DNA from: Labilibaculum sp. DW002
Lineage (GTDB): Bacteria; Bacteroidota; Bacteroidia; Bacteroidales; Marinifilaceae
Assembly: GCF_029029525.1 (NCBI RefSeq)
Contig: NZ_JAKJSC010000001.1
Coordinates: 1,054,001-1,118,000, forward strand
Reading direction: 5' to 3'
Length of the DNA: 64,000 nt
Both the position numbers and the translations under genes were made by a program. Of the stretch, positions 1 to 64,000 are shown one piece after another. Numbering within the stretch: position 1 is the first letter of the stretch; each line of letters starts with the position of its first letter. The notes beneath the pieces were generated by a model. That model saw only the letters and a program-made list of their open reading frames with translations. It made no database searches and had not been told where the DNA came from.

Positions 1-870
1 TCCGAATTTTTATATCAAATGGGTTTAATGCTTGCAGCTATACCCTTCGCCTCTATTCTTTATGGTGTAACAAAAGGTAAATTTAAGTTCCGCATCATGC
101 AGGAAAGCTTAAGTTTTCCAAACCTGCCAAAGGCCTTTCAGGGGTTTAGGATTGTTCAGATATCTGACATGCATCTGGGAAGTTTTAATAAGAATTACGA
201 AAAAATAGAAAAAGCAATTGAATTAATTAACGAGCAAGAACCTGATATTATTCTTTTTACTGGTGACCTGGTAAATAATTTTGCTGAGGAGACCGAAGGC
301 TGGGCACCGGTTTTGAATAAGATGAATGCCAGAATGGGGAAATTTTCCATATTGGGGAATCACGATTACGGTGATTATTCCCATTGGCCATCAGCTGAAG
401 CCAAAGCCAAAAATTTACAGGACATTAAAAATTTCCATGCCGATATGGGTTTCAAATTGCTGTTAAATGAGAGCGAAACCATCAGCATAAATGGTGATGA
501 AATCGCTTTAATTGGTGTTGAGAATTGGGGTAAACCACCTTTCCCTCAACATGGCGATTTAGATTTAGCAATGAAGGATAATGAGAAGCTACCATTCAAA
601 TTATTAATGAGTCACGATCCCTCACATTGGGATGAAAAAGTTCTGGACACCGATATCGATCTTACATTTGCCGGTCATACACATGGTATGCAATTCGGTA
701 TTGAACGTGCCGGCATCAAATGGAGCCCTGTGCAATACAAATACCCGCGTTGGGGAGGTTTATACAATAAGGGGAAGCAATTTCTATATGTAAATCGTGG
801 CTTTGGTTATATTGGTTTCCCGGGAAGAATTGGTATGCCACCTGAGATTACTTTGGTTGAATTGACTTAA
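1..870 (+). CDS. metallophosphoesterase, 5' end outside window
   Basis: Calcineurin-like phosphoesterase of the YkuE/YaeI membrane-associated type, which hydrolyses phosphoester bonds using a two-metal centre. The reading frame stays open to base 1, so the true start lies upstream; an internal ATG is at 19. Numbering from that ATG, the metal-ligand motifs are SDMHLG (D50, H52), TGDLVN (D83), GNHD (113-116), SHD (H199) and GHTHG (H220, H222), the complete set. Family members usually carry one or more N-terminal membrane segments, which would lie in the missing part; the residue of it visible here is hydrophobic (LMLAAIPF). The physiological substrate cannot be told from sequence. A strong hairpin terminator follows, shared with the convergent LytTR gene. 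Confidence 0.85.
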   Translation, partial: SEFLYQMGLMLAAIPFASILYGVTKGKFKFRIMQESLSFPNLPKAFQGFRIVQISDMHLGSFNKNYEKIEKAIELINEQEPDIILFTGDLVNNFAEETEGWAPVLNKMNARMGKFSILGNHDYGDYSHWPSAEAKAKNLQDIKNFHADMGFKLLLNESETISINGDEIALIGVENWGKPPFPQHGDLDLAMKDNEKLPFKLLMSHDPSHWDEKVLDTDIDLTFAGHTHGMQFGIERAGIKWSPVQYKYPRWGGLYNKGKQFLYVNRGFGYIGFPGRIGMPPEITLVELT

Positions 871-895
871 AAGAGTCCTAAAAATATTTAAAGAG

Positions 896-926
896 AAAAG
901 GATATGCTATGGCGTATCCTTTTTTG
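896..926. terminator. bidirectional intrinsic terminator (copy 1 of a repeated hairpin)
   Basis: AAGGATATGC and GCGTATCCTT form a 10-bp stem (one G.T pair) closed by the tetraloop TATG, with an A-run before and a T-run after. It lies between the convergent metallophosphoesterase and LytTR regulator genes. An almost identical hairpin is at 3499-3529. Confidence 0.8.
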
Positions 927-963
927 TATTTCCAAATTACGAATTAACCTTCCGCACCACCAC

Positions 964-1668
964 TTACAATTTCATTCGTTCTTTCAAATCTTTACGATAA
1001 GAGCGTCCAACAGGTAATTCTTTATCAGAAAGAGAAACTGTGTTGCCAGATATGGATTCAATTTTTGCTAAAGGGACAATAAACTGACGGTGAATACGAA
1101 TGAATTTATCCTTAGGGAGTATCTCCATTAAATGAGCCATCGTTTCACGACTGATACATTTACCTCCATCGTATCTGCAAATGGCATAATCACCATAACT
1201 TTCGAAGTAGCTTATTTTTTCTAATCCTAAGCGAACTATCTTTTTATCGACCTTCAAATTAATTACTTCCTCTGTATCCTGGCTATTGATCACTTTACTG
1301 ATCGCCTCTTTCTGTCTATCATGATAACGATTAATTGCGCGAGCCATTCTTTCCAGTGATATTGGTTTCATCAGATAATCAACAACATCTAAATCAAAAG
1401 CCTCAACAGCATAGTTTCGATATGCTGTAGTAAATATTACTGCTGGCGGATGCTGTAATGATTTTAAAAACTGTAATCCGTTTATCTGCGGCATTTCTAT
1501 ATCCGAAAAAATAAGATCAACCTCATTGCTTCTTAAAAAACTCATAGCTGATGGTGCAAAATTAAAACGCCCTATAATTTCCATTTCAGGAAAACTTTCC
1601 AAGTGTCGTTCAATAATTCGAATAGCAATTGGCTCATCATCTAGCAACAAACATTTTATCTTTCGCAT
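964..1668 (-). CDS. LytTR-family response regulator
   Basis: Two-component response regulator of the LytR/AlgR type. The receiver domain spans residues 1-120 with acidic pair D10/D11, phosphoacceptor D56 (FSDIEMP), T80 and K101 (KP). A LytTR DNA-binding domain follows at about 137-232, recognisable by FESYGDY, FIRIHRQFIV and LPVGRSYR. It overlaps the 3' end of the kinase gene by 13 bp, so the two are translationally coupled and are almost certainly cognate partners. LytTR domains bind imperfect direct repeats about two helical turns apart; repeats of that kind sit upstream of the kinase and of the divergent gene at 3073. The inducing signal is unknown. Confidence 0.93.
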   Translation of the reverse strand: MRKIKCLLLDDEPIAIRIIERHLESFPEMEIIGRFNFAPSAMSFLRSNEVDLIFSDIEMPQINGLQFLKSLQHPPAVIFTTAYRNYAVEAFDLDVVDYLMKPISLERMARAINRYHDRQKEAISKVINSQDTEEVINLKVDKKIVRLGLEKISYFESYGDYAICRYDGGKCISRETMAHLMEILPKDKFIRIHRQFIVPLAKIESISGNTVSLSDKELPVGRSYRKDLKERMKL

Positions 1669-2750
1669 ACATTGTCGTTTAAGACCATCAATCGCAATTC
1701 AACTTCAAAATAATTATCCTGTTCCTTAGTCGTTAACTGATGCTTCTGAGGATAAATTAAATCCAGTCTTTTCTTTAGATTCTCAAGACCGATACCTCCA
1801 TTTTTATGATCTTGAATTCTTAATCCTGTTGGGTTTTTAACTGTAAATACTAAATCGGTATCTGTAGTCATTCGAATTGTAATTTCACTTTCCTCATTTT
1901 CTTTCCTGGAAGAATGCTTAAAGCAATTTTCAACCAATGGAAGAAACAACAAAGGCGCAATTAATATATTTAGTTCCTTCCCTTTACTTAAATCCATATT
2001 CAAATCAATAGTATCAGCAAACCTTCCCTTTTGTATGGTTGCATAGTTTTCTATTAATTCAATCTCCTTGGCAAGAGACACAAATTCGGTATTGCAACCA
2101 TAAAGCGTGTAATCTAAAATATCCGAAAGCAGCATAATCATACGAGGTGTTTCTTCCGATTTTTCCAGACTTAAACCATATATACTATTTAAAGAGTTAA
2201 ACAAAAAATGCGGATTAACTTGTGCCTTTAAAAGACTTAACTCTGCTTCTTTTAAACGCAATTCAGTTTCTACCTTTACCTTATCTTGTTGTTCTCTCAG
2301 CCTTTGTTCTTTTAGGCTTCGTTGAAGCTGACGGTAGGCTACCCCAACCAAGATTACAAAATATAAGCCTACGATTAAAAAACGCACATCCATAGTTGCA
2401 GGATCAATTCCCGCCAGGGAATAGTTCCATATTAAAACATAAAGGCCTGCAATAATTAAGGTTTCAATACTAAGCGATAAGCACATCAGGTAAAACAAAT
2501 ACAAACCAAAACGAAAATAACGTTTGGTTAGTAAATATCTGGGAATCAGAAAATTGTTAAGAAGACGTGTACTCACATAGGCAAGCGGCACAAAACAAAG
2601 ACAAAAAATTAATGCATTGTAATAATCTTGACTATACAAGCCAAAGAAAACCGAAATGAATAAAAAGGCCATAGACCAAGTTAACAGAGATAAAACTGTT
2701 CTTCTCCAGTTCCTAAACGTTTTTAATGTAAAAATTGTAGTATTCGCCAT
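1656..2750 (-). CDS. LytS/YehU-type sensor histidine kinase
   Basis: Inner-membrane sensor kinase of the His_kinase (PF06580) class that pairs with LytTR regulators. Residues 1-145 hold four likely membrane segments (about 20-38, 44-62, 82-108 and 123-140) with little extracytoplasmic sequence, followed by a coiled coil (145-175). The phosphoacceptor is H181 in the characteristic AQVNPHFLFNSLN motif. The ATPase domain has the N box VENCFKHS (N275) and the GGIGLENL G box (318-325). Length (364 aa) is typical. The gene is first in a two-gene operon and its upstream region carries the candidate LytTR sites, which suggests autoregulation. With so small a sensory region, the input is probably membrane-borne or lipophilic, which is inference. 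Confidence 0.92.
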   Translation of the reverse strand: MANTTIFTLKTFRNWRRTVLSLLTWSMAFLFISVFFGLYSQDYYNALIFCLCFVPLAYVSTRLLNNFLIPRYLLTKRYFRFGLYLFYLMCLSLSIETLIIAGLYVLIWNYSLAGIDPATMDVRFLIVGLYFVILVGVAYRQLQRSLKEQRLREQQDKVKVETELRLKEAELSLLKAQVNPHFLFNSLNSIYGLSLEKSEETPRMIMLLSDILDYTLYGCNTEFVSLAKEIELIENYATIQKGRFADTIDLNMDLSKGKELNILIAPLLFLPLVENCFKHSSRKENEESEITIRMTTDTDLVFTVKNPTGLRIQDHKNGGIGLENLKKRLDLIYPQKHQLTTKEQDNYFEVELRLMVLNDNVCER

Positions 2751-2805
2751 AACAAATACGAAAATATATAATTTATACTGAAGCCTTGCTCCTTATTTTT
2801 GATAT

Positions 2806-2846
2806 ACGACAAACAGTTCGATTTATGCGATAAATGACAATTGGAA
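2806..2846 (+). promoter_or_regulatory. candidate LytTR binding site A
   Basis: Two related half-sites, ACGACAAACAGTT (2806-2818) and GCGATAAATGACAATTGGAA (2827-2846), start 21 bp apart in the same direction, as LytTR regulators require. The second half-site recurs in inverted orientation at 2960-2979. It lies 56-96 bp upstream of the kinase start. Confidence 0.5.
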
Positions 2847-2959
2847 TAGTGAGAACGGACACACTTGTATAATCCTCTCCTTCTAAACTTTACTTATAAC
2901 TATTCAACTATATATCTCGAAATAATCTTTCTGAATTTAGTTTTAATCTATTTAACCGA

Positions 2960-3000
2960 TTGCAAGTGTCGTTTATCGCAACATATGATATCCTAAACGC
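2960..3000 (-). promoter_or_regulatory. candidate LytTR binding site B
   Basis: On the minus strand GCGATAAACGACACTTGCAA occupies 2979-2960 and matches the 2827-2846 element at 16 of 20 positions. A weaker GCGTTTAGG begins exactly 21 bp before it, at 3000. The site is 73-113 bp upstream of the MotA/ExbB-like gene, so the regulator probably controls both divergent units. Confidence 0.5.
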
Positions 3001-3042
3001 AAATAATTTGAAAATAAACTAACAGACTATAAGTTTGATTTG

Positions 3043-3050
3043 TATTTTTG
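3043..3050 (+). promoter_or_regulatory. possible Bacteroidetes -7 box
   Basis: TATTTTTG fits the Bacteroidetes TAnnTTTG consensus and sits 22 bp upstream of the ATG at 3073. No -33 TTTG is present at the usual 19-21 bp spacing, so this is weak; activation from the upstream LytTR site could compensate. Confidence 0.3.
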
Positions 3051-3072
3051 TTTAACCAAAACCTATTAAAAC

Positions 3073-3444
3073 ATGTTTGATTTTTTTATTAAAGGTGGCA
3101 TAGCCGGAATGAGTATTGTAATGTTATCTGGAATTGGAGCTATCATTTGGTCAATTATTTCTACTGCCAAATTTTCAAAAAAAGGTTTCATTACCAAAAG
3201 ACATCTTGATGCAATTTTGTTTCTCGGAAGTTTTAGTTTTTTCATCGGAATTTTATGGCAAGGAATAGGTCTTTCAGAAGTTCTAAGTATCATACAGGGA
3301 TATCCAAACATATCACCTGAGGCCATTGCAGCAGGTTTGCGAGTGAGTATGATATCAGCAATTACTGGAGCCATACTATTTGCAATATCAGCTATCTTTT
3401 GGATTTGTCTTCGTTATTTGAATAATAAGAAAGCAGAAATTTAA
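3073..3444 (+). CDS. small MotA/TolQ/ExbB-like membrane protein
   Basis: A 123-residue protein with an N-terminal membrane helix (about 7-28) and two further helices (about 48-65 and 90-114). The pattern of IAAGLRVSMISAITGAILF resembles the G(L/I)xxAxxTTxxGL segment lining the channel of MotA/TolQ/ExbB proton-channel subunits. It is shorter than ExbB or TolQ (about 220-240 aa) and no ExbD/TolR partner is adjacent, so it may not be an energy-coupling protein. It is divergent from the LytS/LytTR operon, with matching candidate regulator sites between them, and is the obvious target gene. It ends in its own terminator. Function unknown. Confidence 0.7.
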   Translation: MFDFFIKGGIAGMSIVMLSGIGAIIWSIISTAKFSKKGFITKRHLDAILFLGSFSFFIGILWQGIGLSEVLSIIQGYPNISPEAIAAGLRVSMISAITGAILFAISAIFWICLRYLNNKKAEI

Positions 3445-3498
3445 AAGTACAAATAAAACCTACCATAAACTCTTGTTGAGCGTGTGGCTATGATTTGA

Positions 3499-3529
3499 AC
3501 AAGGATACGCTATGGTGTATCCTTTTTTT
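3499..3529. terminator. bidirectional intrinsic terminator (copy 2 of a repeated hairpin)
   Basis: AAGGATACGC, loop TATG, GTGTATCCTT, then a T-run. It differs from the 896-926 hairpin at two positions in opposite arms. Both changes keep the stem intact: in each copy one pair is G.T. It separates the convergent genes ending at 3444 and 3558. Confidence 0.8.
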
Positions 3530-3557
3530 GCTATAAAAATACGATATGAATATTCAA

Positions 3558-6500
3558 TTAAAACGCGCTTAACGAGAAAGACACTAACAATTCAGTGAAC
3601 AGGTTATTCGTTTGATTTTCGTAACCAACTCTTATTCCTAAATCAACTGGAGCCGAGAATCGAAGAACATGCAGGTCAGTGGAAAGTTCTGTTCCAAAAG
3701 TTAAAAAGGTATCGGTATAAGTAAACAAATCCTGATTCATATCTTTATACATTCCCTTTTGGTATCCAAAATCAACGAAAGAGTTCATTTTTATACGTTT
3801 GAAATAAGCCAGTGGCCCAACATTCCAATCGGGGTAAGCCAATGGCATGGCATAATCAAAGCCTAGGGTAAGAATGTCTTCTCCATACAAATTGCTCATC
3901 CCTCTTGGACTTTTTATCATGTTTGAGAATCGAGATTCAAAGCTTGATCGGTTTTGATAAGCTCCATATAGCTTTGTACCATGATGTTTGCTTACTCCTG
4001 GAAAATAAAGATAAGCCTCAGCAGAATAAGTCTCTCCTAAATCATTATCGCCGAAAGGTGTGTGGCGATAGTTCAATTCCAAAACTTGTGCCCATTGATA
4101 TTGGACATCACGTGGAGCCATTTTTACAATATTATATGCAAATAACTGATATTCCATTATTTGCTGTGTAATGCTCTTTTTCCCAAAATCATACTCTCCT
4201 AAGCCCAAAGTATTTGTCTGAGTGGTAGCCAAAGGAGTATATTTCATATTTGTCAACTTCGCCAAACTGTAAGTTACTTTAGGCGTTATTTTTGTCGAAT
4301 ACTTGCCCCCTGACAGATTAAATGGCAAACTGATACTGCTTTCCCAATTCCATTGTTTTAAGGAACGATGAACCAAAATTGTATCGATTTGTTGTGGCTC
4401 AACTCTATTTGCTAGTGTCGCAAAACTGGCTTCCTGTTTACCGACTGTCAGTTTCGAATCAATTATTGGAAACATTCCTTGGTAAGACATGTTCACATAA
4501 AATTGCCCATCATCATAACCTTCTTGCTTTTTATAACCCACTGTTGTAAACAATGTGCTCAACTTATTTTGTGAAGCTACAGACACACCTATATCCGATT
4601 TCTGTTCCAATCCATCGATAAAAACAGGTGCCCAAGAATGGAAATTAAATAAATGACCTAATTTGGAATATTTCTTCACCTCAAAACGATCCATATTAGT
4701 GGTGTCAGGATTTAACTTTTCGCCCAACTGATCAGATAAACTTTCTGCCAAGGGAAATTTATGAAAAGTATGATTCCAATCCTTCCAATTGTCTGTTTCA
4801 ATTCTTGCTTTAACTGGCAAATAACCATCCGATGTGTAATCAGAATAATACAATTCATTACCATTTACATGAGGATCGCGCCCTCCAAATCTGGAAGAAG
4901 TTACTTGGTAAACTTTACCATTTGATTTCTGATAAGTAAAAATATTATCAATTCCCGTAAAATTGGCTGTGAAGAAAAGAAACCCTTCGCCTACTTCCAA
5001 TTGAGAAATATCCATACTTCCTGATTTAAACAGGCTAGTCTTATTACCTGATGCTAAATCAAGTTCGACCAATTGTTTTCCTTGCTTATCCAAACTAACA
5101 TAGACAATGGTTTTGTTCCCATCCCATTTTGGAGAAAGAATAAATTCATTCTCATTAGCCGATATGCGTTGTTCTACCCTTTTATTTTCTGTATTAATAA
5201 TCAACAGATAATTATTTCCAACATCATCCGTTTCGACTGCCACAATTCGTTTTCCGTTTTCTGAAAAAGCTGGTCCAAATAAGCTGTTCTCGTGCTTAAT
5301 TTTACTTCTATTCTTTAGTTTGGCATCATAAACTACCAACACACTTTTATCGGCCTTCTCCCAACGCAAATGATCTTTCCTTTCCGACCAAATCAGCTTG
5401 CCATCTGCATAATCAAAACCAGTGTTAAAATCATATCCAGGTATATATAATTTTTCCTTCCCACCAGTTTTACGGATTATTTCAAAATAAGCAGCATCTG
5501 CCATGCCCTCTTTCAGTACAATTACATCGCCATTATCCTCTTTATGCGGATAACGTATATTGGTATAATATTTTTCACGATTCGACAATTGTTCAAACTT
5601 TGTAAGCTCTAGTTGAGCATCTTGCACCTGCCACTCCCATTGCAATTCTTTCATTGTATCGTAATACAACGTCAATTTGCCATCTGCTCTGGTATTTTTA
5701 TTCTTTACTTCTGCCCAATCAACATCTTCAACGTTAATTCCTTTTGCTAATAGCTCTTTTTGCTTTTCGGATAAAAAAGAAAAAACGGCATCTCGTTTGC
5801 CATTCATTCCTTTTTTAATGCCATCTGCAAAACTGGTTATACCCAAAGGCTTTCGTGCAACACGCGTTAATGTTTGTTCCCACAATTGATCACCATAGTG
5901 TGCTCTGGCTTTACCAACCAAATAATAACCAAGTTTATATCGATCGGTCGCATAATTCTTATATGATCCATTAATTGCCTTGTCGTAAGAATAATTCCCT
6001 TTCTCCAATAATTGCGCCCTTAATTCCTGTTCAAAAAACGGAGAACGTCCTCGTCCCGATTCGCCCAATGCCGTTTCGGTACAAACCGCATCTCCTTCTA
6101 AAAACCAAGGTGGTAAATACAATCCTACAACAACCATAGTGGCTTGCTGCCCAAAAATATAATTCATGATACGAGTAAAGCCTTGCTCCATTTTATCTAT
6201 CTGTATCACATGTCTATATTCATGTGTACTTACATGATCAATCCAAAATTGCGAATCATTATCGGGTGCTGAAGTATTAAAGATCTCCATTCTTTTAGGT
6301 GCCCAAGCTACCATACCATTACTTGTGGCACTATGCGTATGCACAACAACGGAAAACTTCTTTGGTTGATGCTCTAAATCTTTTCCTCCTTTTTCAAGTA
6401 AATCTTGAAAAATAGCTGCCATGTATTTTGCCTTTTCTTCATAAGCTTGTGGAAAGATAATCTGAAATTCATCAGTATTAATCTGTTTCCAATTAATAGA

Positions 6501-6599
6501 AGCCGGATCTTGTCCTGTACTAAAATACTGAGCGTTAACAAGTCCGCACGTAGATATCAAACAAAGGAAAACAAAACATATTCTAACAAATCTTATCAT
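3558..6599 (-). CDS. secreted TolB-like protein with HExxH metalloprotease domain and C-terminal barrel
   Basis: A 1013-residue protein with a signal peptide (cleavage after about residue 23, VNAQ). The N-terminal domain carries a zinc-protease signature: HEYRH at 126-130 and WFLEGD at 165-170, whose Glu168 is the expected third ligand of a gluzincin. Residues of about 300-590 contain repeated aromatic, aspartate-rich segments typical of WD40/TolB-like propeller blades (YYDTMKE, YYTNIRYPHKED, YYSDYTSDG). The C-terminal third alternates like beta-strands and ends in a phenylalanine-containing strand (SFSLSAF), suggesting an outer-membrane barrel. Related Bacteroidota proteins are usually named only as hypothetical or TolB-like. 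It is a single-gene unit; substrate unknown. Confidence 0.75.
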   Translation of the reverse strand: MIRFVRICFVFLCLISTCGLVNAQYFSTGQDPASINWKQINTDEFQIIFPQAYEEKAKYMAAIFQDLLEKGGKDLEHQPKKFSVVVHTHSATSNGMVAWAPKRMEIFNTSAPDNDSQFWIDHVSTHEYRHVIQIDKMEQGFTRIMNYIFGQQATMVVVGLYLPPWFLEGDAVCTETALGESGRGRSPFFEQELRAQLLEKGNYSYDKAINGSYKNYATDRYKLGYYLVGKARAHYGDQLWEQTLTRVARKPLGITSFADGIKKGMNGKRDAVFSFLSEKQKELLAKGINVEDVDWAEVKNKNTRADGKLTLYYDTMKELQWEWQVQDAQLELTKFEQLSNREKYYTNIRYPHKEDNGDVIVLKEGMADAAYFEIIRKTGGKEKLYIPGYDFNTGFDYADGKLIWSERKDHLRWEKADKSVLVVYDAKLKNRSKIKHENSLFGPAFSENGKRIVAVETDDVGNNYLLIINTENKRVEQRISANENEFILSPKWDGNKTIVYVSLDKQGKQLVELDLASGNKTSLFKSGSMDISQLEVGEGFLFFTANFTGIDNIFTYQKSNGKVYQVTSSRFGGRDPHVNGNELYYSDYTSDGYLPVKARIETDNWKDWNHTFHKFPLAESLSDQLGEKLNPDTTNMDRFEVKKYSKLGHLFNFHSWAPVFIDGLEQKSDIGVSVASQNKLSTLFTTVGYKKQEGYDDGQFYVNMSYQGMFPIIDSKLTVGKQEASFATLANRVEPQQIDTILVHRSLKQWNWESSISLPFNLSGGKYSTKITPKVTYSLAKLTNMKYTPLATTQTNTLGLGEYDFGKKSITQQIMEYQLFAYNIVKMAPRDVQYQWAQVLELNYRHTPFGDNDLGETYSAEAYLYFPGVSKHHGTKLYGAYQNRSSFESRFSNMIKSPRGMSNLYGEDILTLGFDYAMPLAYPDWNVGPLAYFKRIKMNSFVDFGYQKGMYKDMNQDLFTYTDTFLTFGTELSTDLHVLRFSAPVDLGIRVGYENQTNNLFTELLVSFSLSAF

Positions 6600-6800
6600 A
6601 CAAAAAGAGTAATTATTACAGTTTTACAAAAATGCCCAAAACTATTTCTAAAATCGAGCCAGATGGACAAAAGTTCCTAAGGCAAGGATCCAAATTCACA
6701 AACAACATAAGAATAAAAGACTTAAGTGATCGGCATAGGATAAATAATAATTTTCTAAACGACTAAAAATACTTATTTTTAATTGAATTAAAACTTCTTT

Positions 6801-7658
6801 ATGAATATCAACAAATATAAAGTCGAACAAAAAATAAGCTTAGGAAATATCGCCACTTTCGAAGAAATTGATGATGCTAAGAAAAAACTTAAGCATATCC
6901 GAAGAGAGATAAGCGAGTTACAAGACATCATGTATGCACATGGGAAATATAGCATGCTTATTTGTTTGCAAGGCATGGACACATCTGGAAAGGATAGTTT
7001 AGTGCGTGAGGTTTTTAAAGATGTAAATGCAAGAGGTGTTGTGGTACATAGTTTTAAAAAACCTACTTCTGCTGAATTAAAGCATGATTTTTTATGGCGG
7101 CATTACATTGCCTTACCCGAAAGAGGTAAGATTGGTGTATTTAATCGCACACATTACGAAAATGTTTTAGTGACAAGAGTTCATCCAAATTATATTCTTG
7201 GAGAAAAAATACCTTCAGTAACTAATATTAATGTTTTGAATGATGAATTCTATCACAAACGCATGCAGCGCATTGTTAATTTTGAAGAACACATTGCTGA
7301 GAGTGGAACAATTGTATTAAAATTCTTCTTACACCTCTCTAAAAATGAACAAAAGAAAAGGTTGTTGCGAAGATTAAACTTGAAAGCAAAAAACTGGAAG
7401 TTTTCAAGCGATGATTTAAAAGAACGTAAGTTGTGGAATTCATATCAAGAATGTTACGAGGATGCAATTAATAACACTTCTAAAGATTTTGCTCCTTGGT
7501 ATATTGTTCCTGCAGACGATAAAGCTACTACCCGATTAATTGTTGCACAAACAATACTTCAAACTTTACAAACTTATAAGGATATAAGTGAACCAAGCCT
7601 CGATAAGGAAACGCTGGCAAACTTAGATGAGTTTAAAAAGCAACTTGAAAATGATTAA
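6801..7658 (+). CDS. ppk2: PPK2-family polyphosphate kinase
   Basis: Polyphosphate kinase 2 transfers phosphate between polyphosphate and nucleotides, generally to make NTPs or NDPs from polyphosphate. The N-terminal helix region precedes the Walker A motif LQGMDTSGKDS (57-66; G58, D60, G63, K64, D65). The conserved ELKHDFLWR (92-100), ALPERGKIGVFNRTHYE (104-120) and VTRVHP (124-129) blocks follow, then the arginine/lysine-rich lid (KKRLLRRLNLKAKNWKFS). At 285 aa it is a one-domain enzyme. PPK2 classes differ in accepting NMP, NDP or both; I cannot assign the class reliably. It stands alone, with about 200 bp free on each side. Confidence 0.92.
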   Translation: MNINKYKVEQKISLGNIATFEEIDDAKKKLKHIRREISELQDIMYAHGKYSMLICLQGMDTSGKDSLVREVFKDVNARGVVVHSFKKPTSAELKHDFLWRHYIALPERGKIGVFNRTHYENVLVTRVHPNYILGEKIPSVTNINVLNDEFYHKRMQRIVNFEEHIAESGTIVLKFFLHLSKNEQKKRLLRRLNLKAKNWKFSSDDLKERKLWNSYQECYEDAINNTSKDFAPWYIVPADDKATTRLIVAQTILQTLQTYKDISEPSLDKETLANLDEFKKQLEND

Positions 7659-7840
7659 AAATAAACGATCACAAGTATCAATTCATACAAATATTTACCA
7701 ATATCAATGATTCATTAGATTTTATTCGTGTAATTTGTTCTAATTAAGGGCCTAATTTGATTTGCAAAATTCGATTACTATGCAGACCTTTGCCCACTTA
7801 ATAATACAGAACGATTAAGTTCTTCTGAATACAAGTAAAT

Positions 7841-8620
7841 ATGAGTAAAATCCTTATCAAAACACCAGAACAAATTGAGGGTATTCGCAAAAGTGCTCAA
7901 CTAGCTGGTAATACACTAAAATACATTAGCAATTTCGTTGAACAAGGTGTTAGCACCCAATATCTTGATGAGCTAATCGAAAAATACATTAGAGATAATG
8001 GAGCCATTCCTGCTCCTTTAAATTATCATGGTTTTCCAAAATCGTGTTGCATTTCTTTAAACGATGTAATATGCCATGGTATTCCCAATGAAAAAACCAT
8101 CTTAAAAAATGGTGACATTCTAAACATAGATGTAACAACTATTTTAGATGGATATTATGGTGATACTAGTACCATGTTTACTATTGGCGATGTAAGTGAA
8201 CAAGCATTGAGATTAGTAGAAGATACCGAGCATGCCTTGTACTTGGGAATTGAGCAGGTTAGACCTGGCAACTACTTTGGAAATATCGGTTTTATGATTG
8301 GCCGATATGCAAAAGGAAAAAAATACAGTGTTGTTTATGAATTTTGTGGTCATGGTGTTGGGGTTGAATTTCACGAAGCTCCACAAGTAGAGCACATTGC
8401 TGCTCGAAACTCAGGCCCAAAAATGAAAGAAGGTATGATTTTCACTATTGAACCGATGATTAACCTTGGAAAAGCAAGAGCCGTTGTTGATGAAAAAGAT
8501 GGTTGGACAGCTCGTACTATAGATCAAAAATTATCAGCTCAATTCGAACACACAATTCTAATTACGAAAGATGGGTATGAAATTCTTTCGGATGTTGGCA
8601 ATTACGAAATCTTCCGATAA
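7841..8620 (+). CDS. map: type I methionine aminopeptidase
   Basis: Removes the N-terminal methionine from nascent proteins in the cytoplasm. All five metal ligands of the pita-bread fold are present: D97, D108, H171, E204 and E236. The substrate-contacting H79 is in NDVICHGIP. The length (259 aa) fits bacterial type Ia enzymes without an N-terminal extension; there is no SEC-C zinc motif. Unlike many Bacteroidota, where map sits in the ribosomal-protein operon next to infA, this copy is solitary, so it may be a second paralogue. A clean terminator follows at 8647-8677. Confidence 0.95.
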   Translation: MSKILIKTPEQIEGIRKSAQLAGNTLKYISNFVEQGVSTQYLDELIEKYIRDNGAIPAPLNYHGFPKSCCISLNDVICHGIPNEKTILKNGDILNIDVTTILDGYYGDTSTMFTIGDVSEQALRLVEDTEHALYLGIEQVRPGNYFGNIGFMIGRYAKGKKYSVVYEFCGHGVGVEFHEAPQVEHIAARNSGPKMKEGMIFTIEPMINLGKARAVVDEKDGWTARTIDQKLSAQFEHTILITKDGYEILSDVGNYEIFR

Positions 8621-8646
8621 AATTTCATTTCACAAAATATAAATGC

Positions 8647-8677
8647 AACCGCTTCCTATTGAAGCGGTTCTTTTTTT
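8647..8677 (+). terminator. intrinsic terminator after map
   Basis: AACCGCTTC and GAAGCGGTT form a perfect 9-bp stem with loop CTATT, followed by CTTTTTTT, 27 bp after the stop codon. Confidence 0.85.
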
Positions 8678-8727
8678 ATCTTTGAATTGCATCGGAAAAT
8701 TGTTATTAATTAATCAAAACTCTTTAC

Positions 8728-9423
8728 ATGAAAAATGTTGCCGTGATATTAGCTGGTGGAAGCGGAAGAAGAATGGGTGGATCTTTGCCTAAACAATTTT
8801 TAGTTCTTGGTGGCAAGCCAATTATTCAACATTCTATTGAAGCTTTCGAAAAAAACACTAATATCGATGAAATATGCATCATTATTCACTCTGATTTTAT
8901 CCAGGAAATTGAGAATATCCTTATTGAGGGACAAATCCAAAAAGTGAAGCACATTCTTCCTGGTGGCAAGGAAAGAAGTGATTCAAGTTTGGCAGCAATC
9001 AATGCCTACCAAAAGGAATCGAATGTAAGCCTAATTTTTCACGATGCAGTAAGACCTTTTATATCGCAGGATATAATCAACAATGTAATTCAAGAAGTTA
9101 AAGATGGTAAATCGGTTGCTGTAGCCATATCAACTGTAGATACCATTTTCCAGATTAACGAAAAAAATCAAATTGTATCTGTCCCACAAAGAAACCTTTT
9201 AAGACGTGCACAAACACCACAGGCCTTTTCGTACAATGTCATTAAATCTGCTTACGATATTGCTCTAAATGATCCTCATTTTGTTGCTACCGATGATTGC
9301 GGCGTCGTTCTAAAATACCTACCGAGCGAATCAATTTTTATCGTTGAAGGTGATGAATCGAATATAAAGATCACTTTTGAGCAGGATTTAGTGCAGGGGG
9401 AAATCATTTTAAAAGAGAAATAA
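8728..9423 (+). CDS. ispD: IspD/TarI-family cytidylyltransferase
   Basis: Transfers CMP from CTP onto a polyol phosphate: methylerythritol 4-phosphate in the isoprenoid pathway (IspD) or ribitol 5-phosphate in teichoic acid synthesis (TarI). Motifs in order: LAGGSGRRMG (8-17), PKQF (21-24), GGKERSDS (79-86), HDAVRPF (105-111), RAQTPQAF (160-167), TDD (188-190) and NIKIT (212-216). IspD proteins normally read AAGxGxRM in the first loop, whereas AGG is the TarI form. Directly downstream is a CDP-glycerol glycerophosphotransferase homologue and then a TagD-like cytidylyltransferase, so a cell-surface polyol-phosphate role is as likely as isoprenoid synthesis. No TarJ-like reductase is adjacent. 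The fold is certain, the substrate is not. Confidence 0.85.
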   Translation: MKNVAVILAGGSGRRMGGSLPKQFLVLGGKPIIQHSIEAFEKNTNIDEICIIIHSDFIQEIENILIEGQIQKVKHILPGGKERSDSSLAAINAYQKESNVSLIFHDAVRPFISQDIINNVIQEVKDGKSVAVAISTVDTIFQINEKNQIVSVPQRNLLRRAQTPQAFSYNVIKSAYDIALNDPHFVATDDCGVVLKYLPSESIFIVEGDESNIKITFEQDLVQGEIILKEK

Positions 9424-9512
9424 GCAATGCTTTAGTAATAATACTTCTCAGACATTCTCCCTTCAGAAATTAGCTTATCTTTGGCGCAAAATCAATAGAA
9501 AAACCATCCTAC

Positions 9513-10577
9513 ATGAATATCTTATTTGATGTTTTAAACATCTACTACATTCCTCAATATTTTCCTGTTTGGAGAGAACTTAAAAAAAGAGGTCACAATT
9601 GCTCTCTAATAGTCTACTCCAAAAAGAACGATAAGAATTTACTTGCAAGTACTCTTGAAAATTTGGACATATCATATACTTGGGTTCATGATGACAGTGA
9701 AGCAAAGGATTTATACCTGACTCAAAAGCCTGATTGGATTTTCTTTGGAAATGAATTTGCTTTTCTTGATGAAATTCATCAGAAATCGAAAACAGTGCAA
9801 ATGGGACACGGAGTTGGACCTAAACCAAGTTATTATCGAAAATCGGATACTCCAATGACCGTTCGTTTCATGGAAGGAGAAGTAAGATTGAAGAAAATTG
9901 AAGAAATGTATCCTAAGGATAAGTTTGTTCAGGTTGGATTTAGTAAGCTTGATCCTATTTTTGATGAAACAGAACAAGGATTAGATCTTGCAAAATTGGG
10001 ATTGGATCCGAGTAAAAAGACAATTTTATATGCTCCTACATTTAATCCAACTTCATTAGGATGTTTCCCAAAAAACTGGCCAAGTGAATTCTCTGAATAT
10101 AATATTTTAGTAAAAGTTCATTCTCTTACTCTTTCTAGAGATCGATACAAGAAAGATCAAGAAAGAATACAGGCATGGAAGCAGTACTCTAATGTTTATG
10201 TTGCAGGAGTTGATGAATTTTCATTGGTCCCATTTCTTAAAACTGCTGATGTTTTAATCAGTGAAGCTTCTTCTACTCTATTTGAGTTTGCTGCTCTAGA
10301 TAAACCCGTAGTAATATGCGACTTTTATGATTTGAAATGGTCTTACAAAGGCATCTTTAAATATCGTTTTGCAAAAAGATTCGGGGCCGATTCTGTAATA
10401 TATAAAGAACTAGGAGCTCACGCTGCAAACTATAAAAAACTAAAACCAATAATTCAGGATGAAATAGAAAATCCTAAAAACTATAAAAATAACAGACGCA
10501 AATACAATATTGATCATGTTGGACCAACAGATGGTAAAGCTTCGATTAGAATTGCAGATTATTTGGAGAATAACTAA
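9513..10577 (+). CDS. CDP-glycerol glycerophosphotransferase-family protein
   Basis: GT-B-like transferase of the TagB/TagF/TarL family (PF04464), which moves glycerol- or ribitol-phosphate from the CDP-activated form to a glycan. Motifs: MGHGVGPK (97-104, the family's WHG-like loop), ILYAPTF (171-177), ILVKVH (198-203) and DVLISEASSTLFEF (246-259), followed by LDKPVV. Length (354 aa) matches a stand-alone catalytic domain without the N-terminal acceptor region of TagF. It lies 89 bp after the IspD/TarI-type gene on the same strand, probably in one operon, and converges on a TagD-like gene. The substrate is inferred to be a CDP-alditol; the acceptor, perhaps LPS or a capsule, is unknown. Confidence 0.85.
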   Translation: MNILFDVLNIYYIPQYFPVWRELKKRGHNCSLIVYSKKNDKNLLASTLENLDISYTWVHDDSEAKDLYLTQKPDWIFFGNEFAFLDEIHQKSKTVQMGHGVGPKPSYYRKSDTPMTVRFMEGEVRLKKIEEMYPKDKFVQVGFSKLDPIFDETEQGLDLAKLGLDPSKKTILYAPTFNPTSLGCFPKNWPSEFSEYNILVKVHSLTLSRDRYKKDQERIQAWKQYSNVYVAGVDEFSLVPFLKTADVLISEASSTLFEFAALDKPVVICDFYDLKWSYKGIFKYRFAKRFGADSVIYKELGAHAANYKKLKPIIQDEIENPKNYKNNRRKYNIDHVGPTDGKASIRIADYLENN

Positions 10578-10580
10578 AAG

Positions 10581-10612
10581 CAAAAGGCTGTTTCAATGAA
10601 ACAGCCTTTATT
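10581..10612. terminator. bidirectional intrinsic terminator
   Basis: AAAGGCTGTTTC pairs with GAAACAGCCTTT around a very short loop, with T-rich sequence on the right and A-rich on the left. It serves the convergent genes ending at 10577 and 10613. Confidence 0.8.
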
Positions 10613-11452
10613 TTATTTTATCAATTTTAAAGTATCTTTTAGAATCGTAGAACTTACACTTGGTGTGTAAGGAAAATAGACCATTTCGCAGCTCACAGGC
10701 GGATATTTTCCTCTCCAATCATCTCCTACTGAAATGGCATCAATCTGATATTCATCTACAACTTTTTGTTTGTTTTTATCCTTTTGTGGAATCACTTCAT
10801 CTACAAACTTTATTGACGATATAATTTTTGCACGTTCCTCGAACGGTATAACTGGCTTTTTGCCTTTCGATTCTAAAATCAATTCATCTGTAGACACCCC
10901 AACAATAAGATGTTCACACAATTTTTTAGAATTCTCTAAGATGTTTAAGTGTCCGTAATGAAACAAGTCAAAACAACCAGAAGTATAAATTCTTTTGTAT
11001 TTCTTTTCAGGTGATGACTCTCCTAATTCAATCTGTACTTTTTCTTGAAGAAAACGAAACATTTCTGAATTAACTGGATTATTATTTACAGCTAAATTCG
11101 CTGGCCCTGGCCAAAATGCATCAATAAACTCCTGATTATTTATTGTAACTGGTATCTCATAACGAGGAATTACATGAAAATGAACTTCTGGATCAACCAT
11201 CATTAACATTAAATAGTTAATCTTATCGCATTTAAATGCTCTTGAAAGACCTAGTTCAATATCTTTGGTAACAATACTTAACTCCATCATTGCATCTTGT
11301 GAAATTGAATGGAAGTTAGTTTTCTCCTCTTTACAAATTAATATCAAAGAACCCAATGTGATTTGTTCTTTTCTCAACAACACCAACCAATGCTTGTATT
11401 CTTTCACCAATGAACTTGGGTAAGCAAATTTAGTTAAGGTATCTCTTAGCAT
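10613..11452 (-). CDS. HIT-like domain fused to TagD-type cytidylyltransferase
   Basis: Two domains in 279 residues. Residues 1-135 resemble the HIT superfamily: PEVHFHVIPRYE (88-99) holds the middle and last histidines (H91, H93) of HxHxH, with the first replaced by Glu89. Residues 152-279 form a glycerol-3-phosphate cytidylyltransferase-like domain: TSGCFDLFHYGHLNIL (157-172, with HYGH), FEERAKII (204-211), GDDWRGK (243-249) and TPSVSST (263-269), where TagD has RTEGISTT. The product would be a CDP-alditol such as CDP-glycerol; the HIT half could hydrolyse or transfer nucleotidyl groups. A strong Shine-Dalgarno (AAGGAGAG) lies 6 bp before the ATG, unusual in this phylum. It converges on the CDP-alditol transferase that could use its product. 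Confidence 0.85.
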   Translation of the reverse strand: MLRDTLTKFAYPSSLVKEYKHWLVLLRKEQITLGSLILICKEEKTNFHSISQDAMMELSIVTKDIELGLSRAFKCDKINYLMLMMVDPEVHFHVIPRYEIPVTINNQEFIDAFWPGPANLAVNNNPVNSEMFRFLQEKVQIELGESSPEKKYKRIYTSGCFDLFHYGHLNILENSKKLCEHLIVGVSTDELILESKGKKPVIPFEERAKIISSIKFVDEVIPQKDKNKQKVVDEYQIDAISVGDDWRGKYPPVSCEMVYFPYTPSVSSTILKDTLKLIK

Positions 11453-11548
11453 ATCAATCTCTCCTTTGATTTATTTCGTTTTTTTTAATTTCCTTACCTT
11501 CAATAATATCACAAAACTAACCAATATCGCATAAGATACAAGAATAAT

Positions 11549-11587
11549 AAAAGGCTTTCTTGTGTTTGAATACAAAGAAAGCCTTTT
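11549..11587. terminator. intrinsic terminator of the GT/kinase operon
   Basis: AAAAGGCTTTCTT and AAGAAAGCCTTTT form a 13-bp stem. It lies 44 bp beyond the GT2 gene stop on the minus strand, so it ends that transcript and separates it from the HIT-cytidylyltransferase gene. Confidence 0.75.
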
Positions 11588-11630
11588 ACTATTTTATCAA
11601 ATTACAGGAACGATCTCACTCCTTAAAATC

Positions 11631-12536
11631 CTAAAAAATGGATTCATCCCAGATATTTGTTAATCTCTTTCCTTTTCCATATACATGAAAATGTTGATTT
11701 TCGGCTAACCTATGACCTGTTAATCTTTCGAACCACATTAGAATACTATCCTTAAAATCAAAATTTCTCTTCTTAGGATCAATCTTAACCTCCCAGTTAA
11801 TTTCCTTCATACGCTCTTGCATTACTTCAGGATGTGTTCCATTATAATCCAAAACACAGTCATAATCTTTGCTAAAATCAAAACCAGTTTCTACTGATCC
11901 TTTGTTCCAAAATCGTTTATTCCAAAGACTACTATTTACCTTTTTCTTCATTAGTAATGGTGAACGAACCCAACCGTAATGATATACATGAGCATCCAAT
12001 TTAACTCCTGTAGGCTTCTCTCCATCAACTTTCCTAAACCCCTGAGCATCATGCCATGATCTTATCTTTTTATTATTTCGGATGATTCTCATCTCTCTTC
12101 GATACCACTTTCGTCCAAACCCCAAGTAATCGTAGCTTCCCCAAAAATGCTTCCAATTGAATAAAAATCCATCAACATCAAGATTATCCTTATGCTTTTC
12201 CATTGCTTCTCTAATCTCGGGATAGTCTTTCTCATGCAGAACCTCGTCAGATTGCAAATAAATACACCAAGTATATTCTTCACTAATTTTATCTATGGCC
12301 TTATTCGTTTCAACACCTAAAAAATGTCCATTCTTATTGTTTTTAGACCAAACAGAATAAACAAACTCAATTTTATCTGAATCTATTGTACGAATAAAAT
12401 TCTCTGTATCATCTTCCCCATCTCCAAGTGCAACAATAAATTTATCAACAAGCGGTAAAGCTGATTTGATCGCTTCTAATACAGGGTAATCATAGAGAAC
12501 CGCATTTTTTACTATTGTAAATCCACAAACTTTCAT
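11631..12536 (-). CDS. family 2 glycosyltransferase
   Basis: Soluble GT-A glycosyltransferase, 301 residues from the chosen ATG at 12536. The frame extends to a TTG at 12566 that abuts the upstream stop, but the conserved start of the fold (MKVCGFTIVKNA) begins at the ATG, with AAAGA before it. The nucleotide-sugar fold shows IVALGDGEDDT (34-44) and the metal-binding LQSDEVLHE (94-102). A conserved HDAQGFRK block and VYHYGWVR follow, as in GT2 enzymes that modify LPS core. There are no membrane segments. Third or fourth gene of the NUDIX-kinase-GT4-GT2 operon; donor and acceptor unknown. Confidence 0.85.
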   Translation of the reverse strand: MKVCGFTIVKNAVLYDYPVLEAIKSALPLVDKFIVALGDGEDDTENFIRTIDSDKIEFVYSVWSKNNKNGHFLGVETNKAIDKISEEYTWCIYLQSDEVLHEKDYPEIREAMEKHKDNLDVDGFLFNWKHFWGSYDYLGFGRKWYRREMRIIRNNKKIRSWHDAQGFRKVDGEKPTGVKLDAHVYHYGWVRSPLLMKKKVNSSLWNKRFWNKGSVETGFDFSKDYDCVLDYNGTHPEVMQERMKEINWEVKIDPKKRNFDFKDSILMWFERLTGHRLAENQHFHVYGKGKRLTNIWDESIF

Positions 12537-12566
12537 TCTTTGTCTTATTTTGTTAAACTTTCTCAA

Positions 12567-13526
12567 TTAATCAAACATTGGATAATGTCGTTTGCCAACT
12601 TTTAGCTTATGAATAGGAGCATCTTTATGCAAACTATTCCCATTCAATACCTTTTCATAAAGCTCTAAGTAACCATCTGCCATTTGTTTCACACTAAATC
12701 GATCACACACGTATTCATGACAATATTTTCGATTATAAGCTCCAAAATTACTAGCAGCATCAATCAATTCAGAATACGAGTTAGAAACAAAACCAACATC
12801 TGATGGAATCAATTCTGGTAATGAACCATAAGTACTTCCAAAAACAGGTGCTCCAAAATATAAGCTCTCAACAATAGCCAAACCAAATGGCTCATGCCAA
12901 ACTACTGGAAAAAGTAAAGCTTTGGATTGATTAATTACCTTGCTTTTCTTTTCTCCTCCGAGGAAACCTTTGTATTTTACAGTTCGATTAAAAGGAATAC
13001 CTCGACCTCCAATTACCGCTAACTTTTCGTTAAGCTCCTTCGAAATTTTCACACAACCTTTTAAATTTTTCTTACTTCTACTGGCTTTGCCTAAAAATAA
13101 AAAATGCTCTCTTTTCAAACTCCAGTCAACAGGGCCATATTCATTAAAATCAATACCATTGTAAACAAATACATCACTACCATGTCTTTCTGCATGATTT
13201 TTAGAAATAAAAACGGTGTTTTTGTCATATACAGTTTCGGGAGCACTGTTTCCATGCAAAGTTACGATGTATGGAGTTTTTAATGCTTCCTTAATTGGAA
13301 AATTAACATGTACTAAATCAATATCTGCAGGTATTTGATCATTAAGTTTAACATTTGGGTTATAAATATAAACTTTAGCAAATTCGCAAGAAGAACCTTG
13401 TCCCGACAAAAAACTAACCTCATGGCCTCGTTTGGTTAATTCTTCGCCTAACCACCATACTATTCTTTCTGTGCCTCCATATAGAAGTGCGGGGATTTTC
13501 AGGTCGCAAACCAAAAGAATTTTCAT
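12567..13526 (-). CDS. family 4 glycosyltransferase
   Basis: Retaining GT-B glycosyltransferase, 319 residues. The N-terminal domain opens with a glycine-rich donor/acceptor loop (LLYGGTERIVWWL, 14-26). The C-terminal domain shows YNGID (122-126), FLGKASRSKKN (144-154) and the GT4 hallmark E-x7-E at E212-E220 (EPFGLAIVE), followed by FGAPVFGS. The gene is followed closely by the GT2 gene and preceded by the LPS-kinase-like gene 92 bp upstream, all on one strand. The operon probably builds and phosphorylates a core oligosaccharide or similar glycan, which is inference from neighbours. Confidence 0.88.
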   Translation of the reverse strand: MKILLVCDLKIPALLYGGTERIVWWLGEELTKRGHEVSFLSGQGSSCEFAKVYIYNPNVKLNDQIPADIDLVHVNFPIKEALKTPYIVTLHGNSAPETVYDKNTVFISKNHAERHGSDVFVYNGIDFNEYGPVDWSLKREHFLFLGKASRSKKNLKGCVKISKELNEKLAVIGGRGIPFNRTVKYKGFLGGEKKSKVINQSKALLFPVVWHEPFGLAIVESLYFGAPVFGSTYGSLPELIPSDVGFVSNSYSELIDAASNFGAYNRKYCHEYVCDRFSVKQMADGYLELYEKVLNGNSLHKDAPIHKLKVGKRHYPMFD

Positions 13527-13618
13527 ATTTCTTTCTCTTTTTTTTTGGATTAACTGTTATGAATCTAACAAAAGACAATCTACTGACAATGCTCAATTAT
13601 TTTAATGTTCAAAATAAA

Positions 13619-14374
13619 CTAGCAATTACCTTTCAGCCTTTTTTTCAAATTATTCTTTCTATTTATTTCAGCCTTATGCTCTTTATCAAATTGGATCAAT
13701 AATTTAGCAGCCTCAGCCTCATTTTTATTATTTATACGAGCGTATTCTTTAGCCACGATCTCAAGTTCCTCTTTGCTAGCCCATATTTGAGAAAAGTTTT
13801 TTAAGCCTTTCAAATAATCCATTTTTTCAAATTTTAATCTATTGATATCTACAATTGAGAAATCATACTTATCATTAGCTAATTTAGTAATAAGAATGTT
13901 ACCTCTCGAATAATCTAAATGGTGAATTCCATTTTTATGAAGCTTTTCATAAGTAAAGACAGCAAATTGTTGAAGAATATTTTCTTTATCAGGAAACTCA
14001 AAGCCTATTAAATCACGGATTGTGAATTCATATTTGTGATGAAGTGAAATATAATAACTATCATGAAATAAACCATTCTTTAATTTTTCAACAACAGCTA
14101 TTGGTTCTGGTGTATTGGCTCCTCTCTTTATAATCTCCATACCATATTGAAAAGAATGTTTTGCCTTTGAACCACGCAACCAAGCGTAAGCGATTTTATT
14201 AATTAAATGTGGAATTTTAAAAGATTTCACATTCAACAATATCCCCTCAACTTCAAAAACTTTAATTTCATTTCGCCCTTTATATATGGATTCTCCTGTA
14301 TTTTCAAAGTTTACAGGTAAATCTTTTAAAAACCGTTTTAGTTTATTGTATTTGGGATTAATATGTATTCTCAT
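13619..14374 (-). CDS. Kdo/LPS-kinase-like protein (InaA/WaaP superfamily)
   Basis: Cytoplasmic protein-kinase-fold enzyme resembling lipopolysaccharide core heptose or Kdo kinases. The catalytic loop is HHLDYSRGNIL (151-161; catalytic D154, metal-binding N159) and the metal-binding aspartate is D176 in FSIVDINRL. The likely ATP-binding lysine is K50 in NVKSFK. Length (251 aa) fits the KdkA/InaA group. The start overlaps the upstream NUDIX gene by 17 bp, which indicates coupling. With two glycosyltransferases next door, phosphorylation of a core sugar is the natural role; the exact sugar is not determinable. Confidence 0.85.
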   Translation of the reverse strand: MRIHINPKYNKLKRFLKDLPVNFENTGESIYKGRNEIKVFEVEGILLNVKSFKIPHLINKIAYAWLRGSKAKHSFQYGMEIIKRGANTPEPIAVVEKLKNGLFHDSYYISLHHKYEFTIRDLIGFEFPDKENILQQFAVFTYEKLHKNGIHHLDYSRGNILITKLANDKYDFSIVDINRLKFEKMDYLKGLKNFSQIWASKEELEIVAKEYARINNKNEAEAAKLLIQFDKEHKAEINRKNNLKKRLKGNC

Positions 14375-14903
14375 TCAAATTTTTATTTACAAATGCCATT
14401 ACCATTTCCTTCATCGAAACAGAACCTATTTCATCAAATGGAATTTTATCGAATTGATAAAACTCATAAGCCGAAATATCATCTTTAGCATCTATTCCAT
14501 TAAACGAATTAATTTTGCAAATGTAGGCTAAATCAATTGTAAATACAGAAAGTCCTCCAAAAATATATTCATTAGGGTAAGACATAAAATATTCCATTTT
14601 ATCCACATTCAAATTCAATTCTTCTTTAATCTCCCTGCGCATTGCTTCTTCTGCGGTCTCCATCACATCAACAAAGCCTCCTGGCAAATCAAGCATGCCT
14701 ATATCTGGACTACATGCTCTTCTGGTAAGTAATATTTCACCCTTATCATTAACTATTAGTGCTGCAACTGCAGCCGATGCATTTACATACAAATGAAAAT
14801 CACAACTAGCACATAAAAAAGAATTGTCGAGTTTAAAGTTAAATTCAAGGCTGCCACATTTTGGACAGTATTTTATTACTTTTTGAGGATTTGTAGGACT
14901 CAT
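14358..14903 (-). CDS. NUDIX hydrolase with N-terminal zinc ribbon
   Basis: A 181-residue NUDIX pyrophosphohydrolase. A four-cysteine zinc ribbon (C13, C16, C31, C34) leads into the NUDIX fold. The NUDIX box is complete: G76-x5-E82-x7-R90-E91-x2-E94-E95. The ribbon resembles that of NudC-type NAD pyrophosphatases, but the NudC signature after the box is not evident, so the substrate is open; a nucleotide-sugar or dinucleotide is likely. It is the first gene of the glycosyltransferase operon. House-cleaning of CDP- or NDP-linked intermediates would suit the setting, which is inference. Confidence 0.88.
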   Translation of the reverse strand: MSPTNPQKVIKYCPKCGSLEFNFKLDNSFLCASCDFHLYVNASAAVAALIVNDKGEILLTRRACSPDIGMLDLPGGFVDVMETAEEAMRREIKEELNLNVDKMEYFMSYPNEYIFGGLSVFTIDLAYICKINSFNGIDAKDDISAYEFYQFDKIPFDEIGSVSMKEMVMAFVNKNLNENTY

Positions 14904-15320
14904 AAATCAATATTAAGTATGGATTTTGCAATTGCATCTCAAAAGTAATATTTATTCGAATTGAAAAGAAGATTACATAAAACAATTAACAATTGTTTAC
15001 CCAAATCAGAAAATCACTTTCAATTTAATAGAAAACGCTTTATTTATGCGATTCTAATCAATTTAGACTGACTAAAAATTACCCTACACAACTGCTCTTA
15101 GCCATGGTTTTCTGAGAAAAGTTACTACTTTTAAATCGAAGCAAATAACTAATGGGACAAGCCGACCTCGTTTTATCCAGACATTTAATATTGGGGTTAT
15201 CTTTTTTTGAGTTTCAATAAGTCGCTATTATATGGAGAGCTAAAAAATATCATGGCCTCCCATTATTTAATTTGCTAGTCGAAACGATATATCGAAAACC
15301 TAACCCAACTACCATAAATT
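14904..15320. other. gene-free spacer
   Basis: About 450 bp between the NUDIX start and the gamma-glutamyltransferase terminator. I see no credible reading frame, no tRNA and no long repeat. The first 100 bp must hold the promoter of the NUDIX operon, but no clear TAnnTTTG box stands out. Confidence 0.5.
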
Positions 15321-15321
15321 T

Positions 15322-15356
15322 AAAAAGGCAAATTTCATTTGAAATTTGCCTTTTTT
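15322..15356 (-). terminator. intrinsic terminator of ggt
   Basis: AAGGCAAATTTC and GAAATTTGCCTT form a 12-bp stem with loop ATTT, flanked by T- and A-runs, directly after the ggt stop codon. Confidence 0.85.
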
Positions 15357-15357
15357 A

Positions 15358-17049
15358 CTAATAGCCACTTACACTGCTATCCTTATGTCTTTTTGAGTCA
15401 GCAATACCAATATACTCGCCTGAGTCAGTCACAAAAACATTTGCCATCATTCCAATTCTAGGTTGTTTTTTTATTTTATGTCCAAGAAATTCTAATCTTG
15501 CAAGCACCTCTTCCGACAACAATTCGTTCTCAACATAAACCTCATCGGGCAACCATTGAGAGTGGAAACGTGGAGCATCAACAACATCTTGCGGTAACAT
15601 TTTAAAATCAATTGCATTTACAATATTCTGAAACACCGAGGTAATTATTGTGGATCCTCCTGGAGAACCAAGTACCATGAACAATCGACCATCCTTTTCC
15701 ACAATAGTTGGTGTCATACTACTCAACATTCTTTTACCAGGCATTATAGCATTCGCCGCACCGCCAACTAGTCCAAATTGATTTGGAATTCCTGGTTTGC
15801 TACTAAAATCATCCATTTCATTGTTTAAGAAGAAACCACCACCAACCACAATCACCTTACTTCCGTAATTACCATTTAAGGTTGTAGTTACCGATATGGC
15901 ATTGCCTTCCGAATCAACAATAGAAAAATGTGTTGTTTCAAAACTTTCAATCAATTCTACACAACCTGCTTTAACATCCTGCGAATTTGTTTTAGCCGTC
16001 ATGCTTATATTCGAAAAACGATTTTTCAAGTATTCATTATTAATCAAATCTGCTGTTGGAACTTGGCAACAATCAGGATCCCCTAACCAAGTTGCCCGAT
16101 CAGCATATACTCTACGTTCCAATTCAACCACAGAATGTATGTGCTCAAAAGATCCAAAATCATATTGGTCTAATTGGCATTGTTCTGCTCCTTTTAGCAA
16201 CTGAATTAAAGCCACGCCTCCACTTGATGGTGGTGGCATAGATATAAGCTTATGGCCTCGGTAATTTCCCAATATTGGCTTTCTCCATACAGAATGGTAT
16301 TTCTCCAAATCCTTAGCTGTTATTATCCCACCATTTTTTTGCATCTCAGCTACAATCAAATCGGAAGTTTCGCCAGTATAAAAACCATTACGCCCATTTG
16401 TTTTTATTCGTATTAATGTTCGCGCTAATGCAATATTCCTAAGCGTATCTCCTTCTTCAAAAAGAGTTTTTCTTAGATATGGAACTGATTCTTTTCCTTT
16501 ATTCTGACTTTTGATCTGATCTTGATAATCATTTAATTTATTTGCTTCCAACTCACTCAATACAACTCCATCTTTAGCTAGCTTTATTGAAGGTTCGAGC
16601 AATGCCTCCCACTTCATTTTTCCATATTTCTGATGAAGTTTTACCATGCCATCTACTGATCCAGGGACCCCTACTGCCAAATGTCCTTTTTGACTTAAAT
16701 CAGAATTTACATCACCATTTTCATCCAAATACATTTGCTCAAAAGCTGCCTGTGGAGCTGTCTCTCGAAAATCTAACGAATTGTATTCACCATTTGATGT
16801 TCGAATTACCGCAAATCCTCCACCGGCAATATTTCCTGCTCTTGGATAAGCAACCGCTAATGCAAACTGAACAGCTACTGCCGCATCGAAAGCATTTCCG
16901 CCATCTTTCAGAATTTGATTACCAACATCGGAAGCCAAATAATGTGCTGTAACTACGACACCATTTGGATAAGATTTTGATTTTGTAGGAACATTGCAGG
17001 AAAAAACAAAAAGCAATGCAAGGCTTATGGTCGAAAGAAATTTAAACAT
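15358..17049 (-). CDS. ggt: gamma-glutamyltransferase, lipoprotein
   Basis: Ntn-hydrolase that cleaves gamma-glutamyl bonds (for example of glutathione) or transfers the glutamyl group to amino acids. The precursor self-cleaves before the catalytic threonine, here T372 in ETTHFSIVD. The conserved GGGFAV (76-81), TAP (97-99), PPPSSGG (272-278) and C-terminal GSPGGS blocks are present. The N-terminus has a lipobox (FVFSC, C18), so the enzyme is probably a periplasmic lipoprotein instead of a freely secreted protein. Length (563 aa) is normal. Single-gene unit bounded by terminators. Confidence 0.93.
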   Translation of the reverse strand: MFKFLSTISLALLFVFSCNVPTKSKSYPNGVVVTAHYLASDVGNQILKDGGNAFDAAVAVQFALAVAYPRAGNIAGGGFAVIRTSNGEYNSLDFRETAPQAAFEQMYLDENGDVNSDLSQKGHLAVGVPGSVDGMVKLHQKYGKMKWEALLEPSIKLAKDGVVLSELEANKLNDYQDQIKSQNKGKESVPYLRKTLFEEGDTLRNIALARTLIRIKTNGRNGFYTGETSDLIVAEMQKNGGIITAKDLEKYHSVWRKPILGNYRGHKLISMPPPSSGGVALIQLLKGAEQCQLDQYDFGSFEHIHSVVELERRVYADRATWLGDPDCCQVPTADLINNEYLKNRFSNISMTAKTNSQDVKAGCVELIESFETTHFSIVDSEGNAISVTTTLNGNYGSKVIVVGGGFFLNNEMDDFSSKPGIPNQFGLVGGAANAIMPGKRMLSSMTPTIVEKDGRLFMVLGSPGGSTIITSVFQNIVNAIDFKMLPQDVVDAPRFHSQWLPDEVYVENELLSEEVLARLEFLGHKIKKQPRIGMMANVFVTDSGEYIGIADSKRHKDSSVSGY

Positions 17050-17112
17050 ATCATATACGATTTAGAGCTCTAAAGATAGATAGCTTTTAATTATTTGACA
17101 GCTTTTGACCAT

Positions 17113-17145
17113 AAAAAATAGCTGTTGCAAATTGCAACAGCTATT
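17113..17145 (-). terminator. intrinsic terminator of the TonB-receptor gene
   Basis: ATAGCTGTTGCAA and TTGCAACAGCTAT form a 13-bp stem with a minimal loop; read on the minus strand it is followed by TATTTTTTAT. It lies 30 bp after the receptor stop. Confidence 0.85.
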
Positions 17146-17175
17146 AAATTTATTCCTCAATAGAATCTTAATTTT

Positions 17176-20100
17176 CTAATTAAAAATATAACGTAATCCA
17201 ACCTGTAGTTGCCATTTCGAATTAACAGAAACATCATCAATATAAGATTCCTCTAGATTAGGATCAAATTGTAACCAAGGCGTTCCAGAATTATCAACTC
17301 CATTAACAGAAATTGGATTCGTAGTTGTTGCAAACTGGCGCACTCCCCAATTAGAACTAATCATATTACCCAAATTCAAAACATCAATTGAAAATTGCAA
17401 GGTGTTTTTCTTGCCTCCAACTTGGAAATTATAATCTTGCATAAAACGGAAATCGAGTTGTCCAAACCAAGGCAATAAAGCTCCATTTCGCTCTGCATAT
17501 TTTCCTCTTCTATCCTTCATGTAATCATCCTGACTAATAAAAGCATCCAAGGCAGCCCATTGTTCAGCCGAATTTACTGCAACAACACCATCACCGCTAT
17601 TATTAACGGTACCAAAATTAATATCACTTGAATTTTTAGGAATGTAAATCAAATCGTTATTTGCGATCGCATCTCCATTGAGATCTCCCGTATAAGTATA
17701 CGAGTATCGATTCCCTTTTCCTGCTTCGTAGAACATGGCAAATGAAGAAGCAAATTTACCATAGCTAACCTTATACATTGCTGAAGCGATTACTCTATGC
17801 TCTAGGCCATATCGAGACCATGAATAAGCAGGGCTATTAGGATTTCCTACAACAGGATTTCTTTGAAATGCATCAGCAGCAATCTCAGCTGGAATTGAAG
17901 TTAAATCTTTTGCGCTTAAATAAGTATATGCAATATCGGTTGTTAAACCAGAATTCCATCTTTTTGCCAATTTCGCAGTTGCCGTAAATTGGTATCCTTT
18001 TTTAGTATTGTCCAAAACAATTGCTCCTGCATCAAGAAAAGATTCCGATCCTGCCGATGCTGAATAAATATTCACCTCATTAAAACCTGCAAAACGAGAA
18101 CGAGTATCTCCTGTTCCAGTCAAATTACCAGAAGGAGGTAGCATATTGTAATTTCGATGAACAACAGCATTTACATCTTTCGAATAAATACCTTCAACAG
18201 TAGCTAACCATCCATCTCCAAATTTCACATCCATTGCCAAATTATTCTTCCAAACCTGAGGATATTTAAAGTCATCAGCAGTTGAATTTAACTGAAATTC
18301 ATATCCTGCGTCGATACGAGCATTTGTCGATTGATTTCCTAACCAAACAAAAGGAATACGACCAGTAAAGATACCTGATCCTCCTCGAAGCTGCATTGTG
18401 TTGTCCCCTTTCACATCATAGTTAAATCCGAAACGTGGAGACCACATCAATTTTGAATCTGGCCAAGTTGCAGGATCCAATCGTATAGAATTTCCCTTTT
18501 CATTTACCCAACCGTCGAAATTCTTTCCTCGGTCTGTAGCCTCATCTTGTGGAATATTATTATAATACTTAGGAAGGTCAACACGCAATCCTAGTGTCAA
18601 TTTCAAATCATCATTTACTTGAAATTCATCCTGAGCATAGAATGCTATTTGCGCAACATCCACATCGGACCATGCATAAGCATTTTTATTCGCATCAATT
18701 ACATCCTGATTTAGATCGTTAGTAGGATTACCTACGAAATAGGCAAAATCGTTGTTTAAAAAATTCTGAGTTCCAAAGGCTGTAACCCAAGGATAATAGA
18801 ATAAGTTGAAGGAATTTTCGAACTTAAATCTCTCATAATTAAAACCAAGCGTTATCGCATGACGATCTGAGTAATAAGTCATATTATCAGAAATCTGAAA
18901 TACATCCTGATTCAATACATTACTTGTTGAAAACATTTCAGAACCTGCAGTAATTGCAACATTACCATTCCCATCAAGTATATCAACAACTGGAAATTGT
19001 GCTGATTTAGGATCACGCTTATCTCTAAAAGTTGTATATCCTACTAATAACTTATTAGATATTTTTGATGAAAATCTAGAATGTAATTCACCTACGAAAG
19101 AATTGATTTTGTTAAAAATTCGATAGGAAGAATTCTCGAATGGCAAACGGAAACTTGTTGGACCTCTACCTCCAACAGCCTCAGGATGAGGCAAAATATC
19201 CTTCCATGCATCCAACATATTGTATCGAAGAACTACATTATGATTGCGGGATAAATTAGCATTCAATTTAATTAAGAATTTATCATTTGAAGTTTCGTGA
19301 TTGTATCCTTGATAAGCCCCTGGTTCATATCCCCATTGAGATCTAAGGTGGCTTTGAACCGCTTTCACATCAGCTTCTGAAACACTCGTTGTATTTGAGT
19401 TACCCGTATTCGTTCCATCGTCAGCAACAAAACCGTGTGCCAACTGATCTCTTCTTTCTTGCTCATAATTCACAAAGAAGAACAGTTTATTTTTAATAAT
19501 TGGACCTCCAACACTAACACCATATTGCTTCGTGCTAAAATCAAAGTTTTCAACTTTCAAGCCTCCAACTTTGTCGCCTATCATATTTTCATTACGGAAA
19601 TAATAATAAGTAGCTCCTTTAAATTCATTTGTACCTGATTTGGTTACTGCATTTACACCAGCTCCAGTAAAACCACCTTCGCGAACATCGAAAGGAGCAA
19701 GAGAAACCTGAATTTGATCAATAGCATCTAAAGATACTGGTTGAGCATCTGCTTGGCCTCCCGGAGTGGAAACATCTAAACCAAATGAATTATTAAAAAT
19801 TGATCCATCCAATGAAAAATTATTGTAGAGATTGTTTCGACCTCCAAAACTATTCCCATCCGACTCTGGAGTTAGACGAGTCATATCCGACTGAGATCTT
19901 GAAATAGTTGGTAATGCAGCAATACGCTCTCTATCAACATTAGTTTGGGCTCCTGTCCTATCTTTACTCATCACATCGTTTTTATCGTAAACAATTGTGA
20001 TTTCATCAATCTGAACATTATCCTCATTAAGCACTAGATTTACCTCTGAAGATTTATTCAGCTGTAAGTGAATGTTCTCTTGCTTTGTTTCTTTGTAACC

Positions 20101-20358
20101 AATAAATGTAACCGTTACTGTATAAGGTCCACCAATTTTCATATTCCTCATATCAAAACGACCATCATCCTGAGTAATCGTTCCATACTGAGTTCCTGTT
20201 GGAGTGTGAGTTGCAACAACTGTAGCGGCAAAAACAGGTGCATTATTGCCATCAACAATTTTTCCTCGCATAGAGGATGTCGTTACCCCTTGCGATAAAG
20301 CATTGGGCAAAAAACTTGCCATTGCTAAAATCAGAAATAGTAATTTAACATTCTTCAT
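17176..20358 (-). CDS. Oar-like TonB-dependent outer-membrane receptor
   Basis: A 1060-residue outer-membrane protein. A signal peptide (about 1-22) is followed by a carboxypeptidase-regulatory-like domain (28-115; MRGKIVDGNNAPVFAATV, VTFIGYKE), then the plug (about 120-240; SFGGRNNLYNNFSLDG, GAGVNAVTKSGTNEF) and a beta-barrel to the C-terminus (VGLRYIFN). This order and the plug wording are those of the OmpA-related Oar family, whose substrates are mostly unknown and may include proteins or siderophores. There is no SusD partner next to it, so it is not a SusCD pair. A 10-bp inverted repeat stands 21-53 bp upstream. Confidence 0.9.
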   Translation of the reverse strand: MKNVKLLFLILAMASFLPNALSQGVTTSSMRGKIVDGNNAPVFAATVVATHTPTGTQYGTITQDDGRFDMRNMKIGGPYTVTVTFIGYKETKQENIHLQLNKSSEVNLVLNEDNVQIDEITIVYDKNDVMSKDRTGAQTNVDRERIAALPTISRSQSDMTRLTPESDGNSFGGRNNLYNNFSLDGSIFNNSFGLDVSTPGGQADAQPVSLDAIDQIQVSLAPFDVREGGFTGAGVNAVTKSGTNEFKGATYYYFRNENMIGDKVGGLKVENFDFSTKQYGVSVGGPIIKNKLFFFVNYEQERRDQLAHGFVADDGTNTGNSNTTSVSEADVKAVQSHLRSQWGYEPGAYQGYNHETSNDKFLIKLNANLSRNHNVVLRYNMLDAWKDILPHPEAVGGRGPTSFRLPFENSSYRIFNKINSFVGELHSRFSSKISNKLLVGYTTFRDKRDPKSAQFPVVDILDGNGNVAITAGSEMFSTSNVLNQDVFQISDNMTYYSDRHAITLGFNYERFKFENSFNLFYYPWVTAFGTQNFLNNDFAYFVGNPTNDLNQDVIDANKNAYAWSDVDVAQIAFYAQDEFQVNDDLKLTLGLRVDLPKYYNNIPQDEATDRGKNFDGWVNEKGNSIRLDPATWPDSKLMWSPRFGFNYDVKGDNTMQLRGGSGIFTGRIPFVWLGNQSTNARIDAGYEFQLNSTADDFKYPQVWKNNLAMDVKFGDGWLATVEGIYSKDVNAVVHRNYNMLPPSGNLTGTGDTRSRFAGFNEVNIYSASAGSESFLDAGAIVLDNTKKGYQFTATAKLAKRWNSGLTTDIAYTYLSAKDLTSIPAEIAADAFQRNPVVGNPNSPAYSWSRYGLEHRVIASAMYKVSYGKFASSFAMFYEAGKGNRYSYTYTGDLNGDAIANNDLIYIPKNSSDINFGTVNNSGDGVVAVNSAEQWAALDAFISQDDYMKDRRGKYAERNGALLPWFGQLDFRFMQDYNFQVGGKKNTLQFSIDVLNLGNMISSNWGVRQFATTTNPISVNGVDNSGTPWLQFDPNLEESYIDDVSVNSKWQLQVGLRYIFN

Positions 20359-20378
20359 TTTAAAAAAGATTAGATTAT

Positions 20379-20411
20379 AATTAGGTTTATTAAAAGTACG
20401 AAAACCTAATT
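20379..20411. promoter_or_regulatory. inverted repeat upstream of the TonB receptor
   Basis: AATTAGGTTT (20379-20388) and AAACCTAATT (20402-20411) are perfect inverted repeats with a 13-bp spacer, 21 bp before the receptor ATG. They could be an operator or a 5'-UTR hairpin; no T-run follows, so a terminator is unlikely. Confidence 0.45.
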
Positions 20412-20739
20412 CAAACCTCTACATCTTTTTTTCACAATTATTAACAATCAACGTATTACGAGAACAAAACAACCACTATTTTGTTTATTAAAGCAATAAT
20501 AACGAAAACAAGTATTTGTTAATTTTTGTTAAAATACCTATATATACAAGAAGATAAATAGATCATAATCTACCTATCAAAATTTACTTTTAGTTTATTA
20601 AAAAAAATGTTGATAATTTTAAAATAAAATGCACCTATCACTATTCAAATAGGATTATTCAACCTAAAAGTGTCAAAAATCCTAAAATCATACGAAACAA
20701 ATTAATCAAGTATTAAAACATAAAAATAGATTTTAGAAT
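20412..20739. other. gene-free AT-rich spacer
   Basis: Very AT-rich stretch between the receptor and the CBM9-like gene, with no plausible reading frame. It presumably contains the receptor promoter and the 3' end of the CBM9-like transcript; I could not identify boxes or a convincing terminator. Confidence 0.5.
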
Positions 20740-21771
20740 CTATTCGCTCCAAATCTTACTCTCCTGATCGATATACCAAGTTTTACCTGATTTCCCATTC
20801 GAATAGATCAAAAATTGCTTCTTTGTAAACTCAATTTCAACGGAGTATTTAGATTGTAAATCTGAAGTGTATGCATTCGTTTTTTCAAAAAATTGCTTTT
20901 GTAAACCATACAACCTAATAAGTTCTTTTTTCAAGTCGTAATCTATATCCTTTTGATACTCCATTATACTTTCCCCAACTTTTACATCTGAAAACTGAAC
21001 ATAGCCCCAAGTCTCTGGTTGATGCATAGCAACAACTCCTTGAGGAGACCAAACCCAATTGTGTTCTGGTAAAGTTTTACCTGTTTCAGGATTAACACAT
21101 TTTTTATAAATTCCTTTTAGTATTTCAACATCCCAATTTACTCGAGAAAAGTTCACACGCCATTGCTCCCCATCCTTGGGTCCTCTACCTTCAAAAGCAC
21201 ATTCTTTTAACACCTCCCATGGAAAAGCAATTTCAATGGTCCAATACTGATCAGTATCAGATGGATCATTTAAGCTTCCATATACCTTCACTGCAGACTT
21301 CAAACCTTTAATATCCCAAGCATTAATGGCCGGCGCACCATCACGGTATGGCTTAACCAGCATCAAATCCCAAATGGTATTTAATGCATTAAGCTCGAAC
21401 TCATAATACTGATGATTATCTCCCTGTGGATCAATAAACACCTCAAAATCATTATCGTAAAAAATCACCGTATCTCTCTGCTTAAGCTTCGCCCAAATAT
21501 GTGGTTCTTCTAATTTTGCAGCAATGTAAAAATAATCTTCATCCCATGCCATCTTCACCTTGGTTTCATAGGTTGGCAAAGGTTTTTTATCTCCTTCGAT
21601 ATCTACAAATGAATCAGACCACTTGAATTTCCCCCACTCCGAATCATTTAATTCGCCATCAACATTAATAATTTCATCTGTCTTATAGCAGACATATGAT
21701 TTCGGATTATCTTGTGCGAATAATTCAATAACACTACTAAATAAAATAGCAAAACAGACTAATATCTTCAT
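20740..21771 (-). CDS. secreted CBM9-like carbohydrate-binding protein
   Basis: A 343-residue protein with a signal peptide (about 1-19, ending LFAQ). The mature protein matches the carbohydrate-binding family 9-like fold (PF06452 group): DGELNDSEWGKFKWS (35-49), YETKVKMAWDEDYFYIAAKLEEP, IFYDNDFEVFIDPQGDNHQYYEFELNA-type segment split over 104-130, and WTIEIAFPWEVL. Such domains bind sugars or occur beside heme domains; no second domain is present, only a C-terminal tail of about 80 residues. It stands alone. Ligand unknown. Confidence 0.8.
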   Translation of the reverse strand: MKILVCFAILFSSVIELFAQDNPKSYVCYKTDEIINVDGELNDSEWGKFKWSDSFVDIEGDKKPLPTYETKVKMAWDEDYFYIAAKLEEPHIWAKLKQRDTVIFYDNDFEVFIDPQGDNHQYYEFELNALNTIWDLMLVKPYRDGAPAINAWDIKGLKSAVKVYGSLNDPSDTDQYWTIEIAFPWEVLKECAFEGRGPKDGEQWRVNFSRVNWDVEILKGIYKKCVNPETGKTLPEHNWVWSPQGVVAMHQPETWGYVQFSDVKVGESIMEYQKDIDYDLKKELIRLYGLQKQFFEKTNAYTSDLQSKYSVEIEFTKKQFLIYSNGKSGKTWYIDQESKIWSE

Positions 21772-21992
21772 TTGATTCGATTTTTTTTAATTTTAACAAT
21801 AGAACTTACTTTTAAAATCCTTATCCAAATCTAAGCATAAAATCCCTCTTAAAGCCTTTATTTATCGTGCTTTTCACCAAGTAAAAATAAGCATCAGGCC
21901 GAATAATCAATACTAATCTGGTTTAGTAAAACAAAAGAAGATTATAAATTAATTTATATCTTCCATTTTTGAAATAAATAAAAAACAAATAC

Positions 21993-22511
21993 ATGCTAGA
22001 CTTACTTTATAAAAGGCGAAGTATTCGCAAATTTACAGATCAAGTAATTGAAGAAGAAAAAATAGATCGAATTATGCAGGCTGCTCTGCTCGCTCCTTCA
22101 TCAAAAAGCAAATACCCTTGCGAATTTATTGTTGTCGACCAAAAAGAACTAAACGAAAAACTTTCTGAATGTAAACCTCACGGAGCTAGCTTTTTAAAAT
22201 CCACACCTGTATCTATTGTTATTGCCGGAGATATTGACAAAAGTGATGTTTGGATTGAGGACTGTTCGATCGCTGCATCCTACGTTCAAATACAAGCGGA
22301 AAAAGAAGGATTAGGCTCTTGTTGGATCCAAATTCGAGAACGTCCACACGACATTCAAAAATCTTCAGAATTATACATTCAAGAATGTTTAAATATGCCT
22401 TCCAATATTAAAATACTAGCTATTATAGCGCTAGGTTACAAAGAGGGAGTAAAAGTCGGTAGAGATAAAACACATCTAAAAAGGGAAAAAATACACAAAA
22501 ACTCATATTAG
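21993..22511 (+). CDS. nitroreductase-family FMN oxidoreductase
   Basis: Small (172 aa) NAD(P)H-dependent flavoprotein. The FMN-phosphate-binding RRSIRKF (8-14) opens the protein, and AALLAPSSKSKYPCEFIVV (31-49) and the C-terminal GYKEG (157-161) complete the family pattern. ASYVQIQAEKEGLGSCWIQ is the typical dimer-interface helix. It probably reduces quinones, nitro compounds or similar electrophiles; the natural substrate is unknown. It is followed at once by a terminator, so it is monocistronic. Confidence 0.88.
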   Translation: MLDLLYKRRSIRKFTDQVIEEEKIDRIMQAALLAPSSKSKYPCEFIVVDQKELNEKLSECKPHGASFLKSTPVSIVIAGDIDKSDVWIEDCSIAASYVQIQAEKEGLGSCWIQIRERPHDIQKSSELYIQECLNMPSNIKILAIIALGYKEGVKVGRDKTHLKREKIHKNSY

Positions 22512-22519
22512 GAAAACTA

Positions 22520-22545
22520 GAGAGGATCTTAAGGATCCTCTTTTC
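22520..22545 (+). terminator. intrinsic terminator after nitroreductase
   Basis: AGAGGATC, loop TTAAG, GATCCTCT, then TTTTC. Perfect 8-bp stem beginning 9 bp after the stop codon. Confidence 0.75.
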
Positions 22546-22619
22546 TTGCGATAATAATTTTCCGTTCTCAAAAAAAAATACATATATTTCTAAATCAAAC
22601 AATTCAAAGCTAATTGATC

Positions 22620-24266
22620 ATGAAGTTCAAGAAATGTATTCACTTAATTCTTATCGGAATAATTGTACTTCTTACTTCTTGCGATACTAAAAACGAAGAT
22701 TTTCTTACTCAAAAGGAAAAAAGCTGGCTAAAACAACATCCAAACATCAAAATTGCAGTCAGTACAAGCTTTCCTCCATTTCAATTTATCGACGAAGAAC
22801 AGAAATCAATTGGGATTTCTATTGATATCTTAAACTTACTTGAGGAAAATATTGATTATACTTTCGAGAAAGTATATTTCAATAACTGGAAAAATATTTT
22901 AACTGCTGGTAAAACAAAACAAGTTGATGTAATCTTGGAAATACAGGAAACTGTTGACCGAAAAAACTATTTTCATTTTACCAAGCCATTTATTTCTATC
23001 CCTCATGTAATTATCATGAGAAAAAATACAGTTGATCAAATCTCTATTGATGAACTTGAAAATCTACAAATTGGCGTTGTAAACAACTACGCAGTTCAAG
23101 AATACATAAAGGATTTTTATCCGGAATTAAAATTATATCCGCTCCCTGATGATCTAACTTGTTTACAAGCTTTATCAAATCAAAAAATTGACGCTGTCAT
23201 CACACAACAAGGATATGCTAGTTACGAAATCCACAAAGAAGTTATTTCTAATCTACAAATTGTAGGAAATATTGGCTATGATAACGAATTAGGCTTTGCC
23301 ATTCGTAAAGACTGGGCAATATTAACTCGCATATTAGACAAAGGACTTGCTCGCATTCAGCTGAAGGAAAAAAATGCAATCATCAATAAATGGATACCTA
23401 TTCATCCTATCCCATTCTGGCAATCAAATATTTTCTGGGGTATTATGCTACTAATACTTATTGGCCTAATTCTATTTTTTGCGATGGTATATCTTTGGAA
23501 TAAATCCTTAAGAAGAAGAGTTGCGATAAAAACACATCAATTAACCAAGCTAAAAGAAAAAGCAGAGGAAAGTAATCGTCTAAAATCTTCATTCTTGGCT
23601 AATATGTCTCACGAAATAAGAACTCCCATGAATGCGATTCAGGGATTTTCGGAACTCATCATAACTGACAAACTTAGCCCAGAACAAAAGGAAAGGTATT
23701 CACAAATCATAAGCAAAAACTGTGATTCTCTAAGTAATTTAGTAGATGAAATTCTAGATTTATCTCAAATTGAATCTGGTCTGATCACAATTACAAATCA
23801 AGAATTCGAATTAATTAATTGCATTGAAGAAGTAATCTATTCCAATTCAATTAACATACCAAAAGATAAAAACATACAAATCATTTTTTCAAATCAGTTC
23901 AAACAGGACTCACTACTAATCAATACAGATCCTCTGCGTTTTAAGCAAATACTCAATAATTTACTTAACAATGCAATTAAGTTCACCAATCAAGGAGATA
24001 TAACAATCACAGGAAGTTTCAGCGATATTAATGAACTTCAATTCTGTGTTCAAGATCATGGTATTGGAATTGAAAAATCGGCTCTAAACAGCATTTTCGA
24101 TCGCTTTAGAAAAATAGAAAACGATACAACCGTTTTGTACAGAGGATCTGGCCTTGGGCTAAATATTTGCAAAAAATTATTAGAATTAATGGATGGGCAA
24201 ATATGGGTAAAATCAACGATTGGCACTGGCTCATCGTTCTATTTTACCCTCCCAATTAAACCATAG
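22620..24266 (+). CDS. histidine kinase with periplasmic SBP_bac_3 sensor domain
   Basis: A 548-residue membrane kinase. The ATG at 22620 is preferred over an upstream TTG at 22614. The N-terminus looks like a lipoprotein or uncleaved anchor (LLTSC, C21). Residues 40-262 form a family-3 solute-binding domain (IKIAVSTSFPPFQFID, QVDVILEIQET, IGVVNNYAVQEY, FAIRKD), which in relatives binds amino acids or similar small polar molecules. A membrane segment (271-292) and coiled coil lead to HisKA (H331 in MSHEIRTPMN) and an ATPase domain (NLLNNAIKFT, DHGIGI, GSGLGLNI). No receiver domain and no response regulator adjoin, so it is an orphan. Its stop codon abuts the convergent hisIE stop with no spacer. 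Confidence 0.9.
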   Translation: MKFKKCIHLILIGIIVLLTSCDTKNEDFLTQKEKSWLKQHPNIKIAVSTSFPPFQFIDEEQKSIGISIDILNLLEENIDYTFEKVYFNNWKNILTAGKTKQVDVILEIQETVDRKNYFHFTKPFISIPHVIIMRKNTVDQISIDELENLQIGVVNNYAVQEYIKDFYPELKLYPLPDDLTCLQALSNQKIDAVITQQGYASYEIHKEVISNLQIVGNIGYDNELGFAIRKDWAILTRILDKGLARIQLKEKNAIINKWIPIHPIPFWQSNIFWGIMLLILIGLILFFAMVYLWNKSLRRRVAIKTHQLTKLKEKAEESNRLKSSFLANMSHEIRTPMNAIQGFSELIITDKLSPEQKERYSQIISKNCDSLSNLVDEILDLSQIESGLITITNQEFELINCIEEVIYSNSINIPKDKNIQIIFSNQFKQDSLLINTDPLRFKQILNNLLNNAIKFTNQGDITITGSFSDINELQFCVQDHGIGIEKSALNSIFDRFRKIENDTTVLYRGSGLGLNICKKLLELMDGQIWVKSTIGTGSSFYFTLPIKP

Positions 24267-24887
24267 TTACTTACTGTGTCTTTCAACTAACAATTCGACA
24301 ACTTCTTCTAGTCGATAATCTTTTGCTGCAAGTAAAACAAGGTAGTGGAACATTAAATCTGCAGCTTCACCCATAAATAAATCCTTATCATCATCCTTGG
24401 CTTCAATCACCAACTCTACCGCTTCCTCTCCAACTTTCTGAGCTATTTTATTGATTCCTTTATTGAAAAGACTAGCCGTATAAGATTTTTCAGATAGGTT
24501 TTTCTTGCGCTCACCAATTACCTGCTGCAACTGCAATAGAAAATCAATTGATGAAGCCTTATTCTCCTCATCCCAGCACGTATCCGTTCCTTTATGGCAA
24601 ACAGGACCTACCGGGTCTACCTTAATTAACAGCGTATCTTTATCACAGTCCAAACTTAAATCTTTTAGCTCTAAAAAATTTCCACTTTCTTCCCCTTTTG
24701 TCCAAAGTCGCTCTTTACTTCGGCTGTAAAATGTCACTTTATTGGTTTCAATCGTTTTTTCGTACGATTCTTTATTCATATACCCTAACATTAAAACTTT
24801 TTGAGTTTTAACATCCTGAATAATTGCAGGAACTAGGCCTTCTCCTTTATCAAAATCAATTTGATTTGTTAGATCTTTAAAATTCAT
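24267..24887 (-). CDS. hisI: bifunctional phosphoribosyl-AMP cyclohydrolase / phosphoribosyl-ATP pyrophosphatase
   Basis: Catalyses steps 2 and 3 of histidine synthesis. The N-terminal HisI half (1-110) has the zinc/metal ligands in DCDKD (80-84) and VCHKGTDTCW (96-105; C97, C104 with C81). The C-terminal HisE half (115-206) has the pyrophosphatase EEAVELVIEA helix and DLMFHYLVLL. The fused HisIE form is usual in Bacteroidota. It is the last gene of the his operon, 18 bp after hisF, and its stop directly abuts the stop of the convergent kinase, so no room exists for a terminator between them. Confidence 0.96.
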   Translation of the reverse strand: MNFKDLTNQIDFDKGEGLVPAIIQDVKTQKVLMLGYMNKESYEKTIETNKVTFYSRSKERLWTKGEESGNFLELKDLSLDCDKDTLLIKVDPVGPVCHKGTDTCWDEENKASSIDFLLQLQQVIGERKKNLSEKSYTASLFNKGINKIAQKVGEEAVELVIEAKDDDKDLFMGEAADLMFHYLVLLAAKDYRLEEVVELLVERHSK

Positions 24888-24905
24888 CTTTTCTATGTGG
24901 TTAAA

Positions 24906-25661
24906 TTATATTCTTACTGGTATGTTTTTACTTTTTAAATAATTTTTCAAATCAGGAATTTCAATTTCCTTAAAATGAAAAACACTAGCTGCTAATGCTG
25001 CATCTGCTTTTCCATCAATAAAAGTATCTGCAAAGTGCTCCATATTCCCTGCTCCACCCGAAGCAATAATTGGAATATTAACCATAGCAGACAATTTCGC
25101 TAAAGTTTCATTTGCAAAACCATTTTTGGTTCCATCATGATTCATTGATGTAAACAGAATTTCTCCGGCTCCTAGTCTTTCTGCTTCCAATATCCATTCA
25201 AACAAATCAATTCCTGTTGCCAATCTTCCACCATTCAAATAAACTTCCCATTTTTCATCTTCAAAACGAGCATCAACGGCAACAACAACACATTGACTTC
25301 CAAAACGAGATGCTAAATCAGAAATTAATTGAGGATTTCGCACAGCCGAGGAATTAATCGATACTTTATCTGCTCCTGCATTTAACAGAATGCCAACATC
25401 TTCTGGTGTAGAAATTCCACCTCCAACGGTAAATGGAATGTTTAGTTCTTTTGCAACCTTCTGAACCAGATCAACCAAAGTTTTTCTTTTCTCATGAGTT
25501 GCTGTAATATCTAGAAAAACCAATTCATCAGCTCCTTGCTCAGCATAATAAGCCGCCAATTCAACAGCATCGCCAGCATCTCTTAAATCAACAAAATTTA
25601 CTCCCTTAACTGTTCGTCCGTCTTTCACATCCAAACATGGTATTATTCGTTTCGACAGCAT
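24906..25661 (-). CDS. hisF: imidazole glycerol phosphate synthase, cyclase subunit
   Basis: (beta/alpha)8-barrel that with HisH converts PRFAR and ammonia to imidazole glycerol phosphate and AICAR (step 5). Both catalytic aspartates are present, D11 ([10 protein letters not shown]) and D130 ([10 protein letters not shown]). The phosphate-binding VGGGIST (79-85) and IIASGGAGN loops are intact. Length 251 aa is standard. It starts 2 bp after hisA ends. Confidence 0.97.
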
Positions 25662-25663
25662 AA

Positions 25664-26395
25664 TTATAAGATAAATTCGTTAACCAATTCGTTCATGTCA
25701 ATTCGCTTTTCGTATATCGCTTTACCGATAATTGCACCCCAACAGCCAACCTCATTTAATATTCGAACATCTTCGATATTTCCAACGCCACCACTGGCAA
25801 CCAATTCCAATTCTGGAAATTCTGCAATTACTTTCTGATATAGTTCTACCGCTGGCCCTTGCAACATTCCATCTTTAGAAATATCTGTGCAAATTACGGT
25901 TTTAACACCTTTCTTCTGATAGCTTTCCAAAAACGAAAACAAATGATAATCCGAATCTTCTTTCCAACCCGAAATTGAAACCATTTCATTTCTCACATCA
26001 GCACCCAAAATCATTTTGTCTGATCCGTACTTGGCCAACCATTCTTCAAATAATTCTGGTTTTGAAACTGCAATACTTCCTCCTGTAACCTGAGAAGCAC
26101 CCGACTGAAAAGCCAATTCAATATCTTCATTGGATTTTACTCCTCCTCCAAAATCAATTTTTAAATTCGTTTCTGAAGCTATTCTTCTTAATACTTCTGC
26201 ATTGCAAATATGTCCAGATTTGGCTCCTTCTAAATCAACCAAGTGCAAACGAGTAATCCCTAGCCTCTCAAATTCTTTAGCTATTTCTAACGGATCTTCA
26301 CTATAAACCTTCTCGGTATCGTAATCTCCTTTTGTAAGCCTAACACATCTTCCTCCGATAGTATCAATGGCTGGTATTATTTTTATTGTAGACAT
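25664..26395 (-). CDS. hisA: ProFAR isomerase
   Basis: Amadori isomerase for step 4 of histidine synthesis. The barrel carries catalytic D11 ([10 protein letters not shown]) and D133 (LGADVRNE), and the glycine-rich phosphate loops DFGGGVKS (81-88) and VASGGVGN. The paired D residues and lengths mirror HisF, as expected for these paralogous barrels. Length 243 aa. It lies 8 bp after hisH. Confidence 0.97.
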
Positions 26396-26403
26396 GATTT
26401 TCT

Positions 26404-26994
26404 TTATAAATTGATGAAATTCTCCAAAACCTTAACTCCTACCGCTCCTGATTTTTCAGGGTGAAACTGACAAGCGTAAAAGTTATCTCTCTGAAGACTG
26501 GCAGAGAAATTTCGGATGTAATCACATGAAGCAACGGTTCCTGAGGCGTCTGGCACATAAAACGAATGAACAAAATAAGCATACTCATTTGGTGATATGC
26601 CTGAAAATAAATCACCAGATAAATTCTCCAACTGATTCCATCCCATGTGTGGGACCTTTCGTTCATTTGTAAAACGTTTTACTTTAACAGGAAAAATACC
26701 CAAACCTTTTGTATGGCTTTCTTCGCTGCTCTCGCACATCAATTGCATGCCTAAACAAATGCCTAAAACGGGTTGTTTAAGTTGAGGGATCAATTCATCC
26801 AGCCCATTTTTTTGTAACATCTTCATGGCCCATGCCGCTTCACCAACACCTGGAAATATGACTTTGTCAGCTTTGGTAATTTTATCAACATCATCCGATA
26901 ATTCTGCCGATATACCAATGCGTTCAAGTGCATATTTAACAGACTGAACATTACCCGCATCATAGTCGATAATCACTATATTTTGATTGTTCAT
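26404..26994 (-). CDS. hisH: imidazole glycerol phosphate synthase, glutaminase subunit
   Basis: Class I glutamine amidotransferase that supplies ammonia to HisF. The catalytic triad is complete: C80 (VLGICLGMQ), H178 and E180 (FHPEKSG). The oxyanion-strand motif FPGVGE (47-52) is present. Length 196 aa. It lies 11 bp after hisB, in the conserved order hisB-hisH-hisA-hisF. Confidence 0.97.
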   Translation of the reverse strand: MNNQNIVIIDYDAGNVQSVKYALERIGISAELSDDVDKITKADKVIFPGVGEAAWAMKMLQKNGLDELIPQLKQPVLGICLGMQLMCESSEESHTKGLGIFPVKVKRFTNERKVPHMGWNQLENLSGDLFSGISPNEYAYFVHSFYVPDASGTVASCDYIRNFSASLQRDNFYACQFHPEKSGAVGVKVLENFINL

Positions 26995-27005
26995 TGTTTT
27001 TATTT

Positions 27006-28151
27006 TTATAATAGCCCTTTGGTAGAAGGCAGTTGAAGGTTATTGACATCACGTTTAATAGCCATACGAATGGCTCTTGCAAAGGCTTTAAAAATGCCTT
27101 CAATTTTGTGGTGCTCATTCTTTCCTTCGGCCTTAATATTCAGATTGCAAAGCGCTGCATTACTAAACGATTTAAAAAAGTGAGAGAACATTTCTGTTGG
27201 TACATCGCCAATCATTTCTCTCTTGAATTCAGCATCCCATACTAATTCGTTTCTTCCACCAAAATCAAGTGCTACTTGTGCCAGACAATCATCCATTGGT
27301 AAACAGAATCCGTATCGTTCTAGTCCTAATTTATCTCCAAGGGCTTTTTTAAAGGCTTCACCTAAAGCAATGCCTGTGTCTTCGATGCAGTGGTGTTCGT
27401 CAACTTCTAAATCAGCTACAGTTAGGATAGAAAGGTTAATTCCCGAGTGCTTTAGAATCTGCTCCAACATGTGATCGAAAAAGCCAATACCTGTATCAAA
27501 CGAACCTTTTCCTTCGCCATCCAAATCCAAAACAATCTTTATTTTGGTTTCGTTGGTGTTCCTTTCAATAACAGCAGTTCTCTCACTCAATCTTAAAAAC
27601 TCATAAATCTGCTCCCACGATTCTGTTCGCAATTCAATACACGCTTCTAATTCTTGCTTTGACTCCGACAACTCATCATCGCCAATATTTCCACTTGATG
27701 AGATAAAGATTGCTTTACATTTAAGATTTTTAGCCAGCTCAACATCCGTCCAACGATCCCCAATTACAAAGGAATTTTCTAAATCATATTCCTCTGAAAA
27801 ATATTTGGTTAACAAAGCAGTTTCTGGTTTTCTTGTTGCAGCATTTTCATGTGGAAAAGTTTTATCAATACACACCTCAGCAAATTCAATTCCTTCACCA
27901 CTAAAGGCTTCCATCATTTTGTTCTGAGCTGGCCAAAAAGTTTCTTCCGGATAAGAATCTGTTCCCAAACCATCTTGATTGGTAACCATTACCAATTCAA
28001 AATCCATTTGCTTAACTATCTTAGCAAGTCCTGAGAATACGCCCGGGTAAAATGCTAATTTTTCCAAACTATCCACCTGATAATCAACCGGAGGCTCCAG
28101 TATCAAGGTTCCGTCTCTATCTATAAACAGTACTTTCTTTTTTACTTTCAT
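27006..28151 (-). CDS. hisB: bifunctional histidinol-phosphatase / imidazoleglycerol-phosphate dehydratase
   Basis: Catalyses steps 6 and 8. The N-terminal HAD phosphatase (1-170) shows FIDRDGTL (D11, D13), VTNQDG (56-61) and [11 protein letters not shown] (130-140). The C-terminal dehydratase (about 193-381) has metal-binding [10 protein letters not shown] (251-260), FFDHMLEQ (224-231) and the duplicated EHHKIEG motif. Fusion of the two is typical of Bacteroidota and enteric bacteria. Length 381 aa is a little over the E. coli form because of a short extra segment between domains. It lies 4 bp after hisC. Confidence 0.96.
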
Positions 28152-28155
28152 AGCC

Positions 28156-29223
28156 TTATTTTTTTAGATCAAATTTACTAAGAGCTCCTTTTAATATTTC
28201 ATTTTCCTTACTTGTTCCCATACTGATTCTGACACAGCCTTCTAAACTTTCAATTTTAGAACGGTCACGAATAATAATCTCTTCTTTTAGCAAAAAGTTA
28301 TACAAGCCTCGCGCATCATCTACACGAACCAAAAGGAAATTAGCATCAGATGGAAATACTTCCTTCACAAAAGTCAAACCATCCAAGAATACAGAAAGCT
28401 TTTCTCTTTCTTTAATGATACAGTCAACTTGGTCTTTATAAGAATCCTCGTTCTTTAATAAATCCAAAGCCTTATCTTGACTCAATCCATTAACATTATA
28501 AGGAGGTTTTATACGATTAAGATATCCAACAACTTCAGGAGAAGCCATTCCAATGCCCAAACGAATTCCTGCCATTCCCCAAGCTTTAGATAAAGTCTGC
28601 AGAATCACTAAATTGGGATAGGTTGCCAATTTATCTGCAAAGCTTTTTTCTGGTGCAAAATCCACATAAGCCTCATCAACAATAACAATTCCAGGAAACT
28701 GCTCCAATAAACCGATGACTTTATCAGCCTCCATTACATTCGCAGTTGGATTATTGGGTGAACACAAAAATAACATTTTCGATTGCTCATCAGCTACAGC
28801 AAGAACCGCATCAACATTGGGTTGAAAATCTTGATCTAAAGAAACCTCTTTAATTTCAACAGCATTTACCCCAGCCGCAACTTCGTACATACCATAAGTT
28901 GGCGTACAAATAATTACATTGTCCTTATTTGGTTCACAAAATGCTCTAAAAAGCAAATCAATTACTTCATCGCTACCATTACCAAGAATCATTCTTTGCG
29001 GATCAATTCTCTTAAGTTCACTCAATCTATTCTTTACAATTCTTTGAAGAGGATCTGGATAACGATTAACCCCATTTTCGAAAGGATTTTCATTTGCATC
29101 CAAAAACACAGAACCTTTACCGGTAAATTCATCTCTTGCCGAAGAATAAGGCACCAACTTTTTCACATTCTCTCGAACTAGCTTATTTAAGTCAAAGCTT
29201 GATTTTGTATCTGTTCCCATCAC
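28156..29223 (-). CDS. hisC: histidinol-phosphate aminotransferase
   Basis: PLP enzyme for step 7, converting imidazole acetol phosphate and glutamate to histidinol phosphate. The Schiff-base lysine is K213 in [20 protein letters not shown] (44-50), GNGSDEVID (81-89), SPNNPT (155-160) and DEAYVDF (183-189) are fold-type I aminotransferase landmarks. The ATG overlaps the end of hisD by 4 bp, indicating coupling. Length 355 aa. Confidence 0.96.
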
Positions 29224-30512
29224 GACTTTGCTTTAATCTTGTTTAAACGAAGGCTTACCGCATTACAGTGAGCATCTAATTGTTCTGCCGTGGCCATCAC
29301 TTCTATTACTGGTCCTAAATTTCGCAATCCTTCTTCACTGATTTTCTGAAAAGTGATACTCTTCATAAATGAGCCTAGCCCAACTCCTGAATACGATTTG
29401 GCATAACCATTGGTTGGTAAGGTGTGATTGGTTCCGGAGGCATAATCACCAGCACTTTCTGGAGTGTAATTGCCAATAAAAACCGAACCTGCATTTTGAA
29501 TGCCATTCAGAAGATCGTCTTCATTCTTTACAGATAGAATAAGGTGTTCTGGGCCATACAAGTTGCTTAAGGCAAGAGCCTCTTCCATCTTACCCACCAA
29601 AATAAGTTTTGAATTAGCCAAAGCTTTGCTCGCAACCTCTTTTCGGGTTAATGATTTCAATTGCTTTTCCACTTCGATCGCTACATCCTTTATTAATGTC
29701 TCATTCCATGAAATTAAAATCACCTGACTATCTGCGCCGTGTTCCGCTTGTGACAACAAATCAGAAGCGACAAATTCAGGAACAGAGCTCTCATCAGCCA
29801 TAACCAACACCTCTGATGGTCCTGCAGGCATATCAATCGCTACTCCTTTTTTAGTAACTTCTTGCTTGGCTGCTGTCACATACTGATTGCCCGGACCAAA
29901 TATTTTATAAACATGCGGCACCGTCTCAGTACCAAAAGCCATTGCAGCGATTGCTTGAATTCCACCAATTCGAAATACTCGATCGACACCAACAAGCTTA
30001 CAAGCATAAAGAATAACTGGATTGATTTTTCCATCCTTGTTTGGAGGTGTACACAAGACCACTTCTTTACAACCAGCTATACGTGCTGGAATTCCAAGCA
30101 TTAAAACGGTTGAAAATAGGGGAGCGGAACCACCTGGAATATACAAGCCAACCTTATCGATGGGTGTGAATTTTCTCCAACAACTTACACCTACCGATGT
30201 CTCAATAAGCTCAGGCTTGGTCAATTGACTAGAATGGTATTTTTCTATATTGTTTGCTGCTACAGTCAAGGCATTTTTCAATTCTTGGCTTACCAAGCTT
30301 TCCGATGCTTCAATTTCTTCAAGACTTACTTCAACAGAATCAATCTCTGCCCCATCGTAAAGACTTGTATATTTTAAAAGAGCCTTGTCTCCGTCATTCT
30401 TGACTTGTTCAAAAACCTGGTTCACGAGTTCAGCCATTTCCTCCACATTATTCTCAGGGCGGCTTAAAATCTGGTTCCAATCTTTTCTTTTGGGATATTT
30501 TATTACTTGCAT
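29220..30512 (-). CDS. hisD: histidinol dehydrogenase
   Basis: Zinc- and NAD-dependent enzyme for the last two oxidations to histidine. The catalytic and metal residues lie in LSQAEHGADSQ (253-263; H258) and YGPEHL (319-324; E322, H323). GLYIPGG (122-128) and FGPGNQYV (205-212) are further signatures. Length 430 aa is normal. It is the second gene of the operon, 18 bp after hisG. Confidence 0.97.
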   Translation of the reverse strand: MQVIKYPKRKDWNQILSRPENNVEEMAELVNQVFEQVKNDGDKALLKYTSLYDGAEIDSVEVSLEEIEASESLVSQELKNALTVAANNIEKYHSSQLTKPELIETSVGVSCWRKFTPIDKVGLYIPGGSAPLFSTVLMLGIPARIAGCKEVVLCTPPNKDGKINPVILYACKLVGVDRVFRIGGIQAIAAMAFGTETVPHVYKIFGPGNQYVTAAKQEVTKKGVAIDMPAGPSEVLVMADESSVPEFVASDLLSQAEHGADSQVILISWNETLIKDVAIEVEKQLKSLTRKEVASKALANSKLILVGKMEEALALSNLYGPEHLILSVKNEDDLLNGIQNAGSVFIGNYTPESAGDYASGTNHTLPTNGYAKSYSGVGLGSFMKSITFQKISEEGLRNLGPVIEVMATAEQLDAHCNAVSLRLNKIKAKS

Positions 30513-30530
30513 GTTATCAAGAGTTAAAGC

Positions 30531-31391
30531 TTACAATACCATTTTCTGAATAGGAATAATCAAAATTCCTTCTGCCCCATTGATTTTTAGTTGATCGATT
30601 ACCCCCCAAAAATCATTCTCATTAATAACAGAGTGAATTGAACTCCAACCTTCTTGAGCTAAAGGCAAAACCGTAGGACTCTTCATCCCTGGTAATACTT
30701 TAATGATATCGTCAATTTTATCGTTAGGAGCATTCAACAGAATGTATTTGTTGTTTTTTGCAGCTAGAACAGATTTCATACGAAACAGCAGACGATCCAA
30801 TATCGCTCTTTTCAAATCGCTAATGTTCTTATTGGCAACCAAACATGCTTCCGAAACTAAAACCTCTTCAACTTCTTTCAATCCATTCTTAAACAAAGTG
30901 CTACCAGAACTAACTAAATCACATATTCCATCAGCCAAACCTATGTTTGGAGCAATCTCTACAGATCCAGAAATAACGTGTATATCACAATCCAAGTTAT
31001 TTTCGTCTAGAAATTGCTGAAGAGAATTAGGATAAGATGTGGCTAACTTTTTCCCATTAAAATATTCCAAGCCAGTATATTCAACATCCTTAGGCAAAGC
31101 CATTGCTAATCTACACTTTGAAAAACCAAGCTTTTGAAGAATTTCCAACTCCTTCTGTTTCTCAACAATTACATTCCCTCCTACAATAGCAATATCCGCT
31201 ACTCCATCTTCAACATACTGAGGAATATCAGAATTCCTAAGGTACAAAACTTCCAGTGGAAAATTGGACGCATTGGCTTTCAACTGATCTTTTCCATTAT
31301 CAATTGATATTCCACACTCTTTTAAAATTTTTAATGAATCTTCCTGCAGTCTTCCTGATTTCTGCACTGCAATTGTTAATTTTTCTCCCAT
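30531..31391 (-). CDS. hisG: ATP phosphoribosyltransferase, long form
   Basis: First and feedback-controlled enzyme of histidine synthesis. LTIAVQKSGRLQEDS opens the catalytic region, VADIAIVGGNV is the periplasmic-binding-like hinge, and DLVSSGSTLFKNGL is the PRPP-binding loop (D-x4-TG-like, here SSGST). Residues from about 215 to 286 form the C-terminal ACT-like regulatory domain that defines the long form, which is inhibited by histidine and does not need HisZ. It is the first gene of the operon, 114 bp downstream of the leader peptide and behind the attenuator. Confidence 0.96.
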   Translation of the reverse strand: MGEKLTIAVQKSGRLQEDSLKILKECGISIDNGKDQLKANASNFPLEVLYLRNSDIPQYVEDGVADIAIVGGNVIVEKQKELEILQKLGFSKCRLAMALPKDVEYTGLEYFNGKKLATSYPNSLQQFLDENNLDCDIHVISGSVEIAPNIGLADGICDLVSSGSTLFKNGLKEVEEVLVSEACLVANKNISDLKRAILDRLLFRMKSVLAAKNNKYILLNAPNDKIDDIIKVLPGMKSPTVLPLAQEGWSSIHSVINENDFWGVIDQLKINGAEGILIIPIQKMVL

Positions 31392-31430
31392 GGTTAAAAT
31401 TTTGGCTCCTGCCGATTTCAGTTATGGGCA

Positions 31431-31462
31431 TAAAAAATACCCGACTGAAATCAGGCGGGCAT
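31431..31462 (-). terminator. his operon attenuator terminator
   Basis: On the minus strand ATGCCCG-C-CTG, loop ATTT, CAG-T-CGGGTAT forms a hairpin (31462-31437; one mismatch, one G.U) followed by TATTTTTTAT. It lies between the leader peptide and hisG. Its 5' arm (31452-31460) can pair instead with 31509-31517, just after the His codons. Confidence 0.85.
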
Positions 31463-31505
31463 TGTTAATGTTACTTAATATCTTTTGAGATAAGGCACAA
31501 CATCT

Positions 31506-31562
31506 TCAGCTCACCTGGCGGTAAGGATAATGATGATGGTGATGTAGTGCATTAAAAATCAT
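31506..31562 (-). CDS. hisL: his operon leader peptide (five consecutive His codons)
   Basis: An 18-codon open frame, MIFNALHHHHHYPYRQVS, on the minus strand with ATG at 31562 and TGA at 31506. Codons 7-11 are all histidine (31530-31544). It precedes an intrinsic terminator and hisG, the exact arrangement of classical His attenuation. The sequence CAGGTGAGC (31517-31509), 12 nt beyond the His codons, can pair with GCCCGCCTG (31460-31452), the 5' arm of the terminator, at 8 of 9 positions including one G.U. A ribosome stalled for lack of His-tRNA would leave that antiterminator free; a ribosome reaching the stop codon would cover it. It was too short for ordinary gene calling. Confidence 0.88.
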   Translation of the reverse strand: MIFNALHHHHHYPYRQVS

Positions 31563-31583
31563 TTCTATTTCTTTTGTGTGCAA

Positions 31584-31615
31584 CAAAGATTAACAATTTA
31601 TTTTAAGCATCCAAA
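31584..31615 (-). promoter_or_regulatory. candidate his operon promoter
   Basis: On the minus strand TTTG (31615-31612) is followed after 19 bp by TAATCTTTG (31592-31584). This fits the Bacteroidetes -33/-7 pattern TTTG-N19-21-TAnnTTTG apart from one extra base inside the -7 box. Transcription would begin about 15-20 nt before the leader-peptide ATG. Confidence 0.5.
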
Positions 31616-31659
31616 TATCAAGATTAAAACAATTCATATTTTAATGAAAAATTAACATC

Positions 31660-31940
31660 ACCCCCAAATACAAACAAGGACTATTATATATAAAGGATAA
31701 AAAAGAGCTTCGCAAATTCAAAAATGGGGGTTCCCCTCTAAAAAATATACTTATTTATCGGCACACCCCCTTTTCGAAAACGTTACAATTGAAAATAATG
31801 CACTTTTTCTACACATACCCCCTATTTTTTAGTGGTAGTTTCATTTTTTTTAATACTTTTACATCGTCACCCTATCGAATTAAGGGGGTTGATTTAAAAA
31901 AAAGCATATTTCACAAACTTGACCCTGTAATTTATAGGGG
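31660..31940. other. AT-rich spacer with repeated C5/G5 tracts
   Basis: Gene-free DNA between the divergent his and glnK-amt units. Five runs of exactly five C or G (31661-31665, 31726-31730, 31766-31770, 31818-31822, 31884-31888) plus G4 at 31937-31940 and C4 at 31733-31736 stand in otherwise strongly AT-rich sequence. Most share an ACCCCC core in one orientation or the other. Significance unknown. Confidence 0.55.
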
Positions 31941-32018
31941 TATTAAAAAATAAAAAGACCATTATCACTAAACACTATAAAAATCAAAAATTAACCAATG
32001 CAGATGAATTACAAAACA

Positions 32019-32049
32019 ATTCGAAATGAAACCACACTGCATTTCGAAT
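32019..32049. promoter_or_regulatory. 10-bp perfect inverted repeat upstream of glnK
   Basis: ATTCGAAATG (32019-32028) and CATTTCGAAT (32040-32049), spacer 11 bp, 160 bp before the glnK ATG. It may be an operator for a dimeric regulator or the first stem of a structured leader; no T-run follows. Confidence 0.5.
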
Positions 32050-32102
32050 CACGGATAAAACAATCACAATCTTCAATTTCTCGACAACGGTCGAATTTAC
32101 GC

Positions 32103-32160
32103 TTGGTCTAAACCCGAAACCCGAAGCTTCTTAATCCGGGGAGCTTCGGTGTTTCAACCA
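32103..32160 (+). promoter_or_regulatory. candidate structured 5' leader of glnK-amt
   Basis: CCGAAGCT (32121-32128) and AGCTTCGG (32142-32149) form a perfect 8-bp stem with a 13-nt loop. It is extended by GAAAC (32116-32120) with GTTTC (32151-32155) across a one-base bulge, and by TGGT/ACCA at 32104-32107 and 32157-32160. A smaller stem TCGAC/GTCGA lies at 32081-32094. The structure ends 48 bp before glnK and lacks a U-tract, so it is not a simple terminator. It matches no riboswitch I recognise. Confidence 0.5.
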
Positions 32161-32208
32161 TCCAAAATGAAGAAAAATGATTCTAATCACTGCAAAATCA
32201 ATTAGTTT

Positions 32209-32556
32209 ATGAAAAAGATCGAAGCAATTATTCGGAAAACAAAATTTGAAGAAGTAAAAAAAGGCTTGCACGAAATCGGTATTGATTATTTCACCTTTTG
32301 GGATGTCAGAGGTGTTGGAAAATCAGTAGAAGAGAGAGTATATCGTGGCGTTACCTATGATACTAGTAGTATTGAAAGAACTTTAATCTCTTTTATTGTA
32401 AGAGATAAATATGTTGACAGCTGTATCGTGAGCATTCGAGAAAATGCATTTACAGGAGAAGTGGGAGATGGAAGAATCTTTATTTACGAGGTACAAGACG
32501 CTTACAGAATCCGCACTGGAGATTCAGGAGATCGTTCCTTATACGATGAAGAATAA
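32209..32556 (+). CDS. glnK: P-II nitrogen regulatory protein
   Basis: Trimeric P-II signal protein that senses ATP/ADP and 2-oxoglutarate and binds partners through its T-loop. The T-loop is at about 36-55 (GKSVEERVYRGVTYDTSS), with tyrosines Y45 and Y50 near the positions of Y46 and Y51 that are uridylylated in proteobacteria. The T-loop sequence is unlike the canonical GRQKGHTELYRG type, so modification may differ. The B-loop TGEVGDGRIFIYEV (82-95) and C-loop YRIRTGDSGD (99-108) are conserved. It lies 36 bp before amt, the usual GlnK-Amt pairing in which GlnK blocks the channel when nitrogen is ample. Confidence 0.93.
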   Translation: MKKIEAIIRKTKFEEVKKGLHEIGIDYFTFWDVRGVGKSVEERVYRGVTYDTSSIERTLISFIVRDKYVDSCIVSIRENAFTGEVGDGRIFIYEVQDAYRIRTGDSGDRSLYDEE

Positions 32557-32592
32557 GACAGCTAGTAAATTCAACAATTAAAATTATTTATC

Positions 32593-33834
32593 ATGGAAGA
32601 AACACTCACTTTACATACATTACAGACAACAATTACCGAAACCAGTCATTCATTAGACGTTGTCTGGGTACTAATATCTGCAGCACTTGTAATGTTCATG
32701 CAGCCTGGTTTCGCAATGGCAGAAGCTGGCTTTACCAGATCTAAAAATACTGCTAACATTTTAATGAAGAACCTTCTTGATTTCGGTGTTGGCTCCATTA
32801 CATTTTTTCTTATTGGTTACGCATTAATGTTTGGAACAGATGTAGGAGGATTAATTGGAAAACTTCCTTTTATGGAAGATGTTCGACCAGACATTGATTT
32901 ATCCTTTCTAATGTTTCAAACCGTGTTTGCAGCTACAGCAGCCACTATTGTATCTGGTGCTGTGGCCGAAAGAACGGAATTTAAAACCTACTTGTTTTTT
33001 AGCGTAATTACTACAGCAATTATTTACCCAATATCAGGCCATTGGATTTGGGGTGGCGGATGGTTAAGCGAACTTGGATTTCACGATTTTGCTGGATCAA
33101 CAGTTGTACACTCTGTAGGTGCTTGGATGGGATTGGTTGGAGCTATCTTAATAGGCCCTAGAATTGGCAAATACAATGGGAAAGCCAATGCTATCCCTGG
33201 TCACAACCTTACTTTTGCCGCTCTTGGAGTATTCATTTTATGGTTCGGATGGTTTGGATTTAATGCTGGCTCACAATTAGCTGCCGCAGGAACCTCAAAC
33301 ACCGTTGCAATCTCTCACATATTCTTAACTACAAACTTATCTGCAGCTGCAGGAACTCTTGCTGCTTTATTTACTAGTTGGATGAGATATAAACGCCCAA
33401 CCCTATCCTTAAGTCTAAATGGCTCTTTGGCAGGATTGGTAGCCATTACAGCAGGTTGCGATATTGTTTCACCTGAAGCTGCAATTATCATTGGTCTTAT
33501 TGCTGGTGTTGCTCTGGTATTTGGTGTTGAATTTATTGATAAAGTATTGCGTATTGATGATCCTGTAGGTGCTGTAACTGTGCATGGTATTAATGGTGCA
33601 TTAGGAACAATTTTAGTTGGATTCTTTGCTACCGATGGTGGTTTATTTTACGGAGGTGGATTCAGCCTATTAGGCGTTCAACTTCTAGGTGTAGTTGCTG
33701 TCGCCGCTTGGGCAATTGGAACAGCATACATTCTATTTAAAATACTTAAAGTTACAATTGGACTAAGAGTATCAGCTCGTGTAGAAGAAGAAGGCTTGGA
33801 TATCTACGAACACGGTGAAAAAGCTTACCACTAG
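32593..33834 (+). CDS. amt: ammonium transporter
   Basis: Amt/Mep/Rh channel, 413 residues, with about eleven membrane helices. Landmarks include MQPGFAMAEAGFTRSKN (the first-helix signature), FAATAATIVSGAVAERTEF, HWIWGGGWLSELGFHDFAGSTVVHSVG in two blocks (the conserved family motif with twin-His region), GFNAGS and the VHGINGALGTI segment. The N-terminal stretch of about 20 residues before helix 1 is not a typical cleavable signal. It is cotranscribed with glnK and ended by a strong terminator at 33861. Confidence 0.95.
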   Translation: MEETLTLHTLQTTITETSHSLDVVWVLISAALVMFMQPGFAMAEAGFTRSKNTANILMKNLLDFGVGSITFFLIGYALMFGTDVGGLIGKLPFMEDVRPDIDLSFLMFQTVFAATAATIVSGAVAERTEFKTYLFFSVITTAIIYPISGHWIWGGGWLSELGFHDFAGSTVVHSVGAWMGLVGAILIGPRIGKYNGKANAIPGHNLTFAALGVFILWFGWFGFNAGSQLAAAGTSNTVAISHIFLTTNLSAAAGTLAALFTSWMRYKRPTLSLSLNGSLAGLVAITAGCDIVSPEAAIIIGLIAGVALVFGVEFIDKVLRIDDPVGAVTVHGINGALGTILVGFFATDGGLFYGGGFSLLGVQLLGVVAVAAWAIGTAYILFKILKVTIGLRVSARVEEEGLDIYEHGEKAYH

Positions 33835-33860
33835 CACTTAACTATAAACTCGTTTCTCGT

Positions 33861-33898
33861 AAAATGACAAGAACTTTATGTTCTTGTCATTTTTTTTT
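33861..33898 (+). terminator. intrinsic terminator after amt
   Basis: AAATGACAAGAAC, loop TTTAT, GTTCTTGTCATTT, then a run of T residues. Confidence 0.88.
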
Positions 33899-33985
33899 CA
33901 TCCAACTCATACTAATTCCGAGAATACTTCGTAATTTCATTAATTCAAAATCGTTTTTTAATACACACATCATAAAATTTATCAC

Positions 33986-34567
33986 ATGAAAAAACTAAAT
34001 GTATTTCTATTAGCCTGTTTCTTTTTCGTCCTTAGTATTGGTCAATCTGGATGCTATGGCCCTTTTCGATTGACAAAAAATCTACACGAATGGAATGGTA
34101 CTGTCGGAGACAAATTCATTAACTCACTAGTATTTTTTGCATTTATTGTTATTCCTGTTTATGAGGTGGCAGTATTTATCGATGGAGTCGTGTTGAACAC
34201 AATTGAATTTTGGACTGGCGATAATCCTATAGCAATGGGAGAAAAGGATAAAGATGTACAAATCGTAAAAAGAGATGGCAACAAATACCGTATCACTGCA
34301 ACAAAGAATAAGTTTCACATTGAACAACTACAAGGTGAAAACAAAGGTGATACTGCTGAATTAATTTTTGATCCCGAAAGCAGCAGTTGGAACCTTAAAG
34401 ATGGTAATAAAGAATTGCAAAAGCTTGTTCAAATAAACGAAGCAGCAAATCTAATTCAAGTTTACAAACCAAATGGACAAATTCTAACCTTTGATCAAAA
34501 CACGAATAATTTGGCCTCAATAAAAACACAACTACAAGCAGAATCTATCAACTGGTCGATGAAATAG
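33986..34567 (+). CDS. DUF3332 putative lipoprotein
   Basis: A 193-residue envelope protein of the DUF3332 family. The N-terminus is a hydrophobic signal followed by SGCYGPFRLTKNLHEWN, with C23 as the probable lipidated residue. A second hydrophobic segment (about 45-70; FINSLVFFAFIVIPVYEVAVFID) precedes LNTIEFWTGDNPIAMG, the family signature. The C-terminal 110 residues are soluble and beta-rich. Function of the family is unknown. It stands in its own unit between two terminators. Confidence 0.85.
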   Translation: MKKLNVFLLACFFFVLSIGQSGCYGPFRLTKNLHEWNGTVGDKFINSLVFFAFIVIPVYEVAVFIDGVVLNTIEFWTGDNPIAMGEKDKDVQIVKRDGNKYRITATKNKFHIEQLQGENKGDTAELIFDPESSSWNLKDGNKELQKLVQINEAANLIQVYKPNGQILTFDQNTNNLASIKTQLQAESINWSMK

Positions 34568-34593
34568 AAATTAATCTTATTAAATAATAAGCG

Positions 34594-34630
34594 AAAAGCC
34601 TTAGAACTGGAGTTCTAAGGCTTCTTTTTT
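34594..34630 (+). terminator. intrinsic terminator after DUF3332 gene
   Basis: AAGCCTTAGAACT and AGTTCTAAGGCTT form a 13-bp stem, followed by CTTTTTT. Confidence 0.85.
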
Positions 34631-34706
34631 AAAAAATCAATTCAAAATTTTTTTCCTTTACCTGATAAATGTAACTTTAGTAGAGCCGGAATAAATTTTG
34701 ACAGAT

Positions 34707-37388
34707 ATGCTTGCATTAAAAAAAAGATATATTAGAAATTTAAAAATTGAATTCCTTTTTCTATTTTTCTTATTATGCATTCCACTATCCTCCTATTCCA
34801 AACCAACCAATTCCCCTCCAAAAACTGAAAAAATAAAGCTTCAACTTAAATATTTTCATCAGTTTCAATTTGCAGGATACTACGCTGCACTTCATAAAGG
34901 TTATTACAAAAACGCTGGACTTGATGTAGAAATCATTGAAGGTGGCACAATTAATTCAATCGAGACGGTTGTCTCCGGTCAAGCAGATTATGGAATCGCT
35001 GCCAACGATATACTCATTGAAAGAATCAACAAACAACCTATCGTTTTACTGGCATGCATCTTTCAAAGTTCTCCATCCGTATTTCTGAGTCTCGAAAAAT
35101 CGAACATTCATACCGCTCACGACCTTATAGATAAAAAAGTTATGCTCTTGGACGAATTCCGAGATCCGGAGTTGATGGCCATATTCCATCAAGAAGGAAT
35201 ACAAATCAATGATATCCATAGAATTTCAACCTCTTATGATATAAATGATCTTATTGGTGGTAAAACAGATGCATTAAACGCTTACATAACAAACGAACCA
35301 TACTTTTTAAAAGAACAGAACATCCCTCACACTATCATATCTCCTAAAACTTATGGCATTGATTTTTATGGAGATGGTATTTTCACTAGTGAAGATGAAG
35401 TGAAATTAAATCCAGATAGAGTACAAGCTTTTTTGAATGCAAGCAAAAAAGGATGGGAATACGCCTTGGAAAATCAAGATGAGATTATTGACGTAATCAT
35501 TAGCAAGTATTCAGATAAAAAATCAAGAGCTCATCTTGAATTTGAAGCTGAGCAAATCAAAAAGCTAATTCTAAACGAATATGTTGAAATAGGTCACATC
35601 AATCCAGGCAGGATTCAAAACATTGCCGATATCTGTGCAAAAATGGGAATGATTCCGCTTAATTACGATCTTACAGGATTTATCTATGAACCTGAATCAT
35701 TCAATACGCCAACATGGCTAAAATGGCTTTTGGGAACAACTTTAGGCCTTATCATTATTGTAATTGGTATATCATCCTACTTATTTCTTTTCAACAAGCA
35801 ATTAAAAAAAGCTGTTGCCAAACAAACATCAAGCCTTAGCAATAAAAATAGCGAATTGCAGAAAGAAATATCTGAAAGAATAAGAATTGTTGCCGCCTTA
35901 AAACAATCTGAAAAACGCTTTAGAGAAATGGTTGAAAACTTACCTTCAGGTGCCATTCTAAATGAAAATGATAAGTTATTTATAAATAAAAAGGCATACG
36001 AGATTACAGGATATACCAACAAAGAACTAGCGGACTTTGACACCTGGTTTTTAAAATTATATCCTAGTAGTAAAAAGAAAAATTTACAATTATACCTTGA
36101 GAATAAAAACAATAATTTCAATGAGATTATCACGACAAGTATTACGTGCAAAAACGGCAAACAAAAACAAGTAGAATTTCACTGCTACCAATTTGAACGC
36201 AAAGAAATATGGTTAATGAATGATATTTCTCGCAGATTAAAGACTGAAAATGCTTTAATTGCCAGTGAAAATAAACTCAGAGCTTACATTGAAGAATCTC
36301 CTAATGGATTGGTTATTTTTTCACCAAATACAAAAATAGTATTTACCAATCGGGCTTTTATTGATCTAATGGATATTTCAAATGATAGACTCGACGATAT
36401 CTACATACCTGATTTTTTCGCTCCTAAGCATCTAGAACAAAACCAAAAATTACTCACCCAACTTTTAACGGAAGGCAAATGCCAAGGTGAAGTTGTTATT
36501 CAATCATTTCAGGGTAAGAAACACCCTGTATATATAAGTGCTGTAAAACTAATCAACAACGAATACCTAGCCTTTATCGTTGATATTTCCGCAATCAAGA
36601 AGGCTGAACATGAATTACGAATAGCTTTAGAAAGAGCAGAAGAAAGCGATCGGTTAAAATCAGCCTTTCTTGCAAACATGAGTCACGAAATTAGAACTCC
36701 TATGAATGGAATTCTTGGCTTTAGTCAATTACTATTAAAACCAGGTCTTACACAAGAAAAAAAAGAGAAATACCTCGATATTTTAAATCAAAATGGAAAA
36801 CAATTACTTGGGATTATTAATAATATTATAGATATCTCCTACCTTGAGGTAAACCAATTAAAATCCAACCCAACGTCATTCTCCATTAAAAAACTGTTTG
36901 ATGATCTAAACACCTTCTTTATTCTTGACGAAAATCGATTTCACAAGACAAATGTCAAACTCATATTTGACAACCAAGTTCCCCAGGAAACAGACTTCGT
37001 TATTTCTGATCTGGGCAAGATCAAGCAAATTCTAATAAACCTCATTAACAATGCTTTAAAATTCACTAAAGAAGGACACATTCGTATCTCATCGCAGGTT
37101 AAAAAATCAAATCTACACCTTAGCGTAGAAGATAGCGGTATTGGTATTCCAAAGGAAAAACAAAAATTGATTTTTGAACGATTTGGGCAAGTTGAAAATA
37201 TTTACACTCGCCAATTTGGAGGTGCAGGCCTAGGCCTTCCTATTTCGAAAGGATTAATAGAACTACTTAAAGGTGAACTACACATGGAATCTAATGAAGG
37301 AATTGGGTCTAAGTTTGAATTTCATATCCCAATAAATACAAGCCCAAAAGAAACAACACTCAAAAACTTGAAACAAGAAGATAAATAG
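34707..37388 (+). CDS. histidine kinase with NMT1/THI5-like sensor and two PAS domains
   Basis: An 893-residue hybrid sensor; the ATG at 34707 is chosen over a TTG at 34698. A signal/anchor segment (about 13-31) is followed by an NMT1/THI5-like substrate-binding domain (43-325; LQLKYFHQFQFAGYYAALHKGYY, VSGQADYGIAANDILI), a fold that in transporters and enzymes handles pyrimidine thiamin precursors and related compounds. A membrane helix (340-362) and coiled coil precede PAS domains (about 403-512 and 521-632), HisKA (H660, MSHEIRTPMN) and an ATPase domain (NNALKFT, EDSGIGIP, GAGLGLPI). No receiver domain or regulator gene is adjacent. It is convergent with the polysaccharide operon, 21 bp away. 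Confidence 0.9.
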   Translation: MLALKKRYIRNLKIEFLFLFFLLCIPLSSYSKPTNSPPKTEKIKLQLKYFHQFQFAGYYAALHKGYYKNAGLDVEIIEGGTINSIETVVSGQADYGIAANDILIERINKQPIVLLACIFQSSPSVFLSLEKSNIHTAHDLIDKKVMLLDEFRDPELMAIFHQEGIQINDIHRISTSYDINDLIGGKTDALNAYITNEPYFLKEQNIPHTIISPKTYGIDFYGDGIFTSEDEVKLNPDRVQAFLNASKKGWEYALENQDEIIDVIISKYSDKKSRAHLEFEAEQIKKLILNEYVEIGHINPGRIQNIADICAKMGMIPLNYDLTGFIYEPESFNTPTWLKWLLGTTLGLIIIVIGISSYLFLFNKQLKKAVAKQTSSLSNKNSELQKEISERIRIVAALKQSEKRFREMVENLPSGAILNENDKLFINKKAYEITGYTNKELADFDTWFLKLYPSSKKKNLQLYLENKNNNFNEIITTSITCKNGKQKQVEFHCYQFERKEIWLMNDISRRLKTENALIASENKLRAYIEESPNGLVIFSPNTKIVFTNRAFIDLMDISNDRLDDIYIPDFFAPKHLEQNQKLLTQLLTEGKCQGEVVIQSFQGKKHPVYISAVKLINNEYLAFIVDISAIKKAEHELRIALERAEESDRLKSAFLANMSHEIRTPMNGILGFSQLLLKPGLTQEKKEKYLDILNQNGKQLLGIINNIIDISYLEVNQLKSNPTSFSIKKLFDDLNTFFILDENRFHKTNVKLIFDNQVPQETDFVISDLGKIKQILINLINNALKFTKEGHIRISSQVKKSNLHLSVEDSGIGIPKEKQKLIFERFGQVENIYTRQFGGAGLGLPISKGLIELLKGELHMESNEGIGSKFEFHIPINTSPKETTLKNLKQEDK

Positions 37389-37409
37389 CAATAATCCTTA
37401 CATTTGATA

Positions 37410-38867
37410 CTACTTTTTAGAAAGTTGATCATCTTTCTTTTCTTTATTATGTAAAAATCCTTTACGCTCCATTTTACCCCAAGAACGATTCCCCATTAAA
37501 TATTCAATATTCCCCTTTACTGCAAAACATAAAGTTAACGGATGCAGAATAAAAGGCTCTAAAAGAGCAGCTATCCATAAACGAAGAACATCCATTTTTC
37601 GCTCGTATCGATGAAAGGTTAACTCCTCGTACAAAATAGCCCAAGTAGAGAAAAATACGGCAAAAGTATAGACAAATAAAGAAGTCACAAGAATAAAATT
37701 TAGACTCAAGTTATCCGTAAAGTATAGAATTATTACATAAATAATACCTAACACCTCGATTAAAGGGGCTAGCCATTCAAATAAAAACCAAAATGGATAA
37801 CCTAATAAGCCCATTGCTCCATATTGTGGAGATAAAAATATTTTAGAATGATCGGTTAAGGTTTCTATTGTTCCTCTTGTCCATCTACTTCGCTGTCTAC
37901 CTAAAACCTTTATATCTACAGGTGCCTCTGTCCAGCAAAGTGGATCTGGAATATATTCAATCTTGTATTTCTCTCTATTTTCAGACATATACCTACGGAT
38001 ACGAACAACCAACTCCATATCCTCTCCAATAGAATGCGCATAGCCACCACTTTGCACAACCACATCTCTATCGAACATACCCATTGCCCCAGAAATAATA
38101 ATCAAACCATCTAATTGAGCCCAGGCCATTCGTCCCATTAAAAAGGAACGAGTATATTCCAGCACTTGCATTCTGGCCAATAAATTACTCGGAACTTTAA
38201 CGTCGGTAATTCGTCCATTTTCAACCAAACAGGAGTTGGCAATTCGAACTACTCCACCAGCTGCAATTACCCTTCGATCAGTTCTCTCTAAAAATGGCTT
38301 CACCAATTTCAACACAGCATCTGGCTCCAGAATTGAATCGGCATCAATAGCCATAAACAATGCTTTATCGGAAACATTAATTCCAGCGTTCAAAGCATCA
38401 GCCTTCCCACCATTCTCCTTATCTACTACGATCAGGTTGGAATAGGTTGATAGTTTTGATTTATATATTCCACGCACCTCTTTGGTAGGAATCTCCATAT
38501 TCAAAGCAAAATCAACTCTCTCCAACTTGAAAGCCGTCCTCATATCATCAAAGGTAGAATCTGTACTACCATCATTAATTACAATTACATCGAAATTATT
38601 GTAATGAATCGTATAAATGGATTCCACATTATCAACGATTGTTTTTGCTTCATTAAATGCTGGAACTAGAACAGAAACAGAAGGAGCTAAAGGAGAATCT
38701 AATATTACTTTATAATCAACAAAACTATTTTTCTTCAGGTAAAAATTCAAAGCAATACCAGAAATAATACTCAAAACGGTATAACTAAAAATCAATACGA
38801 ATGCATAGGATATAAATATCCTATCCAAAAAATAGCTTATAAACCTTATAAATTCGTCGTAATTCAT
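37410..38867 (-). CDS. processive family 2 glycosyltransferase (polysaccharide synthase)
   Basis: A 485-residue membrane glycosyltransferase of the cellulose/poly-N-acetylglucosamine synthase type. One N-terminal helix (18-42) precedes the GT-A domain: VPAFNEAKTI (68-77), NDGSTD (98-103), DAD (175-177), GED (281-283) and QRSRW (325-329), the D,D,D,QxxRW set of processive enzymes. Three or four C-terminal helices (about 346-372, 385-411, 428-452) would form the translocation channel. KENGGKADALNAG is the substrate-entry signature shared with PgaC/IcaA. Its start overlaps the HEAT-repeat gene by 4 bp. There is no PilZ domain here. Product likely a beta-linked homopolymer or alternating polymer; identity unknown. 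Confidence 0.9.
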   Translation of the reverse strand: MNYDEFIRFISYFLDRIFISYAFVLIFSYTVLSIISGIALNFYLKKNSFVDYKVILDSPLAPSVSVLVPAFNEAKTIVDNVESIYTIHYNNFDVIVINDGSTDSTFDDMRTAFKLERVDFALNMEIPTKEVRGIYKSKLSTYSNLIVVDKENGGKADALNAGINVSDKALFMAIDADSILEPDAVLKLVKPFLERTDRRVIAAGGVVRIANSCLVENGRITDVKVPSNLLARMQVLEYTRSFLMGRMAWAQLDGLIIISGAMGMFDRDVVVQSGGYAHSIGEDMELVVRIRRYMSENREKYKIEYIPDPLCWTEAPVDIKVLGRQRSRWTRGTIETLTDHSKIFLSPQYGAMGLLGYPFWFLFEWLAPLIEVLGIIYVIILYFTDNLSLNFILVTSLFVYTFAVFFSTWAILYEELTFHRYERKMDVLRLWIAALLEPFILHPLTLCFAVKGNIEYLMGNRSWGKMERKGFLHNKEKKDDQLSKK

Positions 38868-40057
38868 ATTCTCGGATCTAACACGTGCTTCACTATCCTC
38901 TTTAACTCTTCATCGCCACTTAAAGCTAAGGATTTCAGCTTATTTACTCCCACCTCACCAATTAATGCAATTGATTTGCAACATTCCAGTCTAATTTTAA
39001 ATTCCTCATCATTAATATTTTCAAGCAAAAAACTCAATTCACTTTCCAACTTTAAATGTCCTATCGATCTAATGATATTAATTTGATTCGGTAACTCCTC
39101 GAGTAAAAAAAGTTCTTTTAATTTACCAACCGCCTCTTTATTTTCAAGATCCACAAGCGTCTTAATCACCTTCCCTTTTACCAAATCATTATCATGACTT
39201 ACCAATTTAAGCACTTCTGGCACTGCCTCATTCTGCTTTAAAATTCGAATCATATCAAGGCAGAACATCACAACAGAATCATTCCAATGATTTAGCCACA
39301 AATGAAATTCAGGTATTTCAATTCTCTTTTTACGGATCAAATCAAAAACATTAATTTGCTCCCATACCGTAAATGGCTTCTCCTGTGAATCAAGAAAAGC
39401 AAAAGGGACAAAAGGCAGCAATTTTATCAATCCCATTTGAGATTCAATACGAAGAATTTCGTTAGGCTTTTGAAGATAATCCATAATTCGCTTATTTTCA
39501 CTCTTCACCCTCATGTGACTCAACTCTCTGATACCTTTAATTTTTTGATGCCATCTTTTTCGAAGTTTATTTACAGAGTCCTCATTTAATTTCAAATCCA
39601 AATATAATTTTCTAATTTTTCTACTGACTACTTTATTTTCAGCAGTATCAATAGCAATTAGAACGGCAGTAAAAACTTTTCTGTGAAATTTCGACTTTAA
39701 GCTTTTCAACTCTTTAAGCTCATCATCAGTCAATTCATCAATTAAAAAGCGAACAGCATAACCAGAATACTTTCTGAACAATCGCTCATATCTTTCCTTA
39801 CGATAAGCGATGTATAATTTTGAAAATATAATTGAAGGCAATAACACCATAAGTGCAATAGCAAAAATAATAATCATATAAATGATCAACCTATTTAGCA
39901 CATTATATGGTAAGCGTTCAAAAGTGTAATTAATTAACGCCTCTACCCTCTCAAATATTGAATTGAACAAATCTAGAAACACAAGCGAGACCCCGAACGT
40001 ACCATGAGTACATTCAACTATGCTATAAAAAATGATATTTATAAATGACAAATACAT
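38864..40057 (-). CDS. membrane-anchored HEAT-repeat protein
   Basis: A 397-residue protein with a strong membrane helix (about 57-82, RLIIYMIIIFAIALMVLLPS) and a large cytoplasmic part. From about 190 onward it is built of paired helices of the HEAT/armadillo kind, e.g. AVPEVLKLVSHDNDLVKGKV, KEAVGKLKELFLLEELP, ELSFLLENINDEEFKIRLEC and GVNKLKSLALSGDEELKRIV. A weak hydrophobic start (1-30) could be another helix. It sits between CotH and the GT2 synthase genes, overlapping the latter by 4 bp. A scaffold or regulator for the synthase is the natural reading; such a partner is not part of the textbook Pga, Bcs, Alg or Pel systems. Confidence 0.8.
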   Translation of the reverse strand: MYLSFINIIFYSIVECTHGTFGVSLVFLDLFNSIFERVEALINYTFERLPYNVLNRLIIYMIIIFAIALMVLLPSIIFSKLYIAYRKERYERLFRKYSGYAVRFLIDELTDDELKELKSLKSKFHRKVFTAVLIAIDTAENKVVSRKIRKLYLDLKLNEDSVNKLRKRWHQKIKGIRELSHMRVKSENKRIMDYLQKPNEILRIESQMGLIKLLPFVPFAFLDSQEKPFTVWEQINVFDLIRKKRIEIPEFHLWLNHWNDSVVMFCLDMIRILKQNEAVPEVLKLVSHDNDLVKGKVIKTLVDLENKEAVGKLKELFLLEELPNQINIIRSIGHLKLESELSFLLENINDEEFKIRLECCKSIALIGEVGVNKLKSLALSGDEELKRIVKHVLDPRI

Positions 40058-40071
40058 ATTTAGGTCCTACT

Positions 40072-41358
40072 CTATTTTTTCAATTCCTTATTTAGAAAAT
40101 CAATTCGTTTATTTAAAAATGACTTTAAGCCCGGTATAAATGCTCCCGCATCATTATAATCTCCAATCGTTTCATTAATATTCTTCTCAAAATCCTCATT
40201 ACTATACATCTTATGCGTATCGTAATATACCGACCTACGAATCCTCAATGTCAATTTATCAATTTCGTCACCCAAGGCAATTTTTGAAAATTTATCATCA
40301 AGTAAATGGTTGATATAGTCGAGATAAAATTTGCGATATTCAGAATTCGCAAATATGAATTTCATTAATGGACTATTCTTTTTCTCATACTGATAGAAAA
40401 TATCCAATTGCTGAGCTTGTTCTAAATTAAACTCTGGACTAAAAGCGCAAAAGGCATAATTTCCATCATAAGGAATCCATTCAAACTTTTCCGTTTGCTT
40501 ATTTTTATACAGGTAAAAATTATGTCGATAATGAATGTTATAAGCATCGATATTAACGAATAAATTAGTGATTGCAAAAATCTTCAAACAGTCCTCAATG
40601 TTGAACATTTCCTCAAAATCTACCAAGGCTTCATTCTCCTTTCCATTAACAACTTTAATTAAATCAATCAGATCAGAAAACCCATCTATCGAATCTTTCT
40701 TGTTTCTATAACTATTCTGATAATCTATAATTTGATCACCTAAAAATTCAAAACTAGCCTTAGGTTCACCTTTAAAGAATGCACCTTTCTTATTTTGAAA
40801 ATTACGCTTTAAAAAGCCTTTGTTAATCTCTTCTACTAAAGAATACAAGCCCATATATTCACCGTTCACATATACATTAGCGTAAGTACATCGGGGTGCT
40901 GGCAAACCTTCTTTTCTCATAAAATCGAGATAAAGCTTTTCCCTTAAAAAACTGGGATCTCGAAAAGCATTATTCAAATTAATAGTCTTTAAACCATCTA
41001 ATTTTTGCTTTTTAATATACTTCCCAAAATTAATTTTCAGTGACTTCTTTTTCCCAGGATAAAATTCAAAGGAAGACTCTCCCTTTATTCTAACGCCACT
41101 GCTATAAAACTTAACTCCATCAACTTCAACATTAGCTTGCATATATTTTTTAATTTCCAGAGAATCCCTCTCCTTCTTCATCAAAAACAATGAATCCCAA
41201 GGATTACTTTGAAGAAAGCTAATACGCACTTCATGAATTACATCTACTCCAAATATTCTGTCTCCACACAATGAATCTTTCTTTTCAGAAACATCCTGAG
41301 CAAATATTGGTGATGCATATAACAATCCTAACATTAGGATATTTAAAAATCTATTCAT
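40072..41358 (-). CDS. secreted CotH-family kinase-like protein
   Basis: A 428-residue protein with a signal peptide (1-20, cleaving after IFAQ). The mature part matches the CotH kinase family, atypical protein kinases named for spore-coat CotH. Visible motifs: GVRIKGESS (88-96), KKSLKINF (104-111; K107 is the likely ATP-site lysine), LNNAFRDPSFLREKL (128-142), APRCTYANVYVNGEYMGLYSL (154-174, split here for brevity), EEINKGFL (176-183) and the metal-binding-type WIPYDGNYAF. In Bacteroidota such proteins are exported, where the ATP source is unclear. It lies 5 bp from YaiO and 14 bp from HEAT in one operon. A role in modifying the polymer or its export proteins is inference. Confidence 0.85.
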   Translation of the reverse strand: MNRFLNILMLGLLYASPIFAQDVSEKKDSLCGDRIFGVDVIHEVRISFLQSNPWDSLFLMKKERDSLEIKKYMQANVEVDGVKFYSSGVRIKGESSFEFYPGKKKSLKINFGKYIKKQKLDGLKTINLNNAFRDPSFLREKLYLDFMRKEGLPAPRCTYANVYVNGEYMGLYSLVEEINKGFLKRNFQNKKGAFFKGEPKASFEFLGDQIIDYQNSYRNKKDSIDGFSDLIDLIKVVNGKENEALVDFEEMFNIEDCLKIFAITNLFVNIDAYNIHYRHNFYLYKNKQTEKFEWIPYDGNYAFCAFSPEFNLEQAQQLDIFYQYEKKNSPLMKFIFANSEYRKFYLDYINHLLDDKFSKIALGDEIDKLTLRIRRSVYYDTHKMYSNEDFEKNINETIGDYNDAGAFIPGLKSFLNKRIDFLNKELKK

Positions 41359-41363
41359 ACCAT

Positions 41364-42659
41364 TTAAAATTGATAAGACAACTTAAGGGATAATGATATC
41401 ACATCTCGTTTCACATCCACTAAATACTCTTCTTTTTCATATCCTAATCGAAGCAAGTAAATAAAACGATCGGTAAACAGACGATCTTGATATGAAAGAC
41501 GAATTTTTTGACTTTTGTAATTATAAGTATCAAAAGATGAAATATTTCCTTTTGGTTCATCTGGCGAAACTCCAGTACCCAATTGCAATCCAAAATAATT
41601 CTTAGCGTTTCGTAAATAGCGTCTTACCGACAACCAATAAGATTGAGATACTTCACTATTCTTAGGAGTAAGATAGGTTCTGAAGTTGAACCAATAGTTA
41701 CGATAATACTTCCCTAAGGAAGCAGTATAAATATATATGTCCTTGCTGCCAGAGTCAGAATCGAACTGAAGGAAACGAAGTCCAGCAGAAATTTCGAAAG
41801 ACTTGGGTAATTTACGATACAATTCAGCACCTGCTCTATGTCTTGGAAATAGATTATCAGGTGAATATCCATAACTTAAATAAGCATAACTCTTCTTAGA
41901 AATCTTAGGGTAAGCATCCAACTCAAATTGTTTTGAAACTTCATTAGACCAGAAACTTTCTCCTGAAGAAATTAAATCGCCTAAATTAATTTTCGCAATC
42001 AAACTCCCCCATGAATTTCTTCTCGCAAGTTGAAATGAACTAAGATGCCATCTTCTCTCATAAGGCTCATTGAAATATTCAAAATCATGTTTGTAAACCG
42101 CCTTGTAAATCATTTTAGACGATCGATATTTTTTTAACAAAGCTACTCCTTCTTCACTTCCAGGATTCAACTCTAACAATTCATCTAAAGTTTGCATTGA
42201 CTTTCTGTCGTTGCCTGTATTTTGATATAATTTCGCCTTTTTAACTAAAAACAGTTCATCATTCGGAAAAAAGGATTGACCATATTCACAATAAAAAATT
42301 GCTTTAGATGGATTTCCAGCCCAAGACTCCAAATCAATCATTGCCATAACAGCATCCTTATTGTCTAAATCTTCTTTTAAAACTTTATCCAACTCCACCC
42401 TAGCAGAATCAAAATTTTTCTCCCAAGAAAACGTTCTTCCAATTAATATTCTTGCATCATAATATTTAGGGTTCTCCTCTAATATTCGATAACAAATACT
42501 TCGAGCTTCTGCCTTTTTTCCAGAAAAAGCTAATTCTTTTGCTCGTTGAAATTCACCAGAAACACTAGCTATTTTTCCAATGTCATTTTGCGCCGATGCA
42601 AAATTAACCAAACAAATAACATTTAATAAAACTATAAAAAGAGATAAAATTCTAATCAT
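41364..42659 (-). CDS. TPR-YaiO outer-membrane beta-barrel protein
   Basis: A 431-residue outer-membrane protein. After a signal peptide (1-23) come tetratricopeptide-like helical pairs (about 35-170; AKELAFSGKKAEARSICYRI, NPKYYDARILIGRTFSWEKN, YQNTGNDRKSMQTLDELLEL). Residues 175-431 form a YaiO-type barrel with alternating aromatic strands ending in LSLKLSYQF, a terminal Phe expected for Bam-dependent insertion. A TPR periplasmic region joined to a barrel is the architecture of polysaccharide exporters such as PgaA and BcsC. It is 5 bp upstream of the CotH gene. Export porin for the GT2 product is the likely role; YaiO family function is not established. Confidence 0.85.
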   Translation of the reverse strand: MIRILSLFIVLLNVICLVNFASAQNDIGKIASVSGEFQRAKELAFSGKKAEARSICYRILEENPKYYDARILIGRTFSWEKNFDSARVELDKVLKEDLDNKDAVMAMIDLESWAGNPSKAIFYCEYGQSFFPNDELFLVKKAKLYQNTGNDRKSMQTLDELLELNPGSEEGVALLKKYRSSKMIYKAVYKHDFEYFNEPYERRWHLSSFQLARRNSWGSLIAKINLGDLISSGESFWSNEVSKQFELDAYPKISKKSYAYLSYGYSPDNLFPRHRAGAELYRKLPKSFEISAGLRFLQFDSDSGSKDIYIYTASLGKYYRNYWFNFRTYLTPKNSEVSQSYWLSVRRYLRNAKNYFGLQLGTGVSPDEPKGNISSFDTYNYKSQKIRLSYQDRLFTDRFIYLLRLGYEKEEYLVDVKRDVISLSLKLSYQF

Positions 42660-42760
42660 CCGCTTTAATTTTTACACATTTTATACTTTACAATAATCAC
42701 ACTTAAATAACAGCCTGCAAATTACGAACAATAATTTCATATTGTCAAATATAATTTAAC

Positions 42761-43933
42761 TTAATCTAGATACCTTATTTTCCTAGCCTTACGGGCTACT
42801 ATACTATCCATAACGTTCCCCATAAATGGTCGATAATACTTCCAAAAGAACATTTTTCTATCCTTAACTTGATTTGCACTATAAAATGCACCACTTAATT
42901 TATTCACTCCTCTGAAATATGAGGAGTAGATTCCCATCTCATTATCAGAAAAATCACAAGCAAAATAGAGAAACCTATATTTATCATCATGTTCTATGAT
43001 CGCAGGAAATCGATTTGGCAAATTATAATGATCCAATAACTTTTGTCCTGCTTCAGTCACATCTAATTTAAACCATGCTAACACATGATTTCTTTCATCT
43101 GTTGTATTAATATCAAACCAAAATGGATAATAAATTTTTTCTGGAACATTATACTGCAAATGCGTACTCAATTCACTTTCCAATACAGGGAAACGTTGCT
43201 TTAAATGTAGTTTAGCATCTAAAATGACAATTCTTTCTTTGTCATCAACCAATACAATTCCTGCTTTGTTAAATTTGTATTCTTTCTTGTAATTCTTTCG
43301 GTAAAGATTTGGAATCCATTTCGGAATCTCCGGATCGAGAATCGTATCTAATGTTTGATAATACTTACCAACCCAACCTTTCCATCGCACTCCTAATAAC
43401 TCCTCTGTCTGTCTTCTTATAACTGGTTTTGTTGGAGATGCATAAAGGTTAAACTCGGCAATTATCGTTTTTCCTTTTCTTTTCATTTCTCGAAGCAAAT
43501 TAAACTCTGCTTCTTTTAATCCACCATAAAACAAAGAAATTGTATCTTTTCCATAATCTGGATGATCCTTCCAATTGGAATTATAAATCCCATACGTATC
43601 TGCAAAAAAGGCAACATCCAAAGAATCTGCTACATTCTCCAAACCTCTCTTACCTAAAACTTTCAAATCCTTAATCTTATATCTACCATCATCTTCAGGA
43701 TGAAAACCATAAAAATCTTCAGCAAAATTATATTCATCTCCATCTGGCTTTACCCAGCGTTTTTGATTGGCCACCCAAAAAAAGGAAAGGTGTTCGGAAT
43801 AATTCCCATTCGGAGTTGTTTTATCCAACACCAAAAGGTTAATTTGTTCCTGATCCATAAGCTTCCAACTAATCCATGAAATCACTGGAATCAATAAAAA
43901 CAAAAAAATAATTACACGTAGTAATTTCCACAT
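42761..43933 (-). CDS. uncharacterised single-pass membrane protein of the exopolysaccharide operon
   Basis: About 390 residues from the ATG at 43933, chosen because a membrane helix (about 4-23, RVIIFLFLLIPVISWISW) follows it directly and AAAGAAAAGAG precedes it; the frame runs on to 44050. The extracytoplasmic part begins LLVLDKTTPNGNYSEHLSFFW and has the blocks FYGFHPED, VAFFADTYGIYN, FYGGLKEAEFNLL, IAEFNLYASPTKP and GVRWKGWVGKYYQ, an ordered pattern suggesting a conserved enzyme-like domain of the amidotransferase/hydrolase-like alpha-beta kind, though I cannot name it. First gene of the minus-strand operon with YaiO, CotH, HEAT and GT2. It may process the polymer in the periplasm. Confidence 0.7.
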   Translation of the reverse strand: MWKLLRVIIFLFLLIPVISWISWKLMDQEQINLLVLDKTTPNGNYSEHLSFFWVANQKRWVKPDGDEYNFAEDFYGFHPEDDGRYKIKDLKVLGKRGLENVADSLDVAFFADTYGIYNSNWKDHPDYGKDTISLFYGGLKEAEFNLLREMKRKGKTIIAEFNLYASPTKPVIRRQTEELLGVRWKGWVGKYYQTLDTILDPEIPKWIPNLYRKNYKKEYKFNKAGIVLVDDKERIVILDAKLHLKQRFPVLESELSTHLQYNVPEKIYYPFWFDINTTDERNHVLAWFKLDVTEAGQKLLDHYNLPNRFPAIIEHDDKYRFLYFACDFSDNEMGIYSSYFRGVNKLSGAFYSANQVKDRKMFFWKYYRPFMGNVMDSIVARKARKIRYLD

Positions 43934-44138
43934 CTGCTCTTTTCTTTTTAATATTACTGCAAAACTCATCTTTATAACGGGTTTACACAAGCTAAGGTTT
44001 GTTTTTTTTGATAAGTAAATTCTTATTATGGACGTAAGACTCCATTTCATACATCACAATCGTATTGTTTTTTATCTAAATCGTTTAAAATAGATGTTTA
44101 AAAGACAATTTTCATTAATTAATCAAACTATTTAATCC

Positions 44139-44588
44139 ATGAGAAAAATCATCAAACTTAATTTCCTTTTTTTGATCGGATTCCTATTTTGTTCGATAGC
44201 GACTCATGGTCAAACAATAGAAAAACAAGAAGAAATCAATTTAGAAAACACAAAACAGAATTTAGCCGTAATTTGGACCAGTGGTGATCGAGATGTTGCT
44301 CTAAAAATGGTCTTTATGTATACTAATTACTCCTCAAAAATGAAATGGTGGGATAAAATAAATCTTGTTGTTTGGGGACCATCTGCCAAATTGTTAAGTG
44401 AAGATAAGGAACTACAAGATTATGTTGCTAAAATGCAAAAATCTGGCGTAACTATTTTTGCTTGCAAGGCTTGTGCAGATTCATATGGAGTTAGCACCAA
44501 ATTAGAAAGCTTAGGTATTGATGTTAAGTATATGGGAAAACCACTAACAGAATACCTTCAAAAAGATTATAAAGTAATTACCTTTTAA
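44139..44588 (+). CDS. exported DsrE-family protein
   Basis: A 149-residue protein with a signal peptide (about 1-24, ending THGQ) and a DsrE/DsrF-like domain (40-149). ALKMVFMYTNYSSKMKWWD and VVWGPSAKLL follow the family pattern, and FACKACADSYGV (about 107-118) provides two cysteines three residues apart where related proteins carry sulfur-relay cysteines. A periplasmic location is unusual for classical sulfur-relay proteins. It is 9 bp upstream of the DUF2461 gene. Role unknown. Confidence 0.82.
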   Translation: MRKIIKLNFLFLIGFLFCSIATHGQTIEKQEEINLENTKQNLAVIWTSGDRDVALKMVFMYTNYSSKMKWWDKINLVVWGPSAKLLSEDKELQDYVAKMQKSGVTIFACKACADSYGVSTKLESLGIDVKYMGKPLTEYLQKDYKVITF

Positions 44589-44597
44589 CAAAATGAA

Positions 44598-45260
44598 ATG
44601 CTCAACAATTCAATATATGAGTTCCTTCTAGAACTTAGAGAAAATAATAATCGTGATTGGTTTCATGCGAACAAGGAAAAATACGATAAAGCAAAAAAGG
44701 ATTTTGAATTTTTTATCGAATTGGTAATCGAACAACTGAAAACAATCGATCCCAACATATCAGGTCTGCAAGCCAAAGATTGCATCTATAGAATCTATAG
44801 AGATACTCGGTTTTCAAATAACAAGATTCCTTACAAAACCAATTTTGGCGCATTTTTATCGACAGGAGGTAGAAAAAGCAAGTATGCAGGCTATTTTATT
44901 CAAATTGAACCTGAAAGATGTTTTATTGGTGGCGGATGCTATAAGCCAGATTCTAAAACCCTTAAAGCAATTCGCGAAGAAATTTTTCACGTGCCTACAG
45001 ATTTCAAAACGATTATTGATGATGCAGAATTTACAAAACAGTTTTCCGAATTATATGATGATAAACTAAAAACAGCTCCAAGGGGTTATGCTAAAGATTT
45101 TGAATACATCAACTTATTAAATTACAAAAGTTATGTTGGAACCAAATCCATAAGTGATGAAATCGCAAATTCTGATCGACTTTCAGTTGAAATCAATCAG
45201 GTATTTAAAGCATTATATCCTCTAAATCAATTTCTAAATGAAATTATTGCCGATATCTAA
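44598..45260 (+). CDS. DUF2461 (TIGR02453) family protein
   Basis: A 220-residue cytoplasmic protein of the DUF2461 family, recognised by NRDWFHANKEKYDKAKKDFE (18-37), YRDTRFSNNKIPYKTNFGA and GYFIQIEPERCFIGGGCY. No signal peptide or membrane segment. The fold is known structurally in fungi and bacteria but no activity is established. It follows the DsrE gene by 9 bp, so both are probably cotranscribed. Confidence 0.88.
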   Translation: MLNNSIYEFLLELRENNNRDWFHANKEKYDKAKKDFEFFIELVIEQLKTIDPNISGLQAKDCIYRIYRDTRFSNNKIPYKTNFGAFLSTGGRKSKYAGYFIQIEPERCFIGGGCYKPDSKTLKAIREEIFHVPTDFKTIIDDAEFTKQFSELYDDKLKTAPRGYAKDFEYINLLNYKSYVGTKSISDEIANSDRLSVEINQVFKALYPLNQFLNEIIADI

Positions 45261-45396
45261 TAAAGAACCAAAGTATCGTTCAAATAAAAACAAGAATGGT
45301 TTATTGATAAGGAAATTTGAGGCATTAACAAAGAATAACATCTTTTAAAGAATATCAATTGTTGTTTTATGCAAACTTTGCTTATTTCACTTCGAA

Positions 45397-46005
45397 ATGG
45401 TAAGTGTGAACGATAATAGTAAATACATACAACTTGTAAGGGAGTTTGTTACGGAATTGCTTTGTAAACTTCCGAGTAATTTGTGCTACCACAACCTCAA
45501 GCATACAGAAGAGGTTGTTGAAGCATGTATATTATTAGCCCTTCATAGCAAGCTAAACCCAGTAGAAAAAGAAATACTAATCATTTCTGCCTGGTTTCAT
45601 GATGCTGGACATATCAAGACTTACTTTGGTCACGAAATAGCAGGTGCAGATTTAGCTGAAAAATTTCTAAGGAAAATCAAATATCCTTCCGAAAGAATTA
45701 GGGAAGTCAGCGCTTGTATTTTGTGTACACATTACCCTCCTAATCCACAAAATCAAATACAAAAAATTCTTTGTGATGCAGATATGTTTCATCTTACTTT
45801 AAATGACTACGAAGACAGATGTCTTAAGTTAAAACAAGAAATTGAATCGGTCAGCAATTGCAATATCCCCTTACAATCTTGGTATGATAAAAATATCGAA
45901 TTCCTGAAAAAGCAATTCTACTTCTCAAAGTATGGAAAAAAGCTGTTCAGTAAATTAAAGGAATCTAACCTAAACAAGTACATTTGTAATCATTGCAATA
46001 CTTAA
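45397..46005 (+). CDS. HD-domain phosphohydrolase
   Basis: A 202-residue metal-dependent phosphohydrolase. The HD residues are H36 (YHNLKH), H68-D69 (AWFHDAGH) and D127 (LCDADMF). The opening YHNLKHTEEVVEAC is shared with small HD proteins that hydrolyse nucleotides or cyclic dinucleotides; no partner domain identifies the substrate. The lysine-rich C-terminal 60 residues are not part of the core. It lies in its own unit with 136 bp before and 131 bp after. Confidence 0.85.
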   Translation: MVSVNDNSKYIQLVREFVTELLCKLPSNLCYHNLKHTEEVVEACILLALHSKLNPVEKEILIISAWFHDAGHIKTYFGHEIAGADLAEKFLRKIKYPSERIREVSACILCTHYPPNPQNQIQKILCDADMFHLTLNDYEDRCLKLKQEIESVSNCNIPLQSWYDKNIEFLKKQFYFSKYGKKLFSKLKESNLNKYICNHCNT

Positions 46006-46136
46006 TTTTCTTATCAGAATAAATTACAAATTGTATCATTCACTCAACTGTCCAAGCCTGATAACACCATTAAGTTAATATATATTCATTCCATTTTCTT
46101 ATTTTACTATATTCATAAAATTGTAAACTAAGATTA

Positions 46137-48116
46137 ATGAACATGAAACACCTAATGACCCTAAAATCCTTAAGTCTAACACTTCTCTTACTCTTTGGAG
46201 CTACAACTCTTATTGCACAAAAAGCACCAATTAAATATGGAAAAGTAAGTATCGATGAGCTTAAAATGGAAAGTTATGAAAAAGACACATCCGCAGTTGC
46301 TGTTTATCTTTGCGACTACGGTGTAGGAAATTTTGATTATTCTCCTGCCGATTATGGTTTTAAGTATAGCATCAAAAGAACCTACAGAATCAAAATTTTA
46401 AAAGGGGAAGGATTGGATCATGGTAATCTTGAATTTGGATTCAATAGAAACAGGTACAAAGTTAGCATGGTTAAAGGTTGTACCTACAATCTTGAAAATG
46501 GAAAAATTGTAAAATCTAAAATAACTTCAAAGGAACGAATCTTAGAAAAGACAGCCGATAATTACTACACCTACAAATTAGCTCTAGCCAATGTGAAACC
46601 AGGCTCTGTTGTTGAGTTTTCTTATCAATTAACGTCCGATATCCCTTGGAATTTAGGACCTTGGTATTTTCAAAAAGACATCCCAGTGGTCTGGAGTGAA
46701 TTTCGTGTAAATATTCCTGAATACTTCGACTATAAAAAAAATGGCAAAGGATACCTTTCATTTGACATCAACACACATGAATATTCTAATGGAAGCATTG
46801 ACAAGCGTTCTTATTCTATTGATAACTATCGATTTGTAATAAAAGATGCTCCTGCATTTAAAAAAGAGCCTTACACAACAACTAGTAGTAATTACAAGGC
46901 TGCCATAGAATTTGAGATCGCAGGTACAAAAGATTTTAATGGTCTTTATACCAACTACACTGGTAATTGGGAAAAAATCAATAAAACCCTATTAGAAAGT
47001 GAAAATTTTGGAATGCAATTAAAAACGGGAGGATTCTTAAAAGAAACCGTTGCCGAAATTAATGCAAAAGCAAATACCGATGAAGAAAAATTAATGGCGG
47101 CATTCAATTTCATCAAATCAAACATGAAATGGAATGAGTATTATGGAAAATATACTACAAACACGCTAAGATCTGCATTTAAAGATAAAAAAGGAAATGT
47201 TGCTGACATCAACCTAATGCTAGTAGTACTTTTAAATAAACTAGGCTTACATGCTGATCCTGTAATTTTAAGCACACGTAACAATGGTCTTTTAAGTCTT
47301 TTCTCTCCTAGTTCATCTAAATTTAATTATGTGATTGCTAGTTGCAAGATGGGTGAAGAAAGAATTTTCCTCGATGCGACAGAAAGCAATTGTCCTTGTA
47401 ATCTGCTACCTGCACGCTGTATAAACGATAAAGGCCGTGTTATCAAAAGTGGTGGTTCTTTCTTTGTAGATATCGAGCCTCGAAATATTTCGAAAACGGC
47501 AACAATGGCAAAAATGAATTTAAATGAAGACGGATTGCTTGCAGGAGAATTAAACATCTCCCTAACTGGATTTGCAGCTTTACAATTCCGAGAAGAGTAT
47601 GAAGACAAGACAGAAGATGAAGTTCTTGAAAGCATGGATGAATCTTATGAGACTCTTAATGTAGAAAGCTTAGATGTGAAAAACCTTAAAGAGGCAGAAA
47701 AAAACATCGTTAGCAAACTAGAAGTAGAAATGGCAGAAGATATTGAAAGTGAAAATGGCTTAATTTACTTCAACCCGTTCTTTGTAAATAAGATTGAATC
47801 TAATCCTTTTACTTTAGAAGACAGAAAATATCCTGTTGATTACACCTATCCTGTAGATCAAACCTTTATGCTAGAACTAACAATACCAGATGGTTATGTA
47901 GTGGAAAGTAAGCCTGCACCTGCAAGAATTAACCTACCAGAAAAAGCAGCCCAATACTTGTATAACGTTGCTCAGAATGGGAATAAAATCCTAGTAACTA
48001 GCAGGTTTAAAATCAACAAACGACAATTTTTATTTAACGAATATCCATATTTAAAAGAATTCTACAATCTTGTTGTAGCTAAAAATGCAGAAATGATCGT
48101 ATTGAAGAGAATATAA
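46137..48116 (+). CDS. DUF3857 protein with degenerate transglutaminase domain
   Basis: A 659-residue exported protein (signal peptide about 1-28, ending LIAQ; a second ATG at 46143 is equally good). The N-terminal DUF3857 domain (about 50-240) is followed by a transglutaminase-like fold. The catalytic triad is broken: the Cys position in KKGNVADI (351-358) is Val355 and the His position in FNYVIA (396-401) is Tyr398; only Asp413 remains (LDATE). The C-terminal 200 residues are beta-rich. Together with the intact-looking paralogue downstream this suggests a non-enzymatic partner or binding protein. A hairpin stands between the two genes, so they may be separately controlled. Confidence 0.88.
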   Translation: MNMKHLMTLKSLSLTLLLLFGATTLIAQKAPIKYGKVSIDELKMESYEKDTSAVAVYLCDYGVGNFDYSPADYGFKYSIKRTYRIKILKGEGLDHGNLEFGFNRNRYKVSMVKGCTYNLENGKIVKSKITSKERILEKTADNYYTYKLALANVKPGSVVEFSYQLTSDIPWNLGPWYFQKDIPVVWSEFRVNIPEYFDYKKNGKGYLSFDINTHEYSNGSIDKRSYSIDNYRFVIKDAPAFKKEPYTTTSSNYKAAIEFEIAGTKDFNGLYTNYTGNWEKINKTLLESENFGMQLKTGGFLKETVAEINAKANTDEEKLMAAFNFIKSNMKWNEYYGKYTTNTLRSAFKDKKGNVADINLMLVVLLNKLGLHADPVILSTRNNGLLSLFSPSSSKFNYVIASCKMGEERIFLDATESNCPCNLLPARCINDKGRVIKSGGSFFVDIEPRNISKTATMAKMNLNEDGLLAGELNISLTGFAALQFREEYEDKTEDEVLESMDESYETLNVESLDVKNLKEAEKNIVSKLEVEMAEDIESENGLIYFNPFFVNKIESNPFTLEDRKYPVDYTYPVDQTFMLELTIPDGYVVESKPAPARINLPEKAAQYLYNVAQNGNKILVTSRFKINKRQFLFNEYPYLKEFYNLVVAKNAEMIVLKRI

Positions 48117-48135
48117 CTTCCCTTCGGAGAATTAT

Positions 48136-48166
48136 TCAACGGTTGGATTTCAGATTCAACCGTTGA
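48136..48166 (+). terminator. hairpin between the DUF3857 genes
   Basis: TCAACGGTTG and CAACCGTTGA, perfect 10-bp stem with an 11-nt loop, 20 bp after the stop. Only a weak T-rich tail follows, so termination may be partial or the stem may protect the upstream mRNA. Confidence 0.6.
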
Positions 48167-48217
48167 TTTACTTCTCTTCTTTTATTTCATTCCGTTAGCA
48201 ACCCAAAATCAAATCAT

Positions 48218-50128
48218 ATGAACACTCGTTACACGCTAATTTTACTACTTTACTTCCTAAGCCCTATAATCAGTTTTGCAAAAAAAACTCCTCAATTCCC
48301 AGTTTCTGAAATATCTGTATTGCTTAAAGCCGATGCTGATGCTATTGTGAGACTAGAATCAAACCATATTGATTTAATTTCAACCAAAAGAGTAGTTCTA
48401 AAACACAAAACAGCAATTACCATACTTAACGAAAGTGGCAATCATTTTGGTGAAATAGAATTATACTACGATAAATCAAGACCAATTCTAGAACTAATAG
48501 CAGCAATTTACGATTCTGAAGGATCACTTATTGAACGGGTTAAATCTAGCGAAATAAAAGATTATAGTGCATCTGGCAGTTCTCTTTTTACTGATGGTAG
48601 ACTTAAACATTACGAGCCAATCCAAAAAAACTATCCTTACACTATTGTTTACTCCTACACACAAACATTCAATAGCTATATCAATCTTACAGGCTGGTAT
48701 CCCTACCCTGGATATCGTTGTGCAGTGGAACAATCTCAATTTAATGTTACCTGCAAAGAAGATAATTTCCGATACAAAGCTTATCATCTAGGCATCGAAC
48801 CAAAAATTGATGAGCAAGAAGATGAAACATCCTATTCATGGGAATTAAGCCAGCTTCCTGCAATAAAAAAAGAACCTTATTCCCCTTCCTTTTATCAGAC
48901 CGTTCCCAAGTTAATTTGTGCTCCTAATGATTTTCAAATGGACAAAATAGATGGTCAAATGTCCTCTTGGTCTAAATTTGGAAATTGGAGATATACCTTA
49001 AATACTGGAAGAGATGAGTTGGATCTTGAAAGTCAAGAGAGAATTAAAAGCCTTGTAAAAGATTGCAAAACCGATTTTGAGAAAGTTAAAACTCTATACG
49101 AATATCTACAAAACAAAACCCGATACATTAGCATCCAAGTAGGCATTGGAGGCTGGCAAGCTTTTCCAGCTCAAGATGTTGAAGATAAATCGTACGGGGA
49201 CTGTAAAGCTCTCTCAAATTATATGAGAGCACTACTTAAGGTTGTTGATATTACTTCTTATTATACAATCGTTAATGCAGGAAGCAGTGCAAGTTCAACT
49301 GATACCAGTTTTGTACACAATTTCTCTAACCATGCCATTTTAATGGTTCCCTTAGAAAAGGATAGTATTTGGTTGGAGTGCACCAGTAAGACACAAGCTT
49401 GTGGATTTCTGGGTTCATTCACCGATGACAGAGAAGTACTATGCATGACAGAAAATGGGGGGAAATTAGTCCATACACCTCGCTATAAAATGTCCGATAA
49501 CACGCAAAATAGAATCGCAAATGTTACCATTTTACCTGACGGAAATGCCCAAGTAAAGGTACAAACCAAGTATCATGGTATTCAATACGAAAACATCGAA
49601 TTCTTGTATGACATCAGCTTGGAAGAACAAAAAAAGAAACTTTATAAAAGTATTGACTTACCTGATTTCAAAATTCAAGATGTAAAAATAGAATGTATTA
49701 AAACAAGAATCCCTGAATCAAAATTAGATTTAACACTAGATGTTAGAAACTATGCTTCTAAATCGGGGGACCGCTTATTTATCCCTTTGAATCTAATGAA
49801 TCGCTCAAGTTATATTCCTAAAAAAGTAAAAGAAAGAAGAACATCTATTCTTGGAAGAAGAGAATATTGCGATACGGATAGTATTCATTTTACCATACCA
49901 GAAGGGTTCAAAATTGAAAATCTTCCTGGTAAAAAAGTAATTGAATCTGATTTTGGCAGATATACAAGTGAAGTAAAACAAAATGAGCAAGAGATAAGCT
50001 ATATCAGAACCTTGGAATTCTTTAAATTTAATTATCCTGCTGACAGATATGATGATTTTAGAAATTACAAAAAAGCTATTGTCCGAGCTGATAAAGCTAA
50101 ATTAGTTTTAAAACAAGAAGTGCTATAG
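48218..50128 (+). CDS. DUF3857 transglutaminase-like protein
   Basis: A 636-residue exported protein (signal peptide about 1-21). DUF3857 occupies about 55-215 and the transglutaminase core about 265-400. Here the nucleophile is present: C329 in SYGDCKALS, with H372 (FSNHAIL) and an acidic third residue at E387 (WLECTS). The C-terminal part (430-636) is a beta-rich DUF3858-like domain. The family is widespread in Bacteroidota and thought to act in the envelope as protease or crosslinking enzymes, without a proven substrate. It is preceded by its catalytically dead paralogue. Confidence 0.88.
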   Translation: MNTRYTLILLLYFLSPIISFAKKTPQFPVSEISVLLKADADAIVRLESNHIDLISTKRVVLKHKTAITILNESGNHFGEIELYYDKSRPILELIAAIYDSEGSLIERVKSSEIKDYSASGSSLFTDGRLKHYEPIQKNYPYTIVYSYTQTFNSYINLTGWYPYPGYRCAVEQSQFNVTCKEDNFRYKAYHLGIEPKIDEQEDETSYSWELSQLPAIKKEPYSPSFYQTVPKLICAPNDFQMDKIDGQMSSWSKFGNWRYTLNTGRDELDLESQERIKSLVKDCKTDFEKVKTLYEYLQNKTRYISIQVGIGGWQAFPAQDVEDKSYGDCKALSNYMRALLKVVDITSYYTIVNAGSSASSTDTSFVHNFSNHAILMVPLEKDSIWLECTSKTQACGFLGSFTDDREVLCMTENGGKLVHTPRYKMSDNTQNRIANVTILPDGNAQVKVQTKYHGIQYENIEFLYDISLEEQKKKLYKSIDLPDFKIQDVKIECIKTRIPESKLDLTLDVRNYASKSGDRLFIPLNLMNRSSYIPKKVKERRTSILGRREYCDTDSIHFTIPEGFKIENLPGKKVIESDFGRYTSEVKQNEQEISYIRTLEFFKFNYPADRYDDFRNYKKAIVRADKAKLVLKQEVL

Positions 50129-50145
50129 TTAAAACCAACAAGCAT

Positions 50146-50180
50146 AAAAAAATACCAACTCCTCTGAGTTGGTATTTTTT
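50146..50180. terminator. strong bidirectional intrinsic terminator
   Basis: AAAAAATACCAACTC, loop CTCT, GAGTTGGTATTTTTT. Symmetric, 18 bp after the stop of the DUF3857 gene. Confidence 0.9.
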
Positions 50181-50683
50181 GCTCTATATTATTTTAGATA
50201 GATGAACAAGACAAATCGCTTATTAAATACTCTTTGTCTTCTTAACTCAAGCCGTATGGCTTTTGCTTTTATTCATTATAACATTTTCCCATTAAGGCAT
50301 TCATGATTTTTAATTCTCCTTAGATGAGATTACCCACCAAATTCGACTTAGAAATCTATTTTTTATTTCTACAATCAATATTTTGTATTGGGCTATCCGC
50401 CCAAACCCGACTTCATTTTTTGTCTTAATACAAAAAACGGAAGCAAAAAAAATCAAGGCTACATTTTAAAAAGCTTCCTTATTTACCTTAAGCTTAAGTG
50501 CGGCCAGGTGATCTTCGAACAAGTTCGAAGCTTCCCGGTCTTACTAGATCTTAGAGGCAAAACAAAATCTCTTTAAAATAGATGCCAGCCAATAGGTAAC
50601 TTAAATCATAAACTATAATACAATCTAAATAAATAAGGTAAAATCTATTCTCTAAAATATTTAGGATTCGATTAAACAACAAT
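50181..50683. other. gene-free spacer with two hairpins
   Basis: About 500 bp between convergent units. A stem CTTC-TTTTTTGT / ACAAAAAA-GAAG with loop CTTAAT lies at 50411-50443, and a palindrome CTTCGAAC-AA-GTTCGAAG at 50513-50530. A 62-codon frame (50388-50576) runs through both palindromes and looks accidental. The wording of the stretch suggests a dispersed intergenic element, but with one copy in the window this cannot be shown. Confidence 0.5.
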
Positions 50684-51820
50684 CTATTTTTTATTCATAA
50701 CCGAGGCTCTAAACTCCTTTATTCTTTGCTCCTCTTCTTTTTTGCAAATCAAAAGAACATCATTGTCTTCCACAACAATAAAATCATCTAGTCCTTGAAT
50801 AACCACCTTTTTATTGGTAGGCATGTTTACAATGCAATTGCTCGCCTCAAAAAGATGAACTTCCTCACCAACAACAGTATTTCCTTGCTCACTTCGTTCT
50901 CTTTTTTCCCAAAGCGAACCCCAAGTCCCCAAATCAGACCATCCAAAATCAGCAGGTTGAACGTAAATATTATCTGCCTTTTCCATTACAGCATAATCAA
51001 TGGAAATATTGATACAGGTAGGAAACATTTCATTTATAAAGGCTTGTTCTTTATTCGTATTGTATACCGCCTCACCTTTTTGAAACAGATCTGCAACTTC
51101 TGGCACATAGGATTCAAAAGCATTCAAAATACTTTTTAAAGACCACAAGAATATCCCCGAATTCCAGAAATAATTACCCGCTGCTAAATAATTCTTAGCG
51201 GTTTCCAGATTTGGCTTTTCTTTAAAAGCAACAACCTTACAAACTCCACCACTCACAGATGGAACAGTAGGCATCGTTTCATAAGAATCTCCTTCAGAAC
51301 CAATTTGAACATTTTTGGAACCGTCTACATCGCTACTTGCCTGAATGTAACCATATCCGGTTTCGGGACGATGTGCTTGAATACCCAATGTTAACAGTGT
51401 GTCATTATTAGCAGTAAAATCAAGTCCTTCTTCTACAATACGGATAAACTCTCCTTCATTCGTAATCAAATGATCCGAAGGTGCCACAACAATATTAGCA
51501 TCCGGATTTAAACCTTTAATTTTATATGCTGCATAAGCTATGCAAGGAGCTGTATTTCTCATACAAGGCTCTAACAGAATATTGCTTTCCAACAATTCCG
51601 GACATTGCTCAGTAACCAACTGCTTGTATTTTTCCGAGGTAACAATTAAAATATTTTCGGCAGGAGCAATCGTATTAAAACGGGCTACTGTTTGCTGTAG
51701 TAAGGTTTTTCCAATTCCCAAAACATCTAAAAATTGTTTTGGCTTCTCTTCTGTACTCATTGGCCAAAAACGAGAACCTACTCCTCCGGCCATAATTACG
51801 ATATAATTATTCTTATTCAT
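50684..51820 (-). CDS. manC: mannose-1-phosphate guanylyltransferase
   Basis: Makes GDP-mannose from mannose 1-phosphate and GTP for surface glycans. The 378-residue protein has the nucleotidyltransferase motif MAGGVGSRFWPMS (10-22), EKPKQFLDVLG, the metal-site region VVAPSDHLI, and the mannose-site FLWSLKS / SIDYAVMEKADNIYVQPADFGWSDLGTW block in two parts. It lacks the C-terminal phosphomannose-isomerase domain of long ManC/AlgA proteins. It lies near the O-antigen/capsule cluster and the Wzi gene and probably serves them. No convincing terminator follows. Confidence 0.93.
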   Translation of the reverse strand: MNKNNYIVIMAGGVGSRFWPMSTEEKPKQFLDVLGIGKTLLQQTVARFNTIAPAENILIVTSEKYKQLVTEQCPELLESNILLEPCMRNTAPCIAYAAYKIKGLNPDANIVVAPSDHLITNEGEFIRIVEEGLDFTANNDTLLTLGIQAHRPETGYGYIQASSDVDGSKNVQIGSEGDSYETMPTVPSVSGGVCKVVAFKEKPNLETAKNYLAAGNYFWNSGIFLWSLKSILNAFESYVPEVADLFQKGEAVYNTNKEQAFINEMFPTCINISIDYAVMEKADNIYVQPADFGWSDLGTWGSLWEKRERSEQGNTVVGEEVHLFEASNCIVNMPTNKKVVIQGLDDFIVVEDNDVLLICKKEEEQRIKEFRASVMNKK

Positions 51821-51876
51821 TCAATATTTTTTGTGATAAAAACTTCCTTTGCTTGAGAAATCAATTGGTTTATCTC

Positions 51877-53046
51877 TTAATATTCAGGAAGCAAGAAAGA
51901 AACACGCACACCACCATCTGTCAAATTATCAACATCAACTTTGGCTTTGTGCAAATCCATAACCAATTTCACAACCACTAAGCCGGCTGTAAAACGATTA
52001 AAATCTTCTCTTCGCTCCTCTTTGTTCAGTTCAAAAAAGTGGAACGTATAATTTACTTCGGCTGGAGAAAATTGCACGCCTAAATCCTGAACAAAAACTT
52101 TTACGGCCGATCCTTCTAAAGAAGCACCAACAAAAACTTCCGAACGAGGAGGTGCATTGGTCACCGCATTTTCAATCACCTTCTCCATGCTGATGCCAAA
52201 TAATTTCTGATCTCCTTTAATGATATAGTTCTTAGGAATATCAACCTTTACCTTCACTTTACGATCAGAAATAAGAGGTCTTAATTTTTCAATCGTTTCT
52301 TTTACAGTATCGTGTACCGAAATGCCCAATAACTTCATCTCATAACGATCGAATCGCAAAGCTGAAAGTAACAAGGCCATATCCGAAACCCCAATTAATT
52401 TTTCGCAAGCTTGTATTATAAAACGAACATATTTTAAATTGGTCTTGTTCTTGATCGAATATTCCAACATCTCAGCAAAACCAACAATCCCATTTAATGG
52501 CTCACGCAATTCGGTCGACATTAAGGACAAAAAATCATTCTTGGCATCTTCTAATGTTGACAACTGATGATTTGCATGTGCTAAACCACGATTAGATTCT
52601 TCCAATTCCATGGTACGAGCAGCTACTCTTTCCTCTAATTCGAGGTTCATGAGCTTTAATTTCTGACTTTTATGCTGTAAATCGAGGTGGGTATTCACTC
52701 TAGAAACTAGCTCTTGCGGATTAAATGGTTTTGTAACGTAGTCTTGAGCACCCGTTTCAAAACCCTTTATAATGGCCTCTTCATCTACTCTGGCAGTTAA
52801 AAAGATAACAGGAATGTCCTTCGTTTTCTCTTTTGATTTTAGGTACTCACAAACTTCATAACCATCCATTTCTGGCATCATGATGTCTAGTAAAACCAAA
52901 TCAAAACTTTTCGCAACACACAGAGAAATAGCATCTTTGCCACTCAGTGCAGAAGTAATTTCATAAGATGAATCGGAAAGGATGGATTGTAAAACTTTAA
53001 TGTTATCTGGGATATCATCAACGATCAAAATCTGATGTTTCTTCAT
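51877..53046 (-). CDS. response regulator fused to a degenerate histidine kinase
   Basis: A 389-residue protein; the ATG at 53046 replaces a TTG at 53070. The N-terminal receiver domain (1-120) is intact: D10/D11, phosphoacceptor D54 (LLDIMMPEMDGYE), T84 and K106. A coiled coil (124-168) leads to a HisKA-like helix reading LMSTELREPLNGIVGF, in which the phosphoacceptor His is replaced by Thr178. The ATPase-like domain has N in IENAVTNA but DLGVQF instead of DxGxG and GLVVVKL instead of GxGLG. It is therefore probably a pseudokinase whose output is protein interaction. It lies between manC and wzi, so it may govern capsule synthesis. Confidence 0.88.
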   Translation of the reverse strand: MKKHQILIVDDIPDNIKVLQSILSDSSYEITSALSGKDAISLCVAKSFDLVLLDIMMPEMDGYEVCEYLKSKEKTKDIPVIFLTARVDEEAIIKGFETGAQDYVTKPFNPQELVSRVNTHLDLQHKSQKLKLMNLELEERVAARTMELEESNRGLAHANHQLSTLEDAKNDFLSLMSTELREPLNGIVGFAEMLEYSIKNKTNLKYVRFIIQACEKLIGVSDMALLLSALRFDRYEMKLLGISVHDTVKETIEKLRPLISDRKVKVKVDIPKNYIIKGDQKLFGISMEKVIENAVTNAPPRSEVFVGASLEGSAVKVFVQDLGVQFSPAEVNYTFHFFELNKEERREDFNRFTAGLVVVKLVMDLHKAKVDVDNLTDGGVRVSFLLPEY

Positions 53047-53170
53047 TCCTGTAAATTTATATGTAGTCAAGTAGTCGTTAATAAAAAAGTAAGAATCCGT
53101 AGAATTATAGCATACATCATCTTACTTATTGTAATGTCTAAATATAACACATAATTTAATACGTTGAAAC

Positions 53171-53395
53171 TCAAATTATGATTTTTTTTCTGAATCCTTT
53201 TTTTCTCATATCAAGTAGCCTGTAAAGCCTTTTTAGAAAGATTAATTCCTCCTTATTTCGTTTAATAGAAAGTTCAATTAAAAAAGCCAAAGTCTTGTTT
53301 AATAGCATACCCTTTTGCGTCTTGCTAATCGTGCTTATAATTGCCTCGTAAAAATATTCAACATAAGTGATTTTAAATTTTTTTGAATAATACAA
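53171..53395 (-). CDS. small hypothetical protein, doubtful
   Basis: A 74-codon frame in an otherwise empty 475-bp stretch. The product is lysine-rich and helical (KTLAFLIELSIKRNKEELIFLKRLYRLL) with alternating leucines, which is plausible for a small coiled-coil protein. No ribosome-binding site or promoter is evident and no known family matches. It may be chance. Confidence 0.3.
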   Translation of the reverse strand: MYYSKKFKITYVEYFYEAIISTISKTQKGMLLNKTLAFLIELSIKRNKEELIFLKRLYRLLDMRKKGFRKKIII

Positions 53396-53522
53396 TCACA
53401 GTATCTTGCAGCGTTTTTTGCCTGAATATAATAGAATACAATTTCTATCGTTTCATCTAAATAAAAGCATTGCGTTTTGAAAGAGAACATTTTCAGAACA
53501 TAAAAATTCAAATTACTAAGAA

Positions 53523-54923
53523 ATGAAGTTTAAAAGTTTATTGCTGATCCTATTGTTTGCATTTACTGGCCTGCTTAATGCCCAGAAAAAAGTAAAATAC
53601 GAAGTTGGTCTTTCTTCTACTATTGCTGCAAAAGGCGAAGTGCCATTTTGGTTGCATTCCAACAAACGAGGTTTAGTACCCAATAAAAGCTATGTTATGA
53701 GTGATTTCTCATTGGGCATGGATTTTAGTAAAAAACCCAAAACTGCAGTTGATTTTATGTGGCAAGCGAGTGCTGTTGCCTATACCGGTAATGAGTCAAA
53801 ATTAATTTTGGACAATTTGTACCTAAGTGCAAAATGGAAGATCTTCCAATTCTCTTTGGGACAAAAAGCAGATGCAATTGCTTTTGATGGCTTATCCTCC
53901 AGCAATGGAAACATGCTTTATTCAAACAATGCCAGATCCTACCCAAAATATGAAATCTCTGTTCCTGAGTGGACAGCAATTCCCTTCACAAAAGGAATCA
54001 TTTCCTTTAAAGGATTGCTATCCGATGGAATAACTACTGATAATCGTTATATAGACAATGCCCTGGTGCACCACAAAAATTTATTTGTTCGCTTGTTTAA
54101 GGACAACAAATTCAGCATTAGTGGAGGAATTGAGCAATACGCTATGTGGGCTGGAACACATCCAATTTCCGGAAAAATATCACATTCTCTTGACAAGTAT
54201 TTTAATGTATTCACCGGTTCTGGTGACGATGATGCCACGTTCACTAATGACACCTACCGCTTAGGAAATCATATTGGATCTTATCATTTGAATGCCTATT
54301 ACAACACCAAACAATTCAATTTACAGGCATACTACCGTTCTATTTTTGAAGATGGCTCGGGAAGAAAATCAGAAAATGCCCCTGATGGTTTGTATGGCTT
54401 GTATTATCAAAATAAAAAAGGAGAAAATCCCTTTATTCAATCAGCCTTGGTCGAGTTCTATCATACCACTGATCAATCTGGCAGATTTAGAGGTGAATTT
54501 GAAGGTAAGCATTATCGAGGGAACGACAATTATTTTAATCATAAAGAATACGAGTCCGGATGGACTCATTATGGAAAAACGATAGGCTCTCCGCTGTTTA
54601 CCAATAGAGAGGAATACGGACACGCTGTAGTTATTAATAACCGATTTAAAGCAATTCATCTAGGAGTAGGTGGATTTATAGCATCTGTGATTCCTTACAA
54701 AAGCTATTTTACTTTTTCTAAAAATTATGGCACAAATGCGAATCCTCTTACTTCCGATGATTCGGGATTGAATCAATTTTCAGGATTAGTAGAGCTAAGA
54801 ATTCCTTCTAAAAAGATTCCTTTCCATATTGATTTGGCTTGTGCCGTAGATCAAGGAGATTTGCTGAAAGATAATATCGGCTTTTATATTAGATTGTCTA
54901 AAGCTGGATTGTTGAATAAGTAA
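53523..54923 (+). CDS. wzi: Wzi-family capsule assembly protein
   Basis: Outer-membrane beta-barrel that in E. coli attaches group 1 capsule to the surface. The 466-residue precursor has a signal peptide (about 1-20, ending LLNAQ) and begins the mature chain with YEVGLSSTIAAKGEVPFWLHSNKRG, a segment typical of Bacteroidota Wzi proteins. Further barrel strands show alternating aromatics (LYLSAKWKIFQFSLGQKAD, GGIEQYAMWAGTHP, FNLQAYYRSIFEDGSGR). The chain does not end in the classical terminal Phe. It stands alone between the response-regulator fusion and a purine-rich spacer, near the capsule/O-antigen cluster. Confidence 0.88.
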   Translation: MKFKSLLLILLFAFTGLLNAQKKVKYEVGLSSTIAAKGEVPFWLHSNKRGLVPNKSYVMSDFSLGMDFSKKPKTAVDFMWQASAVAYTGNESKLILDNLYLSAKWKIFQFSLGQKADAIAFDGLSSSNGNMLYSNNARSYPKYEISVPEWTAIPFTKGIISFKGLLSDGITTDNRYIDNALVHHKNLFVRLFKDNKFSISGGIEQYAMWAGTHPISGKISHSLDKYFNVFTGSGDDDATFTNDTYRLGNHIGSYHLNAYYNTKQFNLQAYYRSIFEDGSGRKSENAPDGLYGLYYQNKKGENPFIQSALVEFYHTTDQSGRFRGEFEGKHYRGNDNYFNHKEYESGWTHYGKTIGSPLFTNREEYGHAVVINNRFKAIHLGVGGFIASVIPYKSYFTFSKNYGTNANPLTSDDSGLNQFSGLVELRIPSKKIPFHIDLACAVDQGDLLKDNIGFYIRLSKAGLLNK

Positions 54924-55165
54924 AAAGGATAAAGTACAAACAAGGTTAAAGAAGAAAGGAAAGAAAGGAGAAAGGAAGGAAAACAAATACCAAAAAAGGG
55001 GAAAAAGCTCCAGGCTAAAACAAGATCCAAATTCCAAGAAAAAGGAAAAAAGGCTAAAGTAAAGGAAGGAAAAAGTGAAAAGGAAAAACAAGTTCCAAAT
55101 TCCAAGGAAGGAAAACATATACCAAAATCAAAGAAGGGAAGAAAGTAGAAAGAAGAGGAAAGAAA
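54924..55165. repeat. purine-rich tract with internal direct repeats
   Basis: About 240 bp in which the plus strand is almost wholly A and G. Two direct repeats are embedded: 54973-54996 with 55104-55127 (23 of 24 bases identical) and 55020-55038 with 55088-55106 (18 of 19 identical). No coding potential on the plus strand; the complementary frames give only Phe/Leu/Ser-rich nonsense. Confidence 0.7.
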
Positions 55166-55421
55166 CTTGACAAGTCTTCCCTCTAAAGGTGAACTTTTTT
55201 GGCCACGAGATAGATGATTTTTAAATTAAATTGGTATTAACTACGACCACTTTAGTGTTTTGTAAGTGAAGAATGCAAGCGATGCTCTTGCAAAGGATTG
55301 CGAGATAAATACAAAACAACTTTTCCACGAAACAATGAATATTAACATTAAAACAATAAATTCCGTATATTAAAATAAAAAGTTGGCAGCTTTGACAGCT
55401 CTCCATGTGTATTTTTTTGTT

Positions 55422-55429
55422 TACTTTTG
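55422..55429 (+). promoter_or_regulatory. candidate -7 box of the small-protein gene
   Basis: TACTTTTG matches TAnnTTTG exactly, 38 bp upstream of the ATG at 55468. A TTTG lies at 55391-55394 but 27 bp away, longer than the usual spacing. Confidence 0.5.
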
Positions 55430-55467
55430 CACAGAAGAAATACACTACTACTATAATATTATTACCA

Positions 55468-55605
55468 ATGGAAAATTTACCAAGAGAAATAGCGGAAGCT
55501 ATTAAAAGCGGAATGGAAGATTCGCAATTAATTCAAATGGCAAACAGCCTACTTGAAAAAGGCGATCAAGAAAATGCCGCAAGAGTATTGGAATTCTGTT
55601 TCTAA
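55468..55605 (+). CDS. 45-residue small protein
   Basis: MENLPREIAEAIKSG opens a 45-residue acidic, helix-forming product ending VLEFCF. The ATG at 55468 is chosen because the upstream extension is a run of hydrophobic and Thr codons lying across the promoter box. The unit has a TAnnTTTG box before it and an outstanding terminator after it, so it is probably a real monocistronic gene. The two predicted helices (about 4-16 and 18-42; ENAARVLEF) resemble half of a TPR. No known family; function unknown. Confidence 0.65.
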   Translation: MENLPREIAEAIKSGMEDSQLIQMANSLLEKGDQENAARVLEFCF

Positions 55606-55621
55606 GAAATCTAATAAACAG

Positions 55622-55659
55622 AAATCCCCAAAAGAATTATTTCTTTTGGGGATTTTTTT
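55622..55659 (+). terminator. very strong intrinsic terminator
   Basis: AAATCCCCAAAAGAA, loop TTAT, TTCTTTTGGGGATTT followed by TTTT; 15-bp perfect stem 16 bp after the small-protein stop. It is too far from the aminotransferase stop at 55752 to be certain it also serves that operon. Confidence 0.9.
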
Positions 55660-55751
55660 ATACGTTCTAATAGAATGCTATAACTATCTTACATTTCTCC
55701 GGCCTCTTAAGAACAAAAGGCTTTTACGAAGTAGTACGCTGAAGGATATCC

Positions 55752-56888
55752 TTATTTCCTGAATAATTTTATAATTGCCGCCTTTATTCTATCTCGTTCT
55801 TCATCTATCATATTAGAACCTGAAGGTAAACACAAACCATCCTCGAAAAGCCTTTCCGATGTTCCGTTACCATAGTAAGGACAATCTGCAAAAATAGGTT
55901 GCATGTGCATTGGTTTCCAAAGTGGACGACACTCAATATTTTCTTTTTCCAACTCCAAACGAATATCTTCTCTACTTATACCTCCCGTTTTTGAAGAATC
56001 AACCAAAATAGATGTCAACCAATAGTTAGAAAAGTAATCCTCATTTGGCTCTTCTAAAAGACTTACTCCATCAATATTAGCAAATAGTTCTTTATAGAAT
56101 TTAAAATTTGCACGACGTTGAGCTACTCTTTCATCCAAAACTTCCATTTGTCCACGGCCAATACCTGCCACAATATTACTCATACGGTAATTGTAACCGA
56201 TTTGGGAATGCTGATAGTGTGGAGCATTATCCCGTGCCTGAGTAGCCAAGAATCTTGATTTCTCAATTAATTCCTTATCATCTGATATTAAAGCTCCACC
56301 AGCTGATGTCGTAATAATTTTATTTCCATTGAAAGAAAGAATACCAAACTTACCAAAGGTTCCCATAGACTTACCTTTGTACTTACTACCCAAAGCTTCG
56401 GCTGCATCTTCAATTAAAGGAATATCATACTTGTTTGCTACGACTAGCAATTCTTCAACTTTTGCAGGCATGCCATAAAGGTAAACCACAATAATCGCCT
56501 TAGGCTTATTTCCCTTTGCAATTCGATCCGTTATTGCTTTCTCCAATTGATTTGGACACATATTCCAGGTATCTTTTTCGGAATCAATCAAAATGGGAAT
56601 TGCTCCCAAATAGCTAATAGGATTCACTGTAGCTGAAAAAGTAAAAGAGGAAGCAATCACTTCATCTCCTGCTTTTACACCCAACAGAATTAGAGATAGA
56701 TGAATGGCCGCAGTACCCGCACTCAATGCCGAAGCATGTTTCGCTCCAGTGTAGTTCTGCAGATCTTCCTCAAAACCATTTACATTAGGTCCTAATGGTG
56801 CCACCCAGTTGGTATCGTACGCTTCTTGTACGTACTTCATTTCGTTTCCTCCCATGTGTGGAGAGGAGAGCCATATTTTTGAATTCAT
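55752..56888 (-). CDS. DegT/DnrJ/EryC1/StrS-family sugar aminotransferase
   Basis: PLP enzyme that aminates a nucleotide-linked keto sugar. The Schiff-base lysine is K190 in SFNGNKIITTSAGG, and EDAAEALGSKYKGK (160-173) is the PLP-ring motif. LSSPHMGGNEMKYV at the start and PLWKPMHMQP near the end are typical of the PglE/WbpE-like subgroup. Length 378 aa is standard. It is the last gene of the glycan operon and its start overlaps the PIG-L gene by 1 bp. With a deacetylase and a formyltransferase upstream it probably builds a modified amino sugar such as a 4-amino- or N-acetyl/formyl-bacillosamine-like residue, by inference. Confidence 0.93.
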   Translation of the reverse strand: MNSKIWLSSPHMGGNEMKYVQEAYDTNWVAPLGPNVNGFEEDLQNYTGAKHASALSAGTAAIHLSLILLGVKAGDEVIASSFTFSATVNPISYLGAIPILIDSEKDTWNMCPNQLEKAITDRIAKGNKPKAIIVVYLYGMPAKVEELLVVANKYDIPLIEDAAEALGSKYKGKSMGTFGKFGILSFNGNKIITTSAGGALISDDKELIEKSRFLATQARDNAPHYQHSQIGYNYRMSNIVAGIGRGQMEVLDERVAQRRANFKFYKELFANIDGVSLLEEPNEDYFSNYWLTSILVDSSKTGGISREDIRLELEKENIECRPLWKPMHMQPIFADCPYYGNGTSERLFEDGLCLPSGSNMIDEERDRIKAAIIKLFRK

Positions 56889-57568
56889 TATCTTGCTAAA
56901 ATTAAATTAAAAGCTTCTGAATACTTCATTCCAACACTGTTTCCAAAATACATTGCTGTATTTCTAATAGAATCTATACTTCTAGGATGAGGATATTCCC
57001 GTAATTCTGTTTTATACTCTTTCATTGAAGTAAGCTTATTTTCAATTTCGCCAGATATATCAACAAATACGTTAGGTCTGAAAAATTCTTTTCTTAAGAT
57101 ATTCCCCCACTCCGTAGATGAGTTTACGTAATATGACAACAAATATTTCACACACTGCCCTGGTACCGGTCTACAAGCAACTATAGTACTTTCAAATAAT
57201 TCCTGATGATCTTTATTGATGTCACTATAATCTTGTACAAACACTGTATCATAGTTTCCTTCACTTATATATTTGCTTAATGCTATATTTTTATCAACAT
57301 GAGCAATCATATCCAAACGCATATCAGGAAAATCAAACCTATCAATTTTGTTGGTACCTACAATTTTATTAGCTCGTTCCGCTTCAGAAAATTTATTTTC
57401 TGAAATTTCTTCATCATTAGCATATTGCGTACTACTTCCATCTGTGAATATTAGAATATCCACAATTGTTCCTTTCTTGGTTAATTTCGAAATTGTTCCA
57501 CCAACACCCAAAATCTCATCATCCGGGTGAGCTGCCAATACTAAAACTTTTTTAAATAAGTCGATCAT
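56888..57568 (-). CDS. PIG-L family deacetylase
   Basis: Zinc-dependent N-deacetylase of the LmbE/PIG-L family, 226 residues. The metal-binding AHPDDE is at 13-18 (H14, D16, D17) and the third ligand is in KDHQEL (the HxxE-type histidine). Members remove acetyl groups from N-acetyl sugars or related cofactors. It overlaps the aminotransferase start by 1 bp and the formyltransferase stop by 4 bp, so the three are tightly coupled. A pair of deacetylase and formyltransferase suggests replacement of N-acetyl by N-formyl on a sugar. Confidence 0.9.
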   Translation of the reverse strand: MIDLFKKVLVLAAHPDDEILGVGGTISKLTKKGTIVDILIFTDGSSTQYANDEEISENKFSEAERANKIVGTNKIDRFDFPDMRLDMIAHVDKNIALSKYISEGNYDTVFVQDYSDINKDHQELFESTIVACRPVPGQCVKYLLSYYVNSSTEWGNILRKEFFRPNVFVDISGEIENKLTSMKEYKTELREYPHPRSIDSIRNTAMYFGNSVGMKYSEAFNLILAR

Positions 57569-58536
57569 TTAAATATATCTTTCAAATTTTGTCTTAAATA
57601 GTAAATTTCATCCTGTATGTTATAACCTAATTTTTCTCCTACCCTAAATAACTTTATATCCACAGATTCATTGTTTTCAAAAGTAGGATTCTTAAGCCAA
57701 AGATTACCATCACAAAATTGTACAAGTAATCCGTTACTAGATTTTTTATGGATTTGACCTAATGTCCCAACATAATTTTCATTGGCACAGAATTCTACCT
57801 TCCAGAATATTATTTTTTTATCTTTATAATAACAATAAGCTCCTGGATATGGTTTTGAAACAGCTCGAACTAATTTCTCAACAAAGTAAATAGAATTACT
57901 GAATTCAATCAGTCCATCCGATTTTGACCTTTTAGATCTATGATTAAAATTACCATTTGATTGCTCAATCAATGGTAAGTCCACTTTTTGAATCAGCATT
58001 TGATAAATCTCATAAAATCCTTTACTTAATTCTTGAGCAACTATATTATATAATTCTTCTGCATAAATTCCTGGTGAAATATCGAAAGTCTTCTGAAGAA
58101 TCAATTTTCCCGTATCTATACCTAGATCAATTTTAAAAAAACTCACAGCAGAACTCTTCGTATCTTCTAAAATCGTCCATGGTATAGGTGCACGACCTCT
58201 TCCATAAGGCAATTTTGTTGGATGAGAGCCTACAATAAAATAGCTAAAACATGACAAAAAATCCTCTTTGAAAATCTGGCTCCAACCCAGGGTAAACAAA
58301 TAGTCTGGCTTCTCATTTTTCAAAATATTAATAATTTCTAAACTATTTACATTTACAGTATCAATTGTCTTAATTTTGTTTTCTACACAAAAATCATGAA
58401 GATCATAATAGTCAGATACATTTTCATTTTCACACTTAGGTAGTGTAATTAAGGTATCTATTTGACAATTCTGATCTACTAAATACTTAAGTGATCTAAA
58501 TGATTCCAGATTCGCTCCAATGCAAAATAGTTTCAT
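57565..58536 (-). CDS. formyltransferase-like sugar-modifying protein
   Basis: A 323-residue member of the methionyl-tRNA formyltransferase/sugar formyltransferase fold. The catalytic region reads GSHPTKLPYGRGRAPIPW (103-120): H105 is present but the Asn two residues before it, standard in the N-x-H motif, is Gly103. The DLGIDTGKL block (137-145) supplies the catalytic Asp. A C-terminal domain (about 210-323) follows. In this setting a nucleotide-amino-sugar is a more likely acceptor than tRNA, and a normal fmt gene would be expected elsewhere. It overlaps the PIG-L gene by 4 bp. Confidence 0.85.
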   Translation of the reverse strand: MKLFCIGANLESFRSLKYLVDQNCQIDTLITLPKCENENVSDYYDLHDFCVENKIKTIDTVNVNSLEIINILKNEKPDYLFTLGWSQIFKEDFLSCFSYFIVGSHPTKLPYGRGRAPIPWTILEDTKSSAVSFFKIDLGIDTGKLILQKTFDISPGIYAEELYNIVAQELSKGFYEIYQMLIQKVDLPLIEQSNGNFNHRSKRSKSDGLIEFSNSIYFVEKLVRAVSKPYPGAYCYYKDKKIIFWKVEFCANENYVGTLGQIHKKSSNGLLVQFCDGNLWLKNPTFENNESVDIKLFRVGEKLGYNIQDEIYYLRQNLKDIFK

Positions 58537-58597
58537 GATTTTATTATTAATAATATTAAATCAGATTCGTTTATCTAAGAATTTATAGTTTTTTTTA

Positions 58598-60544
58598 CTA
58601 TTTTAAAATAGTATCAATTGTATCTTCTAACTTATATTTGGGCTTCCATCCATAATAATGAATCAAACTACTATCAATTGTGGAGTCAATATTACAATCT
58701 TTACTGTCTGCATATGAAACAAGGCTATCATCTCCTCGTCCATTTAATCTTTTAATTGTCTTTTCACAAAATTCTTTCAATGAAACATTTTCACCTCCAA
58801 CGTTTAATATTGATGATATTTCATCCTCTCCCGCATAATTAATCACAAAGAGAATAGCATCGACAACATCACGAATATCAATCAAATTAGTTTTATTAAA
58901 AGGATTAGGTATATCGATAGATTTACCTTCATTTAATTTTTCGATAATATTTACAAAGAAACCTCCAGCTTTTGTATTCAAAATATTATTTATTCCAACC
59001 ACCCTAGACACTCTCATTGAAACTATTTTAGTTGATGGGGAAAAGTCTCGAATAGAAGAAAAAAAGTTCTCTACAATATGTTTTTGAAAAGCATACAAGC
59101 TATCTAGATCTGGGATTGATTTTTCATCTTTATTACAGTTTTCAAATTGATTATAAACAGATTGTGATGATATATTAATAACCAATGGAATATTGGCCTT
59201 CATCATCTTTTGAACAAGATTATATTGAAACAAAATTGAGTCATACTGATCCTTTTCCGGCCTGTGTGCTAATGCGCTAGCTAGATTTACTAATACATCC
59301 GACTGACAAAGAATTGTCTGAACAAAATCTTCAGTATCACAAATGACATTGACACACTTCTTCTTAAAAAGTAATAAATATTTTTGATAGGATTCTTTTC
59401 TACAAATTAGATTTATTACAAACTTACTATCGTGTTCTATTAATTTATCAACAAAGGCACTTCCAATAAATCCTCCAGCTCCAATTATAGTAAATGTTCT
59501 TTTTGCATTCTCACTATTCTTAATTCTCGGAATAGTAGTGCATGCCACCTGCCTAGCACCAAGTTTATTTTTTGAATAACCTTTTAATTTTGTGTCTATA
59601 TTTAAAAAATTATCAACAAGAAACTCAACTTCATTAAAACCTAACTGAGCTCTATTACCGGTAATTCCAGTAAACCTCATATTCATCTCAAAACAAGTTA
59701 GTCCTGTTTCATTTATCCTACCTTGAATATTCACAGGTCCCTTAACACCTTTTACCTTGCAAACCTCTGCAAATTTTAAGATATCTTCCAAATACTCAAA
59801 TTCATCAGGATCTATTGGATCCACAAAAATAGGAATCCCATTTCTAAGAATGTTATTAGAAATAAATATTCCTTTAAGTTCAGAATCTTTGGTAAAAACC
59901 AACTGAATGGAAATTTCCGACATTTGAACGAATTTTCTATTTTGAACTGATCTTAAAATGGTTTCATAGTTAGCATCATCCTTTCTTGGAAATAAATAAG
60001 GTTGTATTATATCTTCATCCTTCGTGTCAATTAGTTCATTAGTATTTTGAATAATTGATATTCCTTGAGACGAAGATCCCCCTGACGGTTTTACTATAGC
60101 AGGAAATATACTTGTATCAGGATTTTGTTTGAAATCAGAAACTGTGAAAGTTGGAACAACAGGACAATCAAATTTTATAAAATAGTTATACCATTCATAC
60201 TTATCCCTACTTATATCAATTAAATCTGGACGAGATACAAGAACTTCAATTCCATTCTCATTAAACTTTTTAATATTTTTTGCAAATAGCAACAATTCCT
60301 GATCATGACCTGGAACAATCAAATCAATCTTTTTCTTTAAACAATTATTTAGAATTATATCTAAATAATCACTTGTATAGAAACTCGGAACGATAAAAAA
60401 ATCGGAACAAAATTTCGTTACATAAACATTTCTATCTGTTCCACATCCTATAATTGTATATTTATTTGTCTGATTTAACGAATCAACAACCGATTGTCCT
60501 ACACCTGAAGCTGCAGTAGTAACTAATATTCTACTCATAATCAT
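58598..60544 (-). CDS. ATP-grasp ligase fused to NAD-dependent epimerase/dehydratase
   Basis: A 648-residue two-domain enzyme. Residues 1-340 form an ATP-grasp unit of the carbamoyl-phosphate-synthase-like kind: VTTAASGVGQSV (8-19), KPSGGSSSQG (152-161), and the metal ligands in CFEMNMRFTG (284-293; E286, N288). Residues 350-648 form an extended short-chain dehydrogenase: nucleotide motif GAGGFIG (355-361) and catalytic Y484-x3-K488, with ISSQSVY supplying the Ser. The fusion suggests coupled attachment of an amino acid or other acid to a sugar and its reduction or epimerisation. The gap to the sugar transferase is 3 bp. An ATG at 60538 is an equally possible start. Confidence 0.88.
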   Translation of the reverse strand: MIMSRILVTTAASGVGQSVVDSLNQTNKYTIIGCGTDRNVYVTKFCSDFFIVPSFYTSDYLDIILNNCLKKKIDLIVPGHDQELLLFAKNIKKFNENGIEVLVSRPDLIDISRDKYEWYNYFIKFDCPVVPTFTVSDFKQNPDTSIFPAIVKPSGGSSSQGISIIQNTNELIDTKDEDIIQPYLFPRKDDANYETILRSVQNRKFVQMSEISIQLVFTKDSELKGIFISNNILRNGIPIFVDPIDPDEFEYLEDILKFAEVCKVKGVKGPVNIQGRINETGLTCFEMNMRFTGITGNRAQLGFNEVEFLVDNFLNIDTKLKGYSKNKLGARQVACTTIPRIKNSENAKRTFTIIGAGGFIGSAFVDKLIEHDSKFVINLICRKESYQKYLLLFKKKCVNVICDTEDFVQTILCQSDVLVNLASALAHRPEKDQYDSILFQYNLVQKMMKANIPLVINISSQSVYNQFENCNKDEKSIPDLDSLYAFQKHIVENFFSSIRDFSPSTKIVSMRVSRVVGINNILNTKAGGFFVNIIEKLNEGKSIDIPNPFNKTNLIDIRDVVDAILFVINYAGEDEISSILNVGGENVSLKEFCEKTIKRLNGRGDDSLVSYADSKDCNIDSTIDSSLIHYYGWKPKYKLEDTIDTILK

Positions 60545-60547
60545 TAA

Positions 60548-61147
60548 TTATTTGTTTTGATATTCAACATCTTGATCCAACCTTACAATAGAAAGGTCTA
60601 CACTACTTTCAACCCCCTCTTTACTAATTACTTTCCAAAATGTTAGAAACAATATTTTTAAATCAAGAAGGAAATTCCGTTTTTTTACATATTCAATATC
60701 AAAATCAAGCCTTTTTTCCCAAGTAGTTTGATTTCGTCCATTTATTTGAGCTAACCCTGTTAGACCTGGCTTAACATTATGCCTTATCTTATGTTTTTCC
60801 TTATAATAAGGTAGATATTCTATCAATAGAGGACGTGGACCAACAAAACTCATATCTCCTTTCAAAATATTCAATAAACTTGGTAATTCATCAAGACTTG
60901 CATTCCTAATAAATCGTCCTAAGTTTGTAACTCTATCAATATTGCTAACCAAACCTCTTTTTTCATCAATGTCCTTCATTGATTTTAATTTGTAAATAAA
61001 AAAGACTTTCTCGCCTTTTCCAATTCTTTTCTGTTTAAAAAATGGTCCTCCTGTATCCAGATAAACTAATACTAACAAAATTAAAAAAAAAGGACTTATG
61101 GCAATAAAACTAATTAGTGCTAAAATAAAATCAAAAATACTCTTCAT
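60548..61147 (-). CDS. initiating sugar-phosphate transferase (PglC-like monotopic PGT)
   Basis: Transfers a sugar phosphate to undecaprenyl phosphate to start repeat-unit synthesis. A 199-residue minimal form: one N-terminal re-entrant membrane helix (4-28), then GGPFFKQKRIGKG (33-45), FIYKLKSM, SLDELPSLLNILKGDMSFVGPRP (as two blocks, with catalytic Asp-Glu in LDELP) and KPGLTGLAQINGR. It lacks the N-terminal five-helix domain of WbaP/WcaJ. The adjacent aminotransferase and deacetylase suggest a diacetamido or formamido sugar substrate. Confidence 0.94.
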   Translation of the reverse strand: MKSIFDFILALISFIAISPFFLILLVLVYLDTGGPFFKQKRIGKGEKVFFIYKLKSMKDIDEKRGLVSNIDRVTNLGRFIRNASLDELPSLLNILKGDMSFVGPRPLLIEYLPYYKEKHKIRHNVKPGLTGLAQINGRNQTTWEKRLDFDIEYVKKRNFLLDLKILFLTFWKVISKEGVESSVDLSIVRLDQDVEYQNK

Positions 61148-61199
61148 TTCTCTAAATTATATTATTTGAATAAATATAAAATTTCCTGTGATATTTAAA

Positions 61200-62579
61200 T
61201 TATTTCAAACCATCAATAATAGCCCTATCGAATTTTGAATAAACATTTTCATTTAAAATAGAAGAACTTTTAGAACAAAAAATTTCAAAATCTTTAACTT
61301 CCGAAATATAGAAAAATCCATCCTCTGTACTATTCTGGATATTATCAGAATTTAATCCACCAATATTCAATCTCCCAACTTTTTTCCCTAGGCTTAAAGC
61401 TTCATAAACTACTGAAGAATTTTCACCTAATATAAATTCATAATACGTAATTGACACTAATGATTCAATACTGTTATCCTGTATTTTAACATTCTTTGTT
61501 TGTGAGAATATTTTTTTATGGTAATCATTTAATTCTTCCTGAGGATGCAACCTTACATGAAATAAATAATCACTATACTCATTCGCCAACTGAACAGCAA
61601 CCCTTAAAACCTTCTCTGTTATATGAGGTTCGGAAATTAGTAATACCGAAAATGATCCCAAGGGTTTAATTTCTTTATTCAACTTTTTTAGAAAGATTGA
61701 ATAAGCCCAACCAATATTAAGAATTCGATCTAATGGCATTCCAAACTGTGGCCCTTTCCATACCTTCCCAAACACTAAAAAAAAATCAGGATCAATTATC
61801 GAGTTGTAAGGTCCAGAATAAAGAGGTGTTATTCCATGAGTGACACCATGTTGAAATTCATAAACACTTATACCATTTCTTTTCGAAGCTAAAATAACAG
61901 GAAAACATAATTCCCGATTAACAACAAAAATTCTTTTTATTTTCTTCTTTTTAAATAAATAATTATAAAAATAGAACTCAATTATGAAATTGGATAATTC
62001 AAAAGAGTATAAACATATATTTATAGCTCTCAATTCAAATATTTCCTGTGTTTTTTTAAATAAGTCAGTTAGTGTCCTAATGTAAAATAGTAGAACAAAT
62101 GGGGATATTAATAAACCAATAAATTTAGATAAACATTCAATCGCATCGGTCATAATAAGACGTTCTGAATTATATCTAGGTAGTTTATGTTCTCCTGAAA
62201 AATGACGTTGAAATATCAAACAGTTATCCTTTAAATTTGAATATTCCAAAACTGGATCTGTCAGTTTATCAAAATAAAACTCATCTACCTTCTGTAATCG
62301 TGGAAAAGCAAAAATAATATTATCAATTGATTTTCTATCAAATAATAAATATTCTAAAAAACTCAGAAAAGATTTTAAACAATTATGCAATACAAAAAAA
62401 GGACTTATTTTATTCTTGGATGTTTTAAAATTAAACCCTGTTTTTGTGTTTAAATATTTCGAACGAGTTTTAAATCTAAAAATCCGCCATAATGAAAAAC
62501 CAAAAAATTTAATATCATAAATACCACTTACCTCCTCCTTTTTTAATAAATCATTTAATAAATCATTATTTGTATCCAT
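61200..62579 (-). CDS. GT-B-like glycan biosynthesis protein, unrecognised family
   Basis: A 459-residue protein with a hydrophobic central helix pair (about 147-170). The second half resembles GT-B transferases of capsule and polysialic-acid type: VYEFQHGVTHG (about 234-244), VRLHPQEEL, and GENSSVVYEALSLGKKVGRL, the last resembling the donor-binding segment of CDP-glycerol and sialyl-type enzymes. No established family can be named with certainty. It lies between the flippase and the initiating transferase, so it probably adds a sugar to the repeat unit. The coding sequence is clearly more AT-rich than the his operon, as is common for exchanged O-antigen genes. Confidence 0.7.
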   Translation of the reverse strand: MDTNNDLLNDLLKKEEVSGIYDIKFFGFSLWRIFRFKTRSKYLNTKTGFNFKTSKNKISPFFVLHNCLKSFLSFLEYLLFDRKSIDNIIFAFPRLQKVDEFYFDKLTDPVLEYSNLKDNCLIFQRHFSGEHKLPRYNSERLIMTDAIECLSKFIGLLISPFVLLFYIRTLTDLFKKTQEIFELRAINICLYSFELSNFIIEFYFYNYLFKKKKIKRIFVVNRELCFPVILASKRNGISVYEFQHGVTHGITPLYSGPYNSIIDPDFFLVFGKVWKGPQFGMPLDRILNIGWAYSIFLKKLNKEIKPLGSFSVLLISEPHITEKVLRVAVQLANEYSDYLFHVRLHPQEELNDYHKKIFSQTKNVKIQDNSIESLVSITYYEFILGENSSVVYEALSLGKKVGRLNIGGLNSDNIQNSTEDGFFYISEVKDFEIFCSKSSSILNENVYSKFDRAIIDGLK

Positions 62580-62589
62580 ATCTAATAAT

Positions 62590-64000
62590 TTAAATATTAA
62601 TAACTTCTGGTTTATATATTACATTCTTTATTGTATTCAATATCTTTTTTATAACACTAACATTCAATATTATAAATAGAATTAATGGTACGAATACTGC
62701 TAACCTAATCTCCATGAGTGAAATCACAACAGCTACTAAATAAGGAATCAATAATTTAATTGGAAATGCCTCCTGAAATATTGATAAAAACGATATTTTT
62801 CGCCCTAAATTCTTCTTCCCAAAATAGACGAACAAAAGAATACAAAATAAATAAGCAAACATTGTTGCAATAATAACATGTGAATAAACTATCTGAAAGA
62901 CGACAACTAATATCAGAGCTAGTAATACATTAATAAATAAGGCTACAAAAGATACTAAAGCAATTATTTTTTCTTTATTTCTTGCCATTAAATATGAATT
63001 GTATCCAAATGCATTTGTATACAAAACAATGGTCAATGCTATTAAATTGAGTGCAGGCAGTGTATCAACATACTTAGGTAATAATTGTACAAAAATTGGA
63101 AAAAATACAAGTGCTATATATATCAATCCATGCGATAAGTATACATAATTCGTTCTGATTTTTTCTATATTCTTTTCCACCACATCAGGATCATCCGAAT
63201 TAAGCTTATCAATCAATTTTGGAAAAACTACAAACGTCATAGCCTCTAATAACAGTAATATTGAATTTGCCAAAGTATAAGAGAACGTGAAATAACCGAA
63301 TTCCTTTACGGGATAATAAATACTAACAATTGTCCTTACCGAAATTATTAGAAGGTAAAAGCAAATATTATATACAAAAAGAAAAAATCCTTTATTGATT
63401 ATAATTTTACTGTCTTTAAGGTTTACATTTCCCTTGACAGGCAAAACCTTTCTAAAAATAAACATTAAAAAAGAAAGTGTGTGTCCTAACAAATAAATAC
63501 CTAATAAAATTACAATTAAATTTTTGTCGTCAACAGTAATAAGTGCAATCAATACAAGAAACGGAATTATAGATTGATAAAAGGCAATCTCAAATAATTT
63601 ATTTCGAACACGATAAATGGTCATCAGTAACATGTTTACATAGACAAACATCGCTATTAAGCATATTGGATAAAATAAATTTCCAACTTCATACTTTTCA
63701 AAAAAATAAATTCCATAATAATAATAATATAATGCTAACAATAAAACGATAAAGCATAAACAGCTAATTAAGGCAAAAGCGTTAGAAATTAGATCTCTAA
63801 TTTTAAATTCATCTTTTTTATGTTGAACAAGAAGAATATTAATCGCATTTGATATTCCAAAATTGGTAATTTGAAAATATGACAAAAGAAGTAATAAAAA
63901 ACCCCATAAGCCAAAATAGTAAGGCCCTAGCTTTACTGCAATAAATATCGATATAACGAATTGGGCAAAATAAGTAAGATATCTGGTTGCTAGGTATACT
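62590..64000 (-). CDS. Wzx-like oligosaccharide flippase, 5' end outside window
   Basis: Multi-helix membrane protein of the MOP/PST flippase family. The frame is open to the last base; upstream of the alternative TTG at 63885 it continues as VKLGPYYFGLWGFL, the conserved start region of Wzx proteins, so the gene begins beyond the edge. At least ten hydrophobic helices are visible in 470 codons, with the loop LDKL-NSDDPDVVEKN typical of the family. It moves undecaprenyl-linked repeat units across the inner membrane. Its presence marks the downstream genes as a Wzx/Wzy-type cluster; no wzy is seen yet. Confidence 0.88.
   Translation of the reverse strand, partial: VYLATRYLTYFAQFVISIFIAVKLGPYYFGLWGFLLLLLSYFQITNFGISNAINILLVQHKKDEFKIRDLISNAFALISCLCFIVLLLALYYYYYGIYFFEKYEVGNLFYPICLIAMFVYVNMLLMTIYRVRNKLFEIAFYQSIIPFLVLIALITVDDKNLIVILLGIYLLGHTLSFLMFIFRKVLPVKGNVNLKDSKIIINKGFFLFVYNICFYLLIISVRTIVSIYYPVKEFGYFTFSYTLANSILLLLEAMTFVVFPKLIDKLNSDDPDVVEKNIEKIRTNYVYLSHGLIYIALVFFPIFVQLLPKYVDTLPALNLIALTIVLYTNAFGYNSYLMARNKEKIIALVSFVALFINVLLALILVVVFQIVYSHVIIATMFAYLFCILLFVYFGKKNLGRKISFLSIFQEAFPIKLLIPYLVAVVISLMEIRLAVFVPLILFIILNVSVIKKILNTIKNVIYKPEVINI

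Follow-up and report, generated by a model that had tools for sequence, protein, structure and literature searches.

The best-studied synthase-dependent polysaccharides are those of Proteobacteria, where production is controlled by c-di-GMP, and this form of control over the synthase is usual, though not universal, in systems of the type. Their layout comprises an inner-membrane polymerase, periplasmic modifying enzymes, an alpha/alpha repeat and a barrel porin, the porins BcsC and PgaA having 16 strands (PMC9384988). Analysis of a 64,000-nucleotide stretch of the genome of Labilibaculum sp. DW002 (the window) revealed a minus-strand operon with two features of these systems, a GT2 synthase signature and a predicted TPR-barrel porin. 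We favour, with a probability of about two in three, the view that these genes specify an undescribed Bacteroidota variety of synthase-dependent exopolysaccharide machine, one with a HEAT-repeat partner and optional accessories.

The five-gene block runs from position 43933 to position 37410 in the order UNK-YaiO-CotH-HEAT-GT2, where UNK is our label for the unrecognised first gene. All five reading frames are open; three intergenic distances measure 101, 5 and 14 bp, and the remaining junction is a 4-bp overlap, reproducing the unbroken operon described in the first-pass annotation. Pfam likewise returned the domains that had been named for GT2, HEAT, CotH and TPR/YaiO, the terminal Phe noted for YaiO is present, and UNK is, as proposed, a single-pass protein, with one N-terminal transmembrane helix and zero Pfam matches. 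The UNK frame could also start upstream, at 44050; we prefer 43933 because the proteins of relatives align from this Met. A scan for promoters and terminators gave no excess above shuffled sequence. Convergent with the block lies a gene, identified by Pfam, for an NMT1-PAS-PAS-histidine kinase (34698–37388, plus strand), which is syntenic with the operon in most genomes of the family and is a possible regulator of it.

The GT2 protein (37410–38867) matches PF13641 (4e-22). The D,D,D,QxxRW signature first noted is present as D99, D175xD177, GED281–283 and QRSRW325–329, together with transmembrane helices, and from these motifs we infer a processive inner-membrane synthase. Its best NCBIfam match is PgaC_IcaA (1.9e-39), where the score of 135.8 bits is below the cut-off of 422.3; against the CelA model, the score of 25.6 bits is far below the cut-off of 699.1. 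With both curated cut-offs missed, the synthase falls outside the described Pga and cellulose systems, as the first-pass annotation had supposed.

The neighbouring YaiO protein (41364–42659) has a signal peptide, TPRs and a YaiO domain (PF19413, 9.6e-55, 185.7 bits against a cut-off of 23.9), and it passes the TIGR04390 cut-off of 32 with 148.3 bits. In its AF2 model (pLDDT 93), TPR helices are followed by 14 strands. A Foldseek search with this model placed BcsC first (9b8a, 3.4e-12), the next polysaccharide exporter being PelBC (9h80, 6.8e-08). Two points speak against the exopolysaccharide reading: the barrel is smaller than the porins BcsC and PgaA, with their 16 strands, and by itself it also resembles channels of the FadL, CymA and OmpG type. 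It is because the model combines a TPR domain with a 14-strand barrel closest to BcsC that we liken the machine to synthase-dependent systems, and on the strength of the same model, YaiO probably exports a polymer across the outer membrane.

These two proteins bear on two other accounts of the operon. Since non-polymerising members exist within the GT2 family, the GT2-YaiO pair might make a short glycolipid or glycosylate a surface protein, with no secreted polymer; we consider this improbable, because the synthase has QxxRW, DxD and GED, its best curated relative, PgaC, is chain-forming, and the operon includes a modelled TPR and barrel exporter. A divergent PNAG (Pga) system is suggested by PgaC_IcaA being the best NCBIfam match of the synthase and by a match to the PgaA TPR model (1.2e-5). 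The latter, however, reaches 23.8 bits against a cut-off of 366.65, the PgaC_IcaA score also falls short, and a PgaB-type deacetylase is absent among the five operon genes, so that we give this account very little weight.

The product of UNK (42761–43933) is an exported single-pass protein. Within the order, 35 of 295 genomes have a homologue. Comparison of its sequence with those in the PDB gave chance matches only. Its AF2 model (pLDDT 83) has a predicted GATase1/ThuA-like fold, and structural matches, scored by VIA Z, were found to 3soz (Z 15.1, 205 residues, rmsd 3.0), to 3rht (Z 14.5) and to Agd3 (6nwz; Z 13.2, 207 residues, rmsd 4.6). Assignment as a class I glutamine amidotransferase agrees with the fold; nevertheless, no Cys is invariant among 17 UNK homologues, and the catalytic Cys-His-Glu triad is therefore not conserved. 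The GATase1-like domain of Agd3, which has been assayed for polymer binding, is reported to bind galactosaminogalactan and is itself without the GATase triad (PMC7229062). By analogy with this domain, whose fold it shares, UNK is a probable periplasmic glycan-binding or glycan-acting accessory. Agd3 resembles UNK in its exopolysaccharide context as well, but there the GATase1-like fold is one domain of a deacetylase, whereas UNK is free-standing with a transmembrane anchor.

By GT2 identity, the genome of the window is close to Labilibaculum (91%) and Marinifilum breve (85%). The five-gene order is identical in another strain of the species and is kept in ten other family genomes, M. breve among them. 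To follow the genes beyond Marinifilaceae, 395 Bacteroidota genomes, drawn evenly from the phylum, were searched with thresholds of E 1e-15 or better for HEAT and 1e-100 for GT2. HEAT homologues were found in 52 of these genomes and GT2 in 92; some synthases must therefore be without a recognisable HEAT partner. By their coordinates, 59 of the 60 HEAT matches in the even draw have GT2 directly downstream on the same strand and within 3 kb. This adjacency and the order retained in ten other family genomes indicate that the block is more than a chance arrangement, and the standing of the HEAT protein as an unusual part of the machine, put forward on first inspection, is upheld by its being a near-constant partner of the synthase.

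The wider neighbourhood was surveyed at 59 loci, each flanked on both sides by five genes or more and taken from the best GT2 matches listed; this set is skewed to close relatives, and the even draw gives the sounder figures. Among these listed matches, the genes lying no more than five from GT2 include HEAT at all 59 loci, YaiO at 55 and a REC-containing gene at 50, followed by UNK (15), a sulfatase/LtaS-family gene (14), CotH (3) and a GH16-like gene (1). The module that recurs in the phylum is REC, TPR-YaiO, HEAT and GT2, and clusters of other lineages contain sulfatase/LtaS-family or GH16-like genes. Co-occurrence of all five genes in this order is seen in the Marinifilaceae genomes described above; CotH is no part of the module recurring in the phylum. 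No description of the GT2-HEAT-YaiO combination was found in the literature searched, most subscription papers lying outside the search, and a systematic survey of biofilm operons mentions neither Bacteroidetes nor HEAT nor CotH. The synthase and HEAT pair is spread over Bacteroidota and, as far as the literature search reached, is undescribed; with this pair, the five genes most likely serve to make a surface sugar polymer and export it.

The CotH gene (40072–41358) encodes an exported protein of the CotH kinase family (PF08757, 2.8e-59, 201.7 bits against a cut-off of 23.8). It aligns to the solved CotH 5jd9 and retains both catalytic Asp positions, equivalent to D228 and D251 of the Bacillus subtilis enzyme (PMC7821199). 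Five relatives have nonetheless lost the gene or carry a decayed form of it. In two genomes (L200, L201), CotH has shrunk to a 95-codon frame in which the C-terminal part is kept; in two more (L211, L212), a short relic with a stop lies inside a 196-bp gap; and in Labilibaculum sp. K2S (L098), the position is an 80-bp gap. All five retain intact UNK, YaiO, HEAT and GT2. They cluster together on the GT2 tree, inside CotH-bearing lineages, a nesting that makes loss a simpler explanation than later gain. CotH lies inside the block at only 2 of the 59 fully flanked loci among the GT2 matches listed, and any CotH at all is found in 19 of 49 genomes carrying GT2. CotH does not belong to the core of the block and is an optional, dispensable module.

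Two other Bacteroidales lineages, in addition to the Marinifilaceae operon, have a CotH in or near such a block. L128 has, past a GH16-like gene and convergent to the block, a CotH that bears a T9SS-like tail; in G233, a single strand carries UNK-GH16-CotH(LTD)-LTD protein-Hpt-REC-YaiO-HEAT(SPOR)-GT2. As the architectures of the three settings differ, recruitment of CotH looks independent in each, and its recurrence in the G233 block and near the L128 block marks it as a recurrent optional part rather than noise. The first-pass annotation had cast the locus as a distinct synthase-dependent variant in which HEAT and CotH replace the usual accessory parts. The variant itself is favoured by the TPR-barrel exporter, the HEAT partner and the lack of a description in the literature searched; CotH as a defining replacement part is not sustained, given its scarcity inside the listed loci and its decay or deletion in five sister genomes.

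What CotH contributes can be framed in two ways. That it is a constitutive catalytic part, phosphorylating the polymer or an export component, would fit its intact presence in the operon of eleven family genomes, including that of the window, the retained Asp positions and its recurrence near UNK-GH16 in G233 and L128. We think this unlikely, since the gene is lost or decayed in five relatives whose operon is otherwise intact and is so seldom inside the block among the listed matches; moreover, phosphorylation would face the absence, to our knowledge, of an ATP pool in the periplasm or elsewhere outside the cytoplasm. Somewhat less doubtful is a non-kinase role, in which CotH would bind at the surface or in the periplasm and take no part in polymer chemistry; this would suit the exported location and the LTD domains and T9SS-type C-terminal domain borne by another CotH near such a block. 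Fungal CotH proteins, studied as virulence-related proteins, point the same way (PMC9973265), but a pure binder would have no need of the conserved catalytic residues.

The HEAT protein (38864–40057) consists of a HEAT-repeat domain (HEAT_2, PF13646, 5.4e-9) and a single predicted transmembrane helix at residues 58–76, consistent with the membrane anchor first noted. There are more Lys and Arg residues after the helix than before it, and in one homologue, that of the G233 block, a SPOR domain, which is a periplasmic domain, precedes the HEAT repeats. These two features suggest that the HEAT-repeat domain is probably cytoplasmic. The genome of the window gave zero GGDEF proteins in a search that returned matches in control genomes, which makes control by c-di-GMP unlikely. 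Upstream of the module, Flavobacterium and Algoriphagus encode hybrid kinases that contain REC and Hpt domains, and the small REC proteins mostly retain the phospho-acceptor Asp and the Lys. With no GGDEF protein in the genome and a HEAT domain that is probably cytoplasmic, a REC-HEAT-GT2 regulatory switch is an attractive inference. Against it, the window's own operon contains no REC gene, and the 89 REC domains of the genome are too many for one to be assigned to HEAT-GT2. The broader idea that a phosphorelay, from hybrid kinase through REC to a cytoplasmic HEAT adaptor, takes the place of c-di-GMP in switching these synthases across the phylum, while polymer modifiers, a glycan-phosphorylating CotH among them, swap in and out, is offered tentatively.

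Overall, we envisage the machine as follows. Judging from its motifs, GT2 would work at the inner membrane, where it would build a chain from a nucleotide-sugar and extrude it, to be received by the periplasmic TPR domain of YaiO and exported through the 14-strand barrel suggested by the model. The HEAT protein, seen next to the synthase almost without exception, would be held in the membrane with the HEAT domain facing the cytoplasm and would be the probable docking site for a CheY-like REC protein fed by hybrid kinases, the REC-HEAT pair assuming the role that c-di-GMP has in Pga, Alg and Bcs. UNK and CotH both look exported, making them candidates for a periplasmic polymer-modifying role; they may bind the polymer or components of the cell surface, or act on them, and CotH is the module whose loss is observed. 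The sulfatase/LtaS-family and GH16-like genes of other lineages would be interchangeable accessories. Such a machine, common in Bacteroidota and undescribed in the literature searched, would, through its HEAT partner and the REC encoded nearby, represent another route to the control of a synthase of this kind, and this in a phylum with many biofilm, gut and marine species; the natural losses of CotH provide a ready test of what this protein contributes.

Several known systems can be set beside the operon. The Bacillus CotH spore-coat kinase is of the same family as the window's CotH and shares its catalytic Asp positions; the latter differs in being exported, in a Gram-negative organism and beside a polysaccharide synthase, and we know of no CotB/CotG-type substrate for it. 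A second CotH of the genome is found in a VTC-DUF4956-DUF2490-CotH-Cthe_2159 cluster, beside a carbohydrate-binding protein. This cluster has in common with the operon a CotH in a carbohydrate-linked setting, but it contains VTC and DUF4956, is without a GT2 match, and its CotH is about 31% identical.

The yaiS-yaiP-yaiX-yaiO cluster of Escherichia coli K-12 is like the operon in that a GT2 protein (YaiP) adjoins a YaiO barrel. Its putative modifying enzymes are a deacetylase, YaiS, and an acyltransferase, YaiX, which is broken by IS2, and it is without HEAT, REC, UNK and CotH. BLASTP found no significant similarity between E. coli YaiO, of 257 aa, and the YaiO of the window, and YaiP is 27% identical to the window's GT2 over 226 columns. 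In Pga/Ica, PgaC/IcaA is the closest curated family to the GT2 protein, which is well under the equivalog cut-off, and no PgaB is found among the five genes. The operon departs from Bcs in its barrel of 14 rather than 16 strands, shorter TPR domain, HEAT partner, low CelA score and a genome without GGDEF proteins; it shares with BcsA/BcsC the pairing of a processive GT2, here predicted, with a TPR-barrel exporter whose best structural match is BcsC itself.

Convergent with the operon, at 34698-37388 of the window, lies the gene for a fusion protein in which an NMT1/THI5-like sensor domain is joined to a PAS-PAS-histidine kinase; its synteny with the operon is kept in most of the Marinifilaceae genomes that share the latter. 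A stand-alone receiver (REC) protein of 123 residues is encoded elsewhere in the genome, at 115240-115599 of contig C5 (L205). Among small proteins it is the best match to the REC of the phylum-wide module and is a candidate orphan partner. The genome's second CotH (contig C9, L067 6831-12120) sits within a cluster of VTC, DUF4956, DUF2490, CotH and Cthe_2159.

At three further loci (L058, L059 and L060), small genes resembling Hpt and REC come after UNK, and a GT2 of the operon's family is absent from the 20-kb stretch, which suggests that the role of UNK extends beyond this operon.

A Bacteroidota-like GT2 occurs on a 3-kb contig (L109) whose assignment to Armatimonadetes is probably a binning error. 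Two GT2-HEAT systems (L214 and L215) are present in a single genome, G770, apparently Labilibaculum sp. K2S, one of which also includes REC, UNK, a large kinase and a protein of the sulfatase family. A membrane protein of the sulfatase/LtaS family adjoins GT2 in Sphingobacteriaceae and other groups (L122:11445-13490 and relatives) and may act as a phosphoglycerol-type modifier.
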